A stretch of DNA of 64,000 nucleotides. Source: Haloplanus salinus (GTDB lineage: Archaea > Halobacteriota > Halobacteria > Halobacteriales > Haloferacaceae). Below, piece after piece: positions 1 through 64,000 of this stretch. The notes under the pieces are model-generated. The model searched no databases, was not told where the DNA came from, and saw only the letters and a list, made by a program, of their open reading frames with translations. Every line of letters begins with the position of its first letter. Position 1 is the first letter of the stretch. The position numbers and the translations under genes are program-made. The DNA lies in NCBI RefSeq assembly GCF_003336245.1, contig NZ_QPHM01000001.1:992001-1056000 (forward strand), given 5' to 3'.

Positions 1-1605
1 GCCGCGTTGTCGAGCCTCGGAGAGGCGGGCCCGCTCCGCCGACTCCCGGGGACTGGCGGGCGTCGGGTCGAAGCGGACCCAACCCTCCTCCGGGACGTAC
101 ACCTGCACCCACGCGTGGGAGTCGAGGCCGCGCACGACGAACTCGCCGTCGACGCGTTCGCCGGGCGTGTAGCCGGTGACGAACCGCGCGGGGACGCCCT
201 CGGTGCGGAGCATCGTCACCATCGTCGTCGCGAAGTAGGTGCAGTAGCCGGCGTCCATCTCGAAGAGGAAGGCGTCGGCTACGTCGCCCTCGGGCCGCTC
301 GACGGTCAGCGAGTAGCGCTTGCTCGACTCCAGGTGTGCCTCGATGGCGGCGGCCTTCTCGTACGGCGTCTCGGCGTCGGCGGCGGCCGTCACGTTCGCC
401 GCCCGCGTCGCCACTCGGTCCGGCGTCGACTCGGGGAGTTGCGTGTACCGTTCGGCGACCCCGTCGGGGTAGTCGGTACCGGCGGTCCGGAGTTCGTCGG
501 TCGAGCCGTCGACGACCCGGCTCGTCACCGTGTACGACTCGCCGGGGTTGAGCGTCGTCGTCGGGCGGACGCTCCCCTGGGACGTGACGCGGATGCGAGT
601 GGTCTGGAGTCCCTGGACCCGAACCGGACGCCACGCCGCCGGCATCGCCCCGAGTTCCGTCTCGGCGGTGACGGTCTGTCGGACCTCCCGGCTACCGCCG
701 GGGGGGCCGCGCAGTCGTCCGACGTACGGGTCGGTGTCGCCGGAGCGGACCCACCCCGAGCCGGTGTAGCGGTCGTACGTCGCCGTCGTCCAGTACGACT
801 CCGTGGGGCTCTCGACCGTGAACTGGACCTGCGGCGAGAGCCGGATGGTGCCGACGACGCGAACGTTGTCGCCGGAGTCGACGAAACTCGCCACGCCGGT
901 CGGCGAGGTGCGGTCCGGCAGGACCGGCCCCGTCCGCGTCGTCGGGGCGAGGGAGAGCGTCGCCGCGACCACCACCATCGCCACGAAACAGATGACGAGC
1001 GTGTCGACCTGCGCACCCGTCCCGCCGTGTCGGTCGAGCGTCCCGAAGCCGACGACGCCGGCCGCACCGACGACCCCCGCGATCGTCGTGTACGTCCCGG
1101 CGTCGCCGGTCAGGACCAGGAGACCGAGCGCCGTGCCGCCGACGACGATGCTCCAGACGTAGCGTCGACGGACGGCTAGATACCAGGAGAGGAAGACGGG
1201 GGCGGGCGCGACCGACAGCGCCCAGACGTTGGCCTGCGTCAGCCGCAGCACCGACAGGCCGGTCAACAGGGCGACGGTGTCGGAGAGCAGGCGGGCGGGC
1301 GAGATGAGTGCCCGCTGGCTCGCAGGCACCGAGAGGAAGTATATCGTCACGCCGCCGCCGAGAAGCAGGAGCGTCAGAAACACCGCGGTCCGCACCCGGA
1401 GTACGCGGCCGACGACGACGGCGACCGTCGCCGATCCGACGAGCGTTGCCAGCATGAGTCGTGCGCCGCCGACCACGTCCGTCACGTGATAGAGGACGCT
1501 CCCGTAGGAGACGGTGAGGACGACGAGGGCGACGAACGCGACGAGTCGGAACTCCGCGGTGCGGATACCCGGCAGGAGCCGGGAGCGCTCGGTGTCGACG
1601 CTCAC
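1..1605 (-). CDS. Transglutaminase-like membrane protein (TgpA type), 3' end outside window
   Basis: I translated this frame directly; 535 codons are inside the window and the C-terminus is cut off. The N-terminal ~200 residues hold several hydrophobic segments. An extracytoplasmic part follows, ending in a transglutaminase core with the triad visible: Cys in GYCTYF (about residue 454), His in DSHAWVQV (about 496) and Asp in RFDPTP (about 511). The GTG start overlaps the TGA of the DUF58 gene (GTGA), so the two are translationally coupled. The MoxR-DUF58-transglutaminase order is a widespread cluster thought to act in envelope protein maturation. The natural substrate is unknown. TgpA proteins usually have a further membrane segment downstream, beyond the edge here. 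Confidence 0.88.
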   Translation of the reverse strand, partial: MSVDTERSRLLPGIRTAEFRLVAFVALVVLTVSYGSVLYHVTDVVGGARLMLATLVGSATVAVVVGRVLRVRTAVFLTLLLLGGGVTIYFLSVPASQRALISPARLLSDTVALLTGLSVLRLTQANVWALSVAPAPVFLSWYLAVRRRYVWSIVVGGTALGLLVLTGDAGTYTTIAGVVGAAGVVGFGTLDRHGGTGAQVDTLVICFVAMVVVAATLSLAPTTRTGPVLPDRTSPTGVASFVDSGDNVRVVGTIRLSPQVQFTVESPTESYWTTATYDRYTGSGWVRSGDTDPYVGRLRGPPGGSREVRQTVTAETELGAMPAAWRPVRVQGLQTTRIRVTSQGSVRPTTTLNPGESYTVTSRVVDGSTDELRTAGTDYPDGVAERYTQLPESTPDRVATRAANVTAAADAETPYEKAAAIEAHLESSKRYSLTVERPEGDVADAFLFEMDAGYCTYFATTMVTMLRTEGVPARFVTGYTPGERVDGEFVVRGLDSHAWVQVYVPEEGWVRFDPTPASPRESAERARLSEARQRG

Positions 1606-2654
1606 GCGACCACCTCCGGTCGGGCGTCGACCGTTCGGGTGGTCCCGTCGTCGTCCCCGTTCACCGTCAGCGACCGACGCCGGCCGGGGTCGAACGGCAG
1701 CGTCTCGCCGTCGACGCGAACCGTCGTCCGGGAGCCGCCGGACTGACGACCCCCGCCCGGCGCGCTCGCGCGGACGACCACGTCGGCGTCGCGGTCGGTC
1801 ACGTGGCCGGCGCCGACGCGGGCGAGGTGGGCGAGGAGGCGGTCGGTCTCGCCGGGCGCCAGCGTCGTCCGACCGGCGGGCGTCGCGAGCGTGACGGTCA
1901 CTCCCTCCGCGAGGAGGGCGTAGCCCACGGTGGCGGCCGCCTCGGCCATCCGGTCGGCAGCCCCCGACTCGGCGCTCGCGGCCATCGTGATCGTCGGCCC
2001 GTCGCCGTCGTCGACGAACTCCTGAACGACGAGGTCGTCGCGCTTCGCGCTCGATTTCCAGTGAACGTCGCGGAGGGAGTCGCTCCGGGTGTACTCCCGG
2101 AGGTGGTCGAACGCGCCACGCTCGGCGGCGCCGGGGGTCGACAGCGCCCGCAACCGCTCGGCGACGGGCGTCGAGGGGTGGTAGACGCGGGGGTAGACGA
2201 GCACCGACGCCCGAGCGTCGGTCGCGAACGGGCGCCACGCGAGGCCGAGGACGTCCCGCGCGTGGACGACCGCCGGGCCGAGTTCGTGGACGCCCCGTTC
2301 CCGGTAGGTCACCGGGTAGGTGAACGGGTCGCCGCCGACGAGGGCGGTCCCCCGCGGGTCGCCGTCGAGACCCGACGGGAGGCGATCCTCAACCGTGGCG
2401 GTGGCGGGCGTCTCGGCCGCGAGCGCGAGCGAGACGGTGCCCGTCGACCCGGGGTCGCCGGCCGGCGGCGTGGTGCGGTGGACCCGCGGCGGATCGAGGA
2501 GGGCGAGTTGGACGGCCGCGGCGACGAGGGCGACGGCGATGGGCAGGGCGACCGCGTCGAGCGACCGCGGGCCGAAAGTCAGGCTCATGACGACGGCGCC
2601 GGCCGCGACGGCGAGGGCGGCGAGGCCGCGTCGAGTCGGGCGAATACCGCGCAT
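1602..2654 (-). CDS. DUF58 domain protein
   Basis: The 350-residue protein begins with two hydrophobic segments (about 10-28 and 34-53), followed by a beta-rich region. The DUF58 signature lies at about residues 186-204 and contains LREY, then DVHWKSSAK. DUF58 proteins carry a von Willebrand-A-like fold and are nearly always encoded beside MoxR ATPases, which are believed to remodel them. The start lies one base beyond the stop of the MoxR gene, and the stop overlaps the GTG of the transglutaminase gene, so the three form one operon. The biochemical role is inferred only from this association. Confidence 0.9.
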   Translation of the reverse strand: MRGIRPTRRGLAALAVAAGAVVMSLTFGPRSLDAVALPIAVALVAAAVQLALLDPPRVHRTTPPAGDPGSTGTVSLALAAETPATATVEDRLPSGLDGDPRGTALVGGDPFTYPVTYRERGVHELGPAVVHARDVLGLAWRPFATDARASVLVYPRVYHPSTPVAERLRALSTPGAAERGAFDHLREYTRSDSLRDVHWKSSAKRDDLVVQEFVDDGDGPTITMAASAESGAADRMAEAAATVGYALLAEGVTVTLATPAGRTTLAPGETDRLLAHLARVGAGHVTDRDADVVVRASAPGGGRQSGGSRTTVRVDGETLPFDPGRRRSLTVNGDDDGTTRTVDARPEVVA

Positions 2655-2655
2655 C

Positions 2656-3633
2656 TCACTCGATCGGGACCGCCTCCAGCGCGGTCTCGACGACGGCCGC
2701 CCCGGCGCGGTCGGCGTCGATGCGGTGGCTCCAGACGCTCGGCGCTTCGGTCTGGACGTCGTCGGGGATGACGTAGTCGCGGCCGTCGAGGACGGCCCGC
2801 GCCTGCGCGGCGCGGACGAGGGCGATGGCGCCCCGCGGACTGACGCCGAGGGCCGCGTCGCTCCGGGTGTGGGCCGCCAGCCGCGAGACGTATCGGCGGA
2901 CGGGTTCGCTCAGCGTGACGTTCGCCACCGTCGCGCGGGCGCCGCGCAGGTCGTCGAGGGTCGCCACCGGTTCGAGGGAGTCGATCGGGTGTTCGCCGGC
3001 CACCCGCTGGAGCAGCGCCGTCTCCTCGTCCTCGTCGGGGTAGCCGAGGCGGAGTTTCTTCATGAAGCGGTCGATCTCCGCCATCGGCAGGTCGTAGGTC
3101 CGACCGGGCTCCACGTCGTTCTGGGTCGCGATGACGGTGAACGGGTTCGGTAAGGTCCGCGTCTCGCCGTCGACGGTCACCTGCTCTTCGGCCATCGCCT
3201 CGAGCAGTGCGGCCTGCGTCTTCGGCGGCGCGCGGTTGATCTCGTCGCCGAGGACGACGTTTGCGAAGATGGGGCCGGAGCGGAATTCGAACTCCCGGGT
3301 CTTCTGGTTGAACACGTTGACGCCCGTCACGTCGGAAGGGAGAAGGTCGGGCGTGAACTGGACGCGCTTGAACGAGCAGTCGACGGAGGTGGCGACGGCC
3401 CGTCCCAGCACCGTCTTGCCGACGCCGGGCACGTCTTCGAGGAGGAGGTGGCCGCGGGCGAGCATCGCGACGAGGATGTGCTCGACCGCGTCGTGTTGTC
3501 CGACGATCACTTCTTCGACGTTCTCGATGATGCGATCGGCGAGCGTCGCGGCTGCCGACACGGATAGCGGGGTGGCGCCGGCCGTCGCCTCGACGTCATC
3601 GGATTCCGATTGCGGGGTCCCTGCGTCCGTCAT
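2656..3633 (-). CDS. MoxR family AAA+ ATPase
   Basis: This 325-residue AAA+ ATPase shows Walker A GVGKT (about residues 70-74) and Walker B with the MoxR signature VLGDEINRAPP (about 127-137), followed by sensor motifs (ATQND). The family acts as a chaperone-like ATPase on DUF58/VWA partner proteins. I chose the ATG at 3633 (MTDAGT) over an upstream in-frame ATG, because the extra 24 residues are unlike the family and overlap the promoter region. An A/T-rich stretch near 3709-3716 could be the TATA box. It is the first gene of the MoxR-DUF58-transglutaminase operon. Confidence 0.92.
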   Translation of the reverse strand: MTDAGTPQSESDDVEATAGATPLSVSAAATLADRIIENVEEVIVGQHDAVEHILVAMLARGHLLLEDVPGVGKTVLGRAVATSVDCSFKRVQFTPDLLPSDVTGVNVFNQKTREFEFRSGPIFANVVLGDEINRAPPKTQAALLEAMAEEQVTVDGETRTLPNPFTVIATQNDVEPGRTYDLPMAEIDRFMKKLRLGYPDEDEETALLQRVAGEHPIDSLEPVATLDDLRGARATVANVTLSEPVRRYVSRLAAHTRSDAALGVSPRGAIALVRAAQARAVLDGRDYVIPDDVQTEAPSVWSHRIDADRAGAAVVETALEAVPIE

Positions 3634-3758
3634 GGGTGGAGTCGGGCCGACGGCGTCCGGACGGCTGGCCGGCGGCGAGTTGCCATTCCTAACGTCCCGA
3701 CGCACCTATACTTTCGGCTGGCGACGGCGGCGCGCGCGACCGACAGGTGAGCGCCGCC

Positions 3759-4331
3759 CTAGTCGAGGTCGACCGGTTGCGTGCCGACGCCCTCCGGCCA
3801 CCCCGTGGGCGCGGCGGGCGACGGCTCGGCGGCCGCCCGCTTCAACACCATCGGCGTCCGCTCCAGCGAGAGGACGAGGTGGCCGTCCTGATTGTACGCG
3901 CGCAACTCGGTCGTGACGATGCCGACGTGGTCCCGGGAGTCGCTCTCGCGTGTGTCGAGCACCTCGCTCTCCGCGAAGATGGTGTCGCCGTGGTACACCG
4001 GGGCGTGGTGGCGCACGTCGTCGTAGCCCAGGTTGGCCGTCGCGTTCGCGGACACGTCGACGACGCTCATCCCGACGGCGAGCGCGATGACGAACGTGCC
4101 GTCGACGAGGCGCTCGCCGAACTCCGTCGCGGCCGCGTACGCCTCGTTGAAATGCATCGGATTGACGTTCATCGTCAGGTTCGTGAACCAGACGTTGTCC
4201 GTCTCGGTGACCGTCCGGCCGTAAGGATGCTTGTAGATGTCGCCGACGGCGAAGTCCTCGAAGAACCGTCCCTGCCAGCCGCTCACCAGTCGTCGTGCCG
4301 GTCCATCGTCGGTAGTGGTGTCGTCGGTCAT
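3759..4331 (-). CDS. MaoC-like (hot-dog fold) acyl-CoA hydratase
   Basis: The 190-residue protein has the hydratase-2 type active-site region TMNVNPMHF (about residues 53-61). His60 fits the catalytic histidine, but the usual Asp of the GDxNPIH motif is Asn55. That substitution is shared with a MaoC subgroup that includes itaconyl/mesaconyl-CoA hydratases, to the best of my recall. The likely reaction is hydration of a 2-enoyl-CoA or a branched dicarboxylic analogue. It is a single gene separated from MoxR by about 125 bp. The specific substrate cannot be assigned. Confidence 0.8.
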   Translation of the reverse strand: MTDDTTTDDGPARRLVSGWQGRFFEDFAVGDIYKHPYGRTVTETDNVWFTNLTMNVNPMHFNEAYAAATEFGERLVDGTFVIALAVGMSVVDVSANATANLGYDDVRHHAPVYHGDTIFAESEVLDTRESDSRDHVGIVTTELRAYNQDGHLVLSLERTPMVLKRAAAEPSPAAPTGWPEGVGTQPVDLD

Positions 4332-4479
4332 GCTGTGTGGTCGCCGTCGTCACGGCGTGGCCTACGGTACCAGTGGTCGTGGCTTGACTCTCCCGGTCGG
4401 CCCGGAACGCCCCGCGCCTTTTTGTGCGGGGCCACGTACGTCGACCCGTGGCGCGTGACACACGGGAGAGCTGGTCGAC

Positions 4480-4980
4480 GTGAGCGGTAGCGACGAGAGC
4501 GACGATGCGCTCGAACTGGACGGGCGTGAGACGCCGTACGCGTCGAGTCGTATCGGCGAGGTGACCAACCGGTTCATCCACGCCGCCGAACTGGCCGCCG
4601 CTGCCGTCTTCGCCATCCTCTTCGCCATCGGCGTCTTCGACCTCATCATGCAGATCGTGGGGGCGGTCCAGTCCGGGCGGATCACCGATCCGCTGGTCGT
4701 CATCGGGTTCATCGACACCGGCCTCCTCCTGTTGATCATCGTCGAAGTGTACGAAACGGTGATCGCGTACACCGAGGAGAGCGACACGCGCAAGATCGTC
4801 CGCCTCGTCATCTACACCGGGGTCATCGCCATGGTCCGGAAGGTCATCATCTTCCGCACTGGGGAGTACCCGGACCCCGAGGCCGCGTTGCTCGCCGCCG
4901 TCTCGTATACGATCCTCATCCTCGGGCTGGTCGGGTTGCTCGTGGCGGAACGCCGGTTCGGACGGCGGCTGGGTGGCTGA
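4480..4980 (+). CDS. PsiE-like membrane protein (phosphate-starvation-inducible family)
   Basis: This 166-residue protein has four hydrophobic segments and the family pattern GFIDTGLLLLIIVEVYETV in the middle, followed by RKVIIFR. It resembles PsiE of bacteria, an inner-membrane protein of unknown activity induced by phosphate limitation. The start is GTG; the upstream 145 bp contains a GC hairpin around a T-run (CCCCGC...GCGGGG, 4409-4430) that could belong to the promoter or to a terminator. It is divergent from the MaoC gene. Whether phosphate regulates it here cannot be read from the sequence. Confidence 0.8.
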   Translation: MSGSDESDDALELDGRETPYASSRIGEVTNRFIHAAELAAAAVFAILFAIGVFDLIMQIVGAVQSGRITDPLVVIGFIDTGLLLLIIVEVYETVIAYTEESDTRKIVRLVIYTGVIAMVRKVIIFRTGEYPDPEAALLAAVSYTILILGLVGLLVAERRFGRRLGG

Positions 4981-5016
4981 TCCAAGCCTTTTGTCGCTGC
5001 GGGCGTATCTCCGGAC

Positions 5017-5931
5017 ATGATCGCCGCCGAACGGAAGCCAGCCGACCCCGCGTCACCCCGTACCGACGAGGGGACGTCGACGGTCGTCGGGACGAACGGC
5101 GTCTCCTTGCACGTCGTTAGCCTCGGTCCCGAAGACGGCCCGCCGGTCGTCTGCCTGCACGGCTTCCCCGAGTTCTGGTACGGCTGGTCCCCCGTCGCCC
5201 GGCGCCTCGCCGACGCCGGCTATCGCGTTCACCTTCCCGATCAGCGCGGCTACAACGACAGCGAGAAACCCCGGGGCGTCGCCGCGTACCGCCTGCCGAC
5301 GCTCGCGGCCGACATCGAGGGGCTGATCGACGCGATGGGCGAGGACACCGCCCACGTCGTCGGCCACGACTGGGGTGCCGCCGTGGCGTGGTGGTTGGCG
5401 CTCTCGCGGCCGGAGCGGGTCGAGACGCTCGCGGCGGTGAACGTCCCCCACCCGACGGTCATGACGCGAACGCTCCGCCGGTCGTGGGAGCAGCGCCTGC
5501 GGAGCTGGTATATGGGGTTCTTTCAGCTGCCCCGCCTGCCGGAGCGCGTGGTCCGCGCCGGCAACTGGCGGCTCTTCGAGCGGACGATGCGCGAGTCGAG
5601 TCGGCCGGGGGCGTTCGACGCCGCGGACTTCGAGCGCTACCGGGCGGCGTGGGGGAAGCCGGGCGCGGCCACGGCGATGGTGAACTGGTATCGGGCGGCC
5701 GCGCGGTACCCCATCCCCGAGCGCACCGATCCGGTCGAACCGCCGACGCTCGTGTTGTGGGGGACGGGCGACGACTTCCTCCGGACCGAGATGGCGCGGG
5801 AGAGCGTCGCCTACTGCCGCGACGGCCGAGCGATCCTCGTCGACGACGCGACCCACTGGATTCACCACGAGCGGCCTGACCGGGTGGCCGACGACTTGCG
5901 GGACGGCTTCGAGCAGGGGCGAACGCCGTGA
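5017..5931 (+). CDS. Alpha/beta hydrolase, epoxide-hydrolase type
   Basis: The 304-residue protein carries the alpha/beta-hydrolase landmarks: oxyanion motif HGFPEFWY, nucleophile elbow VGHDWGAA with Asp as nucleophile, a lid segment with WYRAAARY, an acid in GTGDDFLR and the catalytic His in THWIHHE. An Asp nucleophile with HGFPE and a lid Tyr is typical of epoxide hydrolases, with haloalkane dehalogenases and haloacetate dehalogenases as close alternatives. It is probably cytoplasmic, as no signal peptide is seen. Its stop codon lies inside the first copy of a 35-bp palindromic repeat block. Confidence 0.85.
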   Translation: MIAAERKPADPASPRTDEGTSTVVGTNGVSLHVVSLGPEDGPPVVCLHGFPEFWYGWSPVARRLADAGYRVHLPDQRGYNDSEKPRGVAAYRLPTLAADIEGLIDAMGEDTAHVVGHDWGAAVAWWLALSRPERVETLAAVNVPHPTVMTRTLRRSWEQRLRSWYMGFFQLPRLPERVVRAGNWRLFERTMRESSRPGAFDAADFERYRAAWGKPGAATAMVNWYRAAARYPIPERTDPVEPPTLVLWGTGDDFLRTEMARESVAYCRDGRAILVDDATHWIHHERPDRVADDLRDGFEQGRTP

Positions 5932-5962
5932 ACCGCCTCGGGGTCAAGCCCCGAGGCACTCG
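5928..5962 (+). repeat. 35-bp palindromic block, copy 1
   Basis: The core is a perfect hairpin, stem GCCTCGGGG/CCCCGAGGC with loop TCAAG, at 5935-5957. A second copy at 12269-12303 differs at one base over 35 bp and has the same orientation. The block starts on the stop codon of the hydrolase gene. Sequences like this occur, in my recollection, at the ends of IS200/IS605-family (TnpB) elements of haloarchaea, so it may be a solo element end; that origin is inference. Confidence 0.7.
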
Positions 5963-6017
5963 GCCTGTTCCGCCTGTAGAAAGGAAGGCTCAAACGGGGT
6001 CGCCGTCCACGGGGGAC

Positions 6018-7253
6018 GTGGGCCTCGCAACGAGACTCGTCGGCGACGACGCGGACGTGGTGGCCGACCCACGATTCCGGGTCATCCTCCTCGGGAGCGT
6101 CGTGTCCCCGATGGGCGCGTCGCTCGTCTCGCCGCTACTGGACTCGCTCGTCGGCGTCTACGGCGTGAGCGAGGCACGGATCGGCCTCGTGATGGCGGCG
6201 TTTACCGCGCCGGCCATCGCCGCCATCCCGCTCGTGGGGCTGGTGTCGGATCGCTACGGCCGCAAGCCCGTCCTCACCGCGGGACTGGCGACGTTCGGCG
6301 CGGCGGGCGTCGCGCTCGCGTTCACCGCCGACTTCCGGGCGGTCGTCGCGCTCCGACTGCTGCAAGGGATCGGCTTCACGGGCATCGCGCCCGTCCTCAT
6401 CGCCGCCACGGGCGACCTCTTCGCCGGCGACCGCGAGGCGACGGCTCAGGGCGTCCGCTTCACCACCGTCGGCCTCTCGCTCGCCCTCGTACCCGCCCTC
6501 GCGGGCCTGCTCGTCGCGCTCGCGTGGCAGTATCCGTTCGCCCTCTACGCGCTCGGGCTGCCGGCGGCCGCCGTCGTCCACGTGCACTTCGAGGAGCCGA
6601 CGACGGCGACGGACGACGGGGACGCCGCTCGCAACGTCCACCGGCTGGGGGCCGCGCTCCGCCGGCCGCGGTTGGGACTCGTCCTCCTCGGGCGGACCGT
6701 CCCCTCGGTGCTCTGGTTCGGCTTCCTGACGTACAACTCGATCGTCGTCGTCCGATTCCTCGACGGCTCGCCCGGCGCGGCGGGGGCGCTCGTCGGTGTC
6801 GCCAGCGCGGCGAGTTCGGTCGGCGGGACGCAAGTCGGGCGGCTCACCGCCGCCTTCGAGACGCGACGGGTCCCGCTCCTCGCCGGCACGGCCGCCTCGG
6901 GAGTCGGTCTCGGGGGCGTCGCGCTCGCGCCGTCGCTCGCCATCGCCGGCGTCGGCGCCGTCGTCGTCGGCGCGGGCTTCGGCGTCGTCCTGACGCTGTA
7001 TCGGAGCACCATCTCGACGCTCGCGCCCGACGACCTCCGGGGGTCGCTGGTCAGCCTCGGCGAATCCGCCGGCCGCCTCGGCAGCACGCTCACGCCCGTC
7101 GTCATGGGCGGTGCCGTCGCACTCGCGACGCCCCGCTACGGCTTCGAGGCCGCGGTCCGGGGGACGCTCCTCGGCGTCGTCGGCTGTGGCGTCGCCGTCG
7201 GCGTCGTCGCCGTCGTGCTGGCCGACCGGTACGCCGGCCTCGCGGCGGACTAA
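6018..7253 (+). CDS. MFS transporter
   Basis: This 411-residue protein has about 12 hydrophobic segments and the MFS loop motif GLVSDRYGRKPV between segments 2 and 3, which is diagnostic of the superfamily. The first half also shows the LLQGIGFTG pattern typical of drug/proton antiporters. The reading frame is open to a GTG at 5928, but those 30 residues are encoded by the palindromic repeat and are not hydrophobic, so I prefer the GTG at 6018. Substrate unknown; drug or small-molecule efflux is the most common role for this branch. Confidence 0.88.
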   Translation: MGLATRLVGDDADVVADPRFRVILLGSVVSPMGASLVSPLLDSLVGVYGVSEARIGLVMAAFTAPAIAAIPLVGLVSDRYGRKPVLTAGLATFGAAGVALAFTADFRAVVALRLLQGIGFTGIAPVLIAATGDLFAGDREATAQGVRFTTVGLSLALVPALAGLLVALAWQYPFALYALGLPAAAVVHVHFEEPTTATDDGDAARNVHRLGAALRRPRLGLVLLGRTVPSVLWFGFLTYNSIVVVRFLDGSPGAAGALVGVASAASSVGGTQVGRLTAAFETRRVPLLAGTAASGVGLGGVALAPSLAIAGVGAVVVGAGFGVVLTLYRSTISTLAPDDLRGSLVSLGESAGRLGSTLTPVVMGGAVALATPRYGFEAAVRGTLLGVVGCGVAVGVVAVVLADRYAGLAAD

Positions 7254-7289
7254 CGCTACGCCTTTCACCCGCCGCCGGCGAGCGACGGT

Positions 7290-8321
7290 ATGCCCGACCT
7301 CGGCAAGATCGACCGCGAGTTCTTCGAGACGCACGTCCGCCCGCGACTGGGTGCCGACCGCGACGACGTGCGCCTCGGCCCGACGCCGGGCGTCGACTTC
7401 GGCCTCCTCGACGTCGGCGACCGCGCCGTCGCAGTCGCGACCGACCCCGTCTCGATCCTTCCACCCCTGGGCTTCGAGCGTGCCGGCCGGTTCGCGCTGG
7501 ACGTGATCCTCGCGGACGTGGCCGTCAGCGGCCTCCCACCCTCGCATCTCGCCGTCTCCTTCTCGCTCCCGCCCGGGATGACCGACGGCGAGTTCGGGGC
7601 GGTGTGGGAGGGGCTGCACGCCGAGGCGGCCGACCTCGGCGTGAGCGTCGTCACCGGCCACACCGCCCGGTACGAGGGCTGCTCGTTCCCGTGGGTGGGC
7701 GGGGCGACGGCGCTGGCCGTCGGGGACTGGGCGGACGTGATCCGCCCCGACGGCGCCCGCCCCGGCGACGACTTGGTGGTGACCAACGGCCCGGCCGTCG
7801 AGACGACGGGGCTGTTGACGACGCTGTTCGGCGACGAAATCGGTCTCGATCCGGAGACGCTGCGGACGGCACAGGCCCGCCTCGACGAGTCGAGTTGCGT
7901 CCGCGACGCGATGACCGCGGCCGCGGCGGGGCCGGTGACGGCGATGCACGACGCCACCGAGGGCGGCCTCCACGGCGCGTTCGTCGAGATGGCGGCCGGC
8001 GCGGGCGCCAAGTTCGAAGTGGATAGCGACCGGGTGCCCGTCCGGCCGGGCGTCGAGGCGACGTGTGCCGCCCTCGACGTCGACCCCTGGACCGCCACGT
8101 CGTCGGGGTCGCTCGTCCTGACGGTCGACCCGGCGGGGACCGAGGCGCTCCTCGCGGCGCTGGACGAGCGCGGGACGCCCGCGGCGCGCGTCGGGCGCGT
8201 GACCGACGGCGAGGGCGTCGCCGTCGACGGCGAACGCGTCGAGGCGCCGTCGGTGGACGCGTCGTGGGCGGCTTACTCGACGCTCTCGACGGGGAGTTCG
8301 ACGAACCCGTCGTCGACGTAG
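7290..8321 (+). CDS. AIR synthase-related protein (PurM/HypE/ThiL/SelD superfamily)
   Basis: The 343-residue protein has the PurM-like two-domain architecture: an N-terminal ATP-binding half with VAVATDPVS and ADVAVSGLPP, and a C-terminal half with HDATEGGLHGAFVEMA. It is closest to the HypE-like 'AIR synthase related' proteins rather than to ThiL, which is encoded separately at 19810. The acyl or phosphoryl substrate is unknown. The last 49 nt overlap tail-to-tail with the JAMM protease gene on the other strand, so the final ~16 residues are read antisense to that gene. I see no HypF, HypC or HypD nearby to support a hydrogenase role. Confidence 0.82.
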   Translation: MPDLGKIDREFFETHVRPRLGADRDDVRLGPTPGVDFGLLDVGDRAVAVATDPVSILPPLGFERAGRFALDVILADVAVSGLPPSHLAVSFSLPPGMTDGEFGAVWEGLHAEAADLGVSVVTGHTARYEGCSFPWVGGATALAVGDWADVIRPDGARPGDDLVVTNGPAVETTGLLTTLFGDEIGLDPETLRTAQARLDESSCVRDAMTAAAAGPVTAMHDATEGGLHGAFVEMAAGAGAKFEVDSDRVPVRPGVEATCAALDVDPWTATSSGSLVLTVDPAGTEALLAALDERGTPAARVGRVTDGEGVAVDGERVEAPSVDASWAAYSTLSTGSSTNPSST

Positions 8322-8704
8322 CGGTAGGCGCGGATGGAGTCGGGCGGCGAGACGATGCAGTAGACGTAGCCGGGCCACGTCGCCCGCGCCCGGTCCGTCG
8401 CGCTGGGAACGGCTTCGCTCTCGGGGTGGGAGTGATAGAACCCGACGGCGTCCGAGCCCCGGTCCTCGACCCGGTCGATGGCCGCCATCGTCGCCGCGGG
8501 GTCGAGTTCGTACTCGGTGCGGGGGTGGGCGGCGACGTTCGGGACGCGGCGGGTCGCAGTCACGCGGTCCGGAGGGCCGCGCTCGCCGGCGAGGACGCCA
8601 CAGATTTCGGCCGGCGGGTCGCGGTCGGCCCCCTCGCGGGCGTGGTCGAGGAGGGCGTTCCGGGCGCCGGGGGCGAGGGCGAGGGCGTCGGCGGCGGCCA
8701 CCAT
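8273..8704 (-). CDS. JAMM/MPN+ metalloprotease, possible SAMP desampylase
   Basis: The 143-residue single-domain protein shows the full JAMM zinc site: Glu in PAEICGVL, then HSHPESEAVPSATD, matching HxHPxSx7Sx2D. In Haloferax volcanii the single-domain JAMM1 enzyme cleaves isopeptide bonds between ubiquitin-like SAMPs and target lysines. This gene is a good candidate for that role, but other JAMM proteins exist in haloarchaea. The ATG at 8704 overlaps the TGA of the upstream isomerase gene (ATGA); an earlier in-frame start would lie deep within that gene. It overlaps the AIR-synthase-like gene tail-to-tail. Confidence 0.85.
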   Translation of the reverse strand: MVAAADALALAPGARNALLDHAREGADRDPPAEICGVLAGERGPPDRVTATRRVPNVAAHPRTEYELDPAATMAAIDRVEDRGSDAVGFYHSHPESEAVPSATDRARATWPGYVYCIVSPPDSIRAYRYVDDGFVELPVESVE

Positions 8705-9270
8705 CACTCGGCGTCGCGGCGCATCGCGATTTCGAACCACGGACAGAGCCGAAGCTGTCGGTACGCCTGCGGATGCTCGTGGAGGTGATCGTAGTCGACC
8801 CAGAGCCGGCCGGTGATCTCCTCGGGATCGGGGTCGAGCGTCGTGTCGTCGAGTGTCACCTGCAGGACGGCACACACCTCCCACTCGAGGCCCGCGTTCT
8901 CGTAGTAGCGCTTGTACTCGAACTTGTCCGTGACGCGAAGGTCGTCGTACTGGTCGGACGTGACGCCGAGTTCGTCGATCAGACGCTGGCGACAGGCTTC
9001 CTTCTGTGTCTGCCCCGGCCGGGGATGGGAGGCGACGGTCCCGTCCCAGTGGGTGTCCCAGAGGCGTTTGTTCGGCGCCCGCTGGGCGAGCAGGAGTCGC
9101 CCCTCGCCGTCGAAGACGAGCGCCGTGAACGCGCGGTGACGAACCCCGTCACCCGTGTGGGCGTCGAGGCGGTTGACGGTGCCCCGTTCCTGGTCGTCGG
9201 CGTCGACGGCGATGACCTCCTGTGCGGCGTTTGGGTGCCGTCCGGCGTCGCCACCCTCGTTCGAACTCAT
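8704..9270 (-). CDS. idi: Type 1 isopentenyl-diphosphate isomerase homologue (Nudix fold)
   Basis: The 188-residue Nudix protein would interconvert IPP and DMAPP. Metal-site residues of the family are present: the two His spaced by seven in DAHTGDGVRH, His in ASHP, and the Glu pair in EWEVC. The Nudix-like helix is KEACRQRLIDELG. The position of the catalytic Cys (VCGHP in Escherichia coli) is Ala here (TVASHP), so activity is uncertain. I chose the ATG at 9270 (MSSNEGG) because the upstream extension has no family similarity. It is coupled to the JAMM gene by an ATGA overlap. Confidence 0.82.
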   Translation of the reverse strand: MSSNEGGDAGRHPNAAQEVIAVDADDQERGTVNRLDAHTGDGVRHRAFTALVFDGEGRLLLAQRAPNKRLWDTHWDGTVASHPRPGQTQKEACRQRLIDELGVTSDQYDDLRVTDKFEYKRYYENAGLEWEVCAVLQVTLDDTTLDPDPEEITGRLWVDYDHLHEHPQAYRQLRLCPWFEIAMRRDAE

Positions 9271-9402
9271 GTCCGACCCGTCGGCGGGAGGGCTAATGGT
9301 GTCTTCGATGCGGACGCCGTCGAACCCACCAGCCGTTCGCCCGTCGAACGGCCGCCGTGGACGCGTGCTGCCGGCCATCGAGGACCGCGTCGTGGCGAGG
9401 GG

Positions 9403-10341
9403 TCAACCCATGCCCGTCGCCGACAGGTACTGCGCCCCGAACAGCACGGTGTTGTAGAGGCCGTGAACGACGGCCGGAACGACGAGGTTCCGGCTCCGCT
9501 CGTAGAGATAGCCGAGGACGAGACCGAGCGTCGCCGCGACGGTGACGTAGGGGACCCGCGAGCCGCCGCCACCGGTGAGCGCGATCCAGTGAACGAGACC
9601 GAAGAGAACGCTCGCGACGACGATGGCGACCGAGGGCCCCCACGTCCGTCGGAGGATGCCCTGCACGCCGCCGCGGAAGACGAGTTCCTCGAACGGGCCG
9701 ACCAGAAGGATGGCGACCGGAATCATATACAGGAAGTAACGGGGGTCCTGCTGGCCGGTGACGACGACCTGGTTCTGGGCGACCGAGATGCCGAGGACGG
9801 CCAACAGGCGAGCGATGGCGAGTTGCGCGAGGAGGAGGGCGACGACGCCGATGGCGATCAGGCCGACGGTTCGGAGCGTCGGGACGCGCACCTCGACGAG
9901 GTCCCAGTCGCGGGTGACGACGAGGTAGCCGCCGACGCCGATCCCGAAGCCGAAGAACTGGAGAACGGCGGCGACGACCCGGAACTCGAGGGTGTCACGC
10001 GCGACGACGCCCGCGGCGACGAGGGCGTTCGCGCCGAGGCCGACGATGGCCGTCGCACAGAGGAAGGCGCCGACGATCAGGAGGACGCCCTTGAACAGGT
10101 CGCGGGCACGCGCCCCGAGGGGCGCCCGGAACCGGGTCACGTCGGCCGGAAGCTCGCCGATCCGTGTCCGGACGGCGTAGTAGCCGACGGCGCCGAGGAG
10201 ACCGAGGACGAGCGTGCCGGCGGCGAGGGAGAGCGGCCGGTGATGGCCCCGAAGCGACGCGTCTTGGTAGACGAGCGTCGCGAGCACCAGCCCACCGAGC
10301 AGGTGGAGCATCGCCGCGGGGGCGAGGAGGTCGCTGACCAT
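9403..10341 (-). CDS. CPBP family intramembrane metalloprotease (CAAX-like)
   Basis: This 312-residue polytopic membrane protein has the three CPBP/Abi motifs in the C-terminal half: PFEELVFRGG, FGLVHW and HGLYN. Members are glutamate-dependent intramembrane proteases related to Rce1 and, in bacteria, bacteriocin self-immunity proteins. There are about eight hydrophobic segments. The ATG at 10341 was chosen because the longer frame upstream runs through the pgi 3' region and is arginine-rich, a shadow. Substrates are unknown. It is transcribed on its own, downstream of pgi on the same strand. Confidence 0.88.
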   Translation of the reverse strand: MVSDLLAPAAMLHLLGGLVLATLVYQDASLRGHHRPLSLAAGTLVLGLLGAVGYYAVRTRIGELPADVTRFRAPLGARARDLFKGVLLIVGAFLCATAIVGLGANALVAAGVVARDTLEFRVVAAVLQFFGFGIGVGGYLVVTRDWDLVEVRVPTLRTVGLIAIGVVALLLAQLAIARLLAVLGISVAQNQVVVTGQQDPRYFLYMIPVAILLVGPFEELVFRGGVQGILRRTWGPSVAIVVASVLFGLVHWIALTGGGGSRVPYVTVAATLGLVLGYLYERSRNLVVPAVVHGLYNTVLFGAQYLSATGMG

Positions 10342-10390
10342 GGTGGGTGGAGTCGCCCCGGAAGTAAGAATCAGTCGGATCGGTGACCGG

Positions 10391-11677
10391 CTACTCCACG
10401 AGCAGTCGCCGCTTCTCGCCGACCGCCTCGGCCTCCGGGAAGTCGCCGTCGCCGAGCAAGCCGCGAGCGGCGCGTTTCCCCCACTCCACCGCCGGCTGGG
10501 TGAACGTCTCGACGCCGGCGAGTTCGCCGTAACACACACAGGCCGCCTCCATGCCGTACAGGAGTTCGCCGACGCCACGCTCGTCGATCCGATCCACTTC
10601 GATCCGGACGTTCGGGCAGTTCGCGGCGGCGAGGCTGGCCTCCGTCGCCTCGAACTCCGCGCCCAGCAGGGTCGCGAGACTCCCGCCGCCCAGATACGAG
10701 AGCCCGTCGAGGTCCGTCTCCGGGATGGGCACGTCGGGGCGCTCCCGCGGCCGCACGAGCGTCACGAGTTTGTCGCGGGGACCGGCGCGGTAGAGCTGAA
10801 GCTGGGAGTGTTGGTCCGTCGCGCCGAGGGCGCGGGCGGGCGTCTGTCCGACGGCATCCTTGCCCAGACTCTCGGCCCAGAGCTGGGCGAACCACTCCGC
10901 GAAGCACTCGAGGGACTCGGCGTAGGGCACGACGGCGTTGACGCCGGCGCCGCGCCGTTCGAGCGCGTAGCAGGCGGCGCCGTAGGCGTAGGCGGGGGCG
11001 TCGAACAGCGACCCCGACAGCCGGTCGGCTTCGGCACGGGCGCCGGCCAGCAGTTCGTCGAGGTCCGCACCCCCGAGCGCGGCGACGGGGAGGGCGACGG
11101 TCGACAGGGCCGAGAACCGGCCGGGAACGCCCGCGGGCACGTCGAGGGCAGGCAGGTCGTGACGCTCCGCGAGGGTCCGGAGGTTGCCGTCCGTGCCCGT
11201 CGTGACCAGCGTGCGTTCGGTCCAGTCGACGCCGGCCCGGTCCATGGCCTCGCGGACGACGAGGAAGTTCGCCAGCGTCTCGGCCGTGGTGCCCGACCGG
11301 GAGACGACGTGGACCACGGTGTCGGCGAGCGGGAGGGAGTCGAGGAGCGCGCGGACGTGGTCGGGGTCGACGTTGTCGAGGACGTAGTGATCCACGTCGG
11401 CGTCCAGCGCCTCGGTGAGCGTCGCGGCGCCGAGGGCGCTCCCGCCGATGCCGACGGTGAGGACGGCGGCGGGGTCGTCGAAGCGGGAGACGGCAGCGCG
11501 GACGGCGTCGGGGTCGGCGGTATCGGGCAGGTTCAGCGCCGCGTAGCCGTGTTCGGCGTCGGCACGGCCGCGGGCGATCCGGTCGTGGGCGTCGGCGACG
11601 CGCTCGTCCAGTCGCTCCAGCGCCTCGCGCGTGAGACGCGGTTCGGCGTCGAGCGCGTTGCCGAGGTCGACGTACAT
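10391..11677 (-). CDS. pgi: Glucose-6-phosphate isomerase
   Basis: The 428-residue protein interconverts glucose-6-phosphate and fructose-6-phosphate in the cytoplasm. Sugar-phosphate binding SIS motifs are visible: VGIGGSALGA and HVVSRSGTTAET; the later conserved stretch LGATDQHSQLQLY holds the region around the catalytic His. It is shorter than the bacterial enzyme (about 550), as in other haloarchaea. The start ATG at 11677 (MYVDLGNAL) fits the family; a longer frame reaching 11824 overlaps the divergent DUF3592 gene's promoter and is unlikely. Confidence 0.93.
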   Translation of the reverse strand: MYVDLGNALDAEPRLTREALERLDERVADAHDRIARGRADAEHGYAALNLPDTADPDAVRAAVSRFDDPAAVLTVGIGGSALGAATLTEALDADVDHYVLDNVDPDHVRALLDSLPLADTVVHVVSRSGTTAETLANFLVVREAMDRAGVDWTERTLVTTGTDGNLRTLAERHDLPALDVPAGVPGRFSALSTVALPVAALGGADLDELLAGARAEADRLSGSLFDAPAYAYGAACYALERRGAGVNAVVPYAESLECFAEWFAQLWAESLGKDAVGQTPARALGATDQHSQLQLYRAGPRDKLVTLVRPRERPDVPIPETDLDGLSYLGGGSLATLLGAEFEATEASLAAANCPNVRIEVDRIDERGVGELLYGMEAACVCYGELAGVETFTQPAVEWGKRAARGLLGDGDFPEAEAVGEKRRLLVE

Positions 11678-11758
11678 GTAGGTAGCGGGGACACGCGCCG
11701 GCAAAACGGTTTCCCGTTCGTCGCGGACGGGGTTCCGAACCTGAAGTGCTGCCTCAGC

Positions 11759-11765
11759 ATTTAAG
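11759..11765 (+). promoter_or_regulatory. TATA-like box for the DUF3592 gene
   Basis: ATTTAAG is centred 28 nt before the ATG at 11790, the spacing of leaderless haloarchaeal transcripts. This spacing is why the second of two in-frame ATGs is preferred as the start. Confidence 0.55.
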
Positions 11766-11789
11766 TACGGAGCGGCAATGCAGCCGACC

Positions 11790-12251
11790 ATGGAGATCAA
11801 CGGGCCATCGAGCCGACTCGGCATCGCCGTGCTGTTGCTCGTTGGGCTCGCCTCGATGGGCTACGGCGTGTACAGCTACGACGCACAGTCGGCGGCGCTC
11901 GACTCGACGGCGACGGTGACCGCGACGGTCACCGAGACGTCGGTGGTCAAGGATGGCGGCCGGACCGTCTCCTACGAGCCGCGGGCGACGTTCGAGTACA
12001 CTTACGAGGGGGAGACACACGCGTCCGCGAACGTGTATCCGGGGACGCTTGGCAAGGACTTCGACACCACGGAAGCGGCGCGAGAGGCACTGGCGCCGTA
12101 CGAACCGGGGGAGACGACGACGGCCTACGTGCCGACGGACGATCCCGAGAACGCCTTCCTGAAACACGAGCGGAGCCACAAGCCCCTCCTCTTGATCGGC
12201 GCCGGCGCCTTCTTCGCCATGAGTTCCGCGTACTCGGCGGTTCGGGACTAA
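11790..12251 (+). CDS. DUF3592 family membrane protein
   Basis: The 153-residue protein has one hydrophobic segment near the N-terminus (LGIAVLLLVGLASMGYGV) and one near the C-terminus (PLLLIGAGAFFAMSS). Between them lies a beta-rich loop with the DUF3592 pattern FEYTYEGETH...YVPTDDPENAFL. Function is unknown. An ATG 12 nt upstream is possible, but the TATA spacing favours this one. The stop overlaps by 4 bp the stop of the frameshifted gene on the other strand, and a palindromic repeat begins 17 bp beyond. Confidence 0.8.
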   Translation: MEINGPSSRLGIAVLLLVGLASMGYGVYSYDAQSAALDSTATVTATVTETSVVKDGGRTVSYEPRATFEYTYEGETHASANVYPGTLGKDFDTTEAAREALAPYEPGETTTAYVPTDDPENAFLKHERSHKPLLLIGAGAFFAMSSAYSAVRD

Positions 12252-12762
12252 AACCCGCCCCACCGCAGGTGAACTGCCTCGGGGTCAAGCCCCGAGGCAC
12301 TCGCCTTGGTTTCTCTATAGACCATCACGACGACGATGGATAGCTGAAGGAGTCCCTGCAGGCCGCTGAGACGGGCGTCGCGCATCCCGATCCGGCTGAT
12401 CACGTCGGGATCGGGGTCGCCCGAGGCCAGTTGGCGGTAGACGCGCACCTCGCCGGGGAGCAAGACGCCGAACCCGAGGACGGTGACGATGGCGAGTGCG
12501 AGGGAGATAGTGGGCGAGGTCATGCCGAAGGCGCCGGCGGTGGCGGCGAGGGAGGCCCCGTCGCCGACGATGGTCACCAGGGCGAGCGACGGCGCGGGGA
12601 ACGTCATCGTCGGGGGAAACCGCTCGAAGACGCTCGCGCGGGCCTCGACGGACAGGGCGCCGAGGACGGGACGACGGGCGCGACGGTGAGCGCGTAGCCG
12701 AGTGCGACGGCCGGAACGACGACGGCGCCGACGGCGAAGGCCGGATTCGCCCGGTGTCCCAT
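12248..12762 (-). pseudogene. Frameshifted small membrane protein with repeat-derived C-terminus
   Basis: Two frames together encode one coherent protein. The first starts at 12762 with MGHRANPAF and runs as a membrane segment to TVAPVVP. The second then continues with VLGALSVEARASVFERF and three further hydrophobic segments. Adding one G:C pair at the GGG run 12668-12670 joins them into a 171-codon ORF. The C-terminal residues (about ETKASASGLDPEAVHLRW) come from the palindromic repeat. It could be a true decayed gene or an assembly indel in a GC run. I do not recognise a named family; it looks like a conserved four-helix membrane protein. Confidence 0.7.
12269..12303 (+). repeat. 35-bp palindromic block, copy 2
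   Basis: Perfect hairpin with stem GCCTCGGGG/CCCCGAGGC at 12276-12298, flanked by the same bases as copy 1 at 5928 (one mismatch in 35). Read on the minus strand it supplies the last codons of the frameshifted membrane gene, so it probably replaced or displaced that gene's original 3' end. No transposase is adjacent. Confidence 0.7.
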
Positions 12763-12840
12763 CCCACTGATCGCCCCGCGAACGGTGGCCGTGGACGTGG
12801 ACGAGTCGACCGGGCGAACGGTCAAAAACCTTCAGGGCGG

Positions 12841-13797
12841 TCAGAAGACGGCGCCGCCCCGCAACAGCGTGATCAGGACGGTCAGCACGGGGACGCTCGC
12901 GACGGTGGTCACGAAGATGGTCACGGTGAGATACTCCGACGCCGACAGTCCGTCGCGCTCCTCGACGTCGCTGTACGAGAGGGTGAGCGCGAGGGGGATG
13001 AGCGCGACGGGCGTCGCACAGAGCAGGACGAACACCCGGGCGACGGCGGGATCGCCGAAGGCGCCGAGGGCGAGCGCGACGCCGAGGCCGACGGCCGGCG
13101 CGAAGACGAGTTTGACGAGCGACGGGCGAAGCACCCGGCCGACGCTCCCGTATTCGAGACCGGAGAGCTGGATGCCGACGATGACGAGCATCAGGGGGAT
13201 GGAGGCGTCGCCGACGAGGCTCGTGGTCGTCATGAACGTGCCGTCGGCCGGGGGCGCGACGCCGAGAGCGCGGACGACGCCGGCGGCGGCGATGGCGTAG
13301 ACCAGCGGGAGCCGGAAAATCTCCTCGACCGCGCCGATCCCCGCCTCGCCGCCGCCGCGGGAGGCGACGTAGACGCCGAGGGTGTACATCAGGAACGCCT
13401 GCGCGGTGATGTAGATGACCGCCGTCGTCCGGCCGACGGCGCCGAAGGCGAACTCGGCGAGCGGGATGCCGTAGAAGCCGGCGTTGGGGAGCGAGCCGGC
13501 GAGGACGTCCGCACTCCGGTAGGGTTCGGGCACGCCAAGCAGCCGGTCGACGAGTTCGGTGACGCCCATCGTGGCGACGACGAAGAGGCCGACGCCCGCG
13601 AAGATGCGGGCGACCGTCGCGCCCGAGAGCGTCGTCGTGACGATGCTGTGGAAGATGAGAGCCGGGAGAAAGAGATAGAGGGCGACGGTGTTGAGCGGCT
13701 CGACCTCGACGTCGAGGGCCGAGGCGAGGAGGTAGCCGAGTCCCATGACCGAGACGATGGGGAGGATAGCGGAGGTGAACGCGGAGACGAGGGACAT
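12841..13797 (-). CDS. AEC family transporter (auxin efflux carrier-like)
   Basis: The 318-residue protein has about ten hydrophobic segments and the family landmarks SLPNAGFYGIPLAE and ASIPLMLVIVGIQLS at the two half-repeats. AEC carriers export organic acids or amino-acid derivatives, such as malate in bacteria. Substrate cannot be inferred here. The ATG at 13797 (MSLVSAFT) starts directly before the first membrane segment; the longer frame overlaps the divergent hisS start and is not credible. It is separated from the frameshifted membrane gene by about 80 bp. Confidence 0.87.
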   Translation of the reverse strand: MSLVSAFTSAILPIVSVMGLGYLLASALDVEVEPLNTVALYLFLPALIFHSIVTTTLSGATVARIFAGVGLFVVATMGVTELVDRLLGVPEPYRSADVLAGSLPNAGFYGIPLAEFAFGAVGRTTAVIYITAQAFLMYTLGVYVASRGGGEAGIGAVEEIFRLPLVYAIAAAGVVRALGVAPPADGTFMTTTSLVGDASIPLMLVIVGIQLSGLEYGSVGRVLRPSLVKLVFAPAVGLGVALALGAFGDPAVARVFVLLCATPVALIPLALTLSYSDVEERDGLSASEYLTVTIFVTTVASVPVLTVLITLLRGGAVF

Positions 13798-13900
13798 ATC
13801 CGGCGGATCGACGGCGGGGCGTCTCAACCTCCGCGTGGGAGCAAGGGCTTCCGCTACCGAAAGGGCAGGTTTCAAGCGCGGCGGGCGCCGACGACGCGAC

Positions 13901-15199
13901 ATGTACGACCGACTCAAGGGGTTCCGCGACTTCTACCCCGAGGAGATGGCGGCCCGACGGGCCGTGGCCGACGTACTGGAGGAGACGGCCCGGCAGTACG
14001 GCTTTCGGGAGATCGGGACCCCGGCGCTGGAGGCCGTCGACCTCTACACCGACAAGAGCGGCGACGAGATCGTCGAGGAGCTGTACGCCTTCGAGGACAA
14101 GGGTGGGCGACACGTCGCGCTCACCCCCGAACTGACGCCGACGGTGGCGCGGATGGTCGTCGCGAAGGGCCAAGAGCTCCGGAAGCCGATCAAGTGGATG
14201 TCGACACGGCCGTTCTGGCGGTACGAACAGGTCCAGCAGGGGCGCTTCCGCGAGTTCTACCAGACCAACGTCGACACCTTCGGCTCGACGGAGCCCGAGG
14301 CCGACGCCGAGATCCTCGCGTACGCGGCGGACGCACTGACGACGCTCGGCCTCGAACGCGGGGCGTTCGAGTTCCGCGTCTCCCACCGCGACATCCTCGG
14401 GGGGCTCCTGCGGGCGTTCGACGCCGACGTGAGGGTGCGGGACGCGATCCGTGCCGTCGACAAGTCGGCGAAGATCGAACCCGCGGAGTACTACGACCTG
14501 CTCCACGAGGCCGGCCTCTCGTACGATCAGGCCCAGCAGTTCGACGACCTGCTGGCGAGCGAGGATCTGAGCGCCCTGACGGAGTTCGCGGGCACCGACG
14601 AGGTGGCCGACGCGGTGGGGAACCTCGAAGCGGTCCTCGACGCCGCCGCCGACTTCGGCGTCCGCGACCACTGCGCCGTCTCGCTGGAGACGGCCCGCGG
14701 CCTCGATTACTACACCGGCACCGTCTTCGAGTGTTTCGACACGCAGGGTGACGTGTCCCGCGCCGTCTTCGGCGGCGGCCGGTACGACGACCTGATCGAG
14801 AGCTACGGCGGCCAGCCGACGCCCGCGGTGGGGGTCGCGCCCGGCCACGCCACCCTGAGTCTCCTCCTCCAGCGGGCGGGCGTCTGGCCCGAGGAGGCGC
14901 TGTCGACGGACTACTACGTCCTCTCAGTGGGAGAGACGCGGGAGACGGCGGTGCGGGTGGCGCGTGACCTGCGCGGGCGGGGCCACGTCGTCGAGACGGA
15001 CCTCGCGGGGCGGAGCTTCGGCGCTCAGATGTCATACGCCGACGGCGTCAACGCCGAGACGGTCGTCGTCGTCGGCGAGCGTGACCTGGCAAACGGCGAG
15101 GTGACGGTCAAGGAGATGGCGAGCGGCGACCAGACCACGGCGCCCGTCGACGAGTTCCCGGGCGACTTGGAGCGGCCGACGTACGACGACTTCGCCTGA
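13901..15199 (+). CDS. hisS: Histidine--tRNA ligase
   Basis: This 432-residue class II synthetase charges tRNA-His. Motif 2 is seen at RPFWRYEQVQQGRFREFYQ, the histidine-specific motif at RGLDYYTGTVFE and motif 3 around GGGRYDDL. The anticodon-binding domain occupies the last ~100 residues. The ATG at 13901 (MYDRLKGFRDF) matches the typical N-terminus. It is followed after 5 bp by truA in the same direction, so the two likely form a translation-related operon. It diverges from the AEC carrier gene. Confidence 0.95.
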   Translation: MYDRLKGFRDFYPEEMAARRAVADVLEETARQYGFREIGTPALEAVDLYTDKSGDEIVEELYAFEDKGGRHVALTPELTPTVARMVVAKGQELRKPIKWMSTRPFWRYEQVQQGRFREFYQTNVDTFGSTEPEADAEILAYAADALTTLGLERGAFEFRVSHRDILGGLLRAFDADVRVRDAIRAVDKSAKIEPAEYYDLLHEAGLSYDQAQQFDDLLASEDLSALTEFAGTDEVADAVGNLEAVLDAAADFGVRDHCAVSLETARGLDYYTGTVFECFDTQGDVSRAVFGGGRYDDLIESYGGQPTPAVGVAPGHATLSLLLQRAGVWPEEALSTDYYVLSVGETRETAVRVARDLRGRGHVVETDLAGRSFGAQMSYADGVNAETVVVVGERDLANGEVTVKEMASGDQTTAPVDEFPGDLERPTYDDFA

Positions 15200-15204
15200 C
15201 CGGG

Positions 15205-16002
15205 ATGCGCGCCTTCCGTGTCGCCTACGACGGCCGACCGTACTTCGGCTTCCAGCGCCAGCCCGACGTGCCGACCGTCGAGGACGCGCTGCTCGACGCC
15301 TTGCGTTCCCTCGGCGTCCGCGCTAGCGACGTGCCGCCCGGCTACGCCGCCGCCGGCCGCACCGACGCGGGCGTCTCGGCGCTGGCCCAGACCGTCGCCT
15401 TCGAGGCGCCGGACTGGCTCACGCCCGCCGCGTTCAACGCGGAACTCCCGGGAACGATTCGGGCGTGGGCGTCCGCCGACGTCGCCGACGACTTCCACGC
15501 GACCCACGACGCGACGCGGCGGACCTACCGCTATCACCTGTACGGGCCGACCCTCGACGACGACCGGGTGCGCGCGGCGCTCGACCGTCTGGCCGGCGAG
15601 GGCGATTTCCACAACCTCACGACCGACGACGAGGGGACGGTCCGAACCCTCGACATCGACTGCGTCCGCGACGGCGACTTCCTCGTCCTGACGGTCGCGG
15701 CCGGCGGCTTCGCCCGGCACATGGTCCGTCGCCTCGTCGCCCTGGTGCGGGCCGTGGGGAGCGGGGAGAGCGACCTCGACCGGGTGGGGCGCGTCCTCGG
15801 CCCCGAGCCGCTCGACGGGCCGGCGGGCGTGCCCACCGCGTCGGCGACGCCGCTCGTCCTCGCGGACGTGACGTATCCGGGAGTCGCGTTCGCCGTCGAC
15901 CCCGACGCCGCCACGAGGGCACGCGACGCCTTCGGAGAGCGACGCGTGGCGGCGCTGACCGCTTCGCGGGTCGTCGGCGACCTGCGGGACGGCATCGAGT
16001 GA
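15205..16002 (+). CDS. truA: tRNA pseudouridine(38-40) synthase
   Basis: The 265-residue protein isomerises uridines in the anticodon arm of tRNA. The catalytic Asp lies in AAGRTDAGVSA (about residue 54), the invariant TruA motif, and the second conserved region is GGFARHMVRRLV. Length matches the archaeal family. It follows hisS by 5 bp and is probably co-transcribed. No unusual features. Confidence 0.95.
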   Translation: MRAFRVAYDGRPYFGFQRQPDVPTVEDALLDALRSLGVRASDVPPGYAAAGRTDAGVSALAQTVAFEAPDWLTPAAFNAELPGTIRAWASADVADDFHATHDATRRTYRYHLYGPTLDDDRVRAALDRLAGEGDFHNLTTDDEGTVRTLDIDCVRDGDFLVLTVAAGGFARHMVRRLVALVRAVGSGESDLDRVGRVLGPEPLDGPAGVPTASATPLVLADVTYPGVAFAVDPDAATRARDAFGERRVAALTASRVVGDLRDGIE

Positions 16003-16088
16003 GTCCGGTCGTGGGTGGCGGTGCCGAGCGGGGCGGTCCAGCACGACCGACCGCGACGAGCGGCGAGCGAGTCGCGGTCGTTTTTGCT

Positions 16089-16172
16089 CCAGCTTTTTGC
16101 GAGGAGCGGTCGCGCGGAGCGCGACCCGACGAAGTAAAAAGGTGGGCGACACCCGACGAAGTAAAAAGCTGG
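16089..16172. repeat. Nested palindromic element with 10-bp terminal inverted repeats
   Basis: The ends are CCAGCTTTTT (16089-16098) and AAAAAGCTGG (16163-16172). Inside is a perfect hairpin, GGTCGCGC/GCGCGACC with loop GGA (16108-16126). The 18-bp unit acccgacgaagtaaaaag occurs twice with a 27-bp period (16124-16141 and 16151-16168). No coding capacity. The structure looks like a miniature inverted-repeat element or a bidirectional terminator behind truA; no target duplication was confirmed. Confidence 0.65.
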
Positions 16173-16189
16173 ATGCTGTAGCTGGGGTC

Positions 16190-16813
16190 ATGCCCGAGCG
16201 TACTGCCGTCGTGCTCGCCGGTGGACGGTCGACGCGGTTCGGCGACGAGGACAAGGCGGTCGCCGACCTCGCGGGGAGGCCGATGATCCGGCGGGTGGTC
16301 GACCGCCTGACGCCGGTCGTCGACGCCGTCGTCGTCAACTGCCGTGCCGCTCAGCGGGGAGCGATCGCGACGGCCCTCGACGACGTGGCCGTCACCGTCA
16401 GCTTCGCGGAGGACGACTACCCCGACGAGGGGCCGATGGCGGGGATGGCGACGGGGCTTCGCGCCGTCGAAGGCGAGTACGCCTTCGTCGTCGCCTGCGA
16501 CATGCCCTTCGTCGATTCGGGGTTCGTCGGCTACCTGTTCGACCGCGCGGCGGGTCACGACGCTGCCGTCCCTCGGCCGGAGCAGTGGTTCGAGACTACC
16601 CACGCCGTCTACCGCGCGGCGGCGATGGCCGAGGCTTGCGAGGCGGCGCTAGCGGAGGGAGAGGAACGCATCGTCGCGCCGCTGTTCGATCTCGAGTTCG
16701 TCGTCGTCGACGCCGACGAGGTGCGCGACCACGGCACGCCACACACCTTCGAGAACTGCAACACCCCGGAGGACTTCGTGGACGCGGCGCGGCGGCTCGA
16801 AGAGGGTTCGTGA
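16190..16813 (+). CDS. mobA: Molybdenum cofactor guanylyltransferase-like protein
   Basis: The 207-residue nucleotidyltransferase has the glycine-rich N-terminal signature LAGGRSTRFGDEDKA (about residues 10-24) and the metal-binding stretch VACDMPFVD. MobA transfers GMP from GTP to molybdopterin to make the guanine dinucleotide cofactor. The signature matches MobA better than other NTP transferases, though a MobA-like protein with another substrate (for instance CTP, as in MocA) is possible. It is convergent with the YqeC-like gene, and a moaE fusion lies 6 kb away. Confidence 0.85.
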   Translation: MPERTAVVLAGGRSTRFGDEDKAVADLAGRPMIRRVVDRLTPVVDAVVVNCRAAQRGAIATALDDVAVTVSFAEDDYPDEGPMAGMATGLRAVEGEYAFVVACDMPFVDSGFVGYLFDRAAGHDAAVPRPEQWFETTHAVYRAAAMAEACEAALAEGEERIVAPLFDLEFVVVDADEVRDHGTPHTFENCNTPEDFVDAARRLEEGS

Positions 16814-16882
16814 GCCACCGTCGGACTGCACGCACGTCCGGCGCGGGCCGCGGGCGTTCTGGACCGACGGGGGCCGGCGTAG

Positions 16883-17614
16883 CTACCCGATCACGTCCAC
16901 CACCTCGGCGTCGAGCATCCGCGCCAACACCACGCGCGAGACGTCGGTCCGGTCGTGAATCGCCGCGGCGATCGACCGCCCCGTCGCCGTCAACTCGTCG
17001 TCGTCGACCATGTTGATCAGCGGGACGACCGTCGCACTGGGCGGGGCGCGCTTGCGGCCGCCGAGCCGATCCGCGAGGACGGCGCCCACGTCTTCCGGAG
17101 TGATGGGGTCACCGAGGTCGAGACCGGTCAGGTCGGCGACGCGCTCCGGGCGGTGGACGTGGGCGTCCGAGAGCGGCTTGCCGACGACCCGCGCGCTAGC
17201 GACGGGAATGACGGTGTCGGTGGTCGTGGGAATCTGTGGTTCGCGTTCGTCGGGGGCTTTCAGTAGGCGGGTGCGGGCACCGTCGGCTTTCGTCAGCACC
17301 GGCCCGTGGCCGGGCGTCGCGCGGATGGCCGTGACCGTCTCGCGGTCGTAGCCGAGATAGCGGTCGCCGCGCTCCCGTTCGGGGACGAGGCCGAGCGGCC
17401 ACGCGTCGTCGGCCGCGTCGCGCAGCGCGCCCACGGGGTCGCGGGTGACGCGGACATCGGCGACCTGATCGTCGAAGATGGGGATGCGAACCGTCGCGGT
17501 GACGACGGCGCGATCCAACTGGTTCGCGAGCGCGTACAGCGTCGTCTTCTTGCCGCCGGCGCCGACGACGCAGACCAAGTCGGCGTCGGCCGCCAGCGCC
17601 TCGATGAGATCCAT
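16883..17614 (-). CDS. yqeC: YqeC family protein (putative molybdo-hydroxylase accessory factor)
   Basis: The 243-residue protein begins with a P-loop-like motif VGAGGKKTT (about residues 17-25), as in the YqeC family annotated as 'selenium-dependent hydroxylase accessory protein'. Later conserved features are LTKADGAR and VPLINMVDD. In bacteria yqeC clusters with molybdenum hydroxylase maturation genes; here it is convergent with mobA, which fits a molybdenum-cofactor role. Selenium use is not implied. The start ATG at 17614 (MDLIEAL) was chosen over an upstream frame lacking family similarity. Confidence 0.8.
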   Translation of the reverse strand: MDLIEALAADADLVCVVGAGGKKTTLYALANQLDRAVVTATVRIPIFDDQVADVRVTRDPVGALRDAADDAWPLGLVPERERGDRYLGYDRETVTAIRATPGHGPVLTKADGARTRLLKAPDEREPQIPTTTDTVIPVASARVVGKPLSDAHVHRPERVADLTGLDLGDPITPEDVGAVLADRLGGRKRAPPSATVVPLINMVDDDELTATGRSIAAAIHDRTDVSRVVLARMLDAEVVDVIG

Positions 17615-17728
17615 GGCGCGGCTTTCGCGCGCAGTTACTTCGGCGTATCGACGCCGAATCGAACGGGGCACGCCGACGGCGTCGAGACGGCTGGGAAGGA
17701 TCGAGAACGCCGCGAGCGTGAGCGCCGG

Positions 17729-18082
17729 CTATCGCCGGCGGATGTCGAAGCTCTTGTCCGGAGTGAGCTCTTTCAGGATTTTGCGCATCTGGTCCTCGTC
17801 GATACGGTCCTGGAGCCGGCCGCTCCGAGCGAGCGCGACGACCTGCTGTTCGGCCTGCTCGGCCACCTCGGGTTTCGACATCTGGACGGCGTTGAGCCGC
17901 TGGCGGGCGCCGTCGGTGAGGTTCTGTTTCAGGAGCGCCTGCTTTTGCGCTTCGGCCTGCTGTTGGGCGGCCTGCTGTGCTTCCGCGCGCTCGCCGCCGC
18001 CCTCTTGGGCCTGTTCTTTCAGTTCCTGCATCTTCTGCTGGCGAAGCTCTTCGATTCGTTCGTCGTCGGGGTTCCCACTCAT
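17729..18082 (-). CDS. PDCD5-family DNA-binding protein
   Basis: The 117-residue protein has a highly charged, Gln/Glu/Ala-rich N-terminal half likely to be helical, then the conserved core [20 protein letters not shown]...[18 protein letters not shown]. These are hallmarks of the archaeal homologue of human PDCD5 (TFAR19), a three-helix-bundle nucleic-acid-binding protein. It follows the S19e gene on the same strand after 110 bp, a conserved archaeal arrangement. The cellular role in archaea is not settled. Confidence 0.92.
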
Positions 18083-18193
18083 GCGTACGAGTTCCGTCGA
18101 GACGGTAAAAACGATTTCGGAGGCCGAGGCGGTCGGAAGCGACCGTCTCGGAGCGGTGGCGGTCCGGAGCGACCGCCGCGGTACGGTCCGCGT

Positions 18194-18649
18194 CTACGCG
18201 TACTTTTCGAGTTCGGGGCGGTCGAGGTCCTCGAGCACGTCGGCGGCCACCTCGTCGAGGAAGCTCTGGCCCGCGGGCGTGGCGACGCGGCCCTCACCCT
18301 GTGCGGTGGAGACGAGGCCTTCGTCCTCGAGTTGCTGGAGGGCGGTCCGGATGATGTTCTTGCTGCCGGCGTCGGCGTGCGCGGCGGCGACGCGGTAACG
18401 CGTCGACCCCTGGTTGTGGTCGCCGTAGGCCGTCGAGAGGCGGTCGACGCCGACGGGGCCGTCGACGGCGACTTTCCGGAGGAGGCTGGCCGCGCGAGTC
18501 GGCCAGAAGTCGTCCTGCTGGGGCGGAAGCTCCTTGCCGACGCCAGTCTTGGCGTAGCCGATCCAGTCGGGGGCGTCGATGCGGTCCTCGAGTCGGTCGG
18601 CGAGCGCCTCGATGAGCGCGTCCGCCGGCACGTCGTAGAGGGTTACCAT
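18194..18649 (-). CDS. rps19e: Small-subunit ribosomal protein eS19
   Basis: The 151-residue protein is a winged-helix ribosomal protein of the small subunit found in archaea and eukaryotes. Recognisable stretches are DWIGYAKTGVGKELPP, FWPTRAASLLRKVAVDGPVGV and GSKNIIRTALQQLEDEGLV. The ATG at 18649 (MVTLYDV) is the family start; a longer frame adds 12 unlikely residues. It is upstream of the PDCD5 gene, with which it is likely co-transcribed. Confidence 0.95.
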   Translation of the reverse strand: MVTLYDVPADALIEALADRLEDRIDAPDWIGYAKTGVGKELPPQQDDFWPTRAASLLRKVAVDGPVGVDRLSTAYGDHNQGSTRYRVAAAHADAGSKNIIRTALQQLEDEGLVSTAQGEGRVATPAGQSFLDEVAADVLEDLDRPELEKYA

Positions 18650-18689
18650 TGGCCCAGGATTCCCGCCGACGGCGTTTAAACCCATCGTA

Positions 18690-19760
18690 TTAGGTGCGCG
18701 AGCCGCGTGACCGAAGCCCGACGGCGCCGGTCACGAGGCCGCCGAGCACCGTCGGCGTCCAGTAGACGGCGCCGCGGAAGACGACGACGGCGGCGAGCGC
18801 GACGGCTTCGGTGACGCCCGGGAGCGGCGCGGTGACGAGGAGGACGACGAGGACGCTCTCGATGCCGCCCGCACCGCCGGGCAGGGGCGTCACGCCCGCG
18901 ATGGCGCCGATGGGGACGACAAAGAGCGCGACGGAGACGGGGATAGGGTGACCGATGGCCTGGAAGGCGAGCCAGAGCCCGAGCATCTGACAGAACCAGC
19001 CCAGAGCGGAGAGTGCGAGCGCGAGCGTGAGGCCGCGGGGGTTGGCCGCGACGCGCTCGATGGCGCGGAAGAAGCCGTTGATCCGGCGTTCGATGCCGCC
19101 GGCGGTCGGGACGGGCACGCGGGGCAGCCGGCGGGCGACCCGCCGGATGATCGGCGTGAGGACGCCGACGACCCGCGATTCGAGCCGATAGCGGCGCTGC
19201 CAGCCGAGATAGACGAGCGTGGGGACGCCGACGGCGAGAACCCCCACCGCGGCAAGGGCGAGTTCGAGGCGGCGGCTCGTGCCGAGCGCGACTTCGGTGG
19301 CGAAGTAACCCACGCCGACGAGGGCGATGGTGATCGAAGGGACGAAATTCAGCGTGTCGACGCTGGCGATGGCGGCCAGCCCCTTTTCGTACTCGGTGTC
19401 GGCCACGCGCGAGATGAGCAGGGCGGTGATCGGTTCGCCGCCCGCCTGCCCGAACGGTGTGACGTTGTTCGCGAACATGGCACCGGTGAACACGAGGAAA
19501 GCCTGCGGGACCGACAGCGAGACGCCGAGGACGTCGAGGACGACGCGGAGCGAGAACCCCCACGCCGCCAGCCAGCCGAGCGTGGCGAGGAGGACGAGCG
19601 TCACCAGTCGGCGGTCGGCGCCCGCGAGCGTCGAGAGCAGGTCGTCGACGCCGGCGGCGGAAAACAGGACTGCGAAGACGGCGAGCGCACCGGCGAACCC
19701 GAGTATCGTCGCTCGAATCCGTCCGCCGGCCATGCCTCCGAGGTTGGAGAGGCGACGCAT
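18690..19760 (-). CDS. Flippase-like (lysylphosphatidylglycerol synthase TM region) membrane protein
   Basis: The 356-residue protein has about eight hydrophobic segments and the UPF0104/AglD-like landmarks FANNVTPFGQAGGEP and GVTPLPGGAGGIE. Members include bacterial MprF flippase domains and haloarchaeal proteins tied to protein glycosylation or lipid translocation. No partner gene for either process is adjacent, so the substrate is open. The ATG at 19760 lies 25 nt from a TATA-like box shared with thiL; an in-frame ATG at 19733 is possible. Confidence 0.82.
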   Translation of the reverse strand: MRRLSNLGGMAGGRIRATILGFAGALAVFAVLFSAAGVDDLLSTLAGADRRLVTLVLLATLGWLAAWGFSLRVVLDVLGVSLSVPQAFLVFTGAMFANNVTPFGQAGGEPITALLISRVADTEYEKGLAAIASVDTLNFVPSITIALVGVGYFATEVALGTSRRLELALAAVGVLAVGVPTLVYLGWQRRYRLESRVVGVLTPIIRRVARRLPRVPVPTAGGIERRINGFFRAIERVAANPRGLTLALALSALGWFCQMLGLWLAFQAIGHPIPVSVALFVVPIGAIAGVTPLPGGAGGIESVLVVLLVTAPLPGVTEAVALAAVVVFRGAVYWTPTVLGGLVTGAVGLRSRGSRT

Positions 19761-19780
19761 TAACCCACCGGATCGGCGTC

Positions 19781-19790
19781 CCTTTTACCC
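19781..19790. promoter_or_regulatory. Shared divergent TATA-like element (flippase gene / thiL)
   Basis: CCTTTTACCC sits midway between two divergent start codons, centred about 25 nt from each (19760 on minus, 19810 on plus). Both transcripts would be leaderless. The arrangement implies that transcription of the two genes competes or is coordinated. Confidence 0.5.
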
Positions 19791-19809
19791 CCGGCCGCGA
19801 ACGCCGGCC

Positions 19810-20679
19810 ATGGACGAACGGAGTGCGTTGGGACTGCTCGCCGGGTGGGTCGACGCCGCCGGCGACGACGCCGCGGTGATCGACGGACTGGTGATCACGA
19901 CCGACATGCTCCACGCGCGGACGGACTTCCCGGGGGGCACGACCCGCTACACGGCGGGGTGGCGGTCGATCGGCGCGTCGTTGTCTGACGTGGCGGCGAT
20001 GGGCGGGACGGCGACGGCCGCCGTCGCCGCTTACGGCGCACCGGCGTTCGACGCCGAGGAGATCGCGGCGTTCGTCGACGGCGCGAACGACGTGTGCGAC
20101 CTGACCGGGGCCGCGTACGTTGGCGGTGACCTCGACGACCACGACGAGTTCACCGTCGCCGGGACGGTCGTCGGTCGGGTCGACGACCCAGTCTTTCGGC
20201 ACGGCGCGGCTCCCGGCGACGCCGTCTACGTGACCGGAACGTTGGGGCGGACGGGGGCGGCGATCCGCGAGTTCGAGCGGGGGAACGTCGAGCGGGGGAA
20301 CGAGCTCTTCCGGTTCGAGCCGCGGGTCGCGACCGGCCGGCGACTCGCCGGCGTCGCCAGCGCGATGATGGACTCCTCGGACGGCCTCGCGCGCTCGCTC
20401 CACCAGCTCGCCGCGGCGAGCGACTGTGGGTTCGCGGTCGAGTGGGATCGGCTCCCGGTCGACCGGGCCGTCGACGCCGTCGCCGACGACGACGCCGCGC
20501 GTCGCGAACTTTCGACGTTTTTCGGCGAGGACTTCGAACTCGTCTTTACCGGCCCACGGGCGGCCGTGGAGTCGACCCGCGGGGCGCTCGGCGCCCCGAT
20601 CACCCGGATCGGACGGGTGACCGACGACGGCGTCCTCGCCGACGGCGACCCGCTCCCGGACCGGGGCTACAGCCACTAA
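19810..20679 (+). CDS. thiL: Thiamine-monophosphate kinase
   Basis: The 289-residue PurM-superfamily enzyme phosphorylates thiamine monophosphate to the pyrophosphate cofactor. Diagnostic features are DDAAVIDG near the N-terminus, ITTDMLHARTDF, the SLSDVAAMGG motif and MDSSDGLARSLHQLA in the C-terminal half. The enzyme is slightly shorter than the bacterial one (about 320) because of a short N-terminus. It is convergent with the site-2 protease gene with a 4-bp overlap of stop codons. Confidence 0.9.
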   Translation: MDERSALGLLAGWVDAAGDDAAVIDGLVITTDMLHARTDFPGGTTRYTAGWRSIGASLSDVAAMGGTATAAVAAYGAPAFDAEEIAAFVDGANDVCDLTGAAYVGGDLDDHDEFTVAGTVVGRVDDPVFRHGAAPGDAVYVTGTLGRTGAAIREFERGNVERGNELFRFEPRVATGRRLAGVASAMMDSSDGLARSLHQLAAASDCGFAVEWDRLPVDRAVDAVADDDAARRELSTFFGEDFELVFTGPRAAVESTRGALGAPITRIGRVTDDGVLADGDPLPDRGYSH

Positions 20680-21803
20680 CCGAGAAGCTGGATGGGGACG
20701 AGCAGGAAACAGAGCGCGCCGAGCGCGAAGGTGAGGAGGCCGACGAGTTGGCGCTTCCAGCCGAGCGGCGTCTCGTCCGCGGGGTTGGCGGGGCCGTTGT
20801 AGGCGATGACGGTGGCGAACAGACCCCAGAACGCCCAGAGGCCGACCGACTCGTTGAACGAGAGATCACGCACGAAGTAGAGGTAGGCCGCGAGACCGAA
20901 CAGGGCGAAGGGAACGAGCGACGCGACCGTCTCCTGACGCCGGCCGAGCATCGCACGGACCATGTGTCCGCCGTCGAGTTGGCCGACAGGAAGCAGGTTG
21001 AGGACGGTGAAGAACATCCCCACCCAGCCACCGATGATGACGGGGTGGACGGTCTTGGTGGGGTCGGCGTAGCTGGTCGGCTGCCCGAGCGCCGTCGCGA
21101 TCAGGTCGAGGAGCGGCGGGTTGTTGAAGACGATGACCTGTGCCGAGGAGTCGAGAACGTCCGGCGGAATCGTTATCGGGTCGAGCGAGAGGCCGACGGC
21201 GGTCACGACGACGGTGGCCACGAGGCCGGAGAGCGGCCCGGCGACGCCGATGTCGAACAGGGTCCTGCGGTCGGGCATCCGCCCGCGCATACGGATGATC
21301 GCCCCGAGCGTTCCGAAGGGGACGACGAAGGGGATGAGGTACGGGAGAGAGACGTCGACCCGGTGGTAGCGGCCAGCGAGGTAGTGGCCGAGTTCGTGGG
21401 TCGTGAGCACCCCGAGGACTGCGGCGGTGAACGGCCACGCTCGCAGCGCGAGCAGGGGGTTGTCTGCGATGTCCGACGGCGGGATGTAGTACCACACGAT
21501 GGCTCCGACGAGTAGCGTCGAAAAGACCGTCGCGACGAACAGGGCGAGGTTGAGCCACGGGACGCCGTCGATCCGGCCGTCGGCGGGCGTCGCGACGACG
21601 ACCGTCTCGCGCGGTTCGCGGCCGGCTTCGAGGTCGACGCGGTAGCCGGCACGCCGGAACGGCTCGCGGAGTTCGTCGGCGAGCGAACTGCGGGGGACGA
21701 GCGGTTCGCCGTAGTAGCGGAGGCTGTCCCCGTCGCTCTCGGTGTCGCGGACGTAAAATACCGGTTCCAGGGCGTCAGACGGCGGCCCATCGACTCCGTC
21801 CAT
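20676..21803 (-). CDS. Site-2 protease family (M50) intramembrane metalloprotease
   Basis: The 375-residue protein has a soluble N-terminal part of about 80 residues and then six or more membrane segments. The zinc site HELGH is at residues 136-140 and the third ligand motif NLLPVGQLDGGH at about 269-280, as in archaeal S2P enzymes. Such proteases cleave membrane-anchored regulators within the bilayer. Substrates are unknown. The membrane-anchored regulator at 36444 is one conceivable type of target, but nothing links them directly. Confidence 0.92.
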   Translation of the reverse strand: MDGVDGPPSDALEPVFYVRDTESDGDSLRYYGEPLVPRSSLADELREPFRRAGYRVDLEAGREPRETVVVATPADGRIDGVPWLNLALFVATVFSTLLVGAIVWYYIPPSDIADNPLLALRAWPFTAAVLGVLTTHELGHYLAGRYHRVDVSLPYLIPFVVPFGTLGAIIRMRGRMPDRRTLFDIGVAGPLSGLVATVVVTAVGLSLDPITIPPDVLDSSAQVIVFNNPPLLDLIATALGQPTSYADPTKTVHPVIIGGWVGMFFTVLNLLPVGQLDGGHMVRAMLGRRQETVASLVPFALFGLAAYLYFVRDLSFNESVGLWAFWGLFATVIAYNGPANPADETPLGWKRQLVGLLTFALGALCFLLVPIQLLG

Positions 21804-21903
21804 CGGCAGCCGGTACGTCGCTCAGTCGTATAAAACCCGTGAAGTAGGGGGGTGCCGTGTGACACGACGGCGAAGCCCGGCGGGGACCAGGCGACCGACG
21901 GGC

Positions 21904-22158
21904 CTACGCGGGTTCGATTCGCCAGGTGGTCGCGCTCGTGTACGACCACTTCTCGACGGACAGTTCAGTCGCGGAGTCGCGCAGTTTGACCATCAGGGCG
22001 CCGATCTCCTTGGGTGAGAGACCGACCTCGTCGGCGATGAACTTACTCTTGAAGTAGAGTTCACCGTCCTGCGCCTTCGAGAGCAGGTACTGCTTTAGCC
22101 GCTCCTCTTTCGACGCGCTGTCGTCGGTCTCGGTGGAGGGGTCTGCGGTTGCGCTCAT
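21904..22158 (-). CDS. Small winged-helix-like protein (haloarchaeal DUF7123 type)
   Basis: The 84-residue soluble protein has a basic helical core with KEERLKQYLL, FIADEVGLSPKEIGALM and a C-terminal beta stretch WSYTSATTWRIEP, consistent with a small winged-helix DNA-binding fold. It is strongly conserved in haloarchaea as I recall it, annotated only as DUF7123. A TATA-like TATATGCC near 22181-22188 lies about 25 nt from the ATG. The preceding 213 bp are unusually A/T-rich for this genome and carry several TATA-like stretches, suggesting a strong or regulated promoter. Confidence 0.8.
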   Translation of the reverse strand: MSATADPSTETDDSASKEERLKQYLLSKAQDGELYFKSKFIADEVGLSPKEIGALMVKLRDSATELSVEKWSYTSATTWRIEPA

Positions 22159-22371
22159 GTGTTGTCGCCTCGCTTCGGCGTATATGCCGAGGGGTGTTAT
22201 AAAGGGCGGAACGTTCGGAGCAGTTCGGTCAGTTTTATCGATTTACCCGGTTTCGTGAACGATTCAGGACGTTTTACGAGGGCATGAGACATTTTATACG
22301 ACTCTATCGCAGTTTGTTTCTTCAAAAGTTGGTTAAAATATAGTCGGGTCGAAACGCCGGTTTTCGGGGGT

Positions 22372-23145
22372 TCAGGGCCGCTCGTGGATCCAGAACTCCG
22401 CCTCTTCGGTCGACTCCTTCTTGAAGATCGGCACCTCGTCTTTGAGTCGGTTGATGCCGTCCTCGACGGCGCGGAAGGCCTCCGTCCGGTGGCCGGCGAG
22501 GACGACGACGAACACGATGTCCTCGCCTTCGCGGAGGACGCCGGTACGATGGTGCATCAACACCTCGAAGACGCCGTCGCGGGCCTCGAGTTCCTCGCGG
22601 ATGGTCCGCATCCGGTCGGCGGCAACGCCCTCGTACTTCTCGAACGCCAGCTGCGTGGTCCGGGCGTCGTTCTCGGAGTCCTTCACGCGGACGCGACCGG
22701 TGAACGTCGCGATGGCGCCCGAGCGTTCCGCGAGGGGCGACGCCTTCGCCCGCTGGACGAGCGATTCGAGGGTGACCCGGGGCTCGACGTCGGCGGCGGC
22801 GTCGAGGACGGGGTCGAGAGTCGCGTCGGCGTCGGGAAGCGTCACGAGAGCGTCGGCCGCGGCGTCGCCGATGGCGACCGTCGGGAGGCGGGCGGCGTCG
22901 AAGCCGGCGGTGAGGGCGTAGTCGAAGTCGGGGACGAGCGAGTCGAGTAGGTCGGAGAGCGTGTGGCCGTCGCCCGCGCCGATCCACGAACCGTCGGCCG
23001 AAAGGCCGTAGGCCGCGCCGGCGTCGGTGTCGCGGGCGGCCGTCTCGGGGAGCGTTTCGACGGTGGCGACCCGACCGTCCAACCGGGGGACGAGTCTGTC
23101 GGCGAGGTCGACGGCACCGGGACCGACGAGGTTGAGCGTCTTCAT
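22372..23145 (-). CDS. moaE: Molybdopterin synthase catalytic subunit with degenerate MobB-like N-terminus
   Basis: The C-terminal ~140 of 257 residues are MoaE: GAIATFTGRVRVKDSE, MHHRTGVLREGED and VPIFKKE with active-site lysine. MoaE adds sulfur from the MoaD-type thiocarboxylate to precursor Z. The first ~115 residues resemble MobB, but the P-loop is degenerate (LVGPGAVDLAD, no GKT). Lys235 and Lys242 have the same 7-residue spacing as the two MoaE lysines reported to be modified by SAMP1 in Haloferax. Such fusions are usual in haloarchaea. No moaD is adjacent. Confidence 0.9.
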   Translation of the reverse strand: MKTLNLVGPGAVDLADRLVPRLDGRVATVETLPETAARDTDAGAAYGLSADGSWIGAGDGHTLSDLLDSLVPDFDYALTAGFDAARLPTVAIGDAAADALVTLPDADATLDPVLDAAADVEPRVTLESLVQRAKASPLAERSGAIATFTGRVRVKDSENDARTTQLAFEKYEGVAADRMRTIREELEARDGVFEVLMHHRTGVLREGEDIVFVVVLAGHRTEAFRAVEDGINRLKDEVPIFKKESTEEAEFWIHERP

Positions 23146-23263
23146 AGGCGAGAAAGCGGACGGGGGCCCTTAACGCTGTCTCGACCGGGTGCGAGTCGCG
23201 AGTCCACACCGCACGATAGCCGCTTGGCAACCCTTAAGCCGGCATCGCGGCAACGCGTGGCCA

Positions 23264-23974
23264 ATGCGAGTGGTCATCTCCATCGGCGGGAGCGTCCTCG
23301 CCCCTGGCCTCGACGCCGGCCGCGTCGCGGGCCACGCGGCGGCGGTCGAACGTCTCGTCGAGGCGGACTGCGAGGTCGGCGCGGTAGTCGGCGGCGGCGG
23401 CGTCGCCCGCGACTACATCGGGGCGGCACGGCGTCTCGACGCCAACGAGGTACAGCTGGACCAGATCGGCATCGACGTGACGCGGATCAACGCGCGCCTG
23501 CTGATCTCGGCGCTCGGCGACCGCGCCGCCCCGTCGCCCGCCCACGAGTACGAGGGCGCGGGCGAGGCCCTCCGCCGCGGCGACGTGGCCGTCATGGGTG
23601 GCGTCATGCCCGGACAGACGACCGACGCCGTCGCCGCGGCGCTCGCGGAGTACGTCGACGCCGACCTGCTGGTCTACGCCACGAGCGTCGACGGGGTGTT
23701 CAGCGCCGATCCCGACGCCGATCCCGACGCCGAACAGCACGCCCGACTCACGGGCACGGAACTGGTCGACCTCGTCGCCCCGATGAGCCGCGGCGCCGGC
23801 GCGTCGGCGCCGGTCGATCTGCTGGCGGCGAAACTCATCGAGCGCTCGAAGATGCGGACCGTCGTCCTCGACGGTACCGACCCCGAACGCGTCGCCGCGG
23901 CCGTCCTCCACGGCGATCACTCCGGAACCGACGTGGTTCCGGAGGGGAGCCACGACCCGGAGCGGTGGACATGA
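23264..23974 (+). CDS. pyrH: UMP kinase (archaeal type)
   Basis: The 236-residue amino-acid-kinase-fold enzyme phosphorylates UMP to UDP. Features include VISIGGSVLAP at the N-terminus, VVGGGGVARDYI, the MGGVMPGQTTDAVA stretch and the DGVFSADP motif. A TATA-like CCTTAAG about 28 nt before the ATG supports this start and a leaderless mRNA; the longer frame is a shadow. The stop overlaps the lysS ATG (ATGA), so the two genes are co-translated. Confidence 0.94.
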   Translation: MRVVISIGGSVLAPGLDAGRVAGHAAAVERLVEADCEVGAVVGGGGVARDYIGAARRLDANEVQLDQIGIDVTRINARLLISALGDRAAPSPAHEYEGAGEALRRGDVAVMGGVMPGQTTDAVAAALAEYVDADLLVYATSVDGVFSADPDADPDAEQHARLTGTELVDLVAPMSRGAGASAPVDLLAAKLIERSKMRTVVLDGTDPERVAAAVLHGDHSGTDVVPEGSHDPERWT

Positions 23975-25578
23975 ACGACGGTCACAACGCGTTCTGGGCC
24001 GACGACGTCGCGGACGAAATCGAGGCCCGGAACCCCGACGACCCGGTCGTCATCAAGGGCGGCGTCTCGCCCTCGGGCGTCCCCCACCTCGGCCATTTCA
24101 ACGAGATTATGCGTGGCTACTTCGTCGCCGCCGTTCTCCGCGAACGCGGTCACGAGGTCCGACAGGTGTTCACGAGCGACGACCGCGACGCCCTGCGGAG
24201 CGTCCCCCGGACCCTCGCCGACTCGGACTGGACCCTCGTCGGCCTCGGCGACGTGGACGCCGGCGCCCTCGGGCGCAACCTCGGCGTTCCGTACACGGAC
24301 ATCCCCGATCCCTTCGGCGACCACGAGTCCTACGGCGACCACTTCACCGACCTGTTGGCCCGGAGCGCCGAAGCCGTCGGCGTCGAGGTCGATCTCGTCT
24401 CGAACACCGACTACTACGAGTCCGGAGCGTTCGAGGCCGTCACCCGCGAGGTGTTGGAGAAGCGCGACCTGGCCCGCGAGGTCCTCGCCGAGTATCAAGA
24501 CGGCGTCGACGAGGATTACGTCCCCTTCATGCCCCAGTGTTCGGCGTGTGGAAAGCTGACACAGGACGTTCGCGGCGTCGACCTCGACGCGGGAACGGTC
24601 GCGTACCGCTGTTCCGGCCTCGACGCCGGCGGCGATCACATCGACGGCTGTGGGCACGAGGGGACCGCTACGTTCCGGGAGGGCAAACTCCCGTGGCGCT
24701 TCGAGTGGCCGGCCCAGTGGAAGGTGCTCGGGGTCGACTTCGAACCCTTCGGGAAGGACCACGCGGAGGGCTCGTGGCCGAGCGGCGAGGACATCGCCCG
24801 CCGGGTGTTGGACGTCGAACCGCCGGTGCCGATGACCTACGAGTGGTTTACGCTCAACGGCGACCCCCTCTCGTCGTCGGCGGGCAACGTCGTCACCGTC
24901 GACGAGGTGCTCTCCCTCCTCGAACCCGAGGTGTTGCGCTACTTCTTCGTCCGGAACCCCAAGCGTGCGAAGGACTTCGACGTGGAGCGTATCGACCTCC
25001 TCGTCGACGAGTTCGATCGCTTCGAGCGCGTCTACTTCGGGGAGGAGGCGGACGCGGACCTCGGACCGCTCGCCGAACGGGCCTACCCCCTTCTCGTCGA
25101 CGAGGTGCGCGAGGAACGCGTGCGCCTGCCGTACACGTTCGCGGCGGTGCTGGGGATGACCGACGACCGAGGCCTCCGGGTGCGGATGGCGCGCAATCAG
25201 GGCTTTATCCACGACGACACGCCCGAGTGGGCGATAGAGGCCGCCCTCAAGCGGGTCGAGCGCGCACGCACGTGGGCCGAGCGCACGAACAACGCGTACG
25301 ACTACCGCCTACAGGCCGAGTTGCCCGCGACCGACCTCGACGACGACACCCTCGCGGCGCTCGACGAGCTGGCGGACTTCGTGGCGGAGGGTCACGACGG
25401 CGAGGAGATACAGGGGCAGATGTACGAGATTCCCCGCGACCACGGCGTCGAGGTGGGCGATTTCTTCGCCGCGGGCTACCGGCTCTTCTTCGACGACACG
25501 GAGGGGCCGCGGCTCGGGGAGTTCCTCGGCGAACTCGACGAGTCGTTCGTAGTGCGACGGCTCCGCCGCGAGGGGTAG
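23971..25578 (+). CDS. lysS: Lysine--tRNA ligase, class I
   Basis: The 535-residue protein is the archaeal class I LysRS, unrelated to the bacterial class II enzyme. The HIGH-like motif is HLGH (GVSPSGVPHLGHFNE) and the KMSKS-like loop reads SSSAGNVV. A zinc-knuckle region with CSACG and a later C-x-H-C cluster precedes the KMSKS region. The C-terminal helical domain binds the anticodon. It is co-translated with pyrH and abuts, convergently, the cupin gene stop. Confidence 0.95.
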   Translation: MNDGHNAFWADDVADEIEARNPDDPVVIKGGVSPSGVPHLGHFNEIMRGYFVAAVLRERGHEVRQVFTSDDRDALRSVPRTLADSDWTLVGLGDVDAGALGRNLGVPYTDIPDPFGDHESYGDHFTDLLARSAEAVGVEVDLVSNTDYYESGAFEAVTREVLEKRDLAREVLAEYQDGVDEDYVPFMPQCSACGKLTQDVRGVDLDAGTVAYRCSGLDAGGDHIDGCGHEGTATFREGKLPWRFEWPAQWKVLGVDFEPFGKDHAEGSWPSGEDIARRVLDVEPPVPMTYEWFTLNGDPLSSSAGNVVTVDEVLSLLEPEVLRYFFVRNPKRAKDFDVERIDLLVDEFDRFERVYFGEEADADLGPLAERAYPLLVDEVREERVRLPYTFAAVLGMTDDRGLRVRMARNQGFIHDDTPEWAIEAALKRVERARTWAERTNNAYDYRLQAELPATDLDDDTLAALDELADFVAEGHDGEEIQGQMYEIPRDHGVEVGDFFAAGYRLFFDDTEGPRLGEFLGELDESFVVRRLRREG

Positions 25579-25917
25579 CTACTCCTGCCAGTCGGGATCG
25601 GTTCGTGGCGGGCTGAAGACGTCGACGCCCGCGAACGGTTCGTCCCCGCGGTTCTCGACCCGGTGGGGGTCGCCGCCGGGGATGACGTAGGAGTCGGCGG
25701 CCGAGACGACGTGCTCCTCGCCGTCGATGACGAACACCGCCTCGCCGCGCCAGGCGTAACCCGCCTGTTCGTGCGGGTGACTGTGCTCCGGGACCTCGGC
25801 GCCGGGGTCGATGACGTATCCCTGGACGCTCGTCTTCTCGCCCGCGGCCAGTTGCGAGAGAAACACGTCCGGCACCGCTTCCGTCATCTCGGTGTCGTCG
25901 TACGAACGGATATCCAT
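25579..25917 (-). CDS. Small cupin protein
   Basis: The 112-residue single cupin barrel contains both cupin metal motifs: PEHSHPHEQAGYAWRGEAVF (His, His, Glu) and YVIPGGDPHRVEN (His). The activity cannot be assigned; such proteins range from isomerases to ligand-binding regulators. The ATG at 25917 (MDIRSYDD) fits with a TATA box 28 nt upstream. It is a single gene between lysS and the DUF192 gene. Confidence 0.85.
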   Translation of the reverse strand: MDIRSYDDTEMTEAVPDVFLSQLAAGEKTSVQGYVIDPGAEVPEHSHPHEQAGYAWRGEAVFVIDGEEHVVSAADSYVIPGGDPHRVENRGDEPFAGVDVFSPPRTDPDWQE

Positions 25918-25941
25918 ACCCTCACAGGGACGCGAACGGGC

Positions 25942-25949
25942 ATAAATAT
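25942..25949 (-). promoter_or_regulatory. TATA box for the cupin gene
   Basis: ATAAATAT on the plus strand (ATATTTAT on the transcribed direction) is centred about 28 nt before the cupin ATG at 25917, consistent with a leaderless transcript. Confidence 0.6.
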
Positions 25950-25958
25950 CCGTGCTGG

Positions 25959-26321
25959 TCACTCGGAGTCGATCCGGACGGTGTCTCCCTCATGCACCCC
26001 GGCGGCGGCGCCCGCGGGGAGTTCGATCACCGTGTCGGCGGTGGCGCGCCCGACGCCCGTCCACGCGGACAGGCGGGCGACGCGTTCGACCCGTTCGCCG
26101 CGAAGCCAGACCGCGTCGATGTCGAGGGGGACGGCCACCATGTGGAGGGTGCGGGCGGCGGTGCCGTCGAACGGGAAGACGAGCGCCGAGCCGTCGGGAA
26201 AGGAGCGACGGAACATGAGTCCACGGGCCTTAGCGAGAAACGAGTCGGCGACGGTCACGTTCGTGGCGAGAACGCGAACGTCGGCGTCGGCGTCGCCGCC
26301 GTCGTGGACGATGCGTGCCAT
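25959..26321 (-). CDS. DUF192 family protein
   Basis: The 120-residue protein matches the DUF192 beta-barrel family: KARGLMFRR near the middle, then the hallmark FPFDGTAARTLHMVAVPLDI and the C-terminal VIELPAGAA. Function is unknown; members are often secreted, but no signal peptide is present here. The start ATG at 26321 was picked because the frame upstream runs antiparallel through the neighbouring membrane protein gene. The upstream gene stops 17 bp before, so both may be co-transcribed. Confidence 0.85.
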   Translation of the reverse strand: MARIVHDGGDADADVRVLATNVTVADSFLAKARGLMFRRSFPDGSALVFPFDGTAARTLHMVAVPLDIDAVWLRGERVERVARLSAWTGVGRATADTVIELPAGAAAGVHEGDTVRIDSE

Positions 26322-26338
26322 CCGGACGTCGGGACCGC

Positions 26339-27067
26339 TCAGAGCTGTCGGGAGGTCGTCGGTGACACCCGGTCGGCCCGGGCAGTCCCGCCGTTCGAGT
26401 CGTTCATCGAGTCGGCGAGGGCGACGAACGCGGCGACGCCGGCTGCACAGGCGGCGGCCGTGACGAGGACGCCGAGGGCGAGTTCGACGAGCGGCGGCAG
26501 GAGCGTCGTGAGCGTGGCGATGACGGCGAGCGAGAGCGGAACGGCGACGACGGCGAGGCCGACGGCCGCAACGCGGCCACGGGAGCCGCCGGCGCGCGTC
26601 CAGGTCCGTTCGACCGCCCGGCCGATGGGGGCGCCGTCGGCGGCGACGGCGACGAAGACCAGCGGCAGGTGGACGAGGACGACGAGTCCGGGGACGACGA
26701 GGAACGCGAGGCCGACGGCCGCCGCGACGACGCCGCCAACGGCGACGACGACGGCGCGGGCGTAGGCGAGCGCCGTCCGACCGACCGTCTCGCTCGCGCC
26801 GAGCGCGTCGGACTCGGGGGCGAACGTCCGCGCCAGCGCCGCGAGCGTCACCACGACGGTGACGGTGGCGGCGGTGAGCCCCCCAACCGCGCCGAGCGTC
26901 GTGAGGGGGAGGATCGGCTCGTAGGCGACCTGCATGGTCGAGGCCAGCCCGGACCGGGCGAGGAGGGTGTTGAGCGTAGCGTTCCACGCGGCGGTAGCGA
27001 CGAACAGCGTGACCACGAGCGCGGCCGCTCGTGAGCGGGCAGCGCCGGACGTGCCGAGGAGGGTCAT
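26339..27067 (-). CDS. Hypothetical six-helix membrane protein
   Basis: The 242-residue protein has about six hydrophobic segments rich in Ala and Val, resembling haloarchaeal DUF7847/DUF4013-like membrane proteins, although no decisive motif is visible. A conserved-looking stretch is IGRAVERTWTRAG after the fourth segment. A TATA-like AGATAAAAAC near 27095-27104 lies about 30 nt before the start. It is probably transcribed with the downstream DUF192 gene. No function can be suggested. Confidence 0.7.
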   Translation of the reverse strand: MTLLGTSGAARSRAAALVVTLFVATAAWNATLNTLLARSGLASTMQVAYEPILPLTTLGAVGGLTAATVTVVVTLAALARTFAPESDALGASETVGRTALAYARAVVVAVGGVVAAAVGLAFLVVPGLVVLVHLPLVFVAVAADGAPIGRAVERTWTRAGGSRGRVAAVGLAVVAVPLSLAVIATLTTLLPPLVELALGVLVTAAACAAGVAAFVALADSMNDSNGGTARADRVSPTTSRQL

Positions 27068-27236
27068 CGTTCCACCCCGTGTGACGGTGACGACCTATAG
27101 GTTTTTATCTAAATCTGATATATGTCTGACGCACGTCGCACAGCGTGGCTCGAACCGCTAATTTCGGCCTCGTAGCGTCTAACGCACGTCTGACAGTATC
27201 GATACGTTTTACCGGATCCGCGTGTAGGCGTCGCGT

Positions 27237-28187
27237 ATGGACCGACGCGCGTTCCTCGTGGCCCTGACCCCGTTCGTGGCCGGCTGCTTCGGCGGCCAGC
27301 GAAGCCAGCCGGCGCCGACCTCCACCGAACCCTCCGACCCGACTCCGACCGAGACGCCGGAACCGACCCCGACCGGGACCCCCACGGCGACACCCGAACC
27401 AGAGGCGTCGGACGCGGCGGCCGAGCGGATCACGGAGGCCCGAAACGGGCTCACCGAGGCCCTCTACCTCTACACCGGCGGCGTCACGGACGACCTCCTG
27501 TCCGTGACCGCCGAGACCGAAGAGTTCCGGGCACGGGACGTGTTGCTGCGGCTCAACGGCATTCAACGCACGCTCGTCGAGGCCGAGGCCGAGGCCACGA
27601 CCGACGAGCAACGCGGGACCGTCGCGTCGCTGATCGCGATGCAGGAGTTCCTGACCCACGCGACCGACGCCCAGTCGTGGCTCATCGACGCCCACGACGC
27701 ACTCACCGAGGTGTACACGCACCTCGACGACGGCGACCTGGGCGACGCGGAGGACGACATCGAGCGCGTCCGGACCGCCGCCGAGGAGGTGAGCGATCCC
27801 ACGACCACGCTCAGCGAGGAGCTGGACGCGTCGAACGCAACGGCGCTCGACGCCGTCGACGAGAACGAGTACGAGGAGAAGGTCGCACAGTTGAACGACG
27901 GGGCGGACGTACTCGGGACGCTCAGCGACGGGGTTGCCGACCTCAAAAACGGCATGTCGCTGCTCGACCGGGGCCGGGACGAAGCCGCCGACGGGGAAAC
28001 CGACCGGGCCGCCGACACCGCCGACCGGGCGTACGACGTTCTGAACGACGTCGAGGACCGATTCGACACGTTGCTCGACGACTTCCCCGAGCGGGCGGAA
28101 GCGTTCGAAACCGTGGCCGACGACCTGCGGTACCTCGCCTCCCGGAGCGCCGACGACGCCGACATCGTCTACGAGAACAACTCGTAG
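27237..28187 (+). CDS. Secreted lipoprotein with Pro/Thr-rich linker and helical domain
   Basis: The 316-residue protein starts with MDRRAFLVAL and a lipobox FVAGC (Cys17), so it is exported and lipid-anchored; the paired Arg suggests Tat export. Residues about 22-55 form a Pro/Thr/Glu linker typical of haloarchaeal surface proteins. The rest is acidic and predicted helical, with repeated Asp/Glu/Ala heptad-like stretches suggesting coiled coil. I recognise no enzymatic motif. The divergent gene at 26339 shares the A/T-rich intergenic region. Confidence 0.75.
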   Translation: MDRRAFLVALTPFVAGCFGGQRSQPAPTSTEPSDPTPTETPEPTPTGTPTATPEPEASDAAAERITEARNGLTEALYLYTGGVTDDLLSVTAETEEFRARDVLLRLNGIQRTLVEAEAEATTDEQRGTVASLIAMQEFLTHATDAQSWLIDAHDALTEVYTHLDDGDLGDAEDDIERVRTAAEEVSDPTTTLSEELDASNATALDAVDENEYEEKVAQLNDGADVLGTLSDGVADLKNGMSLLDRGRDEAADGETDRAADTADRAYDVLNDVEDRFDTLLDDFPERAEAFETVADDLRYLASRSADDADIVYENNS

Positions 28188-28256
28188 CGCGGACATCGCA
28201 CAAACGCGGATTTGAGCCTTCGGTGGCTTTTGGCCCGTAGCCGTCGATCCCCGCCT

Positions 28257-28466
28257 ATGGACGGAGACGACCGCGGCTGTCCGAAGTGTGGCCACACCGA
28301 GACCGACGTGGGCGAGATTTCGACCACCGGCGGCGGCCTCAGTAAGATGTTCGACATCCAGACCAACGCCTTCAGAGTGGTCTCGTGTACCAACTGCGGC
28401 TATTCGGAGCTGTACCGCGACGCGGGCGGGCGGGGAAGCGACATCGTCGACGTGTTCCTCGGGTAG
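28257..28466 (+). CDS. Zinc-ribbon nucleic-acid-binding protein (COG3478 type)
   Basis: The 69-residue protein has two zinc half-sites, CPKCG (about residues 8-12) and CTNCGYSE (about 44-51), and ends in the family-typical DIVDVFLG. Members are small zinc-ribbon proteins of unknown role in bacteria and archaea. The ATG at 28257 (MDGDDRG) was chosen over a longer frame with unrelated residues. The TAG stop is followed in the same frame by an open stretch coding for a membrane segment, listed separately. Confidence 0.85.
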   Translation: MDGDDRGCPKCGHTETDVGEISTTGGGLSKMFDIQTNAFRVVSCTNCGYSELYRDAGGRGSDIVDVFLG

Positions 28467-28643
28467 ACGAGCGGCGGGGGTGCACTCGTTCTCGTCGTTG
28501 CCCTCCTCGCCGTGGGCGGTCCCCTCCTGCTCCACGCGCTCGTACGCGCCGAACACGACGGCCGCGAGGTGACGGATCGCTCGGTCGCCGAACGCGCCGC
28601 CCGCCGCGACGTGGACGACGACCCGAGGGAGCGTCGGCGCTGA
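28467..28643 (+). other. Open in-frame stretch encoding a membrane helix, start unclear
   Basis: Directly after the zinc-ribbon TAG, the same frame stays open for 58 codons and encodes GALVLVVALLAVGGPLLLHALV followed by an acidic/basic tail with VTDRSVAERAARRDV. The hydrophobic/charged pattern looks like a real small membrane protein. However, no ATG lies within it; the only in-frame start is a GTG at 28512, which would cut the helix in half. It may use a rare start, depend on stop readthrough, or be a remnant. Residue counts are my own translation. Confidence 0.4.
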
Positions 28644-28738
28644 CGCCGACCGGGTATGTACACTACCCGAACGGATTCCGGGATTCGCCACGACGTTGCC
28701 ACCCACGGAGAGCCGTCGGGCGAGGCTTGTACACCCCG

Positions 28739-29122
28739 GTGCGACGACTACCCGTACTGAAGAACCGAGTTGGCGCTCCCGGGACGAACCCCTCGCGTCG
28801 GCAGTTCGTGAAGACAACCGGTACGGCCGGCGTCCTCGGCTTCGCGGGCTGTGCGGCCCCGACCGACACGGACGGCTCGAAGGTGCCGGAGGTGGCTCAG
28901 TACGAGGAGGGCATTCGCCACCTGCCGCCCGCGGAACGCAAGACCGTCGAGTTCGAGGCGGACGCCGACCCCGGCATCTACCCCGCGCACTGTCACAGGC
29001 TGAGCCACGCGATGAACGGCAACAGCTACCCCGGCGGGATGGTCGGCGGCATCGTCTCCGAGTCGGCGATGAACGCGGACGTGTTCGCGCAGTTGGTGCG
29101 GTACGCGGGCTACGAGCCGTAA
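28739..29122 (+). pseudogene. Internally deleted multicopper-oxidase remnant with Tat-like signal
   Basis: A Tat-like signal, SRRQFVKTTG followed by a hydrophobic stretch and FAGC, is joined after a short linker to a type 1/type 3 copper ligand motif, PAHCHRLSHAMNG, and the C-terminal stretch YPGGMVGGIVSESAMNAD found at the end of haloarchaeal multicopper oxidases. A complete oxidase has around 350-500 residues; only about 127 remain, so the cupredoxin domains are missing. The first usable codon is a GTG at 28739. It could be expressed as a small copper protein, but a deletion remnant is more likely. Confidence 0.6.
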
Positions 29123-29161
29123 CGGAACAGGTTGATGTGGGGCTGTGCCCATCGTCACGGC

Positions 29162-29788
29162 ATGGAGCGGACCCCGACGGGCACGCCGGTCGGCGTGGAC
29201 GACCCCTACGCCCACGCGGACCGTTGCGATCACCTGACTGGCGACGGTCGGTGCCGGTTCGCGCTCGAACACGACGGCGACAGCGGGAAACGGCGTCCCC
29301 CGAGCAGCGAGGGACACAGTCCCTCGGGCAGTCGGCCGGAGGCCGACGACAGCCGGCCGTCGGCCGGCGACGACCCCGCGTTCGCGGCCGCCCGCCGTGC
29401 CGACGGCTACGACTGCGTCGTCGCCGGCGACGCCGACTGGGCGGACTGCCCGCACTACCGCTCGACGACCGACGGCCGCGAATGTCGGCGCTGCGGACTC
29501 GACGAAGTGCGGATGGCCCACGAGGACGCCCGCCCCCTGCTGGAAGAACACCACCTCTCGTACGGCGGGTCGGGGGGCGACGACGACCGCGACGACCCGG
29601 CCCACGAGATCACCGTCGCGCTGTGTCGCTGGTGTCACGCGAAGGTCCACGCCGGATGGGCGCGCATCGACGACGACGTGAACCCCGACACGGAGGCGCT
29701 GGCGGCCCGCGAGGAGCGCCGGAGCAAGGAGCAAGCGGAGTTCGGCTTCCGGACCGCGGCGGAGCGCGACGGCCGCGACGGGCGCTGA
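29162..29788 (+). CDS. HNH-like zinc protein (haloarchaeal DUF7097 type) with palindromic insert
   Basis: The 208-residue protein opens with TPTGTPVGVDDPYAHADRCDHL, a stretch I associate with haloarchaeal DUF7097. It has Cys pairs CRRCG and CRWCHAKVH, and an EEHHLSYGG segment that together resemble an HNH/zinc-binding nuclease core (His-His, then C-x2-C-H...H). Residues about 50-69 are encoded by three consecutive hairpins and look like an inserted low-complexity loop. Nuclease activity is a suggestion only. It follows the oxidase remnant and precedes the GMP synthase gene. Confidence 0.7.
   Translation: MERTPTGTPVGVDDPYAHADRCDHLTGDGRCRFALEHDGDSGKRRPPSSEGHSPSGSRPEADDSRPSAGDDPAFAAARRADGYDCVVAGDADWADCPHYRSTTDGRECRRCGLDEVRMAHEDARPLLEEHHLSYGGSGGDDDRDDPAHEITVALCRWCHAKVHAGWARIDDDVNPDTEALAAREERRSKEQAEFGFRTAAERDGRDGR
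29309..29368. repeat. Three tandem perfect hairpins inside a coding region
   Basis: Hairpin 1 is GAGGGAC/GTCCCTC with a 3-nt loop (29309-29325), hairpin 2 is GTCGGCC/GGCCGAC with a 3-nt loop (29331-29347), and hairpin 3 is GCCGGCCG/CGGCCGGC around one base (29352-29368). The 60-bp run keeps the reading frame of the HNH-like gene. It resembles the short in-frame palindromic insertions I have seen in haloarchaeal genes. Confidence 0.7.
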
Positions 29789-29830
29789 CATTCGATCCGT
29801 TTTTACGCGTTACCGGATTACGACGGCGTA

Positions 29831-30379
29831 ATGACCCGAATCGTCGTCGTCGACAACCACGGCCAGTTCACGCACCTGGAACACCGGGCACTCCGGGACG
29901 CGGGCGTGGACACGGACATCGTCGACAACACGACCCCGCCCGAGGACTTAGACGCCGACGGCCTCGTCCTCTCGGGCGGGCCCGACATGGACCGGATCGG
30001 CCGCTGTGCGGAGTATCTGGAGCTCGACGTGCCCGTCCTCGGTATCTGCCTCGGCATGCAGATCATGGCCACCCAGCTCGACGGCGCCGTCGACGCCGGC
30101 GACTACGGCGGCTACGCCGACGTGACGGTCCGCATCGTCGACGCGGACGACCCCGTGGTCGGATCGCTCGCCCCCGAGACGCGCGTGTGGGCGAGCCACG
30201 CCGACGAAGTGGTCGACCTCCCCACCGGCTTCGCCCACACCGCGACGAGCGACGTCTGCGACATCGAGGCGATGAGCGACGCGGACCGCGACCTCTACGG
30301 CGTCCAGTGGCACCCCGAAGTGGCCCACACCGAGGAGGGGGAGGAGCTGTTCGCGAACTTCATCGAGCGCTGTCGCTGA
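29831..30379 (+). CDS. guaAA: GMP synthase, glutamine amidotransferase subunit
   Basis: The 182-residue class I glutaminase supplies ammonia for GMP synthesis; in archaea this subunit is separate from the ATP-pyrophosphatase subunit. The catalytic triad is visible: Cys in LGICLGMQIM, and His and Glu in QWHPEV. The synthetase subunit is not in this window. An A/T-rich GTTTTTACG about 30 nt before the ATG is the likely TATA region. It is followed after ~90 bp by the DUF2070 gene. Confidence 0.93.
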   Translation: MTRIVVVDNHGQFTHLEHRALRDAGVDTDIVDNTTPPEDLDADGLVLSGGPDMDRIGRCAEYLELDVPVLGICLGMQIMATQLDGAVDAGDYGGYADVTVRIVDADDPVVGSLAPETRVWASHADEVVDLPTGFAHTATSDVCDIEAMSDADRDLYGVQWHPEVAHTEEGEELFANFIERCR

Positions 30380-30471
30380 GGCCGGTATCGCAGGACTGGC
30401 GGACGACGCCCGCCCGACCGATCGCAGGGAAGGGAGGGATTTACCACGCCCCGCCCCGTCGGAGCGACTGA

Positions 30472-32379
30472 ATGACGGCGACCCAGTCCGACCTCGCGGG
30501 CCTGTCGCGGTACATTTTCACTGCGCCGAGCTGGTACGCCAGCCTCGGGTTCGCCCTCGCTATCGCGGCGCTGGCCGGTATCGCCGCCTTCGACTCCGGC
30601 GTCAGCGACCCGACCTGGCGCAACCTGCTCATCCTCGGACGAGACGCCTGGCAAGGCATCTTCTTCATCGGGCTCCCGACGATCATCGCCTCCGTCGGGA
30701 CGACCGGCGTCGACCGGTTCGTCGGCGGGAAGCTGACGCCGAACCGGTCGTCGCTGCTCGCCCTCCTCTGTGAGCTCATCCTCGTCGCCATCGTCATCGG
30801 CGCCGGCATCGTCGCCCTGGTCACGCCGCTCGGGCAGACGTTCGTCTACGACGCCCTCGTCATCGCACTGGCCTCCATCTTCGCCTTTCGCCTGCTGGTC
30901 GTCATGGCCGTCTCGCAGTCCTCGCTGCTCATCGCGGCGGTGCCCGCGAGCCTCCAGACCCTCGTCTCCGCGCTCTTCCTGTTCGTCTACAGCGGGACCG
31001 TCCGGTTTCTGGAGCTCGGCGGCCCCCTTGTCGACGCCTACCTGATGCCCTACCTCTCGCGGGCCTCGGAGGCGCCGCCGGAGCTCTGGATCATCGACGC
31101 TCACCACTTCCAGTTGCTCGCGGTTACGTGCGCCATCTACGCCGGCGCCGTCTACGTCTTCATCCGGGTGATCGACCGCCCCTGGCAGCGGAGCCTCGGC
31201 GTCTCCGTCCTCGATTTCATCCGTGGCTTCGTCGGCCACGTCGCCGAGGGGTCACGGGAACTGGAGGACTTCTTCGAGAAACTCGGCGAGGAGGCCGTCG
31301 TCCCCGTGACCGTCCTCGCCTTCCGGCGCCCGAACGGGACGCAGAAGGCGCGGTTCGTCCTGCCGATGATCCACCCCGGACCGATGGGCGAAATCGGCGG
31401 TGGGAACTTCCCCGTCCGCGTCGCCGAACACACCGACGGCCTCGTCTTCCCACCCCACGCCACCGCCGGTCACGACTTCAACCTCGTCACCGAGCGCGAG
31501 GTGGACGCCATCCTCGACGCCATCGACGACGCACAGGCGAAGCTGACGTACTCGGCGGCGGCGAGCAGAAGCGTCCGCACGCAGGCCGGCGAGGCGTCGA
31601 TGCTCGGCCAGGCGTTCGGCGACGCCGCCCTCCTCGTCGCTACCTACGCCCCCGGCTTCGCCGACGACGTGGAGTACGGCGTCGGCCTCTCGGCGGCGAC
31701 GGAGGCCCGTACCGCCGGCCTCGACGACGTGCTCCTCGTCGACGCCCACAACTCGAACAACGGCCTACAGGGCGAGGACCTCGGCCACGTCACCCCCGGT
31801 AGCCAGCGCGCGTTCGACATGATCGCCGCCGCGAAACACACGGGCGAGCGGTTGTGCGAGGCGCCGACCGGCCCGCTTCGACTCGGCGTCGCGTGGGAAC
31901 GCACCGACTGGGACTCCCTCGACGGCATCGGCCCCCTCGGGGTTCGGGTCGCCGTCGTCGGGGTGGACGACCAGTACACGGCGTACGTCCTCGTCGACGG
32001 GAACAACATGGTGCCCGGCCTACGGGGCCGCGTCGTCGACGCGGTGACCGCCCACGACCGCATCGACGCGGTCGAGGTGATGACGACCGACACACACATC
32101 GTCAACACCGTCGAGGCGGACAATCAGGTCGGTTCCGCCATCGACCACGGCGAGTTCGTGACGACCGTCGAGCGACTGGTCGACGCCGCCGTCGGCGACC
32201 TCGAACCGGTCGAGGCGGGGCTGGCGACCGAACGGGCGACGGTGACGGTCTTCGGCAACGACCGCACGGAGACGCTCGCCAGCCACGCCAACGCCGTCGT
32301 CTCGATGGGCGGGGCGCTCGCCGCCGTCATCATCCTCGTCGCCGTGGCGGTCAGCGTCCTGATCTTCTTCCTGACGTAG
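30472..32379 (+). CDS. DUF2070 family membrane protein
   Basis: The 635-residue protein belongs to archaeal DUF2070: about seven hydrophobic segments in the first ~240 residues, then a large soluble domain with MIHPGPMGEIGGGNFP, HDFNLVTERE and DAHNSN..., and a final C-terminal membrane helix. The soluble part has conserved His/Asp residues (IHPG, HATAGHD, VDAHN) that suggest a metal-dependent hydrolase, reminiscent of a neutral/alkaline-ceramidase-like fold, but no activity is known. The DUF373 gene, also membrane-bound, follows after ~60 bp. Confidence 0.88.
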   Translation: MTATQSDLAGLSRYIFTAPSWYASLGFALAIAALAGIAAFDSGVSDPTWRNLLILGRDAWQGIFFIGLPTIIASVGTTGVDRFVGGKLTPNRSSLLALLCELILVAIVIGAGIVALVTPLGQTFVYDALVIALASIFAFRLLVVMAVSQSSLLIAAVPASLQTLVSALFLFVYSGTVRFLELGGPLVDAYLMPYLSRASEAPPELWIIDAHHFQLLAVTCAIYAGAVYVFIRVIDRPWQRSLGVSVLDFIRGFVGHVAEGSRELEDFFEKLGEEAVVPVTVLAFRRPNGTQKARFVLPMIHPGPMGEIGGGNFPVRVAEHTDGLVFPPHATAGHDFNLVTEREVDAILDAIDDAQAKLTYSAAASRSVRTQAGEASMLGQAFGDAALLVATYAPGFADDVEYGVGLSAATEARTAGLDDVLLVDAHNSNNGLQGEDLGHVTPGSQRAFDMIAAAKHTGERLCEAPTGPLRLGVAWERTDWDSLDGIGPLGVRVAVVGVDDQYTAYVLVDGNNMVPGLRGRVVDAVTAHDRIDAVEVMTTDTHIVNTVEADNQVGSAIDHGEFVTTVERLVDAAVGDLEPVEAGLATERATVTVFGNDRTETLASHANAVVSMGGALAAVIILVAVAVSVLIFFLT

Positions 32380-32441
32380 GCGTCGCTCGATCCGCGTCGG
32401 AGGCCCGAAAACAGAAATACGCGGACGGCTTACCCCCGACT

Positions 32442-33557
32442 GTGCTCCTGGTGCTCTGTGTCGACCTCGACGACGACCTCGGCCGGAAGACCGGCATCGA
32501 GACGCCGGTCGTCGGCCGGGACGCCGTCAGGGACGCCGCCGTCGCCCTCGCCACCGCGGACCCCGAGGACTCCGACGTGAACGTCATGTTTCAGGGGTTA
32601 CACGTCCTCGACGACCTCCGCCGGAGCGAGTCCGAGGAGGTGGAAGTCGCTGCCGTCACCGGTCTCCAGGGGAGCGAGGTGCGAGCGACGCGGGAAGTCG
32701 GCGACGAGGTGGATACGGTACTCGCCGGCCTCTCGACCGGCGAACCCGTCCGTGCCATCGTGATCACCGACGGCGCACAGGACGAGTCCGTCCTGCCCGT
32801 GATCCGGTCCCGGGTCCCCATCGACAGCGTCCGCCGGGTCGTCGTCCGACAGGCCCAGAACCTGGAGTCGATGTACTACACGGTCAAGCAGGTGCTCGCC
32901 GACCCGGAGACCCGCGGGACCCTTCTGGTGCCGCTCGGTATCCTCCTGCTGATCTACCCGTTCGTCACTATCGCCACCTTCTTCGACGTCCCCGGTGCGG
33001 CCGTCCTCGGCCTCATCTCCGCGCTTCTCGGCCTGTATACGTTGTTTCGCGGGCTGGGCCTCGAATCGACGGTCGACGGCGCCGCCGACCGGGTTCGAAA
33101 CCTCCTCTACGCCGGCCGCGTGACGATCATCACGTACGTCGTCGCCGCGGCGCTGCTGATCGTCGGCGGCGCCGAAGGCGTCCAGACGCTCCGGACCGTC
33201 GAGGTGGGGCTCGACGGGTCACCCTCCGCCGTGACGGTACTCGCGGCGCTCGTCAACGGTTCCATCCGGTGGTTCGCCGCCGCCGGGATCACGAGCAGCT
33301 TAGGGCAGGTGACCGACGAGTGTCTCGCCGATCGGTTCAAGTGGCGCTACCTGAACGCCCCCTTCTACGTCGTCGCCATCGCCATCGTCCTCTATGCCGT
33401 CTCGGGGTTCCTCCTCCCGCCCGTCGCCGGCGTGACGAGCCTCACCCTCACCGACCTCGCCGTGGCGCTCACCGTGGGGACGGTGCTGGGCGTCTTGAGT
33501 ACCCTCACCTTCGCGCTCGCCGAGGCGCGCTACCCGACGGGTGCCGAGCCGGCCTAA
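32442..33557 (+). CDS. DUF373 family membrane protein
   Basis: The 371-residue protein begins with LLVLCVDLDDDLGRKTGIETP, the DUF373 N-terminal signature, followed by a soluble alpha/beta domain of ~160 residues and then six or so hydrophobic segments. The Asp-rich signature could bind a metal. I chose the GTG at 32442, because the longer frame upstream is antiparallel coding sequence. It lies just behind DUF2070, a linkage found in other haloarchaea as I recall. It converges on the prenyl synthase with a 4-bp overlap. Confidence 0.87.
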   Translation: MLLVLCVDLDDDLGRKTGIETPVVGRDAVRDAAVALATADPEDSDVNVMFQGLHVLDDLRRSESEEVEVAAVTGLQGSEVRATREVGDEVDTVLAGLSTGEPVRAIVITDGAQDESVLPVIRSRVPIDSVRRVVVRQAQNLESMYYTVKQVLADPETRGTLLVPLGILLLIYPFVTIATFFDVPGAAVLGLISALLGLYTLFRGLGLESTVDGAADRVRNLLYAGRVTIITYVVAAALLIVGGAEGVQTLRTVEVGLDGSPSAVTVLAALVNGSIRWFAAAGITSSLGQVTDECLADRFKWRYLNAPFYVVAIAIVLYAVSGFLLPPVAGVTSLTLTDLAVALTVGTVLGVLSTLTFALAEARYPTGAEPA

Positions 33558-34396
33558 CGCTCCCGCACGACGACGAACTCCGCGAGGTCCTGCAGATACT
33601 CGACGGCGTCGACCGCCTCGGTGTCGGCCGTCGACAGCGCCGCGAGCGCACGGTTGGACGCACGTTGGGCGCGGTCGTTCGCCGCCTCGGGCGAGAGGTT
33701 CGTCACCTGCACCAACGAAGGGCGGTCCATCTCGGCGTCCTGCCCGGTCGGCTTACCGAGCGCCGCCGCGTCCGCGGTGGCGTCCAACACGTCGTCACGA
33801 ATCTGGAAGGCGACGCCGACGCGTTCGGCGTAGTCGCCGAGCGACTCGATGGTGAACGCGTCGGCGCCCCCGGCGACCGCGCCGAGTTCCGCCGCCGCCC
33901 GGAAGAGCACGCCCGTCTTCCGTCGGGCGAGCGTCATGTACTCGGCCTCGTTTTCGGGGCGGGCGACCAGTTCCGTCGCCTCGCCCTCGCCGAGTTCCAC
34001 CATCGCCTCCGCGACGATGCGCATGGCGCGTTCGTTCTCCGAGAAAAGGGCGAACGCCTCGCCGAGCAGGCCGTCGCTGGCGACGATCGCCGGGCCGTAG
34101 CCGAACTCCGCCCACGCGCTCGGGGTGCCGCGTCGCATCTCCGAGCGGTCGATGATGTCGTCGATCACCAGCGACGCGTTGTGGACGAGTTCGATCCCCA
34201 CGGCGAAGTCGACGGCGTCTTCCGGCGCCCCGCCGACGGCCTCGCAGGCGAGCACCGTCACCGCCGGCCGGACCCGCTTGCCGCCCGAGAGGGCGACGTG
34301 GTCGAGTTCCGCCGCGAGTTCCGGCGGTTCGACGGCCTCGACGAGCGACTCCAGCCGGTCGTTCACCAGCCCGACGCGACGATCCAGATACTCCAT
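33554..34396 (-). CDS. idsA: Polyprenyl diphosphate synthase (GGPP-synthase-like)
   Basis: The 280-residue enzyme condenses IPP with allylic diphosphates for archaeal lipid side chains. Both Asp-rich motifs are present: DDIID (residues 79-83) and RDDVLD (201-205). The residue five before the first motif is Ala74, with no bulky aromatic limiting the chain, consistent with C20 or longer products. It is shorter than the main haloarchaeal GGPP synthase (about 350 residues), so it could be a paralogue; the symbol is tentative. Stop codons overlap those of DUF373. Confidence 0.87.
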   Translation of the reverse strand: MEYLDRRVGLVNDRLESLVEAVEPPELAAELDHVALSGGKRVRPAVTVLACEAVGGAPEDAVDFAVGIELVHNASLVIDDIIDRSEMRRGTPSAWAEFGYGPAIVASDGLLGEAFALFSENERAMRIVAEAMVELGEGEATELVARPENEAEYMTLARRKTGVLFRAAAELGAVAGGADAFTIESLGDYAERVGVAFQIRDDVLDATADAAALGKPTGQDAEMDRPSLVQVTNLSPEAANDRAQRASNRALAALSTADTEAVDAVEYLQDLAEFVVVRER

Positions 34397-34501
34397 CGTC
34401 CCCTAAATGGACGGGCGCGGCAAGTACGTGACGCTATCGAAGCGTCCGAAAGCGGCCCCGAATTCGGTTCCGTGATCGGTGGGTGAGGCCTTCGAACGTG
34501 A

Positions 34502-35455
34502 CTATTCGAACCGCTCGATCAGTTCGGGCACCACCTCGAACAGGTCGTCGACGATGCCGTAGTCCGCGATGTCGAAGATCGGTGCGTCCGGATCGGTGTT
34601 GATCGCGATGATCGTGTCGGCGCCTTTCATCCCCGCGACGTGCTGGACCGCTCCCGAAATGCCGACCGCGAGATACACCGTCGGCGTGACGACCTTCCCG
34701 GACTGGCCGACCTGCCGGTTTTTCGGCAGCCAGCCGCTGTCGACGATGGGTCGCGAGGCCGCGAGCGTCGCGTCCAGCGCCTCGGCCAACTCCTCGATCA
34801 GTTCGAGGTTCTCCTCCTCCTCGATGCCGCGGCCGACGGAGACGACGAACTCCGCGTCGCTGATGTCCACGTCGCCGGCGCCGACCTCCTCGAATCCGCG
34901 GACGGTCGAACGGATCGACGACGCGTCGATTTCGACGTCGAACGGCTCGATGTCGGCGTCACCGACACCCTCCGCGGCCGGCCACTCGCCGCCGCGGACC
35001 GTCAGCGCGACCGATTCGCTCGTCACGTCGACCGCCGTCTCCACCTTCGAGCCGTACATCTCGCGGGTGACGGTCAGGCCGTCGTCGTGGTCGAAGGCGA
35101 CGGCGTCGGTGACCAGCGGGAGGGACAGGCGCGTCGCGACGGCGGGGGCGTAGTCCAGTCCGTTGACGCTGTTGGGCATCACCACGGCCCCGGGATCGAG
35201 CGCGTCCGCGAGCGCCGTCACCGCGGCGGCCGTCACGTCGTGGTTGAACTCCTCGCCCTCCGCGACGGTGTGGATGGCGTCGACGCCCTCGCAGTCGAGT
35301 TTGTCGGCGAAGCGCTCCACGTCACCGCCGACGACGGCGGCGTGGAGGTCACCACCCGTCGCGTCGGCCAGTTCCCGGCCCGCGGTCAGGAGTTCGTAGC
35401 TCACCGGTCGGAGTTCGCTCCGGCGGTGGTCGGCCACGATCACGACGTCGCTCAT
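34502..35455 (-). CDS. etfA: Electron transfer flavoprotein, alpha subunit
   Basis: The 317-residue protein is the FAD-binding ETF alpha chain. The C-terminal FAD domain shows SRPIVDSGWLPKNRQVGQSG, then YLAVGISGAVQH and INTDPDAPIFDIADYGI, all diagnostic. ETF carries electrons from acyl-CoA dehydrogenases to the membrane quinone pool. The ATG overlaps the etfB stop (ATGA). No acyl-CoA dehydrogenase or ETF:quinone oxidoreductase is adjacent. Confidence 0.94.
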   Translation of the reverse strand: MSDVVIVADHRRSELRPVSYELLTAGRELADATGGDLHAAVVGGDVERFADKLDCEGVDAIHTVAEGEEFNHDVTAAAVTALADALDPGAVVMPNSVNGLDYAPAVATRLSLPLVTDAVAFDHDDGLTVTREMYGSKVETAVDVTSESVALTVRGGEWPAAEGVGDADIEPFDVEIDASSIRSTVRGFEEVGAGDVDISDAEFVVSVGRGIEEEENLELIEELAEALDATLAASRPIVDSGWLPKNRQVGQSGKVVTPTVYLAVGISGAVQHVAGMKGADTIIAINTDPDAPIFDIADYGIVDDLFEVVPELIERFE

Positions 35456-36243
35456 TCCGCCCCCACCCCCGCGTCCCGCAGGACCGTCTCGAGTTCGGCC
35501 GTCGTCTCCCCGGCTGCCCCCTCGAAGATGGTCGCGTCCGACTCGCTCTCGGGCTTCGCCATCCCCGAGAGCGTCAAGGCGTCGTCGACGAGCGACGGCT
35601 CGAGGTCGAGATCGGAGAGGCTGTGGACGGCGAGTTCCTTGCGCTGTGCCTGTCGAATCCCGCGAAGACTGGCGTAGCGCGGCTCGTTGATGCCCGTCTG
35701 GATCGTCAGCACGGCGGGAAGGTCGACCGTGGTCAGTTCCTCGACGCCGCCTTCGAGTTCGCGGCGGACCGAGGCCTCGCCGTCACCGAGTTCGAGGTCG
35801 TTCACCACGGCGGCCCACCCCATGTCGAGCAGGTCGGCGAGAGCGACGCCGGTGGCGCCGAAGCCGGTATCCGCAGCCTGGACGCCCGAGAGCACGAGGG
35901 CCGGCTCCTCGTCCTCGGCGACGGCGGCGATGATCCGGGCGGTCGTCGTCGGATCGAGGACGTCCGCCTCGGCGAGCGCGTCGTCCCAGACGCGGATCGC
36001 GCGGTCGACGCCTTTCGCTAGCGCCATGCGGATCGTCTCTTCACTTCGCTCCGGACCGATCGTAACGGCGACGACGTCCACGTCCTCGTCGCGGTCCTCG
36101 GCGATGCGCACCGCCGCCTCGACGGCGTAGTCGTCCCACTCGTTGAGGTCGTACTCGAGATACCTCTCGGGGATGTCGAGCCCCTCGATTTCGAAGTCGT
36201 CGGCGACTTCGGCAACCTCCTTGACGGTCACGAGAACCTTCAT
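35452..36243 (-). CDS. etfB: Electron transfer flavoprotein, beta subunit
   Basis: The 263-residue ETF beta chain has the N-terminal MKVLVTVKEVAEVAD, a nucleotide-binding region VLSGVQAADTGFGATGVALAD and the recognition-loop region RYASLRGIRQAQRK, matching the family. It is co-translated with etfA. Its promoter lies in the ~200 bp to the next gene; GTTTACTCC near 36268 is the best TATA-like stretch. The C-terminal ~50 residues are Glu/Ala-rich, as in other haloarchaeal EtfB. Confidence 0.94.
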   Translation of the reverse strand: MKVLVTVKEVAEVADDFEIEGLDIPERYLEYDLNEWDDYAVEAAVRIAEDRDEDVDVVAVTIGPERSEETIRMALAKGVDRAIRVWDDALAEADVLDPTTTARIIAAVAEDEEPALVLSGVQAADTGFGATGVALADLLDMGWAAVVNDLELGDGEASVRRELEGGVEELTTVDLPAVLTIQTGINEPRYASLRGIRQAQRKELAVHSLSDLDLEPSLVDDALTLSGMAKPESESDATIFEGAAGETTAELETVLRDAGVGAE

Positions 36244-36443
36244 GGTCGACTCTTACCCATGCCGGGAGTAAACGGGTTTCGAAGCGACGACCGCCGTGGC
36301 ATCGCTCGTCCGCTCCGGAGCGCGCGGACGCCGCACGGGGGGATCCTGCTCGCCCACGAACGGGCGACGACGGACACCACGATGCCGGCGGTGAACGAGC
36401 GGGTGCCGCTCCGGATAGCGGCCAGCCGCTCGGTGGGAGCGCG

Positions 36444-37589
36444 CTACGGCTCCTCGTCCGACAACGAGATGAGGTTCTCGCGGCCGAGGCGGAGCTTCTC
36501 GATCCGGCCCTCGTCGGCCATCGTCGAGAGCAACTGTGACACTTTGGCGTCGGACCAGCCGGTCTCACGGACGATGCGGGCCTGCTTCATCCGCCCCCCG
36601 TTCCGATCGAGGAGGTGTTCGACGCGCTCCTCGTCGGAGAGGAGGGCGGGGTCGACGCCGTCGGTCTCCGTACCCTCGTCCGCGTCGGCGTCGGTCCCGG
36701 CGTCTGCGTCCACGTCGGCCCCGCGTTCGGGTGGCGGCGTGTCGGCCACGCCGGCGTCCACCGACCCGTCCGTGACATCCGGCGACGCCCCGTCCGTCGA
36801 GTCACGCCGGCGGACGTACACGACGGCGGCGAGGATCAGACCGACGACCAGGGCACCGCCGATCAGCGACCACAGTGGGGCGCCCGGTTCGGCGGGCGGC
36901 CCCTCGACCGACGTCTGCTGGTACGAGATGGAGAGCGGTTCCCTGAACGTGTGCGGGCCGTCGATGACGACCGACCCGTTGTCGAGGCCGAAGCGCGTGT
37001 CAGTCACCTGATAGCCCTCCGGCGTCTCGACGACCAGTCGCTGGGACGGGCCGATGGACGCGAGCCAGGTACGGTTGTCGGGCATCAACACCGCGTCCCG
37101 GATCACGAAGCCGGTGTCGGTGTCGGTCACGAAGTTCGTCCAGGTGAACGAGAGGCTGAGCACGCCGGTGCCGTTCCGGACGGTCGCGGTTCGACTCACG
37201 TTCCGGACCGACATCTCGCGGTCGGTTTCGCGGCCGGCGGCGGCGGCGAGCGTCCGAAAGAACGCGACGTCGAGACCCACGTCGGTCTCCCCGGCCTCGA
37301 ACTCGCGGCCGTAGTCGGCGAAGGCGGTACGATCGGACGACGTCGAGAGGTTGTACCGAACGGAGACGGTCCAGCGGGCGTTTCCATCGGGGTCGGGGGC
37401 GACGTAAAGCGTCGTGACTTCGGGGTCGTCGATGCGGGCGAGGGACGGACCGACGAGTACCGGCCGGTCGACCCCGGGTGTCGCGCCGACGGCGGGGGCG
37501 GGTGCCGTGCCGCCGTCGGCGAGTGCCACCGCGGGGACCGTCCCGGCACAGAGGACGAGGAGGGCGAGGAGGGGCGCAGCGATCCGCAT
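36444..37589 (-). CDS. Membrane-anchored helix-turn-helix regulator with extracytoplasmic domain
   Basis: The 381-residue protein has a signal peptide, an extracytoplasmic beta-rich domain of about 220 residues, one membrane helix (SLIGGALVVGLILAAVVYVRRR), a long acidic linker and a C-terminal winged helix with RVEHLLDRNGGRMKQARIV...WSDAKVSQLLSTMADEGRIEKL. The layout predicts an outside sensor with a cytoplasmic DNA-binding head (haloarchaeal DUF7343/DUF7345-like). It diverges from the secreted-protein gene at 37719 with only ~130 bp between, a plausible target promoter. Ligand unknown. Confidence 0.82.
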   Translation of the reverse strand: MRIAAPLLALLVLCAGTVPAVALADGGTAPAPAVGATPGVDRPVLVGPSLARIDDPEVTTLYVAPDPDGNARWTVSVRYNLSTSSDRTAFADYGREFEAGETDVGLDVAFFRTLAAAAGRETDREMSVRNVSRTATVRNGTGVLSLSFTWTNFVTDTDTGFVIRDAVLMPDNRTWLASIGPSQRLVVETPEGYQVTDTRFGLDNGSVVIDGPHTFREPLSISYQQTSVEGPPAEPGAPLWSLIGGALVVGLILAAVVYVRRRDSTDGASPDVTDGSVDAGVADTPPPERGADVDADAGTDADADEGTETDGVDPALLSDEERVEHLLDRNGGRMKQARIVRETGWSDAKVSQLLSTMADEGRIEKLRLGRENLISLSDEEP

Positions 37590-37718
37590 TAGTTCGTGCG
37601 TCTCGATGTGACGGCAAAACGCTTTCCATCGGTGGAGAGGCGCTGTCGCTGAGGTAGCGGGCGTCAGACCGGCACTGGAAGGCGGGGTTTTAGTAGCCAG
37701 CGGGTGTACCGTCGGCCG

Positions 37719-39095
37719 ATGAGAGCCCTCCCCATCATCGCAGCTGCCCTCCTCTGTTGCTCCGCCGTGGTGGGCGCGACCGGCGGCCTCGCCGGATCGA
37801 CGGCGAACGGGGCGCCGGCCCGCGCCGGAACCGGCGCGTCGCCGATGGCCTTCGACGCCCCCACCCTCGTCGCTCAGGCCGAAGGCGACGCGTCCCTCCA
37901 GCAGATCAACGTCCTCGACGTCGCGCCCACGTCGGTCGAACGCTGGGGCGTCGAACGACAGTACGTCGACCTCGGACCGGCGCTCGGCCTATCGACGAAC
38001 GCGACGACCGACCACCTCCGGACCCGTGCGATGGTGGAGCGCGTCGAGTCCGCAGGCACGACCGCGGAGCGTCGTGAGCGCCTCGAAACGGCGCTGCAGA
38101 ACCTCGAAGCGCGCGTCGACGACCTCGACGAGCGACAGACGACCGCCGTGGCGGCGTACGGTCGCGGCGAGGCGAGCGCACGTGAACTGCTCGTCACGCT
38201 CGTCCGCGTGAGCATCGCGGCGGACGAACTCAACGACCGACGAAGCCGTATCGAGGAACTAGCCGCGGACACACGCGGGTTCGACATCGACCGCGGGCGG
38301 TTGGCCTCACTCGGCAACCAACTCTCCGCGTTCAGGGGACCGGTTCGGGAACACGCCGAGGCCGTCCTCGACGGCGGGACCGACCCGCACCGGTTCTACC
38401 TGGCGACCGGGCCACGGAGCGTCACCGTCTCGACCGTCCTCGACGACGCGTATCTCCGGGAGGCGTACCGCGGTGATCTCCGGAACGGTGCCGGCGACGC
38501 CATCGAACTCGAAGTGGCACTCGATATCGTCGCGGCGAGCTACCCCGTCATCTGGAACACGACGCGCGAGCAGACGCAGGTGTTCGGCGGCGGCGAAGCC
38601 TACCCCGTTCGCATCGCGCACAGCCGGGGCGATCTGACGGCCTTCGTCGACAGCGACGCGCGGGTCGTCTACGCCGAACACCAGCGCCGCCCACTCGCGT
38701 CGATGGTCGCGGACCAGCGGGCCAGCGGAACCGGCGAGGAAGTGCGTCTCGTGGTGAACCAGACGTACCCCGGTGGACCGGCACAGATCCGCGTCGTCGA
38801 CGCGGTGACCGGCGAGCCGATCGACGCGACCGTCTCGCTGGCCATCGAGACGAACGACGCGACGCGGCTCGGCACCACCGGCGACGACGGCGTCTTCTGG
38901 ACGCTCTCACCGTACCGCCGTTACACCGTCACCGTCGAGGCGCAGGGCGAGTCCGTCGAGGCGGTCGTCGACCCCGGTGCCCCACCGCGGGTGGACAGGG
39001 GGCCGCGACCCGACGACGCGACGACCTCGCCGACGTCGGCACCGGTACGGACCCGCCTCTCCGACCCGGGCGGCACGGACGTTTATCAGCGATAG
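37719..39095 (+). CDS. Secreted haloarchaeal protein with coiled-coil and CNA-B/PEGA-like domain
   Basis: The 458-residue protein has a signal peptide (ALPIIAAALLCCSAVVG), a helical, likely coiled-coil part at about residues 100-210 with RERLETALQNLEARVDDLDE, a beta-rich middle, and a C-terminal beta-sandwich resembling carboxypeptidase-regulatory-like repeats (RVVDAVTGEPIDATVS). It fits the haloarchaeal DUF7096/DUF7094 family as I recall it. No C-terminal membrane anchor is visible. It sits between the divergent membrane regulator and a pilin-like gene, forming a surface-related cluster. Confidence 0.75.
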   Translation: MRALPIIAAALLCCSAVVGATGGLAGSTANGAPARAGTGASPMAFDAPTLVAQAEGDASLQQINVLDVAPTSVERWGVERQYVDLGPALGLSTNATTDHLRTRAMVERVESAGTTAERRERLETALQNLEARVDDLDERQTTAVAAYGRGEASARELLVTLVRVSIAADELNDRRSRIEELAADTRGFDIDRGRLASLGNQLSAFRGPVREHAEAVLDGGTDPHRFYLATGPRSVTVSTVLDDAYLREAYRGDLRNGAGDAIELEVALDIVAASYPVIWNTTREQTQVFGGGEAYPVRIAHSRGDLTAFVDSDARVVYAEHQRRPLASMVADQRASGTGEEVRLVVNQTYPGGPAQIRVVDAVTGEPIDATVSLAIETNDATRLGTTGDDGVFWTLSPYRRYTVTVEAQGESVEAVVDPGAPPRVDRGPRPDDATTSPTSAPVRTRLSDPGGTDVYQR

Positions 39096-39111
39096 GGCGA
39101 CCACGGGCCGC

Positions 39112-39546
39112 ATGACCAGTCGTGCCCTCCCGGTCGGCGTCGTCTGTGCCGTCGTCGTCGGGACGGCCGTCGTCGCCGTCGGCCTTTGGACGCTCCCCGC
39201 GACACCGGCCGTCGCCGGCGCGACCCTCGCGGTCGACGGGGATCGACTCGTTCTCACGCACCGGGCGGGCCAGCCGGTCGACGTTCGCCGCCTCGACGTG
39301 GCCGTCCGCGTCGACGGCACCCCCCTTCGCCACCAGCCGCCGGTCCCGTTCTTCTCGGCGCGTGGCTTCCGCCCGGGACCGACCGGGCCGTTCAACGCCG
39401 CCGCCGATCCGACGTGGGAGGTCGGAGAACGCGCGTCCGTTCGGGTCGCGTCGACGAACCAGCCGCCGGTCGTGGCCGGCGCCCGCGTGACGGTGACGCT
39501 TCGCTACGACGGGCGGCGGCTGGCGACGCTGACGGCGACGGCCTAG
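39112..39546 (+). CDS. Pilin-like exported protein (DUF1628-like)
   Basis: The 144-residue protein has an N-terminal hydrophobic helix (GVVCAVVVGTAVVAVGLW) and a beta-rich domain with LVLTHRAGQPVDVRRLDVAV, echoing the Lxl-T-H-x-G-G pattern of haloarchaeal type IV pilin-like proteins. The helix is preceded by RALPVG, similar to the SRAVSPVVG start of such proteins, but the prepilin peptidase site is not clear. It follows the secreted protein gene by 16 bp, so they are probably co-transcribed. Its stop overlaps that of the methyltransferase gene. Confidence 0.68.
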   Translation: MTSRALPVGVVCAVVVGTAVVAVGLWTLPATPAVAGATLAVDGDRLVLTHRAGQPVDVRRLDVAVRVDGTPLRHQPPVPFFSARGFRPGPTGPFNAAADPTWEVGERASVRVASTNQPPVVAGARVTVTLRYDGRRLATLTATA

Positions 39547-40166
39547 TTCTCGGGCGCCCGCGCCAGCGTCGTGATGGCGATCTCCGGGTTGTACGCCGGC
39601 CCCATCGTGACGTGTTTCACGTCGTCGAAGCCGGCTTCGGCGAACATGCGGTCGGCCTCCGCCTCGTCGTAGAAGAGCATGATGGCGTCCGCGAGCCGCT
39701 GGAACACGGAGCTACTGGGGTAGTTAGGACCGACGACGAGCACCGGGCCGCCGGGTTCGACGATCCGGCGGAACTCGGCCAGCGCGTCGACGGGGTTGGG
39801 CCAGTACTCGATGGACCCCGAGGACCAGACGGCATCGAAGCTGTCGTCGGCGAAGGGGAGTCGCTCGGCGTCGCCGCGGTAGAAGTTCACGCGGTCAGTG
39901 CGGCCGAACTTCGCGAACGCTTTCTCCATCTGGTGGATGCTCTGGTCGAGACCGTGGACGTCGTCGGTGTATTCGAGGAGGCCCTCGGTGCCGAAACCGG
40001 TACCACAGCCCACGTCGAGCACCTGGTCGCCGGGGTCGAGGTCGAGCAGCTCCAGCGCCTCCGTGCGCATCTCCTCGTTCCAGATGAACGGGTTGACCTG
40101 ATCGTACACCTTCGAGAGGTACTTGTAGAACAGCCGGGCCCGGGATTTGTCTTCGAGGATGCCCAT
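39543..40166 (-). CDS. SAM-dependent methyltransferase, quinone-methyltransferase-like
   Basis: The 207-residue class I methyltransferase shows motif I VLDVGCGTGFGTEGLL, an acidic post-I residue in VHGLDQS, and WSSGSIEYWPNPVDAL around motif IV. The N-terminal LFYKYLSKVYDQVNPF is reminiscent of UbiE/MenG and plant MPBQ methyltransferases, so a menaquinone-type substrate is likely but not proven. It is transcribed alone; the thioredoxin gene upstream is 60 bp away on the same strand. Confidence 0.82.
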   Translation of the reverse strand: MGILEDKSRARLFYKYLSKVYDQVNPFIWNEEMRTEALELLDLDPGDQVLDVGCGTGFGTEGLLEYTDDVHGLDQSIHQMEKAFAKFGRTDRVNFYRGDAERLPFADDSFDAVWSSGSIEYWPNPVDALAEFRRIVEPGGPVLVVGPNYPSSSVFQRLADAIMLFYDEAEADRMFAEAGFDDVKHVTMGPAYNPEIAITTLARAPEN

Positions 40167-40227
40167 TTAAATCCCGGTTGGGATTGGATCGGCATAACGG
40201 TGGGGATTCGCGGGCGGAACGGGCGGC

Positions 40228-40494
40228 CTACGCGCCGGCGCGCTGGAGCGCGTCCTCGATGTCCGGACGCTGGGTGACGCCGACGAACCGGTCGACGATG
40301 CCGTCGTCGTTCTCGACGACCACCGTCGGGAGGGACTGGACCTGATACTCGTTGGCGGTGTCTTGATCCTGATCCACGTCGATTTTCGTCAGCTCGACGC
40401 CCTCGTAGTCCGCGAGGAGTTCCTCAAGAATCGGTTCCTGGGCGTCACACGGGCCGCACCAGTCGGCGTAGAAATCGAGCAGTCGAACGGTCAT
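40228..40494 (-). CDS. Thioredoxin
   Basis: The 88-residue protein is a minimal thioredoxin fold with the active site WCGPC (about residues 12-16) and the cis-Pro stretch QSLPTVVV. It reduces protein disulfides in the cytoplasm. It is shorter than classic thioredoxin (about 105) because the first strand-helix is nearly absent, a form common in haloarchaea. It may share an operon with the methyltransferase. Confidence 0.92.
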
Positions 40495-40624
40495 GGTCCG
40501 TCAGGCGGGTTCCGGAGCGGCGCGCATAAGCGTTTGCCATTCGGTTCGGGTGGCGGGCCGACGGACCGACGCCGACCGGCCACGGAGCGAAACGTTTAGG
40601 CGAGCGAGGACCCCATTACCGCCT

Positions 40625-40786
40625 ATGAGTGGGAGTCAGAGCGGCGGCCTGATGTCGAGTGCGGGTCTCGTTCGCTACTTCGACGCCGAGGACCGCAACG
40701 CCATCCGGATCGACCCGAAAACCGTCGTGGCGTTCGGCGTCCTCTTCGGCGTCCTCGTCCAGATTCTGAACGTCGTCTCGCTGTAA
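40625..40786 (+). CDS. secG: Preprotein translocase subunit Sec61-beta
   Basis: The 53-residue protein has the archaeal Sec61-beta layout: a short flexible N-terminus with [11 protein letters not shown], the conserved IRIDPKTVV and a single membrane helix [17 protein letters not shown]. It is part of the SecYEG-type channel. A TATA-like ACGTTTAGG lies about 29 nt upstream of the ATG. Its TAA overlaps the ATG of pdxT (TAATG). Confidence 0.93.
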
Positions 40787-41427
40787 TGTCTGCCGGCGTT
40801 CTGATCGGCGTGATCGCCGTCCAGGGCAACGTGAGCGAACACGTCGGCGCCATCGAACGGGCAGCGGCGGCTACGGGACACGACGTGAACGTAGTCGAGA
40901 TCCGCGAGTCGGGGGTCGTTCCCGACTGTGACGCCCTCGCACTCCCGGGCGGCGAGTCGACGACGATCTCCCGACTCCTGCGGCTAGAGGGCATCGACGA
41001 CGAAATCCGCGCCCACGCCGACGCCGGCAAGCCGATTCTCGCGACCTGTGCCGGTCTGATCGTCGCCTCGCGCGACGCCCGCGACGACCGGGTCGACACG
41101 CTGGACCTGATCGACGTGAGCGTCGACCGCAACGCCTTCGGCCGACAGGTCGACAGCTTCGAGGCCGGCCTCGACGTGTCGGGGCTCGACGATCCCTTCC
41201 ACGCCGTGTTCATCCGCGCGCCCGTCGTCGACGAGGTGGGGGCAGGGGTCGAGACGTTGGCGACGTGGGAGGACCACCCCGTGGCGGTGCGTGACGGCCC
41301 GGTGGTGGCGACGGCGTTCCACCCCGAACTCACCGACGACTACCGCATCCACCGGTTGGCGCTGTTCGACCGACTCGACGACGACGCCGGCGGCAACACC
41401 GACACCGAGGCGGAGACGGACGCGTGA
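40786..41427 (+). CDS. pdxT: Pyridoxal 5'-phosphate synthase glutaminase subunit
   Basis: The 213-residue class I glutaminase feeds ammonia to PdxS for PLP synthesis. Motifs include GVIAVQGNVSEH, ALPGGESTTISRLL, the nucleophile Cys in ILATCAGLI and His/Glu in FHPELT. The C-terminal ~20 residues are an Asp/Glu/Thr tail. PdxS is not in this window. It is coupled to secG upstream (TAATG) and to hisE downstream (GTGA), a three-gene run. Confidence 0.94.
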   Translation: MSAGVLIGVIAVQGNVSEHVGAIERAAAATGHDVNVVEIRESGVVPDCDALALPGGESTTISRLLRLEGIDDEIRAHADAGKPILATCAGLIVASRDARDDRVDTLDLIDVSVDRNAFGRQVDSFEAGLDVSGLDDPFHAVFIRAPVVDEVGAGVETLATWEDHPVAVRDGPVVATAFHPELTDDYRIHRLALFDRLDDDAGGNTDTEAETDA

Positions 41428-41720
41428 GCGACGACACCGAGGCCGTCCTCGACGCCCTCTTCGCCACGATCGAGGACCGTCGGGACGAACTCCCCGAAGG
41501 GTCGTACACCGCGTCGCTGTTCACCCACGAGAAAGGCGAGAACGCGACGCTGGAGAAGATCGGTGAGGAAGCGACCGAGGTCATTCTGGCGGCGAAAGAC
41601 GACGAGCGAGAGGAACTCGTGGCGGAGTCCGCCGACCTCGTCTATCACCTACTGGTCCTGCTGGCGATGGAGGAACTGACCGTCGACGATCTGCGATCGG
41701 AACTCGAAGCGCGGTTCTGA
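41424..41720 (+). CDS. hisE: Phosphoribosyl-ATP pyrophosphatase
   Basis: The 98-residue all-alpha NTP-pyrophosphohydrolase catalyses the second step of histidine synthesis. The metal-binding motif is EKIGEEATEVILAA, followed by ESADLVYHLLVL. The GTG start overlaps the pdxT stop. It stands apart from other his genes, as in other haloarchaea. Confidence 0.94.
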   Translation: MSDDTEAVLDALFATIEDRRDELPEGSYTASLFTHEKGENATLEKIGEEATEVILAAKDDEREELVAESADLVYHLLVLLAMEELTVDDLRSELEARF

Positions 41721-41972
41721 GTCGGGTCACCGCCGGGAGACGGGGTCAGGACCGTTCGAGGGACGTATCGGGCGTGTCCGTCGCCGACGACCGACGGGGC
41801 TGCCACGTGCACGCTCGGCGACCCCGACGCCCGCGAGCGGGCGGTCCCCGGCCTGCGGTTCTCGCCGTCCGGTCGGCGAGCGCCCGTCGAGAGGGAGTCG
41901 CTCCCCGTCGAACGGCCCGCCGGAGGGAGCCGACGGAATGCGACAGGCCGAACGGGGGAGGAAGCGGCCGTC

Positions 41973-42641
41973 TCAGTCGAACCGGACGCCCAGGTCGTGG
42001 AGGCCGTCGTTGTGCATGGCGACGTTGATCAGAAGCGGCGTCAGCGACTCGACTTCGGCGGCGTTCGTGAGGCCGCCGACGTCGAGGGGCCGGAGGCCGT
42101 CGATGTCGTCGGCGAGGAGGGAGACGAGGTCCTTGGCGTCGGGGTCGTCGCCGACGAGGAGCGTATCGATGCCCAGGTCGGCGTCCAGGTCGGCGAGGCG
42201 ACCGGCCGCGAGGTTGTGGAACGCACCCACGACGGGCACCGTCTCCGGTGCGGCGTTCGCGACGAGTTGGGTGACGCTGCCCGCGCCGGGGCGGTTGTAG
42301 TGGAAGCCGTCGTCGTCGCGTTTCATCCCCGTCGCGGGCGTGACGAGTACCGTCTCGTCGTCGAGCGCGTCCGCGACGGCCTCGACGGTGTCGGTGACGT
42401 GGTACGCGGGGACGGCGAGGACGATCACCCGCGCCCGATCGGCCGCCATCGCGTTCTCGAAGCCGTTGATCTTGCGGTCGACGCCGCGACTCGACAGTTC
42501 GGTCTCGTACTCCTCGGCTTTCGCGCGGGCCTTCTCGGGGTCGCGCGATCCGATCACCACCTCGTGGTCGGTGTGGTAGGCCCACCGGAGGGCGAGACCC
42601 TCCCCGATGTCGCCGGTACCGCCCAGTAGTGCGATTCGCAT
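41973..42641 (-). CDS. npdG: NADPH-dependent F420 reductase
   Basis: The 222-residue protein moves hydride between F420 and NADP. The N-terminal Rossmann motif LLGGTGDIGEGLALRWA and the NADP-phosphate site GSRDPEKA are as expected; further family marks are VPAYHV and VVGAFHNLAAG. It matches the Fno family. The 250 bp between its end and hisE contain no convincing gene on either strand. Confidence 0.9.
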   Translation of the reverse strand: MRIALLGGTGDIGEGLALRWAYHTDHEVVIGSRDPEKARAKAEEYETELSSRGVDRKINGFENAMAADRARVIVLAVPAYHVTDTVEAVADALDDETVLVTPATGMKRDDDGFHYNRPGAGSVTQLVANAAPETVPVVGAFHNLAAGRLADLDADLGIDTLLVGDDPDAKDLVSLLADDIDGLRPLDVGGLTNAAEVESLTPLLINVAMHNDGLHDLGVRFD

Positions 42642-42699
42642 GGTCCGACTGTGGCCCGGGTGGAAGTAAGGGTTAGGATCGTCGTCGGTCGTGATCGAT

Positions 42700-42722
42700 G
42701 CTCGCCGGTGGGTCCGGCGAGC
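42700..42722 (-). terminator. Strong GC hairpin downstream of the HAD / 57-aa gene pair
   Basis: A perfect 9-bp stem, GCTCGCCGG/CCGGCGAGC, with a 5-nt loop lies 44 bp past the stop of the 57-residue gene. No T-run follows, so terminator function is only a suggestion; it could equally act for the npdG leader region. Confidence 0.4.
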
Positions 42723-42765
42723 GTCTATCGACAGCTACGATGAGTCCGAACTGTTGGGACTGGCC

Positions 42766-42939
42766 CTATTCGCCGCCGATAGCGACCAAGTAGGCGACGA
42801 CGAGGGCGACGACGACCCCCGGTAGAATACCCCGGAGTTGCGTGGACGGGTCGAGCGGGCCGGTCAGAGCGACGACGACGATCACGACGAGGACGAGGAC
42901 GGCCGCGACGGCGCCGAAGCGGGGCCAGTCGGGCGTCAC
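42766..42939 (-). CDS. 57-residue two-helix membrane protein
   Basis: My direct translation gives 57 residues starting [11 protein letters not shown], with hydrophobic helices at about 10-26 and 40-54 separated by [12 protein letters not shown]. The GTG start overlaps the TGA of the HAD phosphatase gene (GTGA), the same coupling seen elsewhere in the window, and the frame ends in TAG before a strong hairpin. These points support a real gene too short for standard ORF cut-offs. No family is recognised. Confidence 0.72.
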
Positions 42940-43796
42940 GACAGGAGGCCGGGGAGGTCGTTCACCGTCTCGACCACCGCCGTGGCGCCCGCGTCCTCGA
43001 ACGCCCGCCGCCCGTCCGTGCCGGTCAGACCGCCGGTCAGGACGCCGATGCCGTGGTAGGTCCGGTCGGGGTCGGCCCCGGCGGCGTTGACCGCCGTCCG
43101 CACGTCGTCGAGGGTGTCGCCGGCGAAGGCCACCCGCGTCGCGTCCAGCCGATCGGCGAGCGTCAGCAGGGCGCGGGGGTGGGGTTTTCCCTCCGCCCAG
43201 TCGTCCATCGTGAACCGGTGCGCGTCGGGGAGGGAGAGGCCGACCCGCGAGAGGGCGAGGGCCGCCTCCGCGGCCGGCCGCCCGGTCAACACGCCGACGG
43301 CGAACCGCTCGGTCAGGGCGGTGATCGTCGACTCGTCGACGAGCACCGGTTCGTCGGCGATGTAGCCCCGCGTCTCGAAGGGCGGGTCGCCGCCCTCCAA
43401 GTCGCGATATAGGTCGGCGCCGAGGTAGAGCGCCTGGAAGGTCTCACGGAGACGGGCTGGCGCCCAGCGGTCGAAGACGGCCGCAGCGTCGACGGGCGCG
43501 TCGCGGACGACGGCCTCCGCGGCGTCGAGCCCACCCCCCGTCTCGGCGATGGCGTCGGTGAACGCCGTCACGTCGGCGTCGTAGCCCGCGTCGCGCGCGA
43601 GAACGAACAGCGCCGCAGCGTACGTGAGTTCCCAGTCGTTGTTGAAGCCGCCGGCGTTTTTGAACGCCTGAACCGCCGCGTCGTCGACGGTCCGTCCGTA
43701 CACCCGATCGACGGATTCGACGATCGCGCGGCGGTAGGAGTCCGCCACGTCGACGAGCACCCCGTCGATGTCGAGAACGACCGCGTCCGCGTTCAT
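42936..43796 (-). CDS. HAD-superfamily phosphatase (TIGR01548 type)
   Basis: The 286-residue protein has all HAD motifs: DIDGVLVD (nucleophile Asp), VLTGRP, the Lys in GKPHP and GDTLDD. A helical cap lies between motifs I and II. The sequence fits the TIGR01548 group found in haloarchaea and cyanobacteria, sometimes linked to histidine or phosphoglycolate metabolism; the substrate is not known. It is translationally coupled to the 57-residue membrane protein gene downstream. Confidence 0.85.
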
Positions 43797-43835
43797 AGTC
43801 GGTGGCGGGCGCCTCCGGGCAAGTGCCTTTCCATG

Positions 43836-44505
43836 CTACTCGACGCGCGTGCTGATCTCCTCGGCGATGCGGCCGCCGGGGTGGCGGAGCGTCCCGCTCT
43901 CGACCTCGTAGACGTAGCCGTGGACGGTCGCGTCGATCAGCGGGTGTTCCTCCAGATACCGCACCTGCGCGGCGCAGGCCTCGTCGATGTCGTCAGAACG
44001 CGACCGCGTTCTGACTGCTAACCAGAAATCGAAGATTTCTGGTGATGTCGTCGGTCATCCGCACCCAGTCGGCGACCGAGGCGTCGCCGACGTTCAGGTC
44101 GGGGAGGGCGGGGTCGAGGTCCACGTCGTCCAGACTGCCGCCCGCCGCGGCTTCGAGTCCCTCGACGACGGCGTCGTCGGACGCGCTCATCATCCCGCAG
44201 TCGGTGTGGTTGATCACCATGATCTCCTCGGTGTCGAAAAACTGCGTCGTGAGCGCCGCCGACCGGATCACGTCGTCGGTGACCTTCCCGCCCGCGTTGC
44301 GGTAAATCTGGGCGTCGCCGAGTTCGATGCCGAGGGCGTCCTCGACGGGGATGCGCTCGTCCATGCAGGCGACGACCAAGAGTTGATCGTCGGTCGGAAT
44401 CCCCTTGCGCCGGCGTCGAGCCCAGTCGTCGTGGGCCTCGACGGCCTCGTCGACGTGTTCGTGGTGGTGCCCCGGTTCGTGGTCGTGGTCGTGGTCGTGC
44501 GACAT
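43836..44505 (-). pseudogene. Beta-class carbonic anhydrase interrupted by a 49-bp palindromic insert
   Basis: The N-terminal part keeps the beta-carbonic-anhydrase zinc site: Cys and the Asp-Arg pair in ACMDERIP, then HTDCGM. A His/Asp-rich leader DHDHDHEPGHHH precedes it. After MTDDI the insert diverts the frame and a TGA at 43993 ends a 170-residue product. Removing 58 bp (insert plus one 9-bp repeat) restores a 203-residue ORF whose lost end reads EACAAQVRYLEEHP...VHGYVYEVESG, a normal family C-terminus. The truncated form retains all metal ligands but lacks the last strand and helix, so it is probably inactive or unstable. Confidence 0.88.
43995..44043. mobile_element. 49-bp two-hairpin micro-element with 9-bp flanking duplication
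   Basis: Hairpin 1: AGAACGCG/CGCGTTCT around two bases (43995-44012). Hairpin 2: ACCAGAAATC/GATTTCTGGT with loop GAA (44021-44043). The element is flanked by GATGTCGTC at 43986-43994 and 44044-44052. The hairpins resemble end structures of haloarchaeal IS200/IS605-type elements (palindrome-associated elements), although those normally make no target duplication. Confidence 0.75.
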
Positions 44506-44561
44506 ATCGTCGAGTAGGATCGCGAGCGGGTTTCCCGTCCGCCCGTCGGCAATCGTTCCCG

Positions 44562-44972
44562 CTATCTACGACGCTCGGCGACGTACAGCGTCTCGCCGCC
44601 GACCGTCTCGCGGGCGACCGGGACGACGGGTTCCTCGAAGCCGAGGGTGGTAAAGAGGCAGTCGGCGTCGGCGGCGCGGGCCACGTCGCGGGCGGGGGAC
44701 TGGAGTTCGGCGGGGAGGTTCAGGCCGTAGAGGGCGTCGGCGTCGTAGGGGTCGCCGGGGTGGCCGTCGAGGGTCTCGGCCCGTGCGACCACGTCGTCGC
44801 GGACGAACTGCACCCCGTCGGGGACGGGGGCGTCGAACACGTCCGTCGCGGTCACCGTACAGCCGGCGTCGACGAGGGCGGCGGCCACCGCCGGCCGGCG
44901 GCCGACCCCCACCTCGACGAGGCGGTCGTAGGTCGCGAGGCGGGCGGCGAGTTCGGTACGCGGGGCGGGCAC
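44562..44972 (-). CDS. UPF0146 family protein
   Basis: The 136-residue protein has a methyltransferase-like Rossmann start, LVEVGVGRRPAVAAALVDAGC, with the acidic residue in TATDVFD and a late LYGLNLPAELQSP motif, matching archaeal UPF0146. Function is unknown. Only part of the SAM-binding motif is conserved, so methyltransferase activity is doubtful. It diverges from archaemetzincin; a shared A/T-rich element lies between them. Confidence 0.85.
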   Translation of the reverse strand: MPAPRTELAARLATYDRLVEVGVGRRPAVAAALVDAGCTVTATDVFDAPVPDGVQFVRDDVVARAETLDGHPGDPYDADALYGLNLPAELQSPARDVARAADADCLFTTLGFEEPVVPVARETVGGETLYVAERRR

Positions 44973-44978
44973 GTCGGG

Positions 44979-44987
44979 ATATTTATA
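44979..44987 (+). promoter_or_regulatory. TATA box for the archaemetzincin gene
   Basis: ATATTTATA is centred 28-29 nt before the ATG at 45012, giving a leaderless transcript. It also lies just 7 nt upstream of the start of the divergent UPF0146 gene, too close to serve that annotated start. Confidence 0.65.
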
Positions 44988-45011
44988 GCGGGGCCGCGCT
45001 TAACGCCTGCT

Positions 45012-45533
45012 ATGCTCGTCGACATCGTGCCGATCGGGGACGTTCCGGCACAGGTGAAACGCGAGGCTTCTGCCGGTCTCCGCTCCGTGTACGACTGTGA
45101 CGTGACGGTCCACGACGCCCAATCCATCCCCGACGGCGCGTTCGACCGGAGCCGAAATCAGTACCGGGCCGAGGAGTTCATCGAGCTCGCGAGCCGGATC
45201 GGCTCCGGCGAGAAGAACATCGGCATCACCGGCAAAGACCTCTACTACCGCCGCCGGAACTACGTCTTCGGCCTCGCCTATCTCAACGGTAACGGCTCCG
45301 TCGTCTCGACGTACCGCCTCCAGACCTCCTCGGACGGCGGCATCACCTCCAAGCCACAGTCGGAGGTCTTCGCCGACCGCGTTCGCAAGGAGATCGTCCA
45401 CGAAATCGGCCACACCGTCGGCCTCGAACACTGCGACAACGAGCGCTGTGTTATGAGTTTCTCCCCGACCGTCCGTGAGGTCGATAAAAAAGAGGAGGCA
45501 CTGTGTGGCTCCTGTAACCGGACGCTGTTCTGA
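45012..45533 (+). CDS. amzA: Archaemetzincin family zinc metalloprotease
   Basis: The 173-residue protease has the extended metzincin zinc site HEIGHTVGLEH followed by Cys and a Met-turn in CVMSFS, and the extra Cys-zinc site CDNERC...LCGSC that distinguishes archaemetzincins. No signal peptide, so it is cytoplasmic. Human AMZ homologues are aminopeptidase-like; the archaeal substrates are unknown. The ATG at 45012 follows from TATA spacing and family length. Confidence 0.93.
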   Translation: MLVDIVPIGDVPAQVKREASAGLRSVYDCDVTVHDAQSIPDGAFDRSRNQYRAEEFIELASRIGSGEKNIGITGKDLYYRRRNYVFGLAYLNGNGSVVSTYRLQTSSDGGITSKPQSEVFADRVRKEIVHEIGHTVGLEHCDNERCVMSFSPTVREVDKKEEALCGSCNRTLF

Positions 45534-45536
45534 CGC

Positions 45537-45989
45537 TCAGGGCGCGTACGTCCCTTCGTAGAGCGCCTCGCCGACGACGTGGCCCTCCATCGCCCGCTCC
45601 AGTTCGTCGAGCGACGCGCCCGCCGACAGGTCGAGTTCGTCGTCCAGCGCGAACAGCCGAAAACGGTAGCTGTGTTCGCGGTCCGGCGGGTTGGGGCCGC
45701 CGTAGCCCGCCTCGCCGTAGTCGTTCTCGCCCTCGACGGCCGCAGCGGTGTCGGTCGACCAGTCCTCGGGGATGCGCTTGCGCGTCGGATCGACGTTCCA
45801 CACCAGCCAGTGAATCCAGACCTTGCCGGCGGGGTCGACCGCGTCGGGGTCGTCGACGACGAGGACGAGCGACGCGGCGTCGGACGGGGCGTCGGATATC
45901 TCCAGCGGCGGGTTGACGTTGCGTTCCGTGTAGCCGTACTCCGCGGGGATGGGGTCGCCGTCTCGGAAGGCCGGGCTGGATAGCTCCAT
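45537..45989 (-). CDS. YbhB/YbcL family PEBP-like protein
   Basis: The 150-residue protein has the phosphatidylethanolamine-binding-protein fold: SPAFRDGDPIPAEYG, the ligand-site motifs VVDDPDA and WIHWLVWNVDP, and GYGGPNPPDREHSYRFRLFALD. Bacterial YbhB/YbcL and archaeal homologues have no firm function. The ATG at 45989 (MELSSP) is typical. It converges on archaemetzincin, the stops 3 bp apart. Confidence 0.92.
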   Translation of the reverse strand: MELSSPAFRDGDPIPAEYGYTERNVNPPLEISDAPSDAASLVLVVDDPDAVDPAGKVWIHWLVWNVDPTRKRIPEDWSTDTAAAVEGENDYGEAGYGGPNPPDREHSYRFRLFALDDELDLSAGASLDELERAMEGHVVGEALYEGTYAP

Positions 45990-46073
45990 ACCCTGCACTC
46001 GTCGGCGGGCGAGTTTACCTTTTGGGCGGTCGGGAGCGACAGTATTAGGCGCCGGCCGCCCGACTAATCGGGC

Positions 46074-47300
46074 ATGACCGACGACCCGGATACGGACACG
46101 GACGCCCTCGTCGAACGCGTACGCGACGGCGACCTCCGACTCCACGAACTCGACGACCACGCCGACGCCGACGCGGCGGCGACGGCGCGAAGACGGCTCG
46201 TCGAATCGGACGCCGACGTCGACCTCGAAACCGTCGGCGCGTACGGCTTCCCGGCGGAGCGCGCCGACGCCAACATCGAGAACATGATCGGCGCGGCGCA
46301 GGTGCCGATGGGCGTCGCCGGCCCCGTTACGATCCACGGGGGCGCCGTCGACGGCGAGCGCTACCTCCCGATGGCGACGACGGAGGGCGCCCTGCTGGCG
46401 AGCGTCAACCGCGGCTGTTCGGTCGTCGACGCCGCCGGCGGCGCCACCGCCCGCGTCACGAAGTCGGGGATGACCCGCGCGCCCGTCTTCCGCGTCGCCG
46501 ACGTGGCCGAGGCCGAGGCGCTCGTCGAGTGGGTCCGCGGGAACGAGGGCCGGCTGCGCGAGGCCGCCGAGGCGACGACGAGCCACGGCGAACTGACGGC
46601 CGTAACCCCGTACGTCGTCGGCGACTCCGTCTTCCTCCGCTTTCGCTACGACACCAAGGACGCGATGGGGATGAACATGGCCACGATCGCCACGCGCGCG
46701 GCCGCCGAGACGGTCGAGAGGGCGACGACCGCCTCGCTGGTCGCCCTCTCCGGCAACCTGTGTACGGACAAGAAGCCGGCGGCGATCAACGCCGTCGAGG
46801 GGCGGGGGCGGAGCGTCACCGCCGACGTGCTGATTCCCCGCGAGGTGGTAGAGGAGCGCCTGCATACGACGCCCGAGGCCATCGCGGAGGTGAACACGCG
46901 CAAGAACCACGTCGGGAGCGCGAAGGCGGGAAGTCTCGGGTTCAACGCCCACGTCGCCAACGTCGTCGCCGCCATGTTTCTCGCGACGGGGCAGGACGCG
47001 GCGCAGGTCGTCGAGGGGTCGAACGCCATCACGACCGCCGAGAGCCGGGACGGGGGGCTGTACGTCTCCGTCTCGCTGGCGAGCCTCGAAGTCGGCACCG
47101 TCGGCGGCGGGACGAAACTCCCCACGCAGGGCGAGGGGCTGGACGTGCTGGGCGTCGCGGGCGGCGGCGACCCGCCGGGGGCGAACGCCGACGCGCTGGC
47201 GGAATGCATCGCCGTCGGCGCCCTCGCCGGCGAACTCTCGTTGCTCGCCGCTCTCGGGTCCCGACACCTCTCCTCGGCCCACGAGTCGCTGGGTCGGTAG
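46074..47300 (+). CDS. hmgA: HMG-CoA reductase, class I
   Basis: The 408-residue enzyme makes mevalonate, the precursor of archaeal lipids. Catalytic and binding motifs: ENMIGAAQVPMGVAGP (Glu), DAMGMNMA (Asp), DKKPAAIN (Lys), GTVGGGTKLPTQGE and the His in HLSSAHESLG near the end. Class I features dominate. This enzyme is the classic statin target in haloarchaea. It is convergent with the DUF5817 gene. Confidence 0.95.
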   Translation: MTDDPDTDTDALVERVRDGDLRLHELDDHADADAAATARRRLVESDADVDLETVGAYGFPAERADANIENMIGAAQVPMGVAGPVTIHGGAVDGERYLPMATTEGALLASVNRGCSVVDAAGGATARVTKSGMTRAPVFRVADVAEAEALVEWVRGNEGRLREAAEATTSHGELTAVTPYVVGDSVFLRFRYDTKDAMGMNMATIATRAAAETVERATTASLVALSGNLCTDKKPAAINAVEGRGRSVTADVLIPREVVEERLHTTPEAIAEVNTRKNHVGSAKAGSLGFNAHVANVVAAMFLATGQDAAQVVEGSNAITTAESRDGGLYVSVSLASLEVGTVGGGTKLPTQGEGLDVLGVAGGGDPPGANADALAECIAVGALAGELSLLAALGSRHLSSAHESLGR

Positions 47301-47304
47301 TCGG

Positions 47305-47832
47305 CTACAGCAGTCGGTACGTCCCGCCGTGCTCCGTCGCGTCCCCCCGTCGAACCAGCCGGTCGAGCAGGTCGGCTGCAGCGTCCGCGGGGACGCCGTG
47401 TGCCGTCGCGTAGGCTACCACGTCGTCCTCGCTCGGGTCGTCGAGTTCGTCGAGCGCGGCACGGACGATTTCGGGACGGCTCCGTGACCCCGACCCCCGG
47501 CCGGATCGCTCGCCCGCCGCGGCGACGTCGTCCGGATCGATGCCGGCGGCGTCGAGGTACTCCGCGTCGTCGACGACGGCGTCGTCGGCCGCGGCCTCCA
47601 TCTCGGCGACGGAGGGCGTCGACTCGAAGGCGTCCGTCGCGTCGGCGGCGTCGGCGAGCATCGCGGCCCGGGCCTCGCGCGCCGTCTCGCGGTCCTCGGC
47701 GGTGACGAAGCGCTTCAGCCCGGCCGTGCGGTGGCGCCGCCCACAGCGCGGGCAGGTCGCCGTCTCGGCCGCGTCGGGATCCGCGAGCAACCACAGAGCG
47801 TGACAGTCGGTGCAGCCGACCACCGCGTACAT
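47305..47832 (-). CDS. Zinc-ribbon DUF5817-like protein
   Basis: The 175-residue protein starts with a zinc ribbon (MYAVVGCTDCHALW, then CPRCGRRH) followed by a helical region and a C-terminal winged-helix-like segment with EIVRAALDEL...DDVVAYATAHGVPADAAADLLDRLVRRG. It fits the haloarchaeal DUF5817 family. Function unknown, but the architecture suggests nucleic-acid binding. It diverges from the ArsR-like regulator gene with about 95 bp between. Confidence 0.82.
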   Translation of the reverse strand: MYAVVGCTDCHALWLLADPDAAETATCPRCGRRHRTAGLKRFVTAEDRETAREARAAMLADAADATDAFESTPSVAEMEAAADDAVVDDAEYLDAAGIDPDDVAAAGERSGRGSGSRSRPEIVRAALDELDDPSEDDVVAYATAHGVPADAAADLLDRLVRRGDATEHGGTYRLL

Positions 47833-47926
47833 GACGCGACGTTGCGCGCTCCGGGTAATGAACGCACGGGTCGACGGCGCGACACGGGCGAGGGTAGATG
47901 TACGTCGACGCCGCCGATCCTGTACG

Positions 47927-48814
47927 GTGACTGACGACACGGAGAGCCTGCCTCCCGACGACGTCTTCACCTTGCTGGCGGACGGCACGCGAATCAAAAT
48001 CATCAGGGCGCTCGGGGACGCCTCCACGCCCGGCGTGCCGGAGACACTTCCATTCGCCGAGTTGCGACGCCGAGCCGACATCTCGGGGAGCGGCCGGTTC
48101 AACTACCACCTCGGCAGGCTGGAGGGACAGTTCGTCGAGGAGACGGAGGGGGGCTACCGCCTGAGCTACCCCGGGATCCGGGTGTATCAGGCGATCAAGG
48201 CGGGGACGTTCACCGACCGCGTGCGGATCGACGCCTTCGAACTCGACGCGGACTGTCACGTCTGCGGCGCGCCACAGGAGGCCGCCTACCACGACAGCCT
48301 GTTCAGGGTTCGCTGTGGCGGCGAGTGTGGCGCGACGTTCTACAAGTACTTCTGCCCGCCGAGCAGCCTCGCGGACCGGGAACGCGAGGGCGTCCTCCGC
48401 GCGGCCAACGAACGCATCCAGCGCGAAATCGCGTCGATGTCGAACGGCGTCTGTCCGTGGTGCTGTGGTCGCATGGACTCCCGAGTCCTCCCGCCGGACG
48501 CCGAGATGCCCCACCGCGACAACCCCGCCATCGAACACCGCGTTCTGCACACGTGTGATACCTGCGACGGGGCCATCTACACGCGGCTCGGCGGATTGCT
48601 GGTGACCCATCCCGCCGTCGTCTCCTTCTTCTACGACCACGGAGTCGACGTGACGCGCCGGTACGTCTGGTCGCTCCCGTTCGCCGCCGCCGACGAACGG
48701 ACGACGATCACCGGGACCGATCCCTGGCGGGCGACGGTCCGGGTGGAGTGCGAGGGCGACACGCTCCGGGTTCGCCTCGACGAAGGGACGTCGGTGGTCG
48801 AGGTGGAGCGCTGA
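47927..48814 (+). CDS. ArsR-like winged-helix regulator with C-terminal zinc-binding region
   Basis: The 295-residue protein begins with a winged helix: FTLLADGTRIKIIRALGD, then RADISGSGRFNYHLGRLEGQFVEETEGGYRLS. The remaining ~190 residues carry Cys clusters CHVCG, CGGECG, CPWCCG and CDTCDG, apparently several zinc sites, in a haloarchaeal regulator layout (DUF7351-like). It might sense metals or a ligand in that domain. The GTG at 47927 is chosen because the longer frame overlaps the divergent gene. Its stop abuts that of the surface-protein gene. Confidence 0.84.
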   Translation: MTDDTESLPPDDVFTLLADGTRIKIIRALGDASTPGVPETLPFAELRRRADISGSGRFNYHLGRLEGQFVEETEGGYRLSYPGIRVYQAIKAGTFTDRVRIDAFELDADCHVCGAPQEAAYHDSLFRVRCGGECGATFYKYFCPPSSLADREREGVLRAANERIQREIASMSNGVCPWCCGRMDSRVLPPDAEMPHRDNPAIEHRVLHTCDTCDGAIYTRLGGLLVTHPAVVSFFYDHGVDVTRRYVWSLPFAAADERTTITGTDPWRATVRVECEGDTLRVRLDEGTSVVEVER

Positions 48815-50419
48815 TCACCGCCGGAGCCACAGCCACCCGGCCACGAGAAGCGCGAGCGCGACCAGCGAACCGGCCGCGAGGAGGACCGGATCGGTCGGCC
48901 CCGTCTCGTCGGCGACGACCACCGGTACGTCGGCGGTGTCGGGACGAATCGTCTCGCCGTCCGGCCGATCCGCCGTCACGTTCAGCCGGACCGACGACCG
49001 GGTCGGCACGGCGTCCTCGGAGACGGTGAGTCCGAACGCGAGCGTGGCGGACTCGTTCGGCCGGAGTTCGGCCACGTACGCCACCCGTGATTCGGTCTCG
49101 AAGGGGGCGTCGACGGCGAGGTGTGCGACGACGTTCCGGAGCGGGACGCGCTCGACGTTCCGGACCCGCACCGTCAGGCGGTTGTCGGAGTCGACGGTGA
49201 ACGCGTTCGACTCGGGCGTCACTGCCAGCCACGTGCGCTCCGGAGCGACGGTGACCGACGGCTCCAGCGGGTCGCTCAGGTGCCGGTTGCCGTCGCCGTC
49301 GCGATACCGAACGGAGAGGTTCACCGGCTGGGTCGTCGACGACGCCCGCTCGGAGACGGTCACTTCGTAAGCGAAGTCGCGGCGCTCGCCGGGGGCGAGG
49401 CGCCCGAGGGCGACTTCACGGTCGGCCGGTTGGACGTTCGGAGTCGACGACGTGTAGACGAGGACGGCGTCGCCGACCGGCCGTGGGCCGGCGTTGACCA
49501 CGGTACCGCGTATCGTCCCCGGTTCGCCGACGTACAGGGACGTCGAGAGGTTCGAGACGGCGAAGGTCTGTTCGGGCAGGGGCGTGAAACCGGTCGTCAG
49601 TGCGTGGGACGCCCGCTGGATGCCGTCTCGGTCGTGGTACGTCACTTGCGAGACGAGCGGATACTCGCGGATCACGGCGTCGGCGGTAGTGCGGGCCGCG
49701 AACTCGAACGTCCGGCGCTCACCGGGGTTCCAGGTACCGGTGAAGGCCCGCGAACTCGACGACTGCGTGCCGAGAGACACCTCGTCGGACGGTGAGTCGA
49801 CCTGGAACGTCGCGTCGCGGGCGGGATCGGTGCCGACGTTCTCGACGGTGATCGAGACGTTGCCGCGGCCGCCGACGCCGACGGTGGACGCCGTCTTCAC
49901 CACCTCGAACCGTGGTACGTCGCGGACGACGACGGTGAGGTAGAGCCGCCGGTCTCGGGTGCTGTCGACGAAGTCCGGCGGCGTGGTGCTGTAGTCCACC
50001 ATGAGCGTGTGGACGTAGCGCACGCGAACCGGGAGTCGGTAGGTGCCCGGCGGGGCGTCTTCGGGGACGGTGATCGAGACGGAAAACGGCCCCGCGGTCC
50101 CTTCGGGGACGCTCCCGGCCGGATACCGGCCGGTAGTGACGTCGATGGGGGTAGCGCCGTCGGAGACGGTAAACGTCAGGCCGCGTGCGGTGGTGACGCG
50201 GCCGACGTACTCGGCCGGGCCGGACCGCCGCAGTTCGCCGCTGTTCGAGAGGTAGACGGGGAGCGACACCTCCTCACCGGGGCGAACCTCGTTGTCGGGA
50301 CTGAACACGTCGACGTTCGGGGAGCCGACGACTTGCTGGACGCCCACGACGGGGGCGACGGCCGCCGACAGGAGGAGAACTCCGGCGACGGTGCCGACGG
50401 CCGCTCGGGACGGCGTCAT
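48815..50419 (-). CDS. COG1361-type (S-layer/NEW3-like) exported membrane-anchored protein
   Basis: The 534-residue protein has a signal peptide, then four or so Ig-like beta domains with patterns such as VGVGGRGNVSITVENVGTD, SLYVGEPGTIRGTVVNAG and FTVDSDNRLTVRVRNV, and a C-terminal membrane helix VLLAAGSLVALALLVAGWLWLRR. This is the 'COG1361 S-layer domain' type, often paired with RND or ABC exporters in archaea. It precedes the ABC-2 permease/ATPase pair on the same strand by distance only ~130 bp, in line with a functional link. Confidence 0.82.
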   Translation of the reverse strand: MTPSRAAVGTVAGVLLLSAAVAPVVGVQQVVGSPNVDVFSPDNEVRPGEEVSLPVYLSNSGELRRSGPAEYVGRVTTARGLTFTVSDGATPIDVTTGRYPAGSVPEGTAGPFSVSITVPEDAPPGTYRLPVRVRYVHTLMVDYSTTPPDFVDSTRDRRLYLTVVVRDVPRFEVVKTASTVGVGGRGNVSITVENVGTDPARDATFQVDSPSDEVSLGTQSSSSRAFTGTWNPGERRTFEFAARTTADAVIREYPLVSQVTYHDRDGIQRASHALTTGFTPLPEQTFAVSNLSTSLYVGEPGTIRGTVVNAGPRPVGDAVLVYTSSTPNVQPADREVALGRLAPGERRDFAYEVTVSERASSTTQPVNLSVRYRDGDGNRHLSDPLEPSVTVAPERTWLAVTPESNAFTVDSDNRLTVRVRNVERVPLRNVVAHLAVDAPFETESRVAYVAELRPNESATLAFGLTVSEDAVPTRSSVRLNVTADRPDGETIRPDTADVPVVVADETGPTDPVLLAAGSLVALALLVAGWLWLRR

Positions 50420-50554
50420 CGGCTCGGTCGGTCGGCGTCGGCCGTCGGTTCGGCCGGCCGCGAGGGGCGGAATCGGTCGGAGGAGCGGGGAGGCGGGCGG
50501 CCCACGAGCATACGCGTACTACCTCGTCGTCGTCGCATAAATGTGTGAGGGAAC

Positions 50555-51343
50555 TTAGAGGTCGCGGTGCTGGAAGTGGCCGAGGCTCCCGAGGACGATG
50601 ACGATGGCGACTATCGACAGGAGCAGTGGGTCGACGAGGTCGATGGTCTCGTGGAGGAGAATCTCGGTGGGATCGAGATACCGCGTGGGGCTGACCGCAC
50701 CGAGCCACTCCACGTCCGTACCGATCGTCACCGAATCGAGGAGAAAGAGGAGGAAGACGAGGGCGAGGCCCGCCCGTTGGGCGGCGTCGCCCCGATCGAG
50801 AATCGTCGAGAGCGCTAGCCCGATGCCGCTACAGACGAGGAGGTAGGGAATCGAGAGGAGATGCACCACCAGCAAGTAGTACGGGTCGAGCGGGTAGTCG
50901 ATGGCGACGGTCCCACCGAAGACGACGAGCGGCATCGACACGTTGAGGACGACGATGGGGAGTCCCAGCGAGAGGAACTTCTCGAAGGCGACGCGCTTTC
51001 GCGAGACTGGCGTCGCGAGCACCAGATACAGGCGACCGGACTCGACGTCGCCGGCGAGGAGACCGCCGCCGGCGTAGGCCATGTAGAGGCCGAGCAACAG
51101 CACCCAGACGGTCTGGTAGAGTTCGGCCGCGACGAATCCCTCGATGGTGGTGTACGTCTCGGCACCGAATCCCTCCCGGAACGACTCGGGGAGCGACTCG
51201 ATGAGCGCGTCGATGTCGGCGCTCGACTCGGCGATGGTCGGGTAGAGGTAGATGATGAGGAGGGCGAACGCACCGAGGAGAACGGCGAACGCGAGCGTAC
51301 CGCGGACGCGCTGGCGCGCCTCGTATCTGGTCGTCTCGATCAC
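50555..51343 (-). CDS. ABC-2 type transporter permease
   Basis: The 262-residue protein has six hydrophobic segments and the ABC-2 layout: N-terminal cytoplasmic RYEARQRVRG, a helix, then a large external loop (residues about 40-85), and LEIGRLYLVLA-like GDVESGRLYLVLATPVSR before the third segment. Its ATG overlaps the TGA of the ATPase gene. It probably exports a drug, lipid or peptide. Order on the minus strand is ATPase, permease, then the COG1361 protein. Confidence 0.88.
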   Translation of the reverse strand: MIETTRYEARQRVRGTLAFAVLLGAFALLIIYLYPTIAESSADIDALIESLPESFREGFGAETYTTIEGFVAAELYQTVWVLLLGLYMAYAGGGLLAGDVESGRLYLVLATPVSRKRVAFEKFLSLGLPIVVLNVSMPLVVFGGTVAIDYPLDPYYLLVVHLLSIPYLLVCSGIGLALSTILDRGDAAQRAGLALVFLLFLLDSVTIGTDVEWLGAVSPTRYLDPTEILLHETIDLVDPLLLSIVAIVIVLGSLGHFQHRDL

Positions 51344-52224
51344 TCCGCGTCACCGCCGTAGAAATGCATGAAGACCTCCTCGATCGGCGGTTCGTCGATT
51401 TCGATGTCGACGATCCGGTAGTCGGCGAGCGCCGCGAAGAGGGCGTCGTAGTCGCCCGTGAAAGTGAACTGAGCCTCGCGGCCCTCGGACGCGAAGCCGA
51501 CGACGCCGTCGATGTCGAGGGCCGCCTCGGTCAGCGGCGTCTCGGTGTGGAGTCGCACCTGCTTACCCCCGCGAGCGAGCAGTTCCTCGACGATCTCGAC
51601 CGTAATCAGCCGCCCGTCGCGGATGATCCCCACCCGGTCGCAGACCCGTCGGACCTCGCCGAGGATGTGCGAGGAGAAGAAGACGGTCGTCCCGTGGTCC
51701 CGCTCCCCGCGGAGGAAGTCGTGAAACGCCTCCTGTTTCAGCGGGTCGAGCCCGGAGGTGGGTTCGTCCATGACGAGCAAGTCGGGGTCGTGCATGAACG
51801 CCTGCACGATTGCGAGCATCTGCTTGTTGCCCGTCGAGTACTCCCGGATCCGTCGGTCGAGCGGCGGCGTGAACAGGCCGAGGAGTTCGTCACGGCGCTC
51901 GTCGCCTTTGAGTTCGGCCTGGTAGTCCAGAAACTCGCGGCCGGTGACGGAGGGGGTGAAGGCCGGCTCGCCGGGGAGGAAGCCGATACGTGCCTTCGCT
52001 CCACGGAGCGCTCGGTCGTTTCGCACGTCGTTGCCGAAGATTCTCGCGGTGCCCGCCGTCGGCGTCTGAAAGCCCATGAGCTGTCGGATCGTCGTCGACT
52101 TGCCCGCGCCGTTCGGCCCGAGGTAGCCGAATATCTCGCCTGCCTCGATCGAGAAATCGAGGTCCTCGTTGGCGAGGGTGTCGCCGTAGGCCTTCGTCAA
52201 TCCCTCCACCTCGATGACGGCCAT
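51340..52224 (-). CDS. ABC transporter ATP-binding protein
   Basis: The 294-residue ATPase has Walker A GPNGAGKST (residues 36-44), the signature YSTGNKQML in place of LSGGQ, and Walker B LLVMDEPTSGLDP followed by the H-loop in FFSSHIL. The C-terminal ~80 residues form the extra domain common in ABC-2 multidrug-type ATPases. It overlaps the permease gene by 4 bp. The signature variant STGNKQ is known in this branch and does not imply inactivity. Confidence 0.92.
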   Translation of the reverse strand: MAVIEVEGLTKAYGDTLANEDLDFSIEAGEIFGYLGPNGAGKSTTIRQLMGFQTPTAGTARIFGNDVRNDRALRGAKARIGFLPGEPAFTPSVTGREFLDYQAELKGDERRDELLGLFTPPLDRRIREYSTGNKQMLAIVQAFMHDPDLLVMDEPTSGLDPLKQEAFHDFLRGERDHGTTVFFSSHILGEVRRVCDRVGIIRDGRLITVEIVEELLARGGKQVRLHTETPLTEAALDIDGVVGFASEGREAQFTFTGDYDALFAALADYRIVDIEIDEPPIEEVFMHFYGGDAE

Positions 52225-52277
52225 ACGCCCGTCAACGCGACGACGGGAAATATACCTGCGGCCGCCGAAGTGGCTCT

Positions 52278-52598
52278 ATGACCGTCGTTGCACTCCTGTC
52301 GGTTGCCCCGGTGAAAGAAGGAAGCATGGCCGAGGACGTGGCCGACGCGGTGGCTGCACTCGACGACTTCGACGTGAGCTACGGGACGAACCCGATGGGG
52401 ACGGTGATCGAAGCCGACGACGTGGGGACGCTCTTTGCCGCCTGCGAGGCCGCCCACCGCGCCGTCGACGCGGATCGGGTAAGTACCGTGTTGAAGATCG
52501 ACGACAAGCGGACGAGCGACGCGTCGGCGGCGTCGAAAGTCGAGGGCGTCGAACGGGCGCTCGGACGGGAGGCGACCGGCGACCGTGAGCGGGAGTGA
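52278..52598 (+). CDS. MTH1187-family thiamine-binding protein
   Basis: The 106-residue protein matches the MTH1187/YkoF-like family: VVALLSVAPVKEGSMAEDVADAV, SYGTNPMGTVIE and the RVSTVLKIDDKR stretch. The fold binds thiamine or related ligands. The physiological role is unknown. It lies 40 bp before mch on the same strand and may be co-transcribed, and it diverges from the ABC genes. Confidence 0.88.
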   Translation: MTVVALLSVAPVKEGSMAEDVADAVAALDDFDVSYGTNPMGTVIEADDVGTLFAACEAAHRAVDADRVSTVLKIDDKRTSDASAASKVEGVERALGREATGDRERE

Positions 52599-52637
52599 CC
52601 GGCAACCCCTATAAGTGAAAGCGCCCAACCGGCCCGT

Positions 52638-53570
52638 ATGGAGAGTCTCAACCGGATGGCCGTCGAACTCGTCGACGAGGCGATCGACTTCGCCGGCGAG
52701 CTCAACGTCGACGTGTTCGAACTCGACTCGGGGGCGACGGTGCTCGATTTCGGCGTCGAGGCGGCGGGTGGCATCGAAGCCGGGCTGCTGCTCGCGGAGA
52801 TACAGACCGCCGGGCTGGCGACGATTCAGACCCGGATGGACGAGGTAGCCGGGACGCCCTTCCCGCACGTCGAACTCACGACCGACAAGCCGGCGCTCGC
52901 GCTCCTCTGCTCGCAGAAGGCGGGGTGGGAGCTCGCCGCGGAGGGTGTCGACGGCCTCGGCTCCGGCCCGGCGCGCGCGCTCGTCGGCGAGGAGTACGAG
53001 TTCGAGGTCGTCGGCTACTACGACGAGTTCGACCTGACCGTTCTGGCCATCGAGGCCGATAGCCTCCCGGGTGACCCTGCGGCCGAACAAGTGGCCGACC
53101 GCGCCGGCGTCGCGCCCAGCGGCGTCTTCCTGCCGACGTACGCCACGGGGTCGATGGCCGGGAGCGTCAGCGCCGCCGCCCGCGCACCCGAACTCGCCCT
53201 CTTCCGGCTGTTCGAACTCGGCTACGACCCGACGGACGTGGTGTCGGCGGCCGGGAGCGCCCCCGTCGTCCCCGTGAGCCACGACGAAGGGGTGGCGATG
53301 GGCCGCACCAACGACGCCCTCGCCTACGGCGGGCAGGTGTACGTGCAGGTGCGTGAGGACTTCGACCGGTTCGACGAGGTGCCCTCGACCGCCGCCGCGG
53401 AGTACGACACGCCCTTCGAGCAGGTGTTCGAGGACGCCGGCTGGGACTTCTACGAGGTGCCCGAGTCGGTGTTCGCCCCCGCGCAGGTGACCATCGACGT
53501 CGTCGACGGCCCGACGTACGCGCTGGGCGAGACGAACCACGACCTGCTGGCCGAGTCGTTCGGGCTGTGA
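52638..53570 (+). CDS. mch: Methenyltetrahydromethanopterin cyclohydrolase homologue
   Basis: The 310-residue protein is clearly the methanogen-type Mch: SLNRMAVELVDEAIDF, EAAGGIEAGLLLAEIQTAG, VVGYYDEFDLTVLAIE, LPTYATGSMAGSVS and GRTNDALAYGGQV. In methanogens it hydrolyses N5,N10-methenyl-H4MPT; haloarchaea use folate-type carriers, so the enzyme probably acts on methenyl-tetrahydrofolate. The GTG of the next gene overlaps its stop. Confidence 0.93.
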   Translation: MESLNRMAVELVDEAIDFAGELNVDVFELDSGATVLDFGVEAAGGIEAGLLLAEIQTAGLATIQTRMDEVAGTPFPHVELTTDKPALALLCSQKAGWELAAEGVDGLGSGPARALVGEEYEFEVVGYYDEFDLTVLAIEADSLPGDPAAEQVADRAGVAPSGVFLPTYATGSMAGSVSAAARAPELALFRLFELGYDPTDVVSAAGSAPVVPVSHDEGVAMGRTNDALAYGGQVYVQVREDFDRFDEVPSTAAAEYDTPFEQVFEDAGWDFYEVPESVFAPAQVTIDVVDGPTYALGETNHDLLAESFGL

Positions 53571-54058
53571 GGTTCAAACCCGTCCCGCCCGCACCCGGCG
53601 AGTTCGCGTTCGTCGCCCGCGTCCAGCGGGCAGTGCCGCTCGTCCCCGGCACCGAGGACGACTGCTGTGCCCGCCTCGTCGACAGACTCGACCTGTCCGA
53701 CCGCGACGCCGCGCGGACGTGGCTCACCTTCCTCCGAGCGCTCGATCTGGCCGAAGAGACCCCGTCCGGCTACCGACGGACCGACGCGGAGCCGACGGTC
53801 GAGGGCTGTCGGGCGGCCCTCCTCGACCGGGTGTTCGCCGCCGACGCCGTCCACGACGCGCTGGCGGCCGCGGGGCCGCTGACCGCCGACGCCACCTTCG
53901 AGGCCGTCCGCGAACGCGTCCCGACGTGGGAGCGGCACCGCGACACGGAGTGGACGGCCGTGTGGCGCGAGCGGGTGGAGCGCCTGCTCGACTGGCTGGT
54001 CCTGCTGGACGCTGTGGAACGGGTGGAGGATAACCCGGACCGGTATCGGCTCACGTGA
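53567..54058 (+). CDS. Hypothetical winged-helix-like protein coupled to mch
   Basis: The 163-residue soluble protein starts at a GTG overlapping the mch stop (GTGA), so the two are translated together. The sequence is mainly helical with two possible winged-helix halves, DRDAARTWLTFLRALDLAEET...GYRRT and ERVERLLDWLVLLDAVERVED...RYRLT, each ending in a beta-hairpin-like YR-T. I do not recognise the family. The link with mch suggests a role in, or regulation of, C1 metabolism, but this is inference only. Confidence 0.72.
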   Translation: MRFKPVPPAPGEFAFVARVQRAVPLVPGTEDDCCARLVDRLDLSDRDAARTWLTFLRALDLAEETPSGYRRTDAEPTVEGCRAALLDRVFAADAVHDALAAAGPLTADATFEAVRERVPTWERHRDTEWTAVWRERVERLLDWLVLLDAVERVEDNPDRYRLT

Positions 54059-54103
54059 GCGGAATCCGGGGCCATTAACTCGACGCGACGACTACCTCCG
54101 ACG

Positions 54104-54622
54104 ATGGCAGACGACTACCGCGGCGTCGTCGGCGCGTTCCCGTACGCCTTCGGAGCGAGCGACTCCCGGCTGTTCCGCTCGTACGTCGTCCTCGGTGGCC
54201 TAGTGACCGCCGCAGTGAGCCTGCTCTTTATCGCCGCCGTCGTCGGCGTCATCGCGGGGACGACCGGGGGCCGCGGCGGGAGCTTGACGCTCTCGCGGTC
54301 GTTTTTCGCCGTCGTCGGCCTGTTCGTCGTGGTGCCGCTGGTGGCGCCCGTGCTGTTCGTGGCGCGTCGCCACCGGCGTCGCGGACGCGACGACCCCGCG
54401 GACGGCCCGTACGACGCCGCCCTCGCCGCCGCGGGCTACCTGTTCGTCGGATCGCTCTACGTCGGCCTCGTCATCTCGGTGCCCCCGGGCCAGCAGACGA
54501 CGCCGACGGGGGCGCTCGCGCCCCTGATCGCCGCGCTGTACGCGCTCCCACAACTCGCCGGACTGATCCCGCCGTTCGTCGCCGCGGCGGGCATCCTGCT
54601 GGCACACCGGCTGCTCCGCTGA
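54104..54622 (+). CDS. Hypothetical four-helix membrane protein
   Basis: The 172-residue protein has four hydrophobic segments, with a charged loop RRHRRRGRDDPADGP between the second and third. The N-terminal VGAFPYAFGASDSRLFRSYV looks family-specific, seen in haloarchaeal hypothetical proteins. No function can be proposed. It follows the mch-coupled gene by 45 bp and may be in the same operon. Confidence 0.72.
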   Translation: MADDYRGVVGAFPYAFGASDSRLFRSYVVLGGLVTAAVSLLFIAAVVGVIAGTTGGRGGSLTLSRSFFAVVGLFVVVPLVAPVLFVARRHRRRGRDDPADGPYDAALAAAGYLFVGSLYVGLVISVPPGQQTTPTGALAPLIAALYALPQLAGLIPPFVAAAGILLAHRLLR

Positions 54623-54673
54623 CGGCGCCGGCGTGACGAAACCCCGAAACCCCCCGCTCACCTACCACGGTCC

Positions 54674-55144
54674 ATGACCGACGACAAGACGGGCACCTTC
54701 CTCGTCACCGCGGCCGACGACGACTCCGCGGTGCTCAGCGACGTGGACGACGGGCAGGTACACACCCTCGCCGAGAACCCCGGCGTGGAGGTCGGGGAGG
54801 CCATCGAGGGCACCGTCGCCCCGGAGCCGCCGATGGAGGTGGCGTGGCGACTCGTCGACGTGGCCGAGCGCTGGACGATCAGTATCGAGGAGAGCACGGA
54901 GTCGCCGACGACGCTCGAACGCGAGCTAGCGGCGGAGGGGGCGGTCGGCGAACTCACGAAACGGGAACGCGCGGGCACGGGGGAGATTCACGTCCTCACC
55001 GTGGCCGAGGACGAGACGGACGACGCCGTCGTGGACGTGTTAGACGACGCGGCGGGCCTCCGCGAGCGTGCGGCGCGGCTCGGCGTCGAGCGCGTGGTCG
55101 TGCGGTCGGCGCCGGGCGTGGTGAGCGTGCGATACCTGCCGTAG
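54674..55144 (+). CDS. DUF5812 family protein
   Basis: The 156-residue soluble protein begins KTGTFLVTAADDDSAVLSDV and contains VHTLAENPGVEVGEAIEGTV and PPMEVAWRLVDV, the haloarchaeal DUF5812 pattern. The first half resembles an OB-like beta domain and the second half is helical. Function unknown. About 170 bp without a gene separate it from secF. Confidence 0.82.
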   Translation: MTDDKTGTFLVTAADDDSAVLSDVDDGQVHTLAENPGVEVGEAIEGTVAPEPPMEVAWRLVDVAERWTISIEESTESPTTLERELAAEGAVGELTKRERAGTGEIHVLTVAEDETDDAVVDVLDDAAGLRERAARLGVERVVVRSAPGVVSVRYLP

Positions 55145-55316
55145 GCGACGTTCGGCGTCGGGACCGTGAGGGAGTCGACGGACACCCGTTCGCGGCGTCG
55201 ATCCCCGTGAGACAGATGGCACGTGACGATACCGGGCGTCCCGTCGACCGCGAGTGCGCGTGGCGGTTCGGCGCGACATAAGAAGGCTTAGTAGGCGTCG
55301 GGCTGGACCGGCGGGC

Positions 55317-56192
55317 ATGGTAGCGTTCGAAGTGCCGGAGATCGATTACACCCGGTACACGAATCGCCAGCTCGCGGCGGTGCCGCTCGCGGTGCTCGCG
55401 GTTGCCCTCCTGATCATCGCGGGGTGGTACGCCGCGACTGGCGTGCCGGTCAACCCCGGCCTCGAATTCACTGGCGGCGCGGAGATCAGAGTCGCCGTCG
55501 ACGCACCGGACGGCCAGGCACGCGAGCGGATTCAGCAGGCGTTCGACCCCGCACCCGAGACGATTCGGGGCGTCCCCTCCGACAACACCTACATCCTAAC
55601 CTTCCAGACCGAGGAGGTGGGGGTGTCGGCGCTCGAAGAGCAAGCGCGCGCGGCCGGGTTCGAGGTGCAGTCGAGCTACACCGTCTCGCCCTCCTTCGGG
55701 TCGCGGACGCAACTGCTCGCCCTCGGCGGCGTCGCCTTCGCCTTCCTGGGCATGAGCGCGCTCGTCTTCCTCATGTTCCGGACCTTCGTCCCTTCCGTCG
55801 CCGTCGTCATCTCGGCGTTCTCCGACATCGTCATTCCGGTGGCGCTGATGAACGTCCTCGACATCGAACTGACGCTGGGAACCGTCGCCGCGCTCCTCAT
55901 GATCATCGGGTACAGCGTCGACTCCGACATCCTACTCAACAACCACATCCTCAGACGGTCGGGCGAGTTCTACGAATCGACTCACCGCGCGATGCGGACC
56001 GGCGTCACCATGACGCTCACGTCGCTCGCGGCGATGACCGTCATGACCATCGTGGCGACGCTGTTCGGGATTCAACTGCTCGCCGCCATCGGGACGGTCC
56101 TGGTGTTCGGTCTCTCGGCCGACCTCATGAACACCTACATGCTCAACCTCAGCCTCCTCCGCTGGTACAAGTACGAGGGGGTGGCTAACTGA
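55317..56192 (+). CDS. secF: Protein translocase subunit SecF
   Basis: The 291-residue protein has six membrane helices and the SecF fingerprints GLEFTGGAEIRV after helix 1, VVISAFSDIVIPVALMNVL and GYSVDSDILLNNHILRR. With SecD it uses the ion gradient to aid protein export. Start ATG at 55317. The TGA overlaps the secD ATG by one base. SecF before SecD is the usual haloarchaeal order, opposite to bacteria. Confidence 0.94.
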   Translation: MVAFEVPEIDYTRYTNRQLAAVPLAVLAVALLIIAGWYAATGVPVNPGLEFTGGAEIRVAVDAPDGQARERIQQAFDPAPETIRGVPSDNTYILTFQTEEVGVSALEEQARAAGFEVQSSYTVSPSFGSRTQLLALGGVAFAFLGMSALVFLMFRTFVPSVAVVISAFSDIVIPVALMNVLDIELTLGTVAALLMIIGYSVDSDILLNNHILRRSGEFYESTHRAMRTGVTMTLTSLAAMTVMTIVATLFGIQLLAAIGTVLVFGLSADLMNTYMLNLSLLRWYKYEGVAN

Positions 56193-57754
56193 TGGGCGTC
56201 GTCCGGGAGAACTGGCGGATCTTCCTCCTGATCGTCGTGTTGCTGGGCAGCCTCTTCGCGCTGTTCTCGCCGACGGTCGCCGAGGGAGGCGCCGAAGCGC
56301 CCGGCGTCGCGAGTAGCGGCGCGACGAACCTCCAGTACGGCCTCCAGCTCTCCGGCGGGACGCGCATCCGCGCGCCGCTGGTGGGCGTCACCGCCGCCGA
56401 AGTCGAGTACGGCGACGTGGAGACGCCGGAAGCCGAACGGGAGGTGGCCGGCCGACTCGGGGACGTGAGCGTCGCCGACGTCATCGTTCGGCCGACGTCG
56501 GAGACGAGCGGCACCGTCGAGGTGACGGCCGACGGCGTGACGCCCGCGGAACTCGGGCGCGCACTCGACGCGGCGGGGTACGAATACGCCGAGACGCGGA
56601 ACGGGGTCACCGAGGAGACGCGCGCCCAGACCGTCGACATCCTCGCGGACAAGATCAACGAGGCCGGCCTCTCCGGCGGGACCGTCCAGCAGATTCAGAC
56701 CCCGACGGGTGAGAACTTCATCCTCGTCGAGGTGCCCGACGCGAACCGCCAGCGCGTCGTCGACCTGGTGAACCAGCGTGGGAGCGTCCGCGTCGACGCC
56801 TACTACCCGAGCGACGGCGGCTACGAACAGACGACGGTGCTCGAACGCGACGACTTCCAGAGCATCGGCAACGCCCAACAGGGCGGCGAAGGACAGCTCC
56901 CGAACGTGCCGGTCGTCGTGCGCGAGGACGTAGCCCCCCGGTTCCAACAGCAGATGAGTCAGTCCGGCCTCGCGGGACAGGGTGGCTCCCGGTGTAGTTA
57001 CACGACGTCGCCCAACAGCACGGACGCCTGCCTGCTCCTGATCGTCGACGGACAGGTCGTCAACTCCTTCGGGATGAGCCCCGGACTCGCCGCCAGCATG
57101 CAGTCCGGCGACTGGGCACAGGACCCTCGCTTCGTCCTGCAGACCCAGAACTTCAGCGAGTCCCGCCAGGTGGCGATCAACCTGCGCGCCGGCGCGCTCC
57201 CCGCCCAACTCGACATCGGCCCGGACGGCGAGGGCACCTCCTCGTTCATCGCGCCGAGTCAGGGGGAGCAGTTCCGCATCGACTCGCTGTTGACGGGGAT
57301 CATCGCGGTCTTTGCCGTCGCGGGCGTGGTCTTCCTGCGCTACGGTGAGGTCGAGGTGGCCCTGCCGATGATCGTCACCGCGCTCTCGGAAGTGGTGATC
57401 CTGCTCGGCTTCGCGGCCGGCATCGGCTACCCGCTCGACCTCTCGGTGATCGCCGGCTTCATCGCCGTCATCGGGACGGGGGTGGACGACCTGATCATCA
57501 TCGCCGACGAGGTGATGGCCCAGGGCGACGTGAACAGCCGTCGCGTCTTCCAGTCGCGCTTCAGGAAGGCGTTCTGGGTCATCGGCGCCGCCGCCGCGAC
57601 GACCATCATCGCGATGAGTCCGCTCGCGGTCCTCTCGCTCGGCGACCTACAGGGCTTCGCCATCTTCACCATCCTCGGCGTCGTCGTGGGCGTCCTACTC
57701 ACGCGCCCGGCGTACGGGGACATCCTCCGGGCGCTGCTCACCCGGGACGACTAG
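56192..57754 (+). CDS. secD: Protein translocase subunit SecD
   Basis: The 520-residue partner of SecF has helix 1 near the N-terminus, the LQYGLQLSGGTRIRAPL motif, a large external P1 domain (about residues 60-350), and five C-terminal helices with LPMIVTALSEVVILLGFA and GTGVDDLIIIADE. It is longer than SecF because of the P1 domain. Coupled to secF by TGATG. The stop overlaps that of rnhB by 4 bp on the other strand. Confidence 0.94.
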   Translation: MGVVRENWRIFLLIVVLLGSLFALFSPTVAEGGAEAPGVASSGATNLQYGLQLSGGTRIRAPLVGVTAAEVEYGDVETPEAEREVAGRLGDVSVADVIVRPTSETSGTVEVTADGVTPAELGRALDAAGYEYAETRNGVTEETRAQTVDILADKINEAGLSGGTVQQIQTPTGENFILVEVPDANRQRVVDLVNQRGSVRVDAYYPSDGGYEQTTVLERDDFQSIGNAQQGGEGQLPNVPVVVREDVAPRFQQQMSQSGLAGQGGSRCSYTTSPNSTDACLLLIVDGQVVNSFGMSPGLAASMQSGDWAQDPRFVLQTQNFSESRQVAINLRAGALPAQLDIGPDGEGTSSFIAPSQGEQFRIDSLLTGIIAVFAVAGVVFLRYGEVEVALPMIVTALSEVVILLGFAAGIGYPLDLSVIAGFIAVIGTGVDDLIIIADEVMAQGDVNSRRVFQSRFRKAFWVIGAAAATTIIAMSPLAVLSLGDLQGFAIFTILGVVVGVLLTRPAYGDILRALLTRDD

Positions 57755-58389
57755 AAGTCCGCGAGCGACGACTGCTCTGCGGCCGCGAGCACGTCGTCGC
57801 AGGTCGACCACGACGCCCGCGCACACGCCGGCAGTTCACCGTTCTCACGGACGTACTCGGCCAGAAAGGTTCGCGTCCGCTCGTCGCTCGGGTAGCCGCT
57901 CCCCACCTCGCCGTAGGCGTCCGCGAGCGCCTCGATACGGGCGTCGCGGTGCACCTTCGCGACGACGCTCGCCGCCGCGACGTGTGGGTAGCGTTCGTCC
58001 GCACGGTGTTCCGACCGGACCGTCACCGCGGCGTCGACGCCCGCGCCGACCTTCCGCCCGAACCGGCCGGCGTCCACGTCGCCCGCGTCGACGACGACCG
58101 AATCGTCGTCGCCGGCCACCGCCGCGATGGCCTCGACCTGTCCCGCGACGGTCAGGCCGTTCATGTCCGTCTCGGGGTCGTCGATGCGCGCCGGTGACAC
58201 GACGGCGACGCTCACGTCGACCGCCGCGTCGTCTCGCAGGCGGTCGGCGAGTTCGCGCCGCCGGGAGGGCGCGAGGCGCTTCGAGTCGTCGACGCCGTCG
58301 GGGACGGCGTCGGCCGGCGCCCGAACCGCCGCGGCGACCATCGGCCCCAACACCGGTCCCTTCCCCGCCTCGTCGGCACCGATCTGCAT
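57751..58389 (-). CDS. rnhB: Ribonuclease HII
   Basis: The 212-residue protein removes ribonucleotides from DNA and RNA-DNA hybrids. The active-site acidic residues are in GADEAGKGPV (Asp, Glu), VVDAGDVD and the late region DERTRTF. I prefer the ATG at 58389 (MQIGADEAG), which fits the archaeal N-terminus and lies about 26 nt from a TATA-like TCAAAACC (GGTTTTGA on the coding strand); an ATG at 58434 would add 15 residues. Confidence 0.93.
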   Translation of the reverse strand: MQIGADEAGKGPVLGPMVAAAVRAPADAVPDGVDDSKRLAPSRRRELADRLRDDAAVDVSVAVVSPARIDDPETDMNGLTVAGQVEAIAAVAGDDDSVVVDAGDVDAGRFGRKVGAGVDAAVTVRSEHRADERYPHVAAASVVAKVHRDARIEALADAYGEVGSGYPSDERTRTFLAEYVRENGELPACARASWSTCDDVLAAAEQSSLADF

Positions 58390-58459
58390 ATCCGCAGGTG
58401 TGTGGGGGGCGTCAAAACCGTTCGGGTCGGTCATCGGCCACACCCCGGCGGCGGCGCGC

Positions 58460-59437
58460 TTACCCGGTGGCCGTGCCGTTCGTCCGATTCGCTGTGAGGG
58501 ACACGTCCGACTCCGAGGCGTTCCCGGCCGTTCGCCCGCCAGTCTGGAGGATGATCGGCGTCCCGTCGCGGTCGGTTGCGAGGATGATCTTATCCGATGC
58601 GTCGATGCTCTTGATATACTGCTGTCGCAACACGATCGGATTCGATCGGAGGGCGTCTCCACGAATCTCGATGACGCGGGCGTCGGCCTCGGCACGTATC
58701 TCCTGGCGCTGTTTCTCGCGTCTCGCCTGTTCGATCTCGAATTTCTTTTTCTGGACGCGCTGTTTGGCGATCTCCTTCTCGTTGAGCGCCTGATCGTAGG
58801 AGTCCGGCAGGTTGACATCCCGGACCTGTACTTCCTCCAAGACGAGTGCCTCGCCCTCGAAGGCCGATCGCAGTTTCCCTTGGGCGGCCGCGGCCAGTCG
58901 TTCGCGCCCCTGTTGGGTGTATATCTCGCTCGTCTGGATGCCGGCAGCCTCGGTTCGAAGCTGTGACCTGACGGACGGTCGGATGAGGCGGCGTTCGGCC
59001 TGCCCGACCGTTCGCCACTGGCTGACGAACGTGGCCGGGTCGTCCCGCTGGACGCGGTACCGAACCGTGATGTCGATGTCGACCGTGGTACCGTTTATCG
59101 TCTGGACGGTGACCGCGTCGGCCCGTCCCGGGTTGTCACCCTCACCTTGCGTGTTCGCCATCGTGTACGTTCGCGGCCGAATCTCCACGTCCTGTACCGA
59201 GTCTTTCACCGGGACGATGAGGTGCGCCCCCGGCGGCAGTTCATCGCCGGTCACCGCGCCGAAGGACTTCTGCACGCCGACGTGGCCTTCGGGCACCTGG
59301 TGGTAGCCGCCGAGCAACGTCGCGACGACCACGAGGGTGGCGACGCCCACGGCGGCGAGTTTGAGCAGCCGACCGACGTCGAAATCCGAACTGGACCCCG
59401 AGTCGGGATCGGAAAACGGATCGGAATCACTACTCAT
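58460..59437 (-). CDS. Prohibitin/SPFH-domain membrane protein
   Basis: The 325-residue protein has a Ser/Asp-rich N-terminus, one membrane helix (LAAVGVATLVVVATLLGG) and an SPFH domain: VPEGHVGVQKSFGAVTGDEL, VRDVNLPDSYDQALNEKEIAKQRVQKKKFEIEQ with coiled coil, and a Thr/Asn-rich tail. Prohibitin-like proteins form membrane scaffolds and regulate proteases. It is a single gene; the start at 59437 avoids an arginine-rich extension. Partners are not adjacent. Confidence 0.9.
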   Translation of the reverse strand: MSSDSDPFSDPDSGSSSDFDVGRLLKLAAVGVATLVVVATLLGGYHQVPEGHVGVQKSFGAVTGDELPPGAHLIVPVKDSVQDVEIRPRTYTMANTQGEGDNPGRADAVTVQTINGTTVDIDITVRYRVQRDDPATFVSQWRTVGQAERRLIRPSVRSQLRTEAAGIQTSEIYTQQGRERLAAAAQGKLRSAFEGEALVLEEVQVRDVNLPDSYDQALNEKEIAKQRVQKKKFEIEQARREKQRQEIRAEADARVIEIRGDALRSNPIVLRQQYIKSIDASDKIILATDRDGTPIILQTGGRTAGNASESDVSLTANRTNGTATG

Positions 59438-59838
59438 CGTCGTGTCCGTGTCCGCCGGTCGGGCCGTAGTTTGGGAACCATACCGCCGGTTACGGGCCAC
59501 CGATCATAATAGTCGGGGAACTGCTGCGGAGCCGGACACCGACGGAAGCGCTCCGCTCACCGACGACCGGGGGAACCGTGACCTCCCACTGCCGGCTGTG
59601 CACCGGGGTGGCCGCACGAGCGGCGCCCGGTCGGTGGGGGCGCGGCATCGCTACTGGCGCAAGATCCGTGTTCGCTCCCGTGTGTTCGGCGGACGGGCGA
59701 CTATCGGGACCGGACTCCTCGGCGCGTTTCAGTGTCGCTCGCTCGGCTCTCGACGGCAGTTTCGAGAGCCACCGCCGGGTGGGCGCAGTCCGGCACGGAA
59801 ACTGTTAAGACCGGATTGGGCTAAAAAAGAAGCAACTC
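59438..59838. other. 401-bp intergenic region between the SPFH gene and ilvE
   Basis: No credible gene is seen; a 76-codon plus-strand ORF here has no conserved pattern. The left part holds the SPFH promoter (A/T-rich GACTATTATGATC near 59505-59517). The right part carries A/T-rich ACTGTTAAG (59801-59809) and CTAAAAAAG (59821-59829), probably the ilvE promoter. The middle is GC-rich without clear structure. Confidence 0.6.
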
Positions 59839-59913
59839 ATGTCGCTCGATACGGTGACTTCTACCGACGCGACTCGGACGGGAAGCGCACGCCTCGGTCT
59901 AGGGGGTGCGTGA
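59839..59913 (+). CDS. Possible 24-residue leader peptide upstream of ilvE
   Basis: The short ORF starts MSLDTVTSTDATRTGS and ends in TGA one base before the ilvE ATG. Five of 24 residues are Thr and three are Leu. An in-frame GTG at 59854 would give a 19-residue version if CTAAAAAAG is the TATA box. A hairpin, CGCAC/GTGCG with inner CCT/AGG pairs, spans the end of the ORF up to the ilvE start. Translational coupling or attenuation is possible but unproven. Confidence 0.4.
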   Translation: MSLDTVTSTDATRTGSARLGLGGA

Positions 59914-59914
59914 G

Positions 59915-60862
59915 ATGGGCTTCGAGGAGATGCAGGAAGCCGGCGACGTCGACACCATCTGGCTCGACGGCGAGTTCGTCGACTGGGACGACGCCCAGAT
60001 CCACGTCCTCACCCACGGACTCCACTACGGGACGGGGGTCTTCGAGGGCGTCCGCTGTTACGACACCGATGAGGGTCCGGCCATCTTCCGCTGGGAGGAG
60101 CATCTGGATCGGTTCTACGAATCCGGGAAGCCCTACAATCTGGATATCCCCTTCGGCCGCGAGGAGCTGACGGCGGCGACGAAGGAACTGATCCGTCGGC
60201 AGGAACTGGAGTCGTGTTACATCCGCCCCATCGCCTACTACGGCTACGACATGCTCGGCCTGAACCCCGAGAGCTGTCCGGTGCAGGTCGCCATCGCCGT
60301 CTGGCCGTGGGGCGCGTATCTCGGCGAGGGCGCGCTGGAGGAGGGCGTCGAGGTCACCATCGCCTCGTGGCAGAAGTACGCCTCCTCGCAGATTCCGACC
60401 AACGCGAAGACGACGGGGCCGTATATCAACAGCGTGCTGGCCAGTCTGGAAGCGAAACGGGAGGGCTACGTCGAGGCGCTCCTCCTCAATCAGGAGGGGA
60501 ACGTCGCGGAAGGCCCCGGCGAAAACCTGTTTCTCGTCCGCGACGGCGAAATCTACACGCCCGGCCTCGCCGAGGGCATCCTCGACGGCATCACCCGCAA
60601 CACCGTGATCACGCTCGCCCGCGAGTTGGGTTACACCGTCCACGACGACGCGACGATCAGCCGGGGCGAACTCAACACTGCCGACGAGTTGTTCTTCTCC
60701 GGCACCGCGGCCGAAGTGACGCCGATCCGCAAGGTCGACAACGTCGTCATCGGGGAGGGGACGCGCGGGCCGGTCACGACCGATATCCAACGGACCTTCT
60801 TCGACTTGGTCGAGCGCCGGACCGACGACCACCCCGAGTGGTTCGAGCACGTCGAGGCGTGA
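59915..60862 (+). CDS. ilvE: Branched-chain-amino-acid aminotransferase
   Basis: The 315-residue fold-IV PLP enzyme transfers amino groups to branched-chain 2-oxoacids. Signatures are THGLHYGTGVFEGVRCY, the PLP lysine in TNAKTTGPYINSVLA, and the EGPGENLFLV and EGILDGITRNT loops. I chose the ATG at 59915; an in-frame GTG lies 9 nt upstream. The start lies one base after a short leader-like ORF. Downstream on the opposite strand is the DUF502 gene. Confidence 0.94.
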   Translation: MGFEEMQEAGDVDTIWLDGEFVDWDDAQIHVLTHGLHYGTGVFEGVRCYDTDEGPAIFRWEEHLDRFYESGKPYNLDIPFGREELTAATKELIRRQELESCYIRPIAYYGYDMLGLNPESCPVQVAIAVWPWGAYLGEGALEEGVEVTIASWQKYASSQIPTNAKTTGPYINSVLASLEAKREGYVEALLLNQEGNVAEGPGENLFLVRDGEIYTPGLAEGILDGITRNTVITLARELGYTVHDDATISRGELNTADELFFSGTAAEVTPIRKVDNVVIGEGTRGPVTTDIQRTFFDLVERRTDDHPEWFEHVEA

Positions 60863-60925
60863 GTCCGGTCGACGGTTCGCCCGTCCGTCTCGGCGAACCA
60901 CGGTACGGACGGCGATCACCGTGAG

Positions 60926-61537
60926 TTAGGGCGGCTGCTCCTCGCCGTCGGTCGCCTCCGCGGGGTCCTCCACCGCGATGTCGATGGCACGGTCCTCCTC
61001 CGCGAAGCCGGCGCTGAGGATGCGCGTCAGCGCCTCCTCGACGCTCTCGCCGGTCTCCTCGATCCGACCGGGGTCGACTTCGATGACGAACCCGGTCGTG
61101 ATGTTCGGGGCCGTGGGCATGAACAGCACTTCCTGGCCGTCGGCCGTTGTCTGGCCGGTCTTGAACGCCGTCATGCGGATACCCGGCCACGTCTCCAACC
61201 GAACCGGCTTCTGGAGGTCGTCCGTTCCGGTGAGCGCCGTCTCGACCGCGAGCTTCGAGGCGTTGTAGAGGATGCGGATCAGCGGGACGCGGTTCATCGC
61301 GCTGTCGAGACCCGTCTCGAACAGCCGTCCGATCGTCGTCCGCATCAGGTAGCCGACCGACAGCACAAGCATGGCGAAGACCACGATCGCCACGGGCACG
61401 CCGTAGTAGGGCGGGAGCGTGTCGACGATGGGGAGTTCTGCGACCTTGGTGTAGAGCCAGTTGAGGACGAACAGGATGACGAGGACGGGCACGACGACCA
61501 CCAGTCCGCTGGCCACGTCGCGTCTCCACGAGGACAT
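60926..61537 (-). CDS. DUF502 family membrane protein
   Basis: The 203-residue protein has two N-terminal hydrophobic segments ([19 protein letters not shown] and [20 protein letters not shown]), then a soluble domain with [14 protein letters not shown] and the family-typical [20 protein letters not shown]502 proteins occur widely in bacteria and haloarchaea; function is unknown. The ATG at 61537 (MSSWRRD) was chosen over a longer arginine-poor extension. Downstream Glu/Asp tail is usual for halophiles. Confidence 0.87.
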
Positions 61538-61629
61538 TACCGGATGGTGGTGGGCGGGGGTCTTCAGCGTGTTCCAACGGGCGAGCGCGATCACCCCCGT
61601 TTAACACCCCGCGGCGGCCTACTCGATCT

Positions 61630-62172
61630 ATGATCGTCTCGCTCGTCGCGGGTGCGCTCTGGGCGATGCTGCCGGCGTACGTTCCGAACAACGCAGCGGT
61701 CCTCGCGGGCGGCGGACGACCCATCGACGGCGGGCGAACCCTCGGCGGCCGCCGGCTACTCGGCGACGGGAAGACTTGGCGCGGGACGGCCGTCGGGACG
61801 CTCGTCGGCGTCGCCCTCGCAGTCGCGCTCAACGCCCTCCAGCCGACCGTCGCCGCGGCGCTCGGGGGCGACCTCCCCACCTTTCCGTTTCGGGCCGCCG
61901 TCGGCCTCGCGCTCGGGGCGATGCTCGGCGACATCGGCGCCTCCTTCCTGAAGCGCCGCCTCGGCCGCCGGCGCGGCGCCGCGGTTCCGGGCCTCGACCA
62001 ACTCGATTTCGTGGTCGGGGCGCTCGCCCTCGCGGTCGTCCTCGCGCCCGGGTGGACCGTCGCGACGTTCTCGCTCCCCCGACTCGCCGTCGTCGTCGTC
62101 GCCACGCCACTACTCCACCTGACGACGAACGCCGGGGCGTACCTGCTGGGACTGAAGGCGGAGCCGTGGTAG
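61630..62172 (+). CDS. carS: CDP-archaeol synthase
   Basis: The 180-residue membrane protein makes CDP-archaeol from unsaturated or saturated digeranylgeranylglycerol phosphate and CTP. It has five hydrophobic segments and the CarS/DUF46 motifs [23 protein letters not shown] and [13 protein letters not shown]. This is a core step in archaeal phospholipid synthesis. It diverges from the DUF502 gene and is followed by the pyrE promoter repeats. Confidence 0.93.
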
Positions 62173-62182
62173 GCGGCGCGCC

Positions 62183-62237
62183 GATTCACGCCGCCGAATC
62201 GCCCCTGTTCCGGGGATTCACGCCGCCGAATCGCCCC
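62183..62237. repeat. Two 23-bp direct repeats upstream of the pyrE TATA box
   Basis: Identical 23-bp units occur at 62183-62205 and 62215-62237, a 32-bp period. Each holds a dyad GATTC-N8-GAATC, as expected for a dimeric regulator's operator. The second copy ends 2 bp before the TATA-like element. Confidence 0.65.
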
Positions 62238-62238
62238 G

Positions 62239-62245
62239 CTTATGT
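62239..62245 (+). promoter_or_regulatory. TATA-like element for pyrE
   Basis: CTTATGT is centred 28 nt upstream of the pyrE ATG at 62270, implying a leaderless transcript starting at or near the ATG. Confidence 0.5.
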
Positions 62246-62269
62246 CGGTTCGCGGCCCCGAACACCCCA

Positions 62270-62794
62270 ATGGCGAATCAAGACCTCATCGGCGCGCTCC
62301 GCGACGCGGACGCGGTAAAGTTCGGCGAGTTCGAACTCTCCCACGGGGGGACGAGCGACTACTACGTCGACAAATACCTCTTCGAGACCGATCCGACCTG
62401 TCTCTCCCTGATCGCGTCGGCCTTCGCGGACCGCCTCGGCGACGACGAAACCCTCGCGGGCGTCGCGCTCGGCGCCGTCCCGCTGGTCGCCGTCACGAGC
62501 GCCGAGACGAACCGTCCGTACGTCATCGCGCGCAAGCAGGCGAAAGAGTACGGCACCGGTAACCGGATCGAAGGGCGACTGTCGGACGGCGAGCGCGTGG
62601 TCGTCCTCGAGGACATCGCCACGACGGGCAAAAGCGCACTCGACGCCGTCGAGGCGCTGCGCGAGGCCGGCGCCGTCGTCGACCGGGTCCTCGTCGTCGT
62701 CGACCGACAGGAGGGTGCGAGCGAACGACTGGCCGAGCACGGGATCGAACTCGAATCGTTGCTGACCGCGGACGACCTGCTGGCGGACGAGTAG
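62270..62794 (+). CDS. pyrE: Orotate phosphoribosyltransferase
   Basis: The 174-residue enzyme makes orotidine monophosphate from orotate and PRPP. The PRPP-binding motif is [13 protein letters not shown] and the Lys-rich region is RKQAKEYG, both typical of haloarchaeal PyrE (the well-known pyrE2 marker type). N-terminal [21 protein letters not shown] is conserved. Two operator-like repeats lie just before its TATA box. Confidence 0.94.
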
Positions 62795-62828
62795 CGAGGC
62801 GGTCACGACGAGGCCGACCCCACGCGGC

Positions 62829-62954
62829 TCAGAACAGCGAGAGGGACACGATACCGCCGAAGCCGACGGCGATCAAGGCGGCGCCGGGAATCCAGTGAAC
62901 CCATCCGGGGAACATCTCGACGTCCTCGTCGGTATCGGCGGCTTCGGTTGCCAT
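62829..62954 (-). CDS. 41-residue single-helix membrane protein
   Basis: The 41-residue protein has an acidic N-terminus (TEAADTDEDVEM) and one hydrophobic helix, WIPGAALIAVGFGGIVSLSLF. A clear TATA-type promoter, ATACTACTATATG, lies 28 nt upstream of the ATG at 62954, which supports expression from this start. No family is recognised with certainty. Confidence 0.68.
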   Translation of the reverse strand: MATEAADTDEDVEMFPGWVHWIPGAALIAVGFGGIVSLSLF

Positions 62955-62976
62955 GCCATAGCATGAAGAGGCAGCT

Positions 62977-62990
62977 ACATATAGTAGTAT
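62977..62990 (-). promoter_or_regulatory. TATA box for the 41-residue gene
   Basis: ATACTACTATATGT in the transcribed direction, within an A/T-rich run ending in a T-tract, is centred about 28 nt before the ATG. It is among the clearest TATA boxes in the window. Confidence 0.65.
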
Positions 62991-63126
62991 CAATTTTTTG
63001 TGATATGTGCGTTCGGGGGGTCGTCGCATGCCGGCCGTTCACGTCGGCGGGCCGGCACGCGGGGTGGCGAGGGAAGCGGCGCTGTCCCGACCGGCGGCAC
63101 CCGGACACGCGACGGGGGCACGGCCG

Positions 63127-63390
63127 TTACAGCAGGTCCTCGTTGCAGTTCGCGCAGACGGCCATGTCGTTGACCGACTCGCTGGCGGGGTTCTCGCCGC
63201 AAAGCTCGCACGTGTCCATCGTCGGCGACGGGGGCGCGGCCGGACCGGCACGCTGACCGTCGCGCTCGCCCTCGCTCGTCCCCTCCGCCATCGCCTCGTG
63301 GGGGAGCGATGGACCCCGAATCCTCGTGAAATAGAGGACGATACCGAGCAGTGCGAGCGACCCGACGAGGAAGCCGAGTTCGAAAGCCAT
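63127..63390 (-). CDS. Small membrane protein with C-terminal zinc-binding motif
   Basis: The 87-residue protein has an N-terminal helix (FLVGSLALLGIVLYF), a Ser/Glu/Pro-rich linker and a C-terminal treble-clef-like zinc motif CELCGENPASESVNDMAVCANC. Such anchored zinc-finger proteins are common in haloarchaea but uncharacterised. The gene sits between two other small membrane protein genes on the same strand. Confidence 0.75.
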   Translation of the reverse strand: MAFELGFLVGSLALLGIVLYFTRIRGPSLPHEAMAEGTSEGERDGQRAGPAAPPSPTMDTCELCGENPASESVNDMAVCANCNEDLL

Positions 63391-63445
63391 CGGTCGTCTT
63401 ACGTGCCCGACGTTCGTTAGAGTTTCCCACGGATCCGGCCCGCCG

Positions 63446-63679
63446 CTACTCCGGCAAGCCCCACGCCACGCGGTCCCAGAGCCGCTCGTAGGCGTAGTAC
63501 GTTCCCGTCTTGACGAGGTTGGCGACGAAACCGATGCTCGCCGCCTCGCCGAGGTCGCCGACGACGACCCAGGCGACGACGACGGTGACGACCACCATCA
63601 GCAGGCGGTAGCCGAGCGTCTTGAGTACCGCGCGCGACCGTGGTTGGCGCGGCGTTCCGGTGACGAGGCTCGGCCCCAT
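63446..63679 (-). CDS. DUF2061 membrane protein
   Basis: The 77-residue protein (start ATG 63679; a GTG at 63703 would add 8 residues) has RAVLKTLGYRLLMVVVTVVVAWVVVG, a Gly-Glu-Ala loop and VKTGTYYAYERLWDRVAWG, the DUF2061 pattern. Function unknown. An A/T-rich TAAGAGTAACTA lies about 30 nt upstream of the ATG. Only ~90 bp separate it from the TPP enzyme gene on the same strand. Confidence 0.85.
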   Translation of the reverse strand: MGPSLVTGTPRQPRSRAVLKTLGYRLLMVVVTVVVAWVVVGDLGEAASIGFVANLVKTGTYYAYERLWDRVAWGLPE

Positions 63680-63791
63680 ACGATCGCTACGGACTCCGCT
63701 CACCTAAGAGTAACTACTGGCGGTGACTCGTTGGCCTGTTTGTAACCGAAAACAGTTATTCCCCCGCTCGAAACGGCGATCGATCGACGGC

Positions 63792-64000
63792 CTACTCGAG
63801 ATCCGGGCGCGAGAGCTTCGTATACTGTGCGGTGAGGAACTCGAGCAGGACGGGCGTGCCCTCCTTGGTCTTCTCGACGGCGCGTTCGATGGCGTCGGCG
63901 ACGTTGTCCGGATCCTCGATCCGCTCGCCGTAGCCGCCCATCGATTCGGCGAAGTCTGCGTAGTGCCCCGAGAACGGGGTGTCGTAGCTCGCCATCTCGA
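63792..64000 (-). CDS. Thiamine-pyrophosphate-dependent enzyme, C-terminal fragment
   Basis: Only the C-terminal 68 residues lie in the window; the gene continues past the right edge. The sequence SYDTPFSGHYADFAESMGGYGERIEDPDNVADAIERA is the final part of the TPP-binding domain of acetolactate-synthase-like enzymes, where FAxxxGxxGxRVExPxx is conserved, followed by a Val-Leu-Leu-Glu strand. Which enzyme (acetolactate synthase, oxalyl-CoA decarboxylase-like or other) cannot be told from this fragment. Confidence 0.78.
   Translation of the reverse strand, partial: EMASYDTPFSGHYADFAESMGGYGERIEDPDNVADAIERAVEKTKEGTPVLLEFLTAQYTKLSRPDLE

Follow-up and report, generated by a model that had tools for sequence, protein, structure and literature searches.

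An insert of 58 bp that interrupts a carbonic anhydrase gene of Haloplanus salinus is probably a non-autonomous, IS200/IS605-related haloarchaeal twin-hairpin element, PATE- or REP-like in kind, which would be moved by an enzyme acting in trans. It lies in a 64,000-nt stretch of contig NZ_QPHM01000001.1 (the window), and elements of its kind have inserted many times across Halobacteria. The 9-bp direct repeat that flanks it is a target duplication in appearance only, as the target is duplicated by CR at most. The analysis established its anatomy, its wide distribution, the empty counterparts of its insertion sites and the copies read in frame within conserved genes. What had looked odd for an IS200/IS605-like element, a duplicated target, now gives way to a rule of insertion backed by about a dozen empty sites.

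On the + strand (43986-44052), two hairpins stand between a left copy (43986-43994) and a right copy (44044-44052) of GATGTCGTC, the arrangement that the initial annotation had described. The element itself is read on the - strand as TC-ACCAGAAATCttcGATTTCTGGT-TAGCA-GTCAGAACGCggtcGCGTTCTGAC-GACA (43988..44045); its extent follows from empty homologues and the fold, and its 58-bp register is supported by empty sites in other genes. Hairpin A (44021..44043), with a 10-bp stem and a 3-nt loop, is the conserved CCAGAA..TTCTGG hairpin of the family. The linker TAGCA (44016..44020; TRGC in the family) separates it from hairpin B (43992..44015), which has a 10-bp stem and a 4-nt loop, and GACA (43988..43991; RACR in the family) forms the element's own 3' end, so that the two hairpins lie only 2 and 4 nt from the termini. 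Directly 5' of the element are the target bases GACGACA (44046..44052, - strand); their likeness to the 3' end of the element gives rise to the apparent direct repeat at this copy. Folded as single-stranded DNA, the 58-mer forms precisely two hairpins, at -19.6 kcal/mol (z = -7.7 relative to shuffled sequences), and in 100 shuffles of the window the 3'-hairpin motif never appeared. The element is non-coding, as had been noted, and an Rfam scan of the locus returned nothing relevant, RF02656 (tnpB sotRNA) reaching the cut-off only near another locus, L050.

The interrupted gene (43836..44505, - strand) specifies a beta-carbonic anhydrase (PF00484). Its present reading frame comprises 170 amino acids and stops after codon 170, inside the element, because 58 bp is not a multiple of three and because of the element's orientation; the rest of the C-terminal part occupies 43836-43987, and the protein loses its last 49 residues through the insertion. 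Deletion of 58 bp, predicted from the sequence to restore a 204-codon frame, yields 203 amino acids plus the stop codon, the C terminus being the same as in six empty Haloplanus homologues, and these empty genes bear out that the insertion is real. A query with the N-terminal part of the protein matched in 11 of the 12 genomes of the genus, 10 of which could be read at the junction. The site is filled at the identical codon in four (the window's own genome, G000, together with G006, G007 and G008) and empty in the other six (G001, G003, G004, G005, G009 and G010); the insertion is likewise present in the gene of H. ruber R35.

This patchy occupancy is compatible with either precise loss or repeated gain. 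The filled genes, from four species, do not form a clade (AU p = 0.0001): that of G008 pairs with the empty gene of G010 (99/97), and that of G000 groups with the empty G004 and the filled G007. The site must therefore have been filled more than once or precisely vacated more than once, with exchange between species as a third possible explanation. The carbonic anhydrase query gave only fragmentary matches in G007 and G008, where the gene is thus in a more advanced state of decay. The insertion had also been called recent. That can be true at most of the window's own lineage and fails for the site as a whole, which is occupied in four species, including the two with these further decayed genes.

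The wider search that had been suggested, through the whole genome and related haloarchaea, found the exact 49-mer only once in the window's genome, but the hairpin-A motif recurs elsewhere in it and a looser pattern identifies 14 places there, the focal copy included. The same pattern is present in 104 of 170 genomes of the taxonomic family and reaches 64 matches in a single genome (G065), and an exact core occurs in 91 of 391 genomes, covering 31 of 84 sampled genera of the class, with no match for the reversed-pattern control. Members follow the consensus TC-ACCAGAAxyzNNNzyxTTCTGGT-TRGC..-hairpin B-RACR and measure about 51-58 bp. Although the inner stem bases of hairpin A were left free in the search pattern, they are fully paired in 59 of 72 distinct copies (about 19 in shuffles) and show 48 both-side covariation cells, compared with 16 in shuffles, no slid version coming near. 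Similar sequences of full length appear in named records, such as Natronomonas pharaonis plasmid PL131; a literature search with the motif letters retrieved unrelated matches only. Several sites have been occupied more than once, namely those in carbonic anhydrase (four species), DapA (G066 and G065) and RlmE (G062 and G065). The loops of hairpin A are mostly GGA, GAA, TTC or TCC, which form reverse-complement pairs, as if the hairpins were sometimes inverted.

We retrieved empty homologues by searching with the joined flanks of filled genes. Empty sites were found for FAH, DsbA-like, glyoxalase-like, DapA and RlmE genes, for an aldo-keto-reductase-like (AKR-like) gene (L108), for L105, L109, L110 and L112 and for the gene of L005, some of these gene names being assigned by eye. 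Filled and empty versions of about a dozen genes differ by a single added piece, TC...RACR, placed directly 3' of NNCR. With a slash for the insertion point, CTCGACA/CCGCG becomes CTCGACA-TCACC...GACA-CCGCG, and TTTTTGCA/TGAACGG becomes TTTTTGCA-TCACC...GACA-TGAACGG. The initial TC belongs to the element, because several empty targets lack it. The pairs reveal no further duplication, the dinucleotide CR usually being common to both sides.

These comparisons bear on whether the insert could be a classical MITE, carried by a DDE-type transposase that duplicates 9 bp of target. Such an element would explain why the focal copy is flanked by a 9-bp direct repeat without mismatches, as are L005 and all but one of the four carbonic anhydrase copies. 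We consider it extremely unlikely, however: the repeat is not of constant length, ranging from 0 to 11 bp over 85 copies with a mode of 2-3; shared terminal inverted repeats are absent; the carbonic anhydrase flanks of G008 differ from each other (GACGACATC and GACGATATA), with GACGACATAGACG in its empty sister G010; and the empty sites of the AKR-like L108, L110, L112, glyoxalase-like and DapA cases exclude it. The 9-bp target duplication of the initial annotation is thus rejected from the empty sites. Some copies, the focal one included, look duplication-flanked because the target consensus, CGTCGnCR/YC, resembles the junction of the element's CGTCRACR end with its TC start. In most copies the CR on the left matches that on the right (the last base does so in 79 of 85), and there may be a 2-bp (CR) target duplication. 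With the longer repeat only apparent, the unusual mechanism that had been invoked is superfluous, since an IS200/IS605-like reading needs none here.

The likeness between target and element ends also invites a reading in which a circular or linear intermediate with joined ends GACGACA/TC enters identical sites by base pairing, recombination or guided cleavage, the 9-bp repeat being a shared core. Five copies of the focal sub-lineage were found, four in carbonic anhydrase and one in the unrelated gene of L005, and every one of them lies at TGACCGACGACA/T, a target that, as empty relatives show, was present in both genes before insertion, and the family's target consensus matches the element's 3' end followed by its 5' TC. 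We nevertheless regard this target-matched, homing-like insertion as doubtful, if with some real chance of being correct: the sample of this sub-lineage is biased towards carbonic anhydrase, other members occupy sites that match only CR (TTTGCA/TGAA at L110; CCCA/CCC in a tnpB element), a similar copy (L043) stands at another site, and matching ends are equally expected of IS200/IS605-type cleavage sites. The focal sub-lineage may, even so, need a longer match between the target and its own joined ends. The L005 copy (G000:C1:1654616), the second of this sub-lineage in the window's genome, shares the same 18-bp sequence in an unrelated gene, and its hairpins are closer to those of the H. ruber carbonic anhydrase copy than to the window's own.

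The suggestion that the hairpins are of IS200/IS605 type finds support in a relation through tnpB 3' ends. In several genera, some tnpB elements of IS1341 type (L003, L007, L015, L017, L063, L087 and L260) include the subtype with TAGC in the linker as a conserved part of their 3' ends, where the guide RNA would be encoded; this subtype also overlaps an annotated 'transposase IS605' of Halobacterium sp. DL1. At L007 a TGGC-type copy is present as well, in opposite orientation. The focal insert might accordingly be what remains at the 3' end of such a tnpB element once its core has been deleted, devoid of independent mobility, just as terminal-only 52-bp remnants are known from Haloquadratum (PMC3119063). 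This we judge quite unlikely. In tnpB elements a further conserved right-end tail of about 50-70 nt comes after the TAGC unit, and the focal insert has no such tail; its ends are identical in kind to those of dozens of solo copies, the empty sites of which show that the unit, and nothing else, went in cleanly.

The preferred reading, an IS200/IS605-related element mobilized in trans, places the insert with transposase-free repeats such as PATEs because it combines the tnpB link, hairpins at both ends, a short target and no duplication. The element may move as a hairpin-bearing single strand on which a Y1/HUH-type enzyme, similar to IS200/IS605 TnpA or to a REP transposase, would act in trans. 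The cuts of such an enzyme would fall behind NNCR in the target and, at the 3' end of the element, behind RACR. The element is inserted directly 3' of NNCR (consensus CGnCR/YC), and the likeness of the target to the joined ends gives rise to an apparent direct repeat, 9 bp long in carbonic anhydrase. Like IS200/IS605 elements (TnpA/TnpB), the family has a hairpin near each end, inserts 3' of a short target (here NNCR), makes no duplication beyond the possible CR and has a 3' end that resembles the target. It differs from them in lacking an internal gene, and a search among Y1 genes for a cognate transposase (TnpA) bounded by these hairpins identified none. The single Y1 gene of the window's genome lies in a locus that lacks this hairpin. 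In genus g13, the loci of all 19 listed Y1 matches likewise lack it and none of these matches is a RAYT gene flanked by it, and no Y1 transposase was found in G061 (97% complete, genus g13), though elements are present there. We count against the preferred reading this negative search, the lack of a Y1 gene in G061, the CR agreement and the compactness of the ends; those of known IS200/IS605 elements are less compact.

Comparison with other short repeats sharpens this placement. PATEs, described with IS605-type transposons in Haloquadratum and Natronomonas (PMC3119063), are likewise transposase-free and haloarchaeal, have end palindromes and an IS605-type relation, lack terminal inverted repeats and target duplication, and use a short target oligonucleotide. 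Measured against that description, our family shares the near-terminal palindromes, the absence of terminal inverted repeats and target duplication, and the lack of coding capacity. According to that report, PATEs come about by the shortening of longer elements, and those of the 52-bp 'terminal-only' kind arise by deletion between repeats (19-22 bp) of the same near-terminal palindrome, whereas the twin-hairpin element, likened to them by description, is a constant compact unit of two different hairpins and occupies genes in frame, a behaviour not met with in the passages of PMC3119063 that were consulted. CGTC-tagged REPs (PMC3733652), and the REP/REPIN of RAYT transposases, resemble the family as very short hairpin repeats that are often paired and are also intragenic. 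The CGTC-tagged REPs, which have stems of 8-9 bp, loops of 4-5 nt and a CCA tail and have been reported from bacterial phyla (PMC3733652), share with it the tag beside the hairpin, once target bases are counted, and the lack of any dedicated transposase found; in the haloarchaeal family, however, the CG of CGTC is target DNA and not part of the element.

The habit of occupying genes in frame is the most interesting part of the finding. Copies in conserved genes of genus g13 (L130/L153, L118, L101, L104, L102, L115 and L112) and of some other genomes (L074 and L083) lie in frame in DapA, AroE, PurK, RlmE, FAH and DsbA-like, glyoxalase-like and arginine-deiminase-like proteins. They are read on the strand opposite to TCACC, and where empty sites are available their lengths are multiples of three: 57 bp in the FAH, DsbA-like, glyoxalase-like and DapA cases and 51 bp in RlmE. 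Each adds a peptide of 17-19 residues with a pattern common to all in-frame copies, for example VDESQRLSSANQSAKRSGDA, in which '..SSANQNA.RSGDV' recurs. RlmE carries an insert of 17 residues in G062 and two elements in tandem (36 residues) in G065 (L097) and lacks it in other species; its predicted structure with the insert is poor (mean pLDDT 37). By contrast, the carbonic anhydrase copy, of opposite orientation, 58 bp long and bearing a stop codon, is the harmful kind.

In this respect, the family behaves as an apparent archaeal counterpart of the Rickettsia palindromic elements (RPEs; reviewed in PMC10969869), which are palindromic mobile repeats that lie in frame in unrelated metabolic genes and add a conserved peptide; our elements, too, enter unrelated protein genes in a fixed frame. 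The likeness drawn here is one of behaviour; RPEs are bacterial and about 150 bp long (PMC10969869), the haloarchaeal elements archaeal and 51-58 bp. A search of the open-access literature found no report of in-frame palindromic elements in haloarchaea or archaea, which is not proof of absence. We see an even chance that this is a previously undescribed archaeal counterpart: a mobile twin-hairpin element, mostly of 51 or 57 bp and with one strand stop-free, that would spread in frame through housekeeping genes, adding '..ES..SSANQNA.RSGDV', and would choose its targets by their likeness to its own joined ends.

A mobile repeat found throughout the class and adding short peptides to DapA, AroE, PurK and RlmE provides, through its in-frame copies, naturally occurring cases in which to study how proteins accommodate insertions. 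It bears equally on which enzyme moves transposase-free hairpin repeats, a question that CGTC-type REPs and PATEs share. Other twin-hairpin inserts, with GCGGGATC..GATCCCGC followed by a second hairpin, occur at or near tnpA at the Y1 transposase genes L034 and L149, which suggests that there are more families of such elements.
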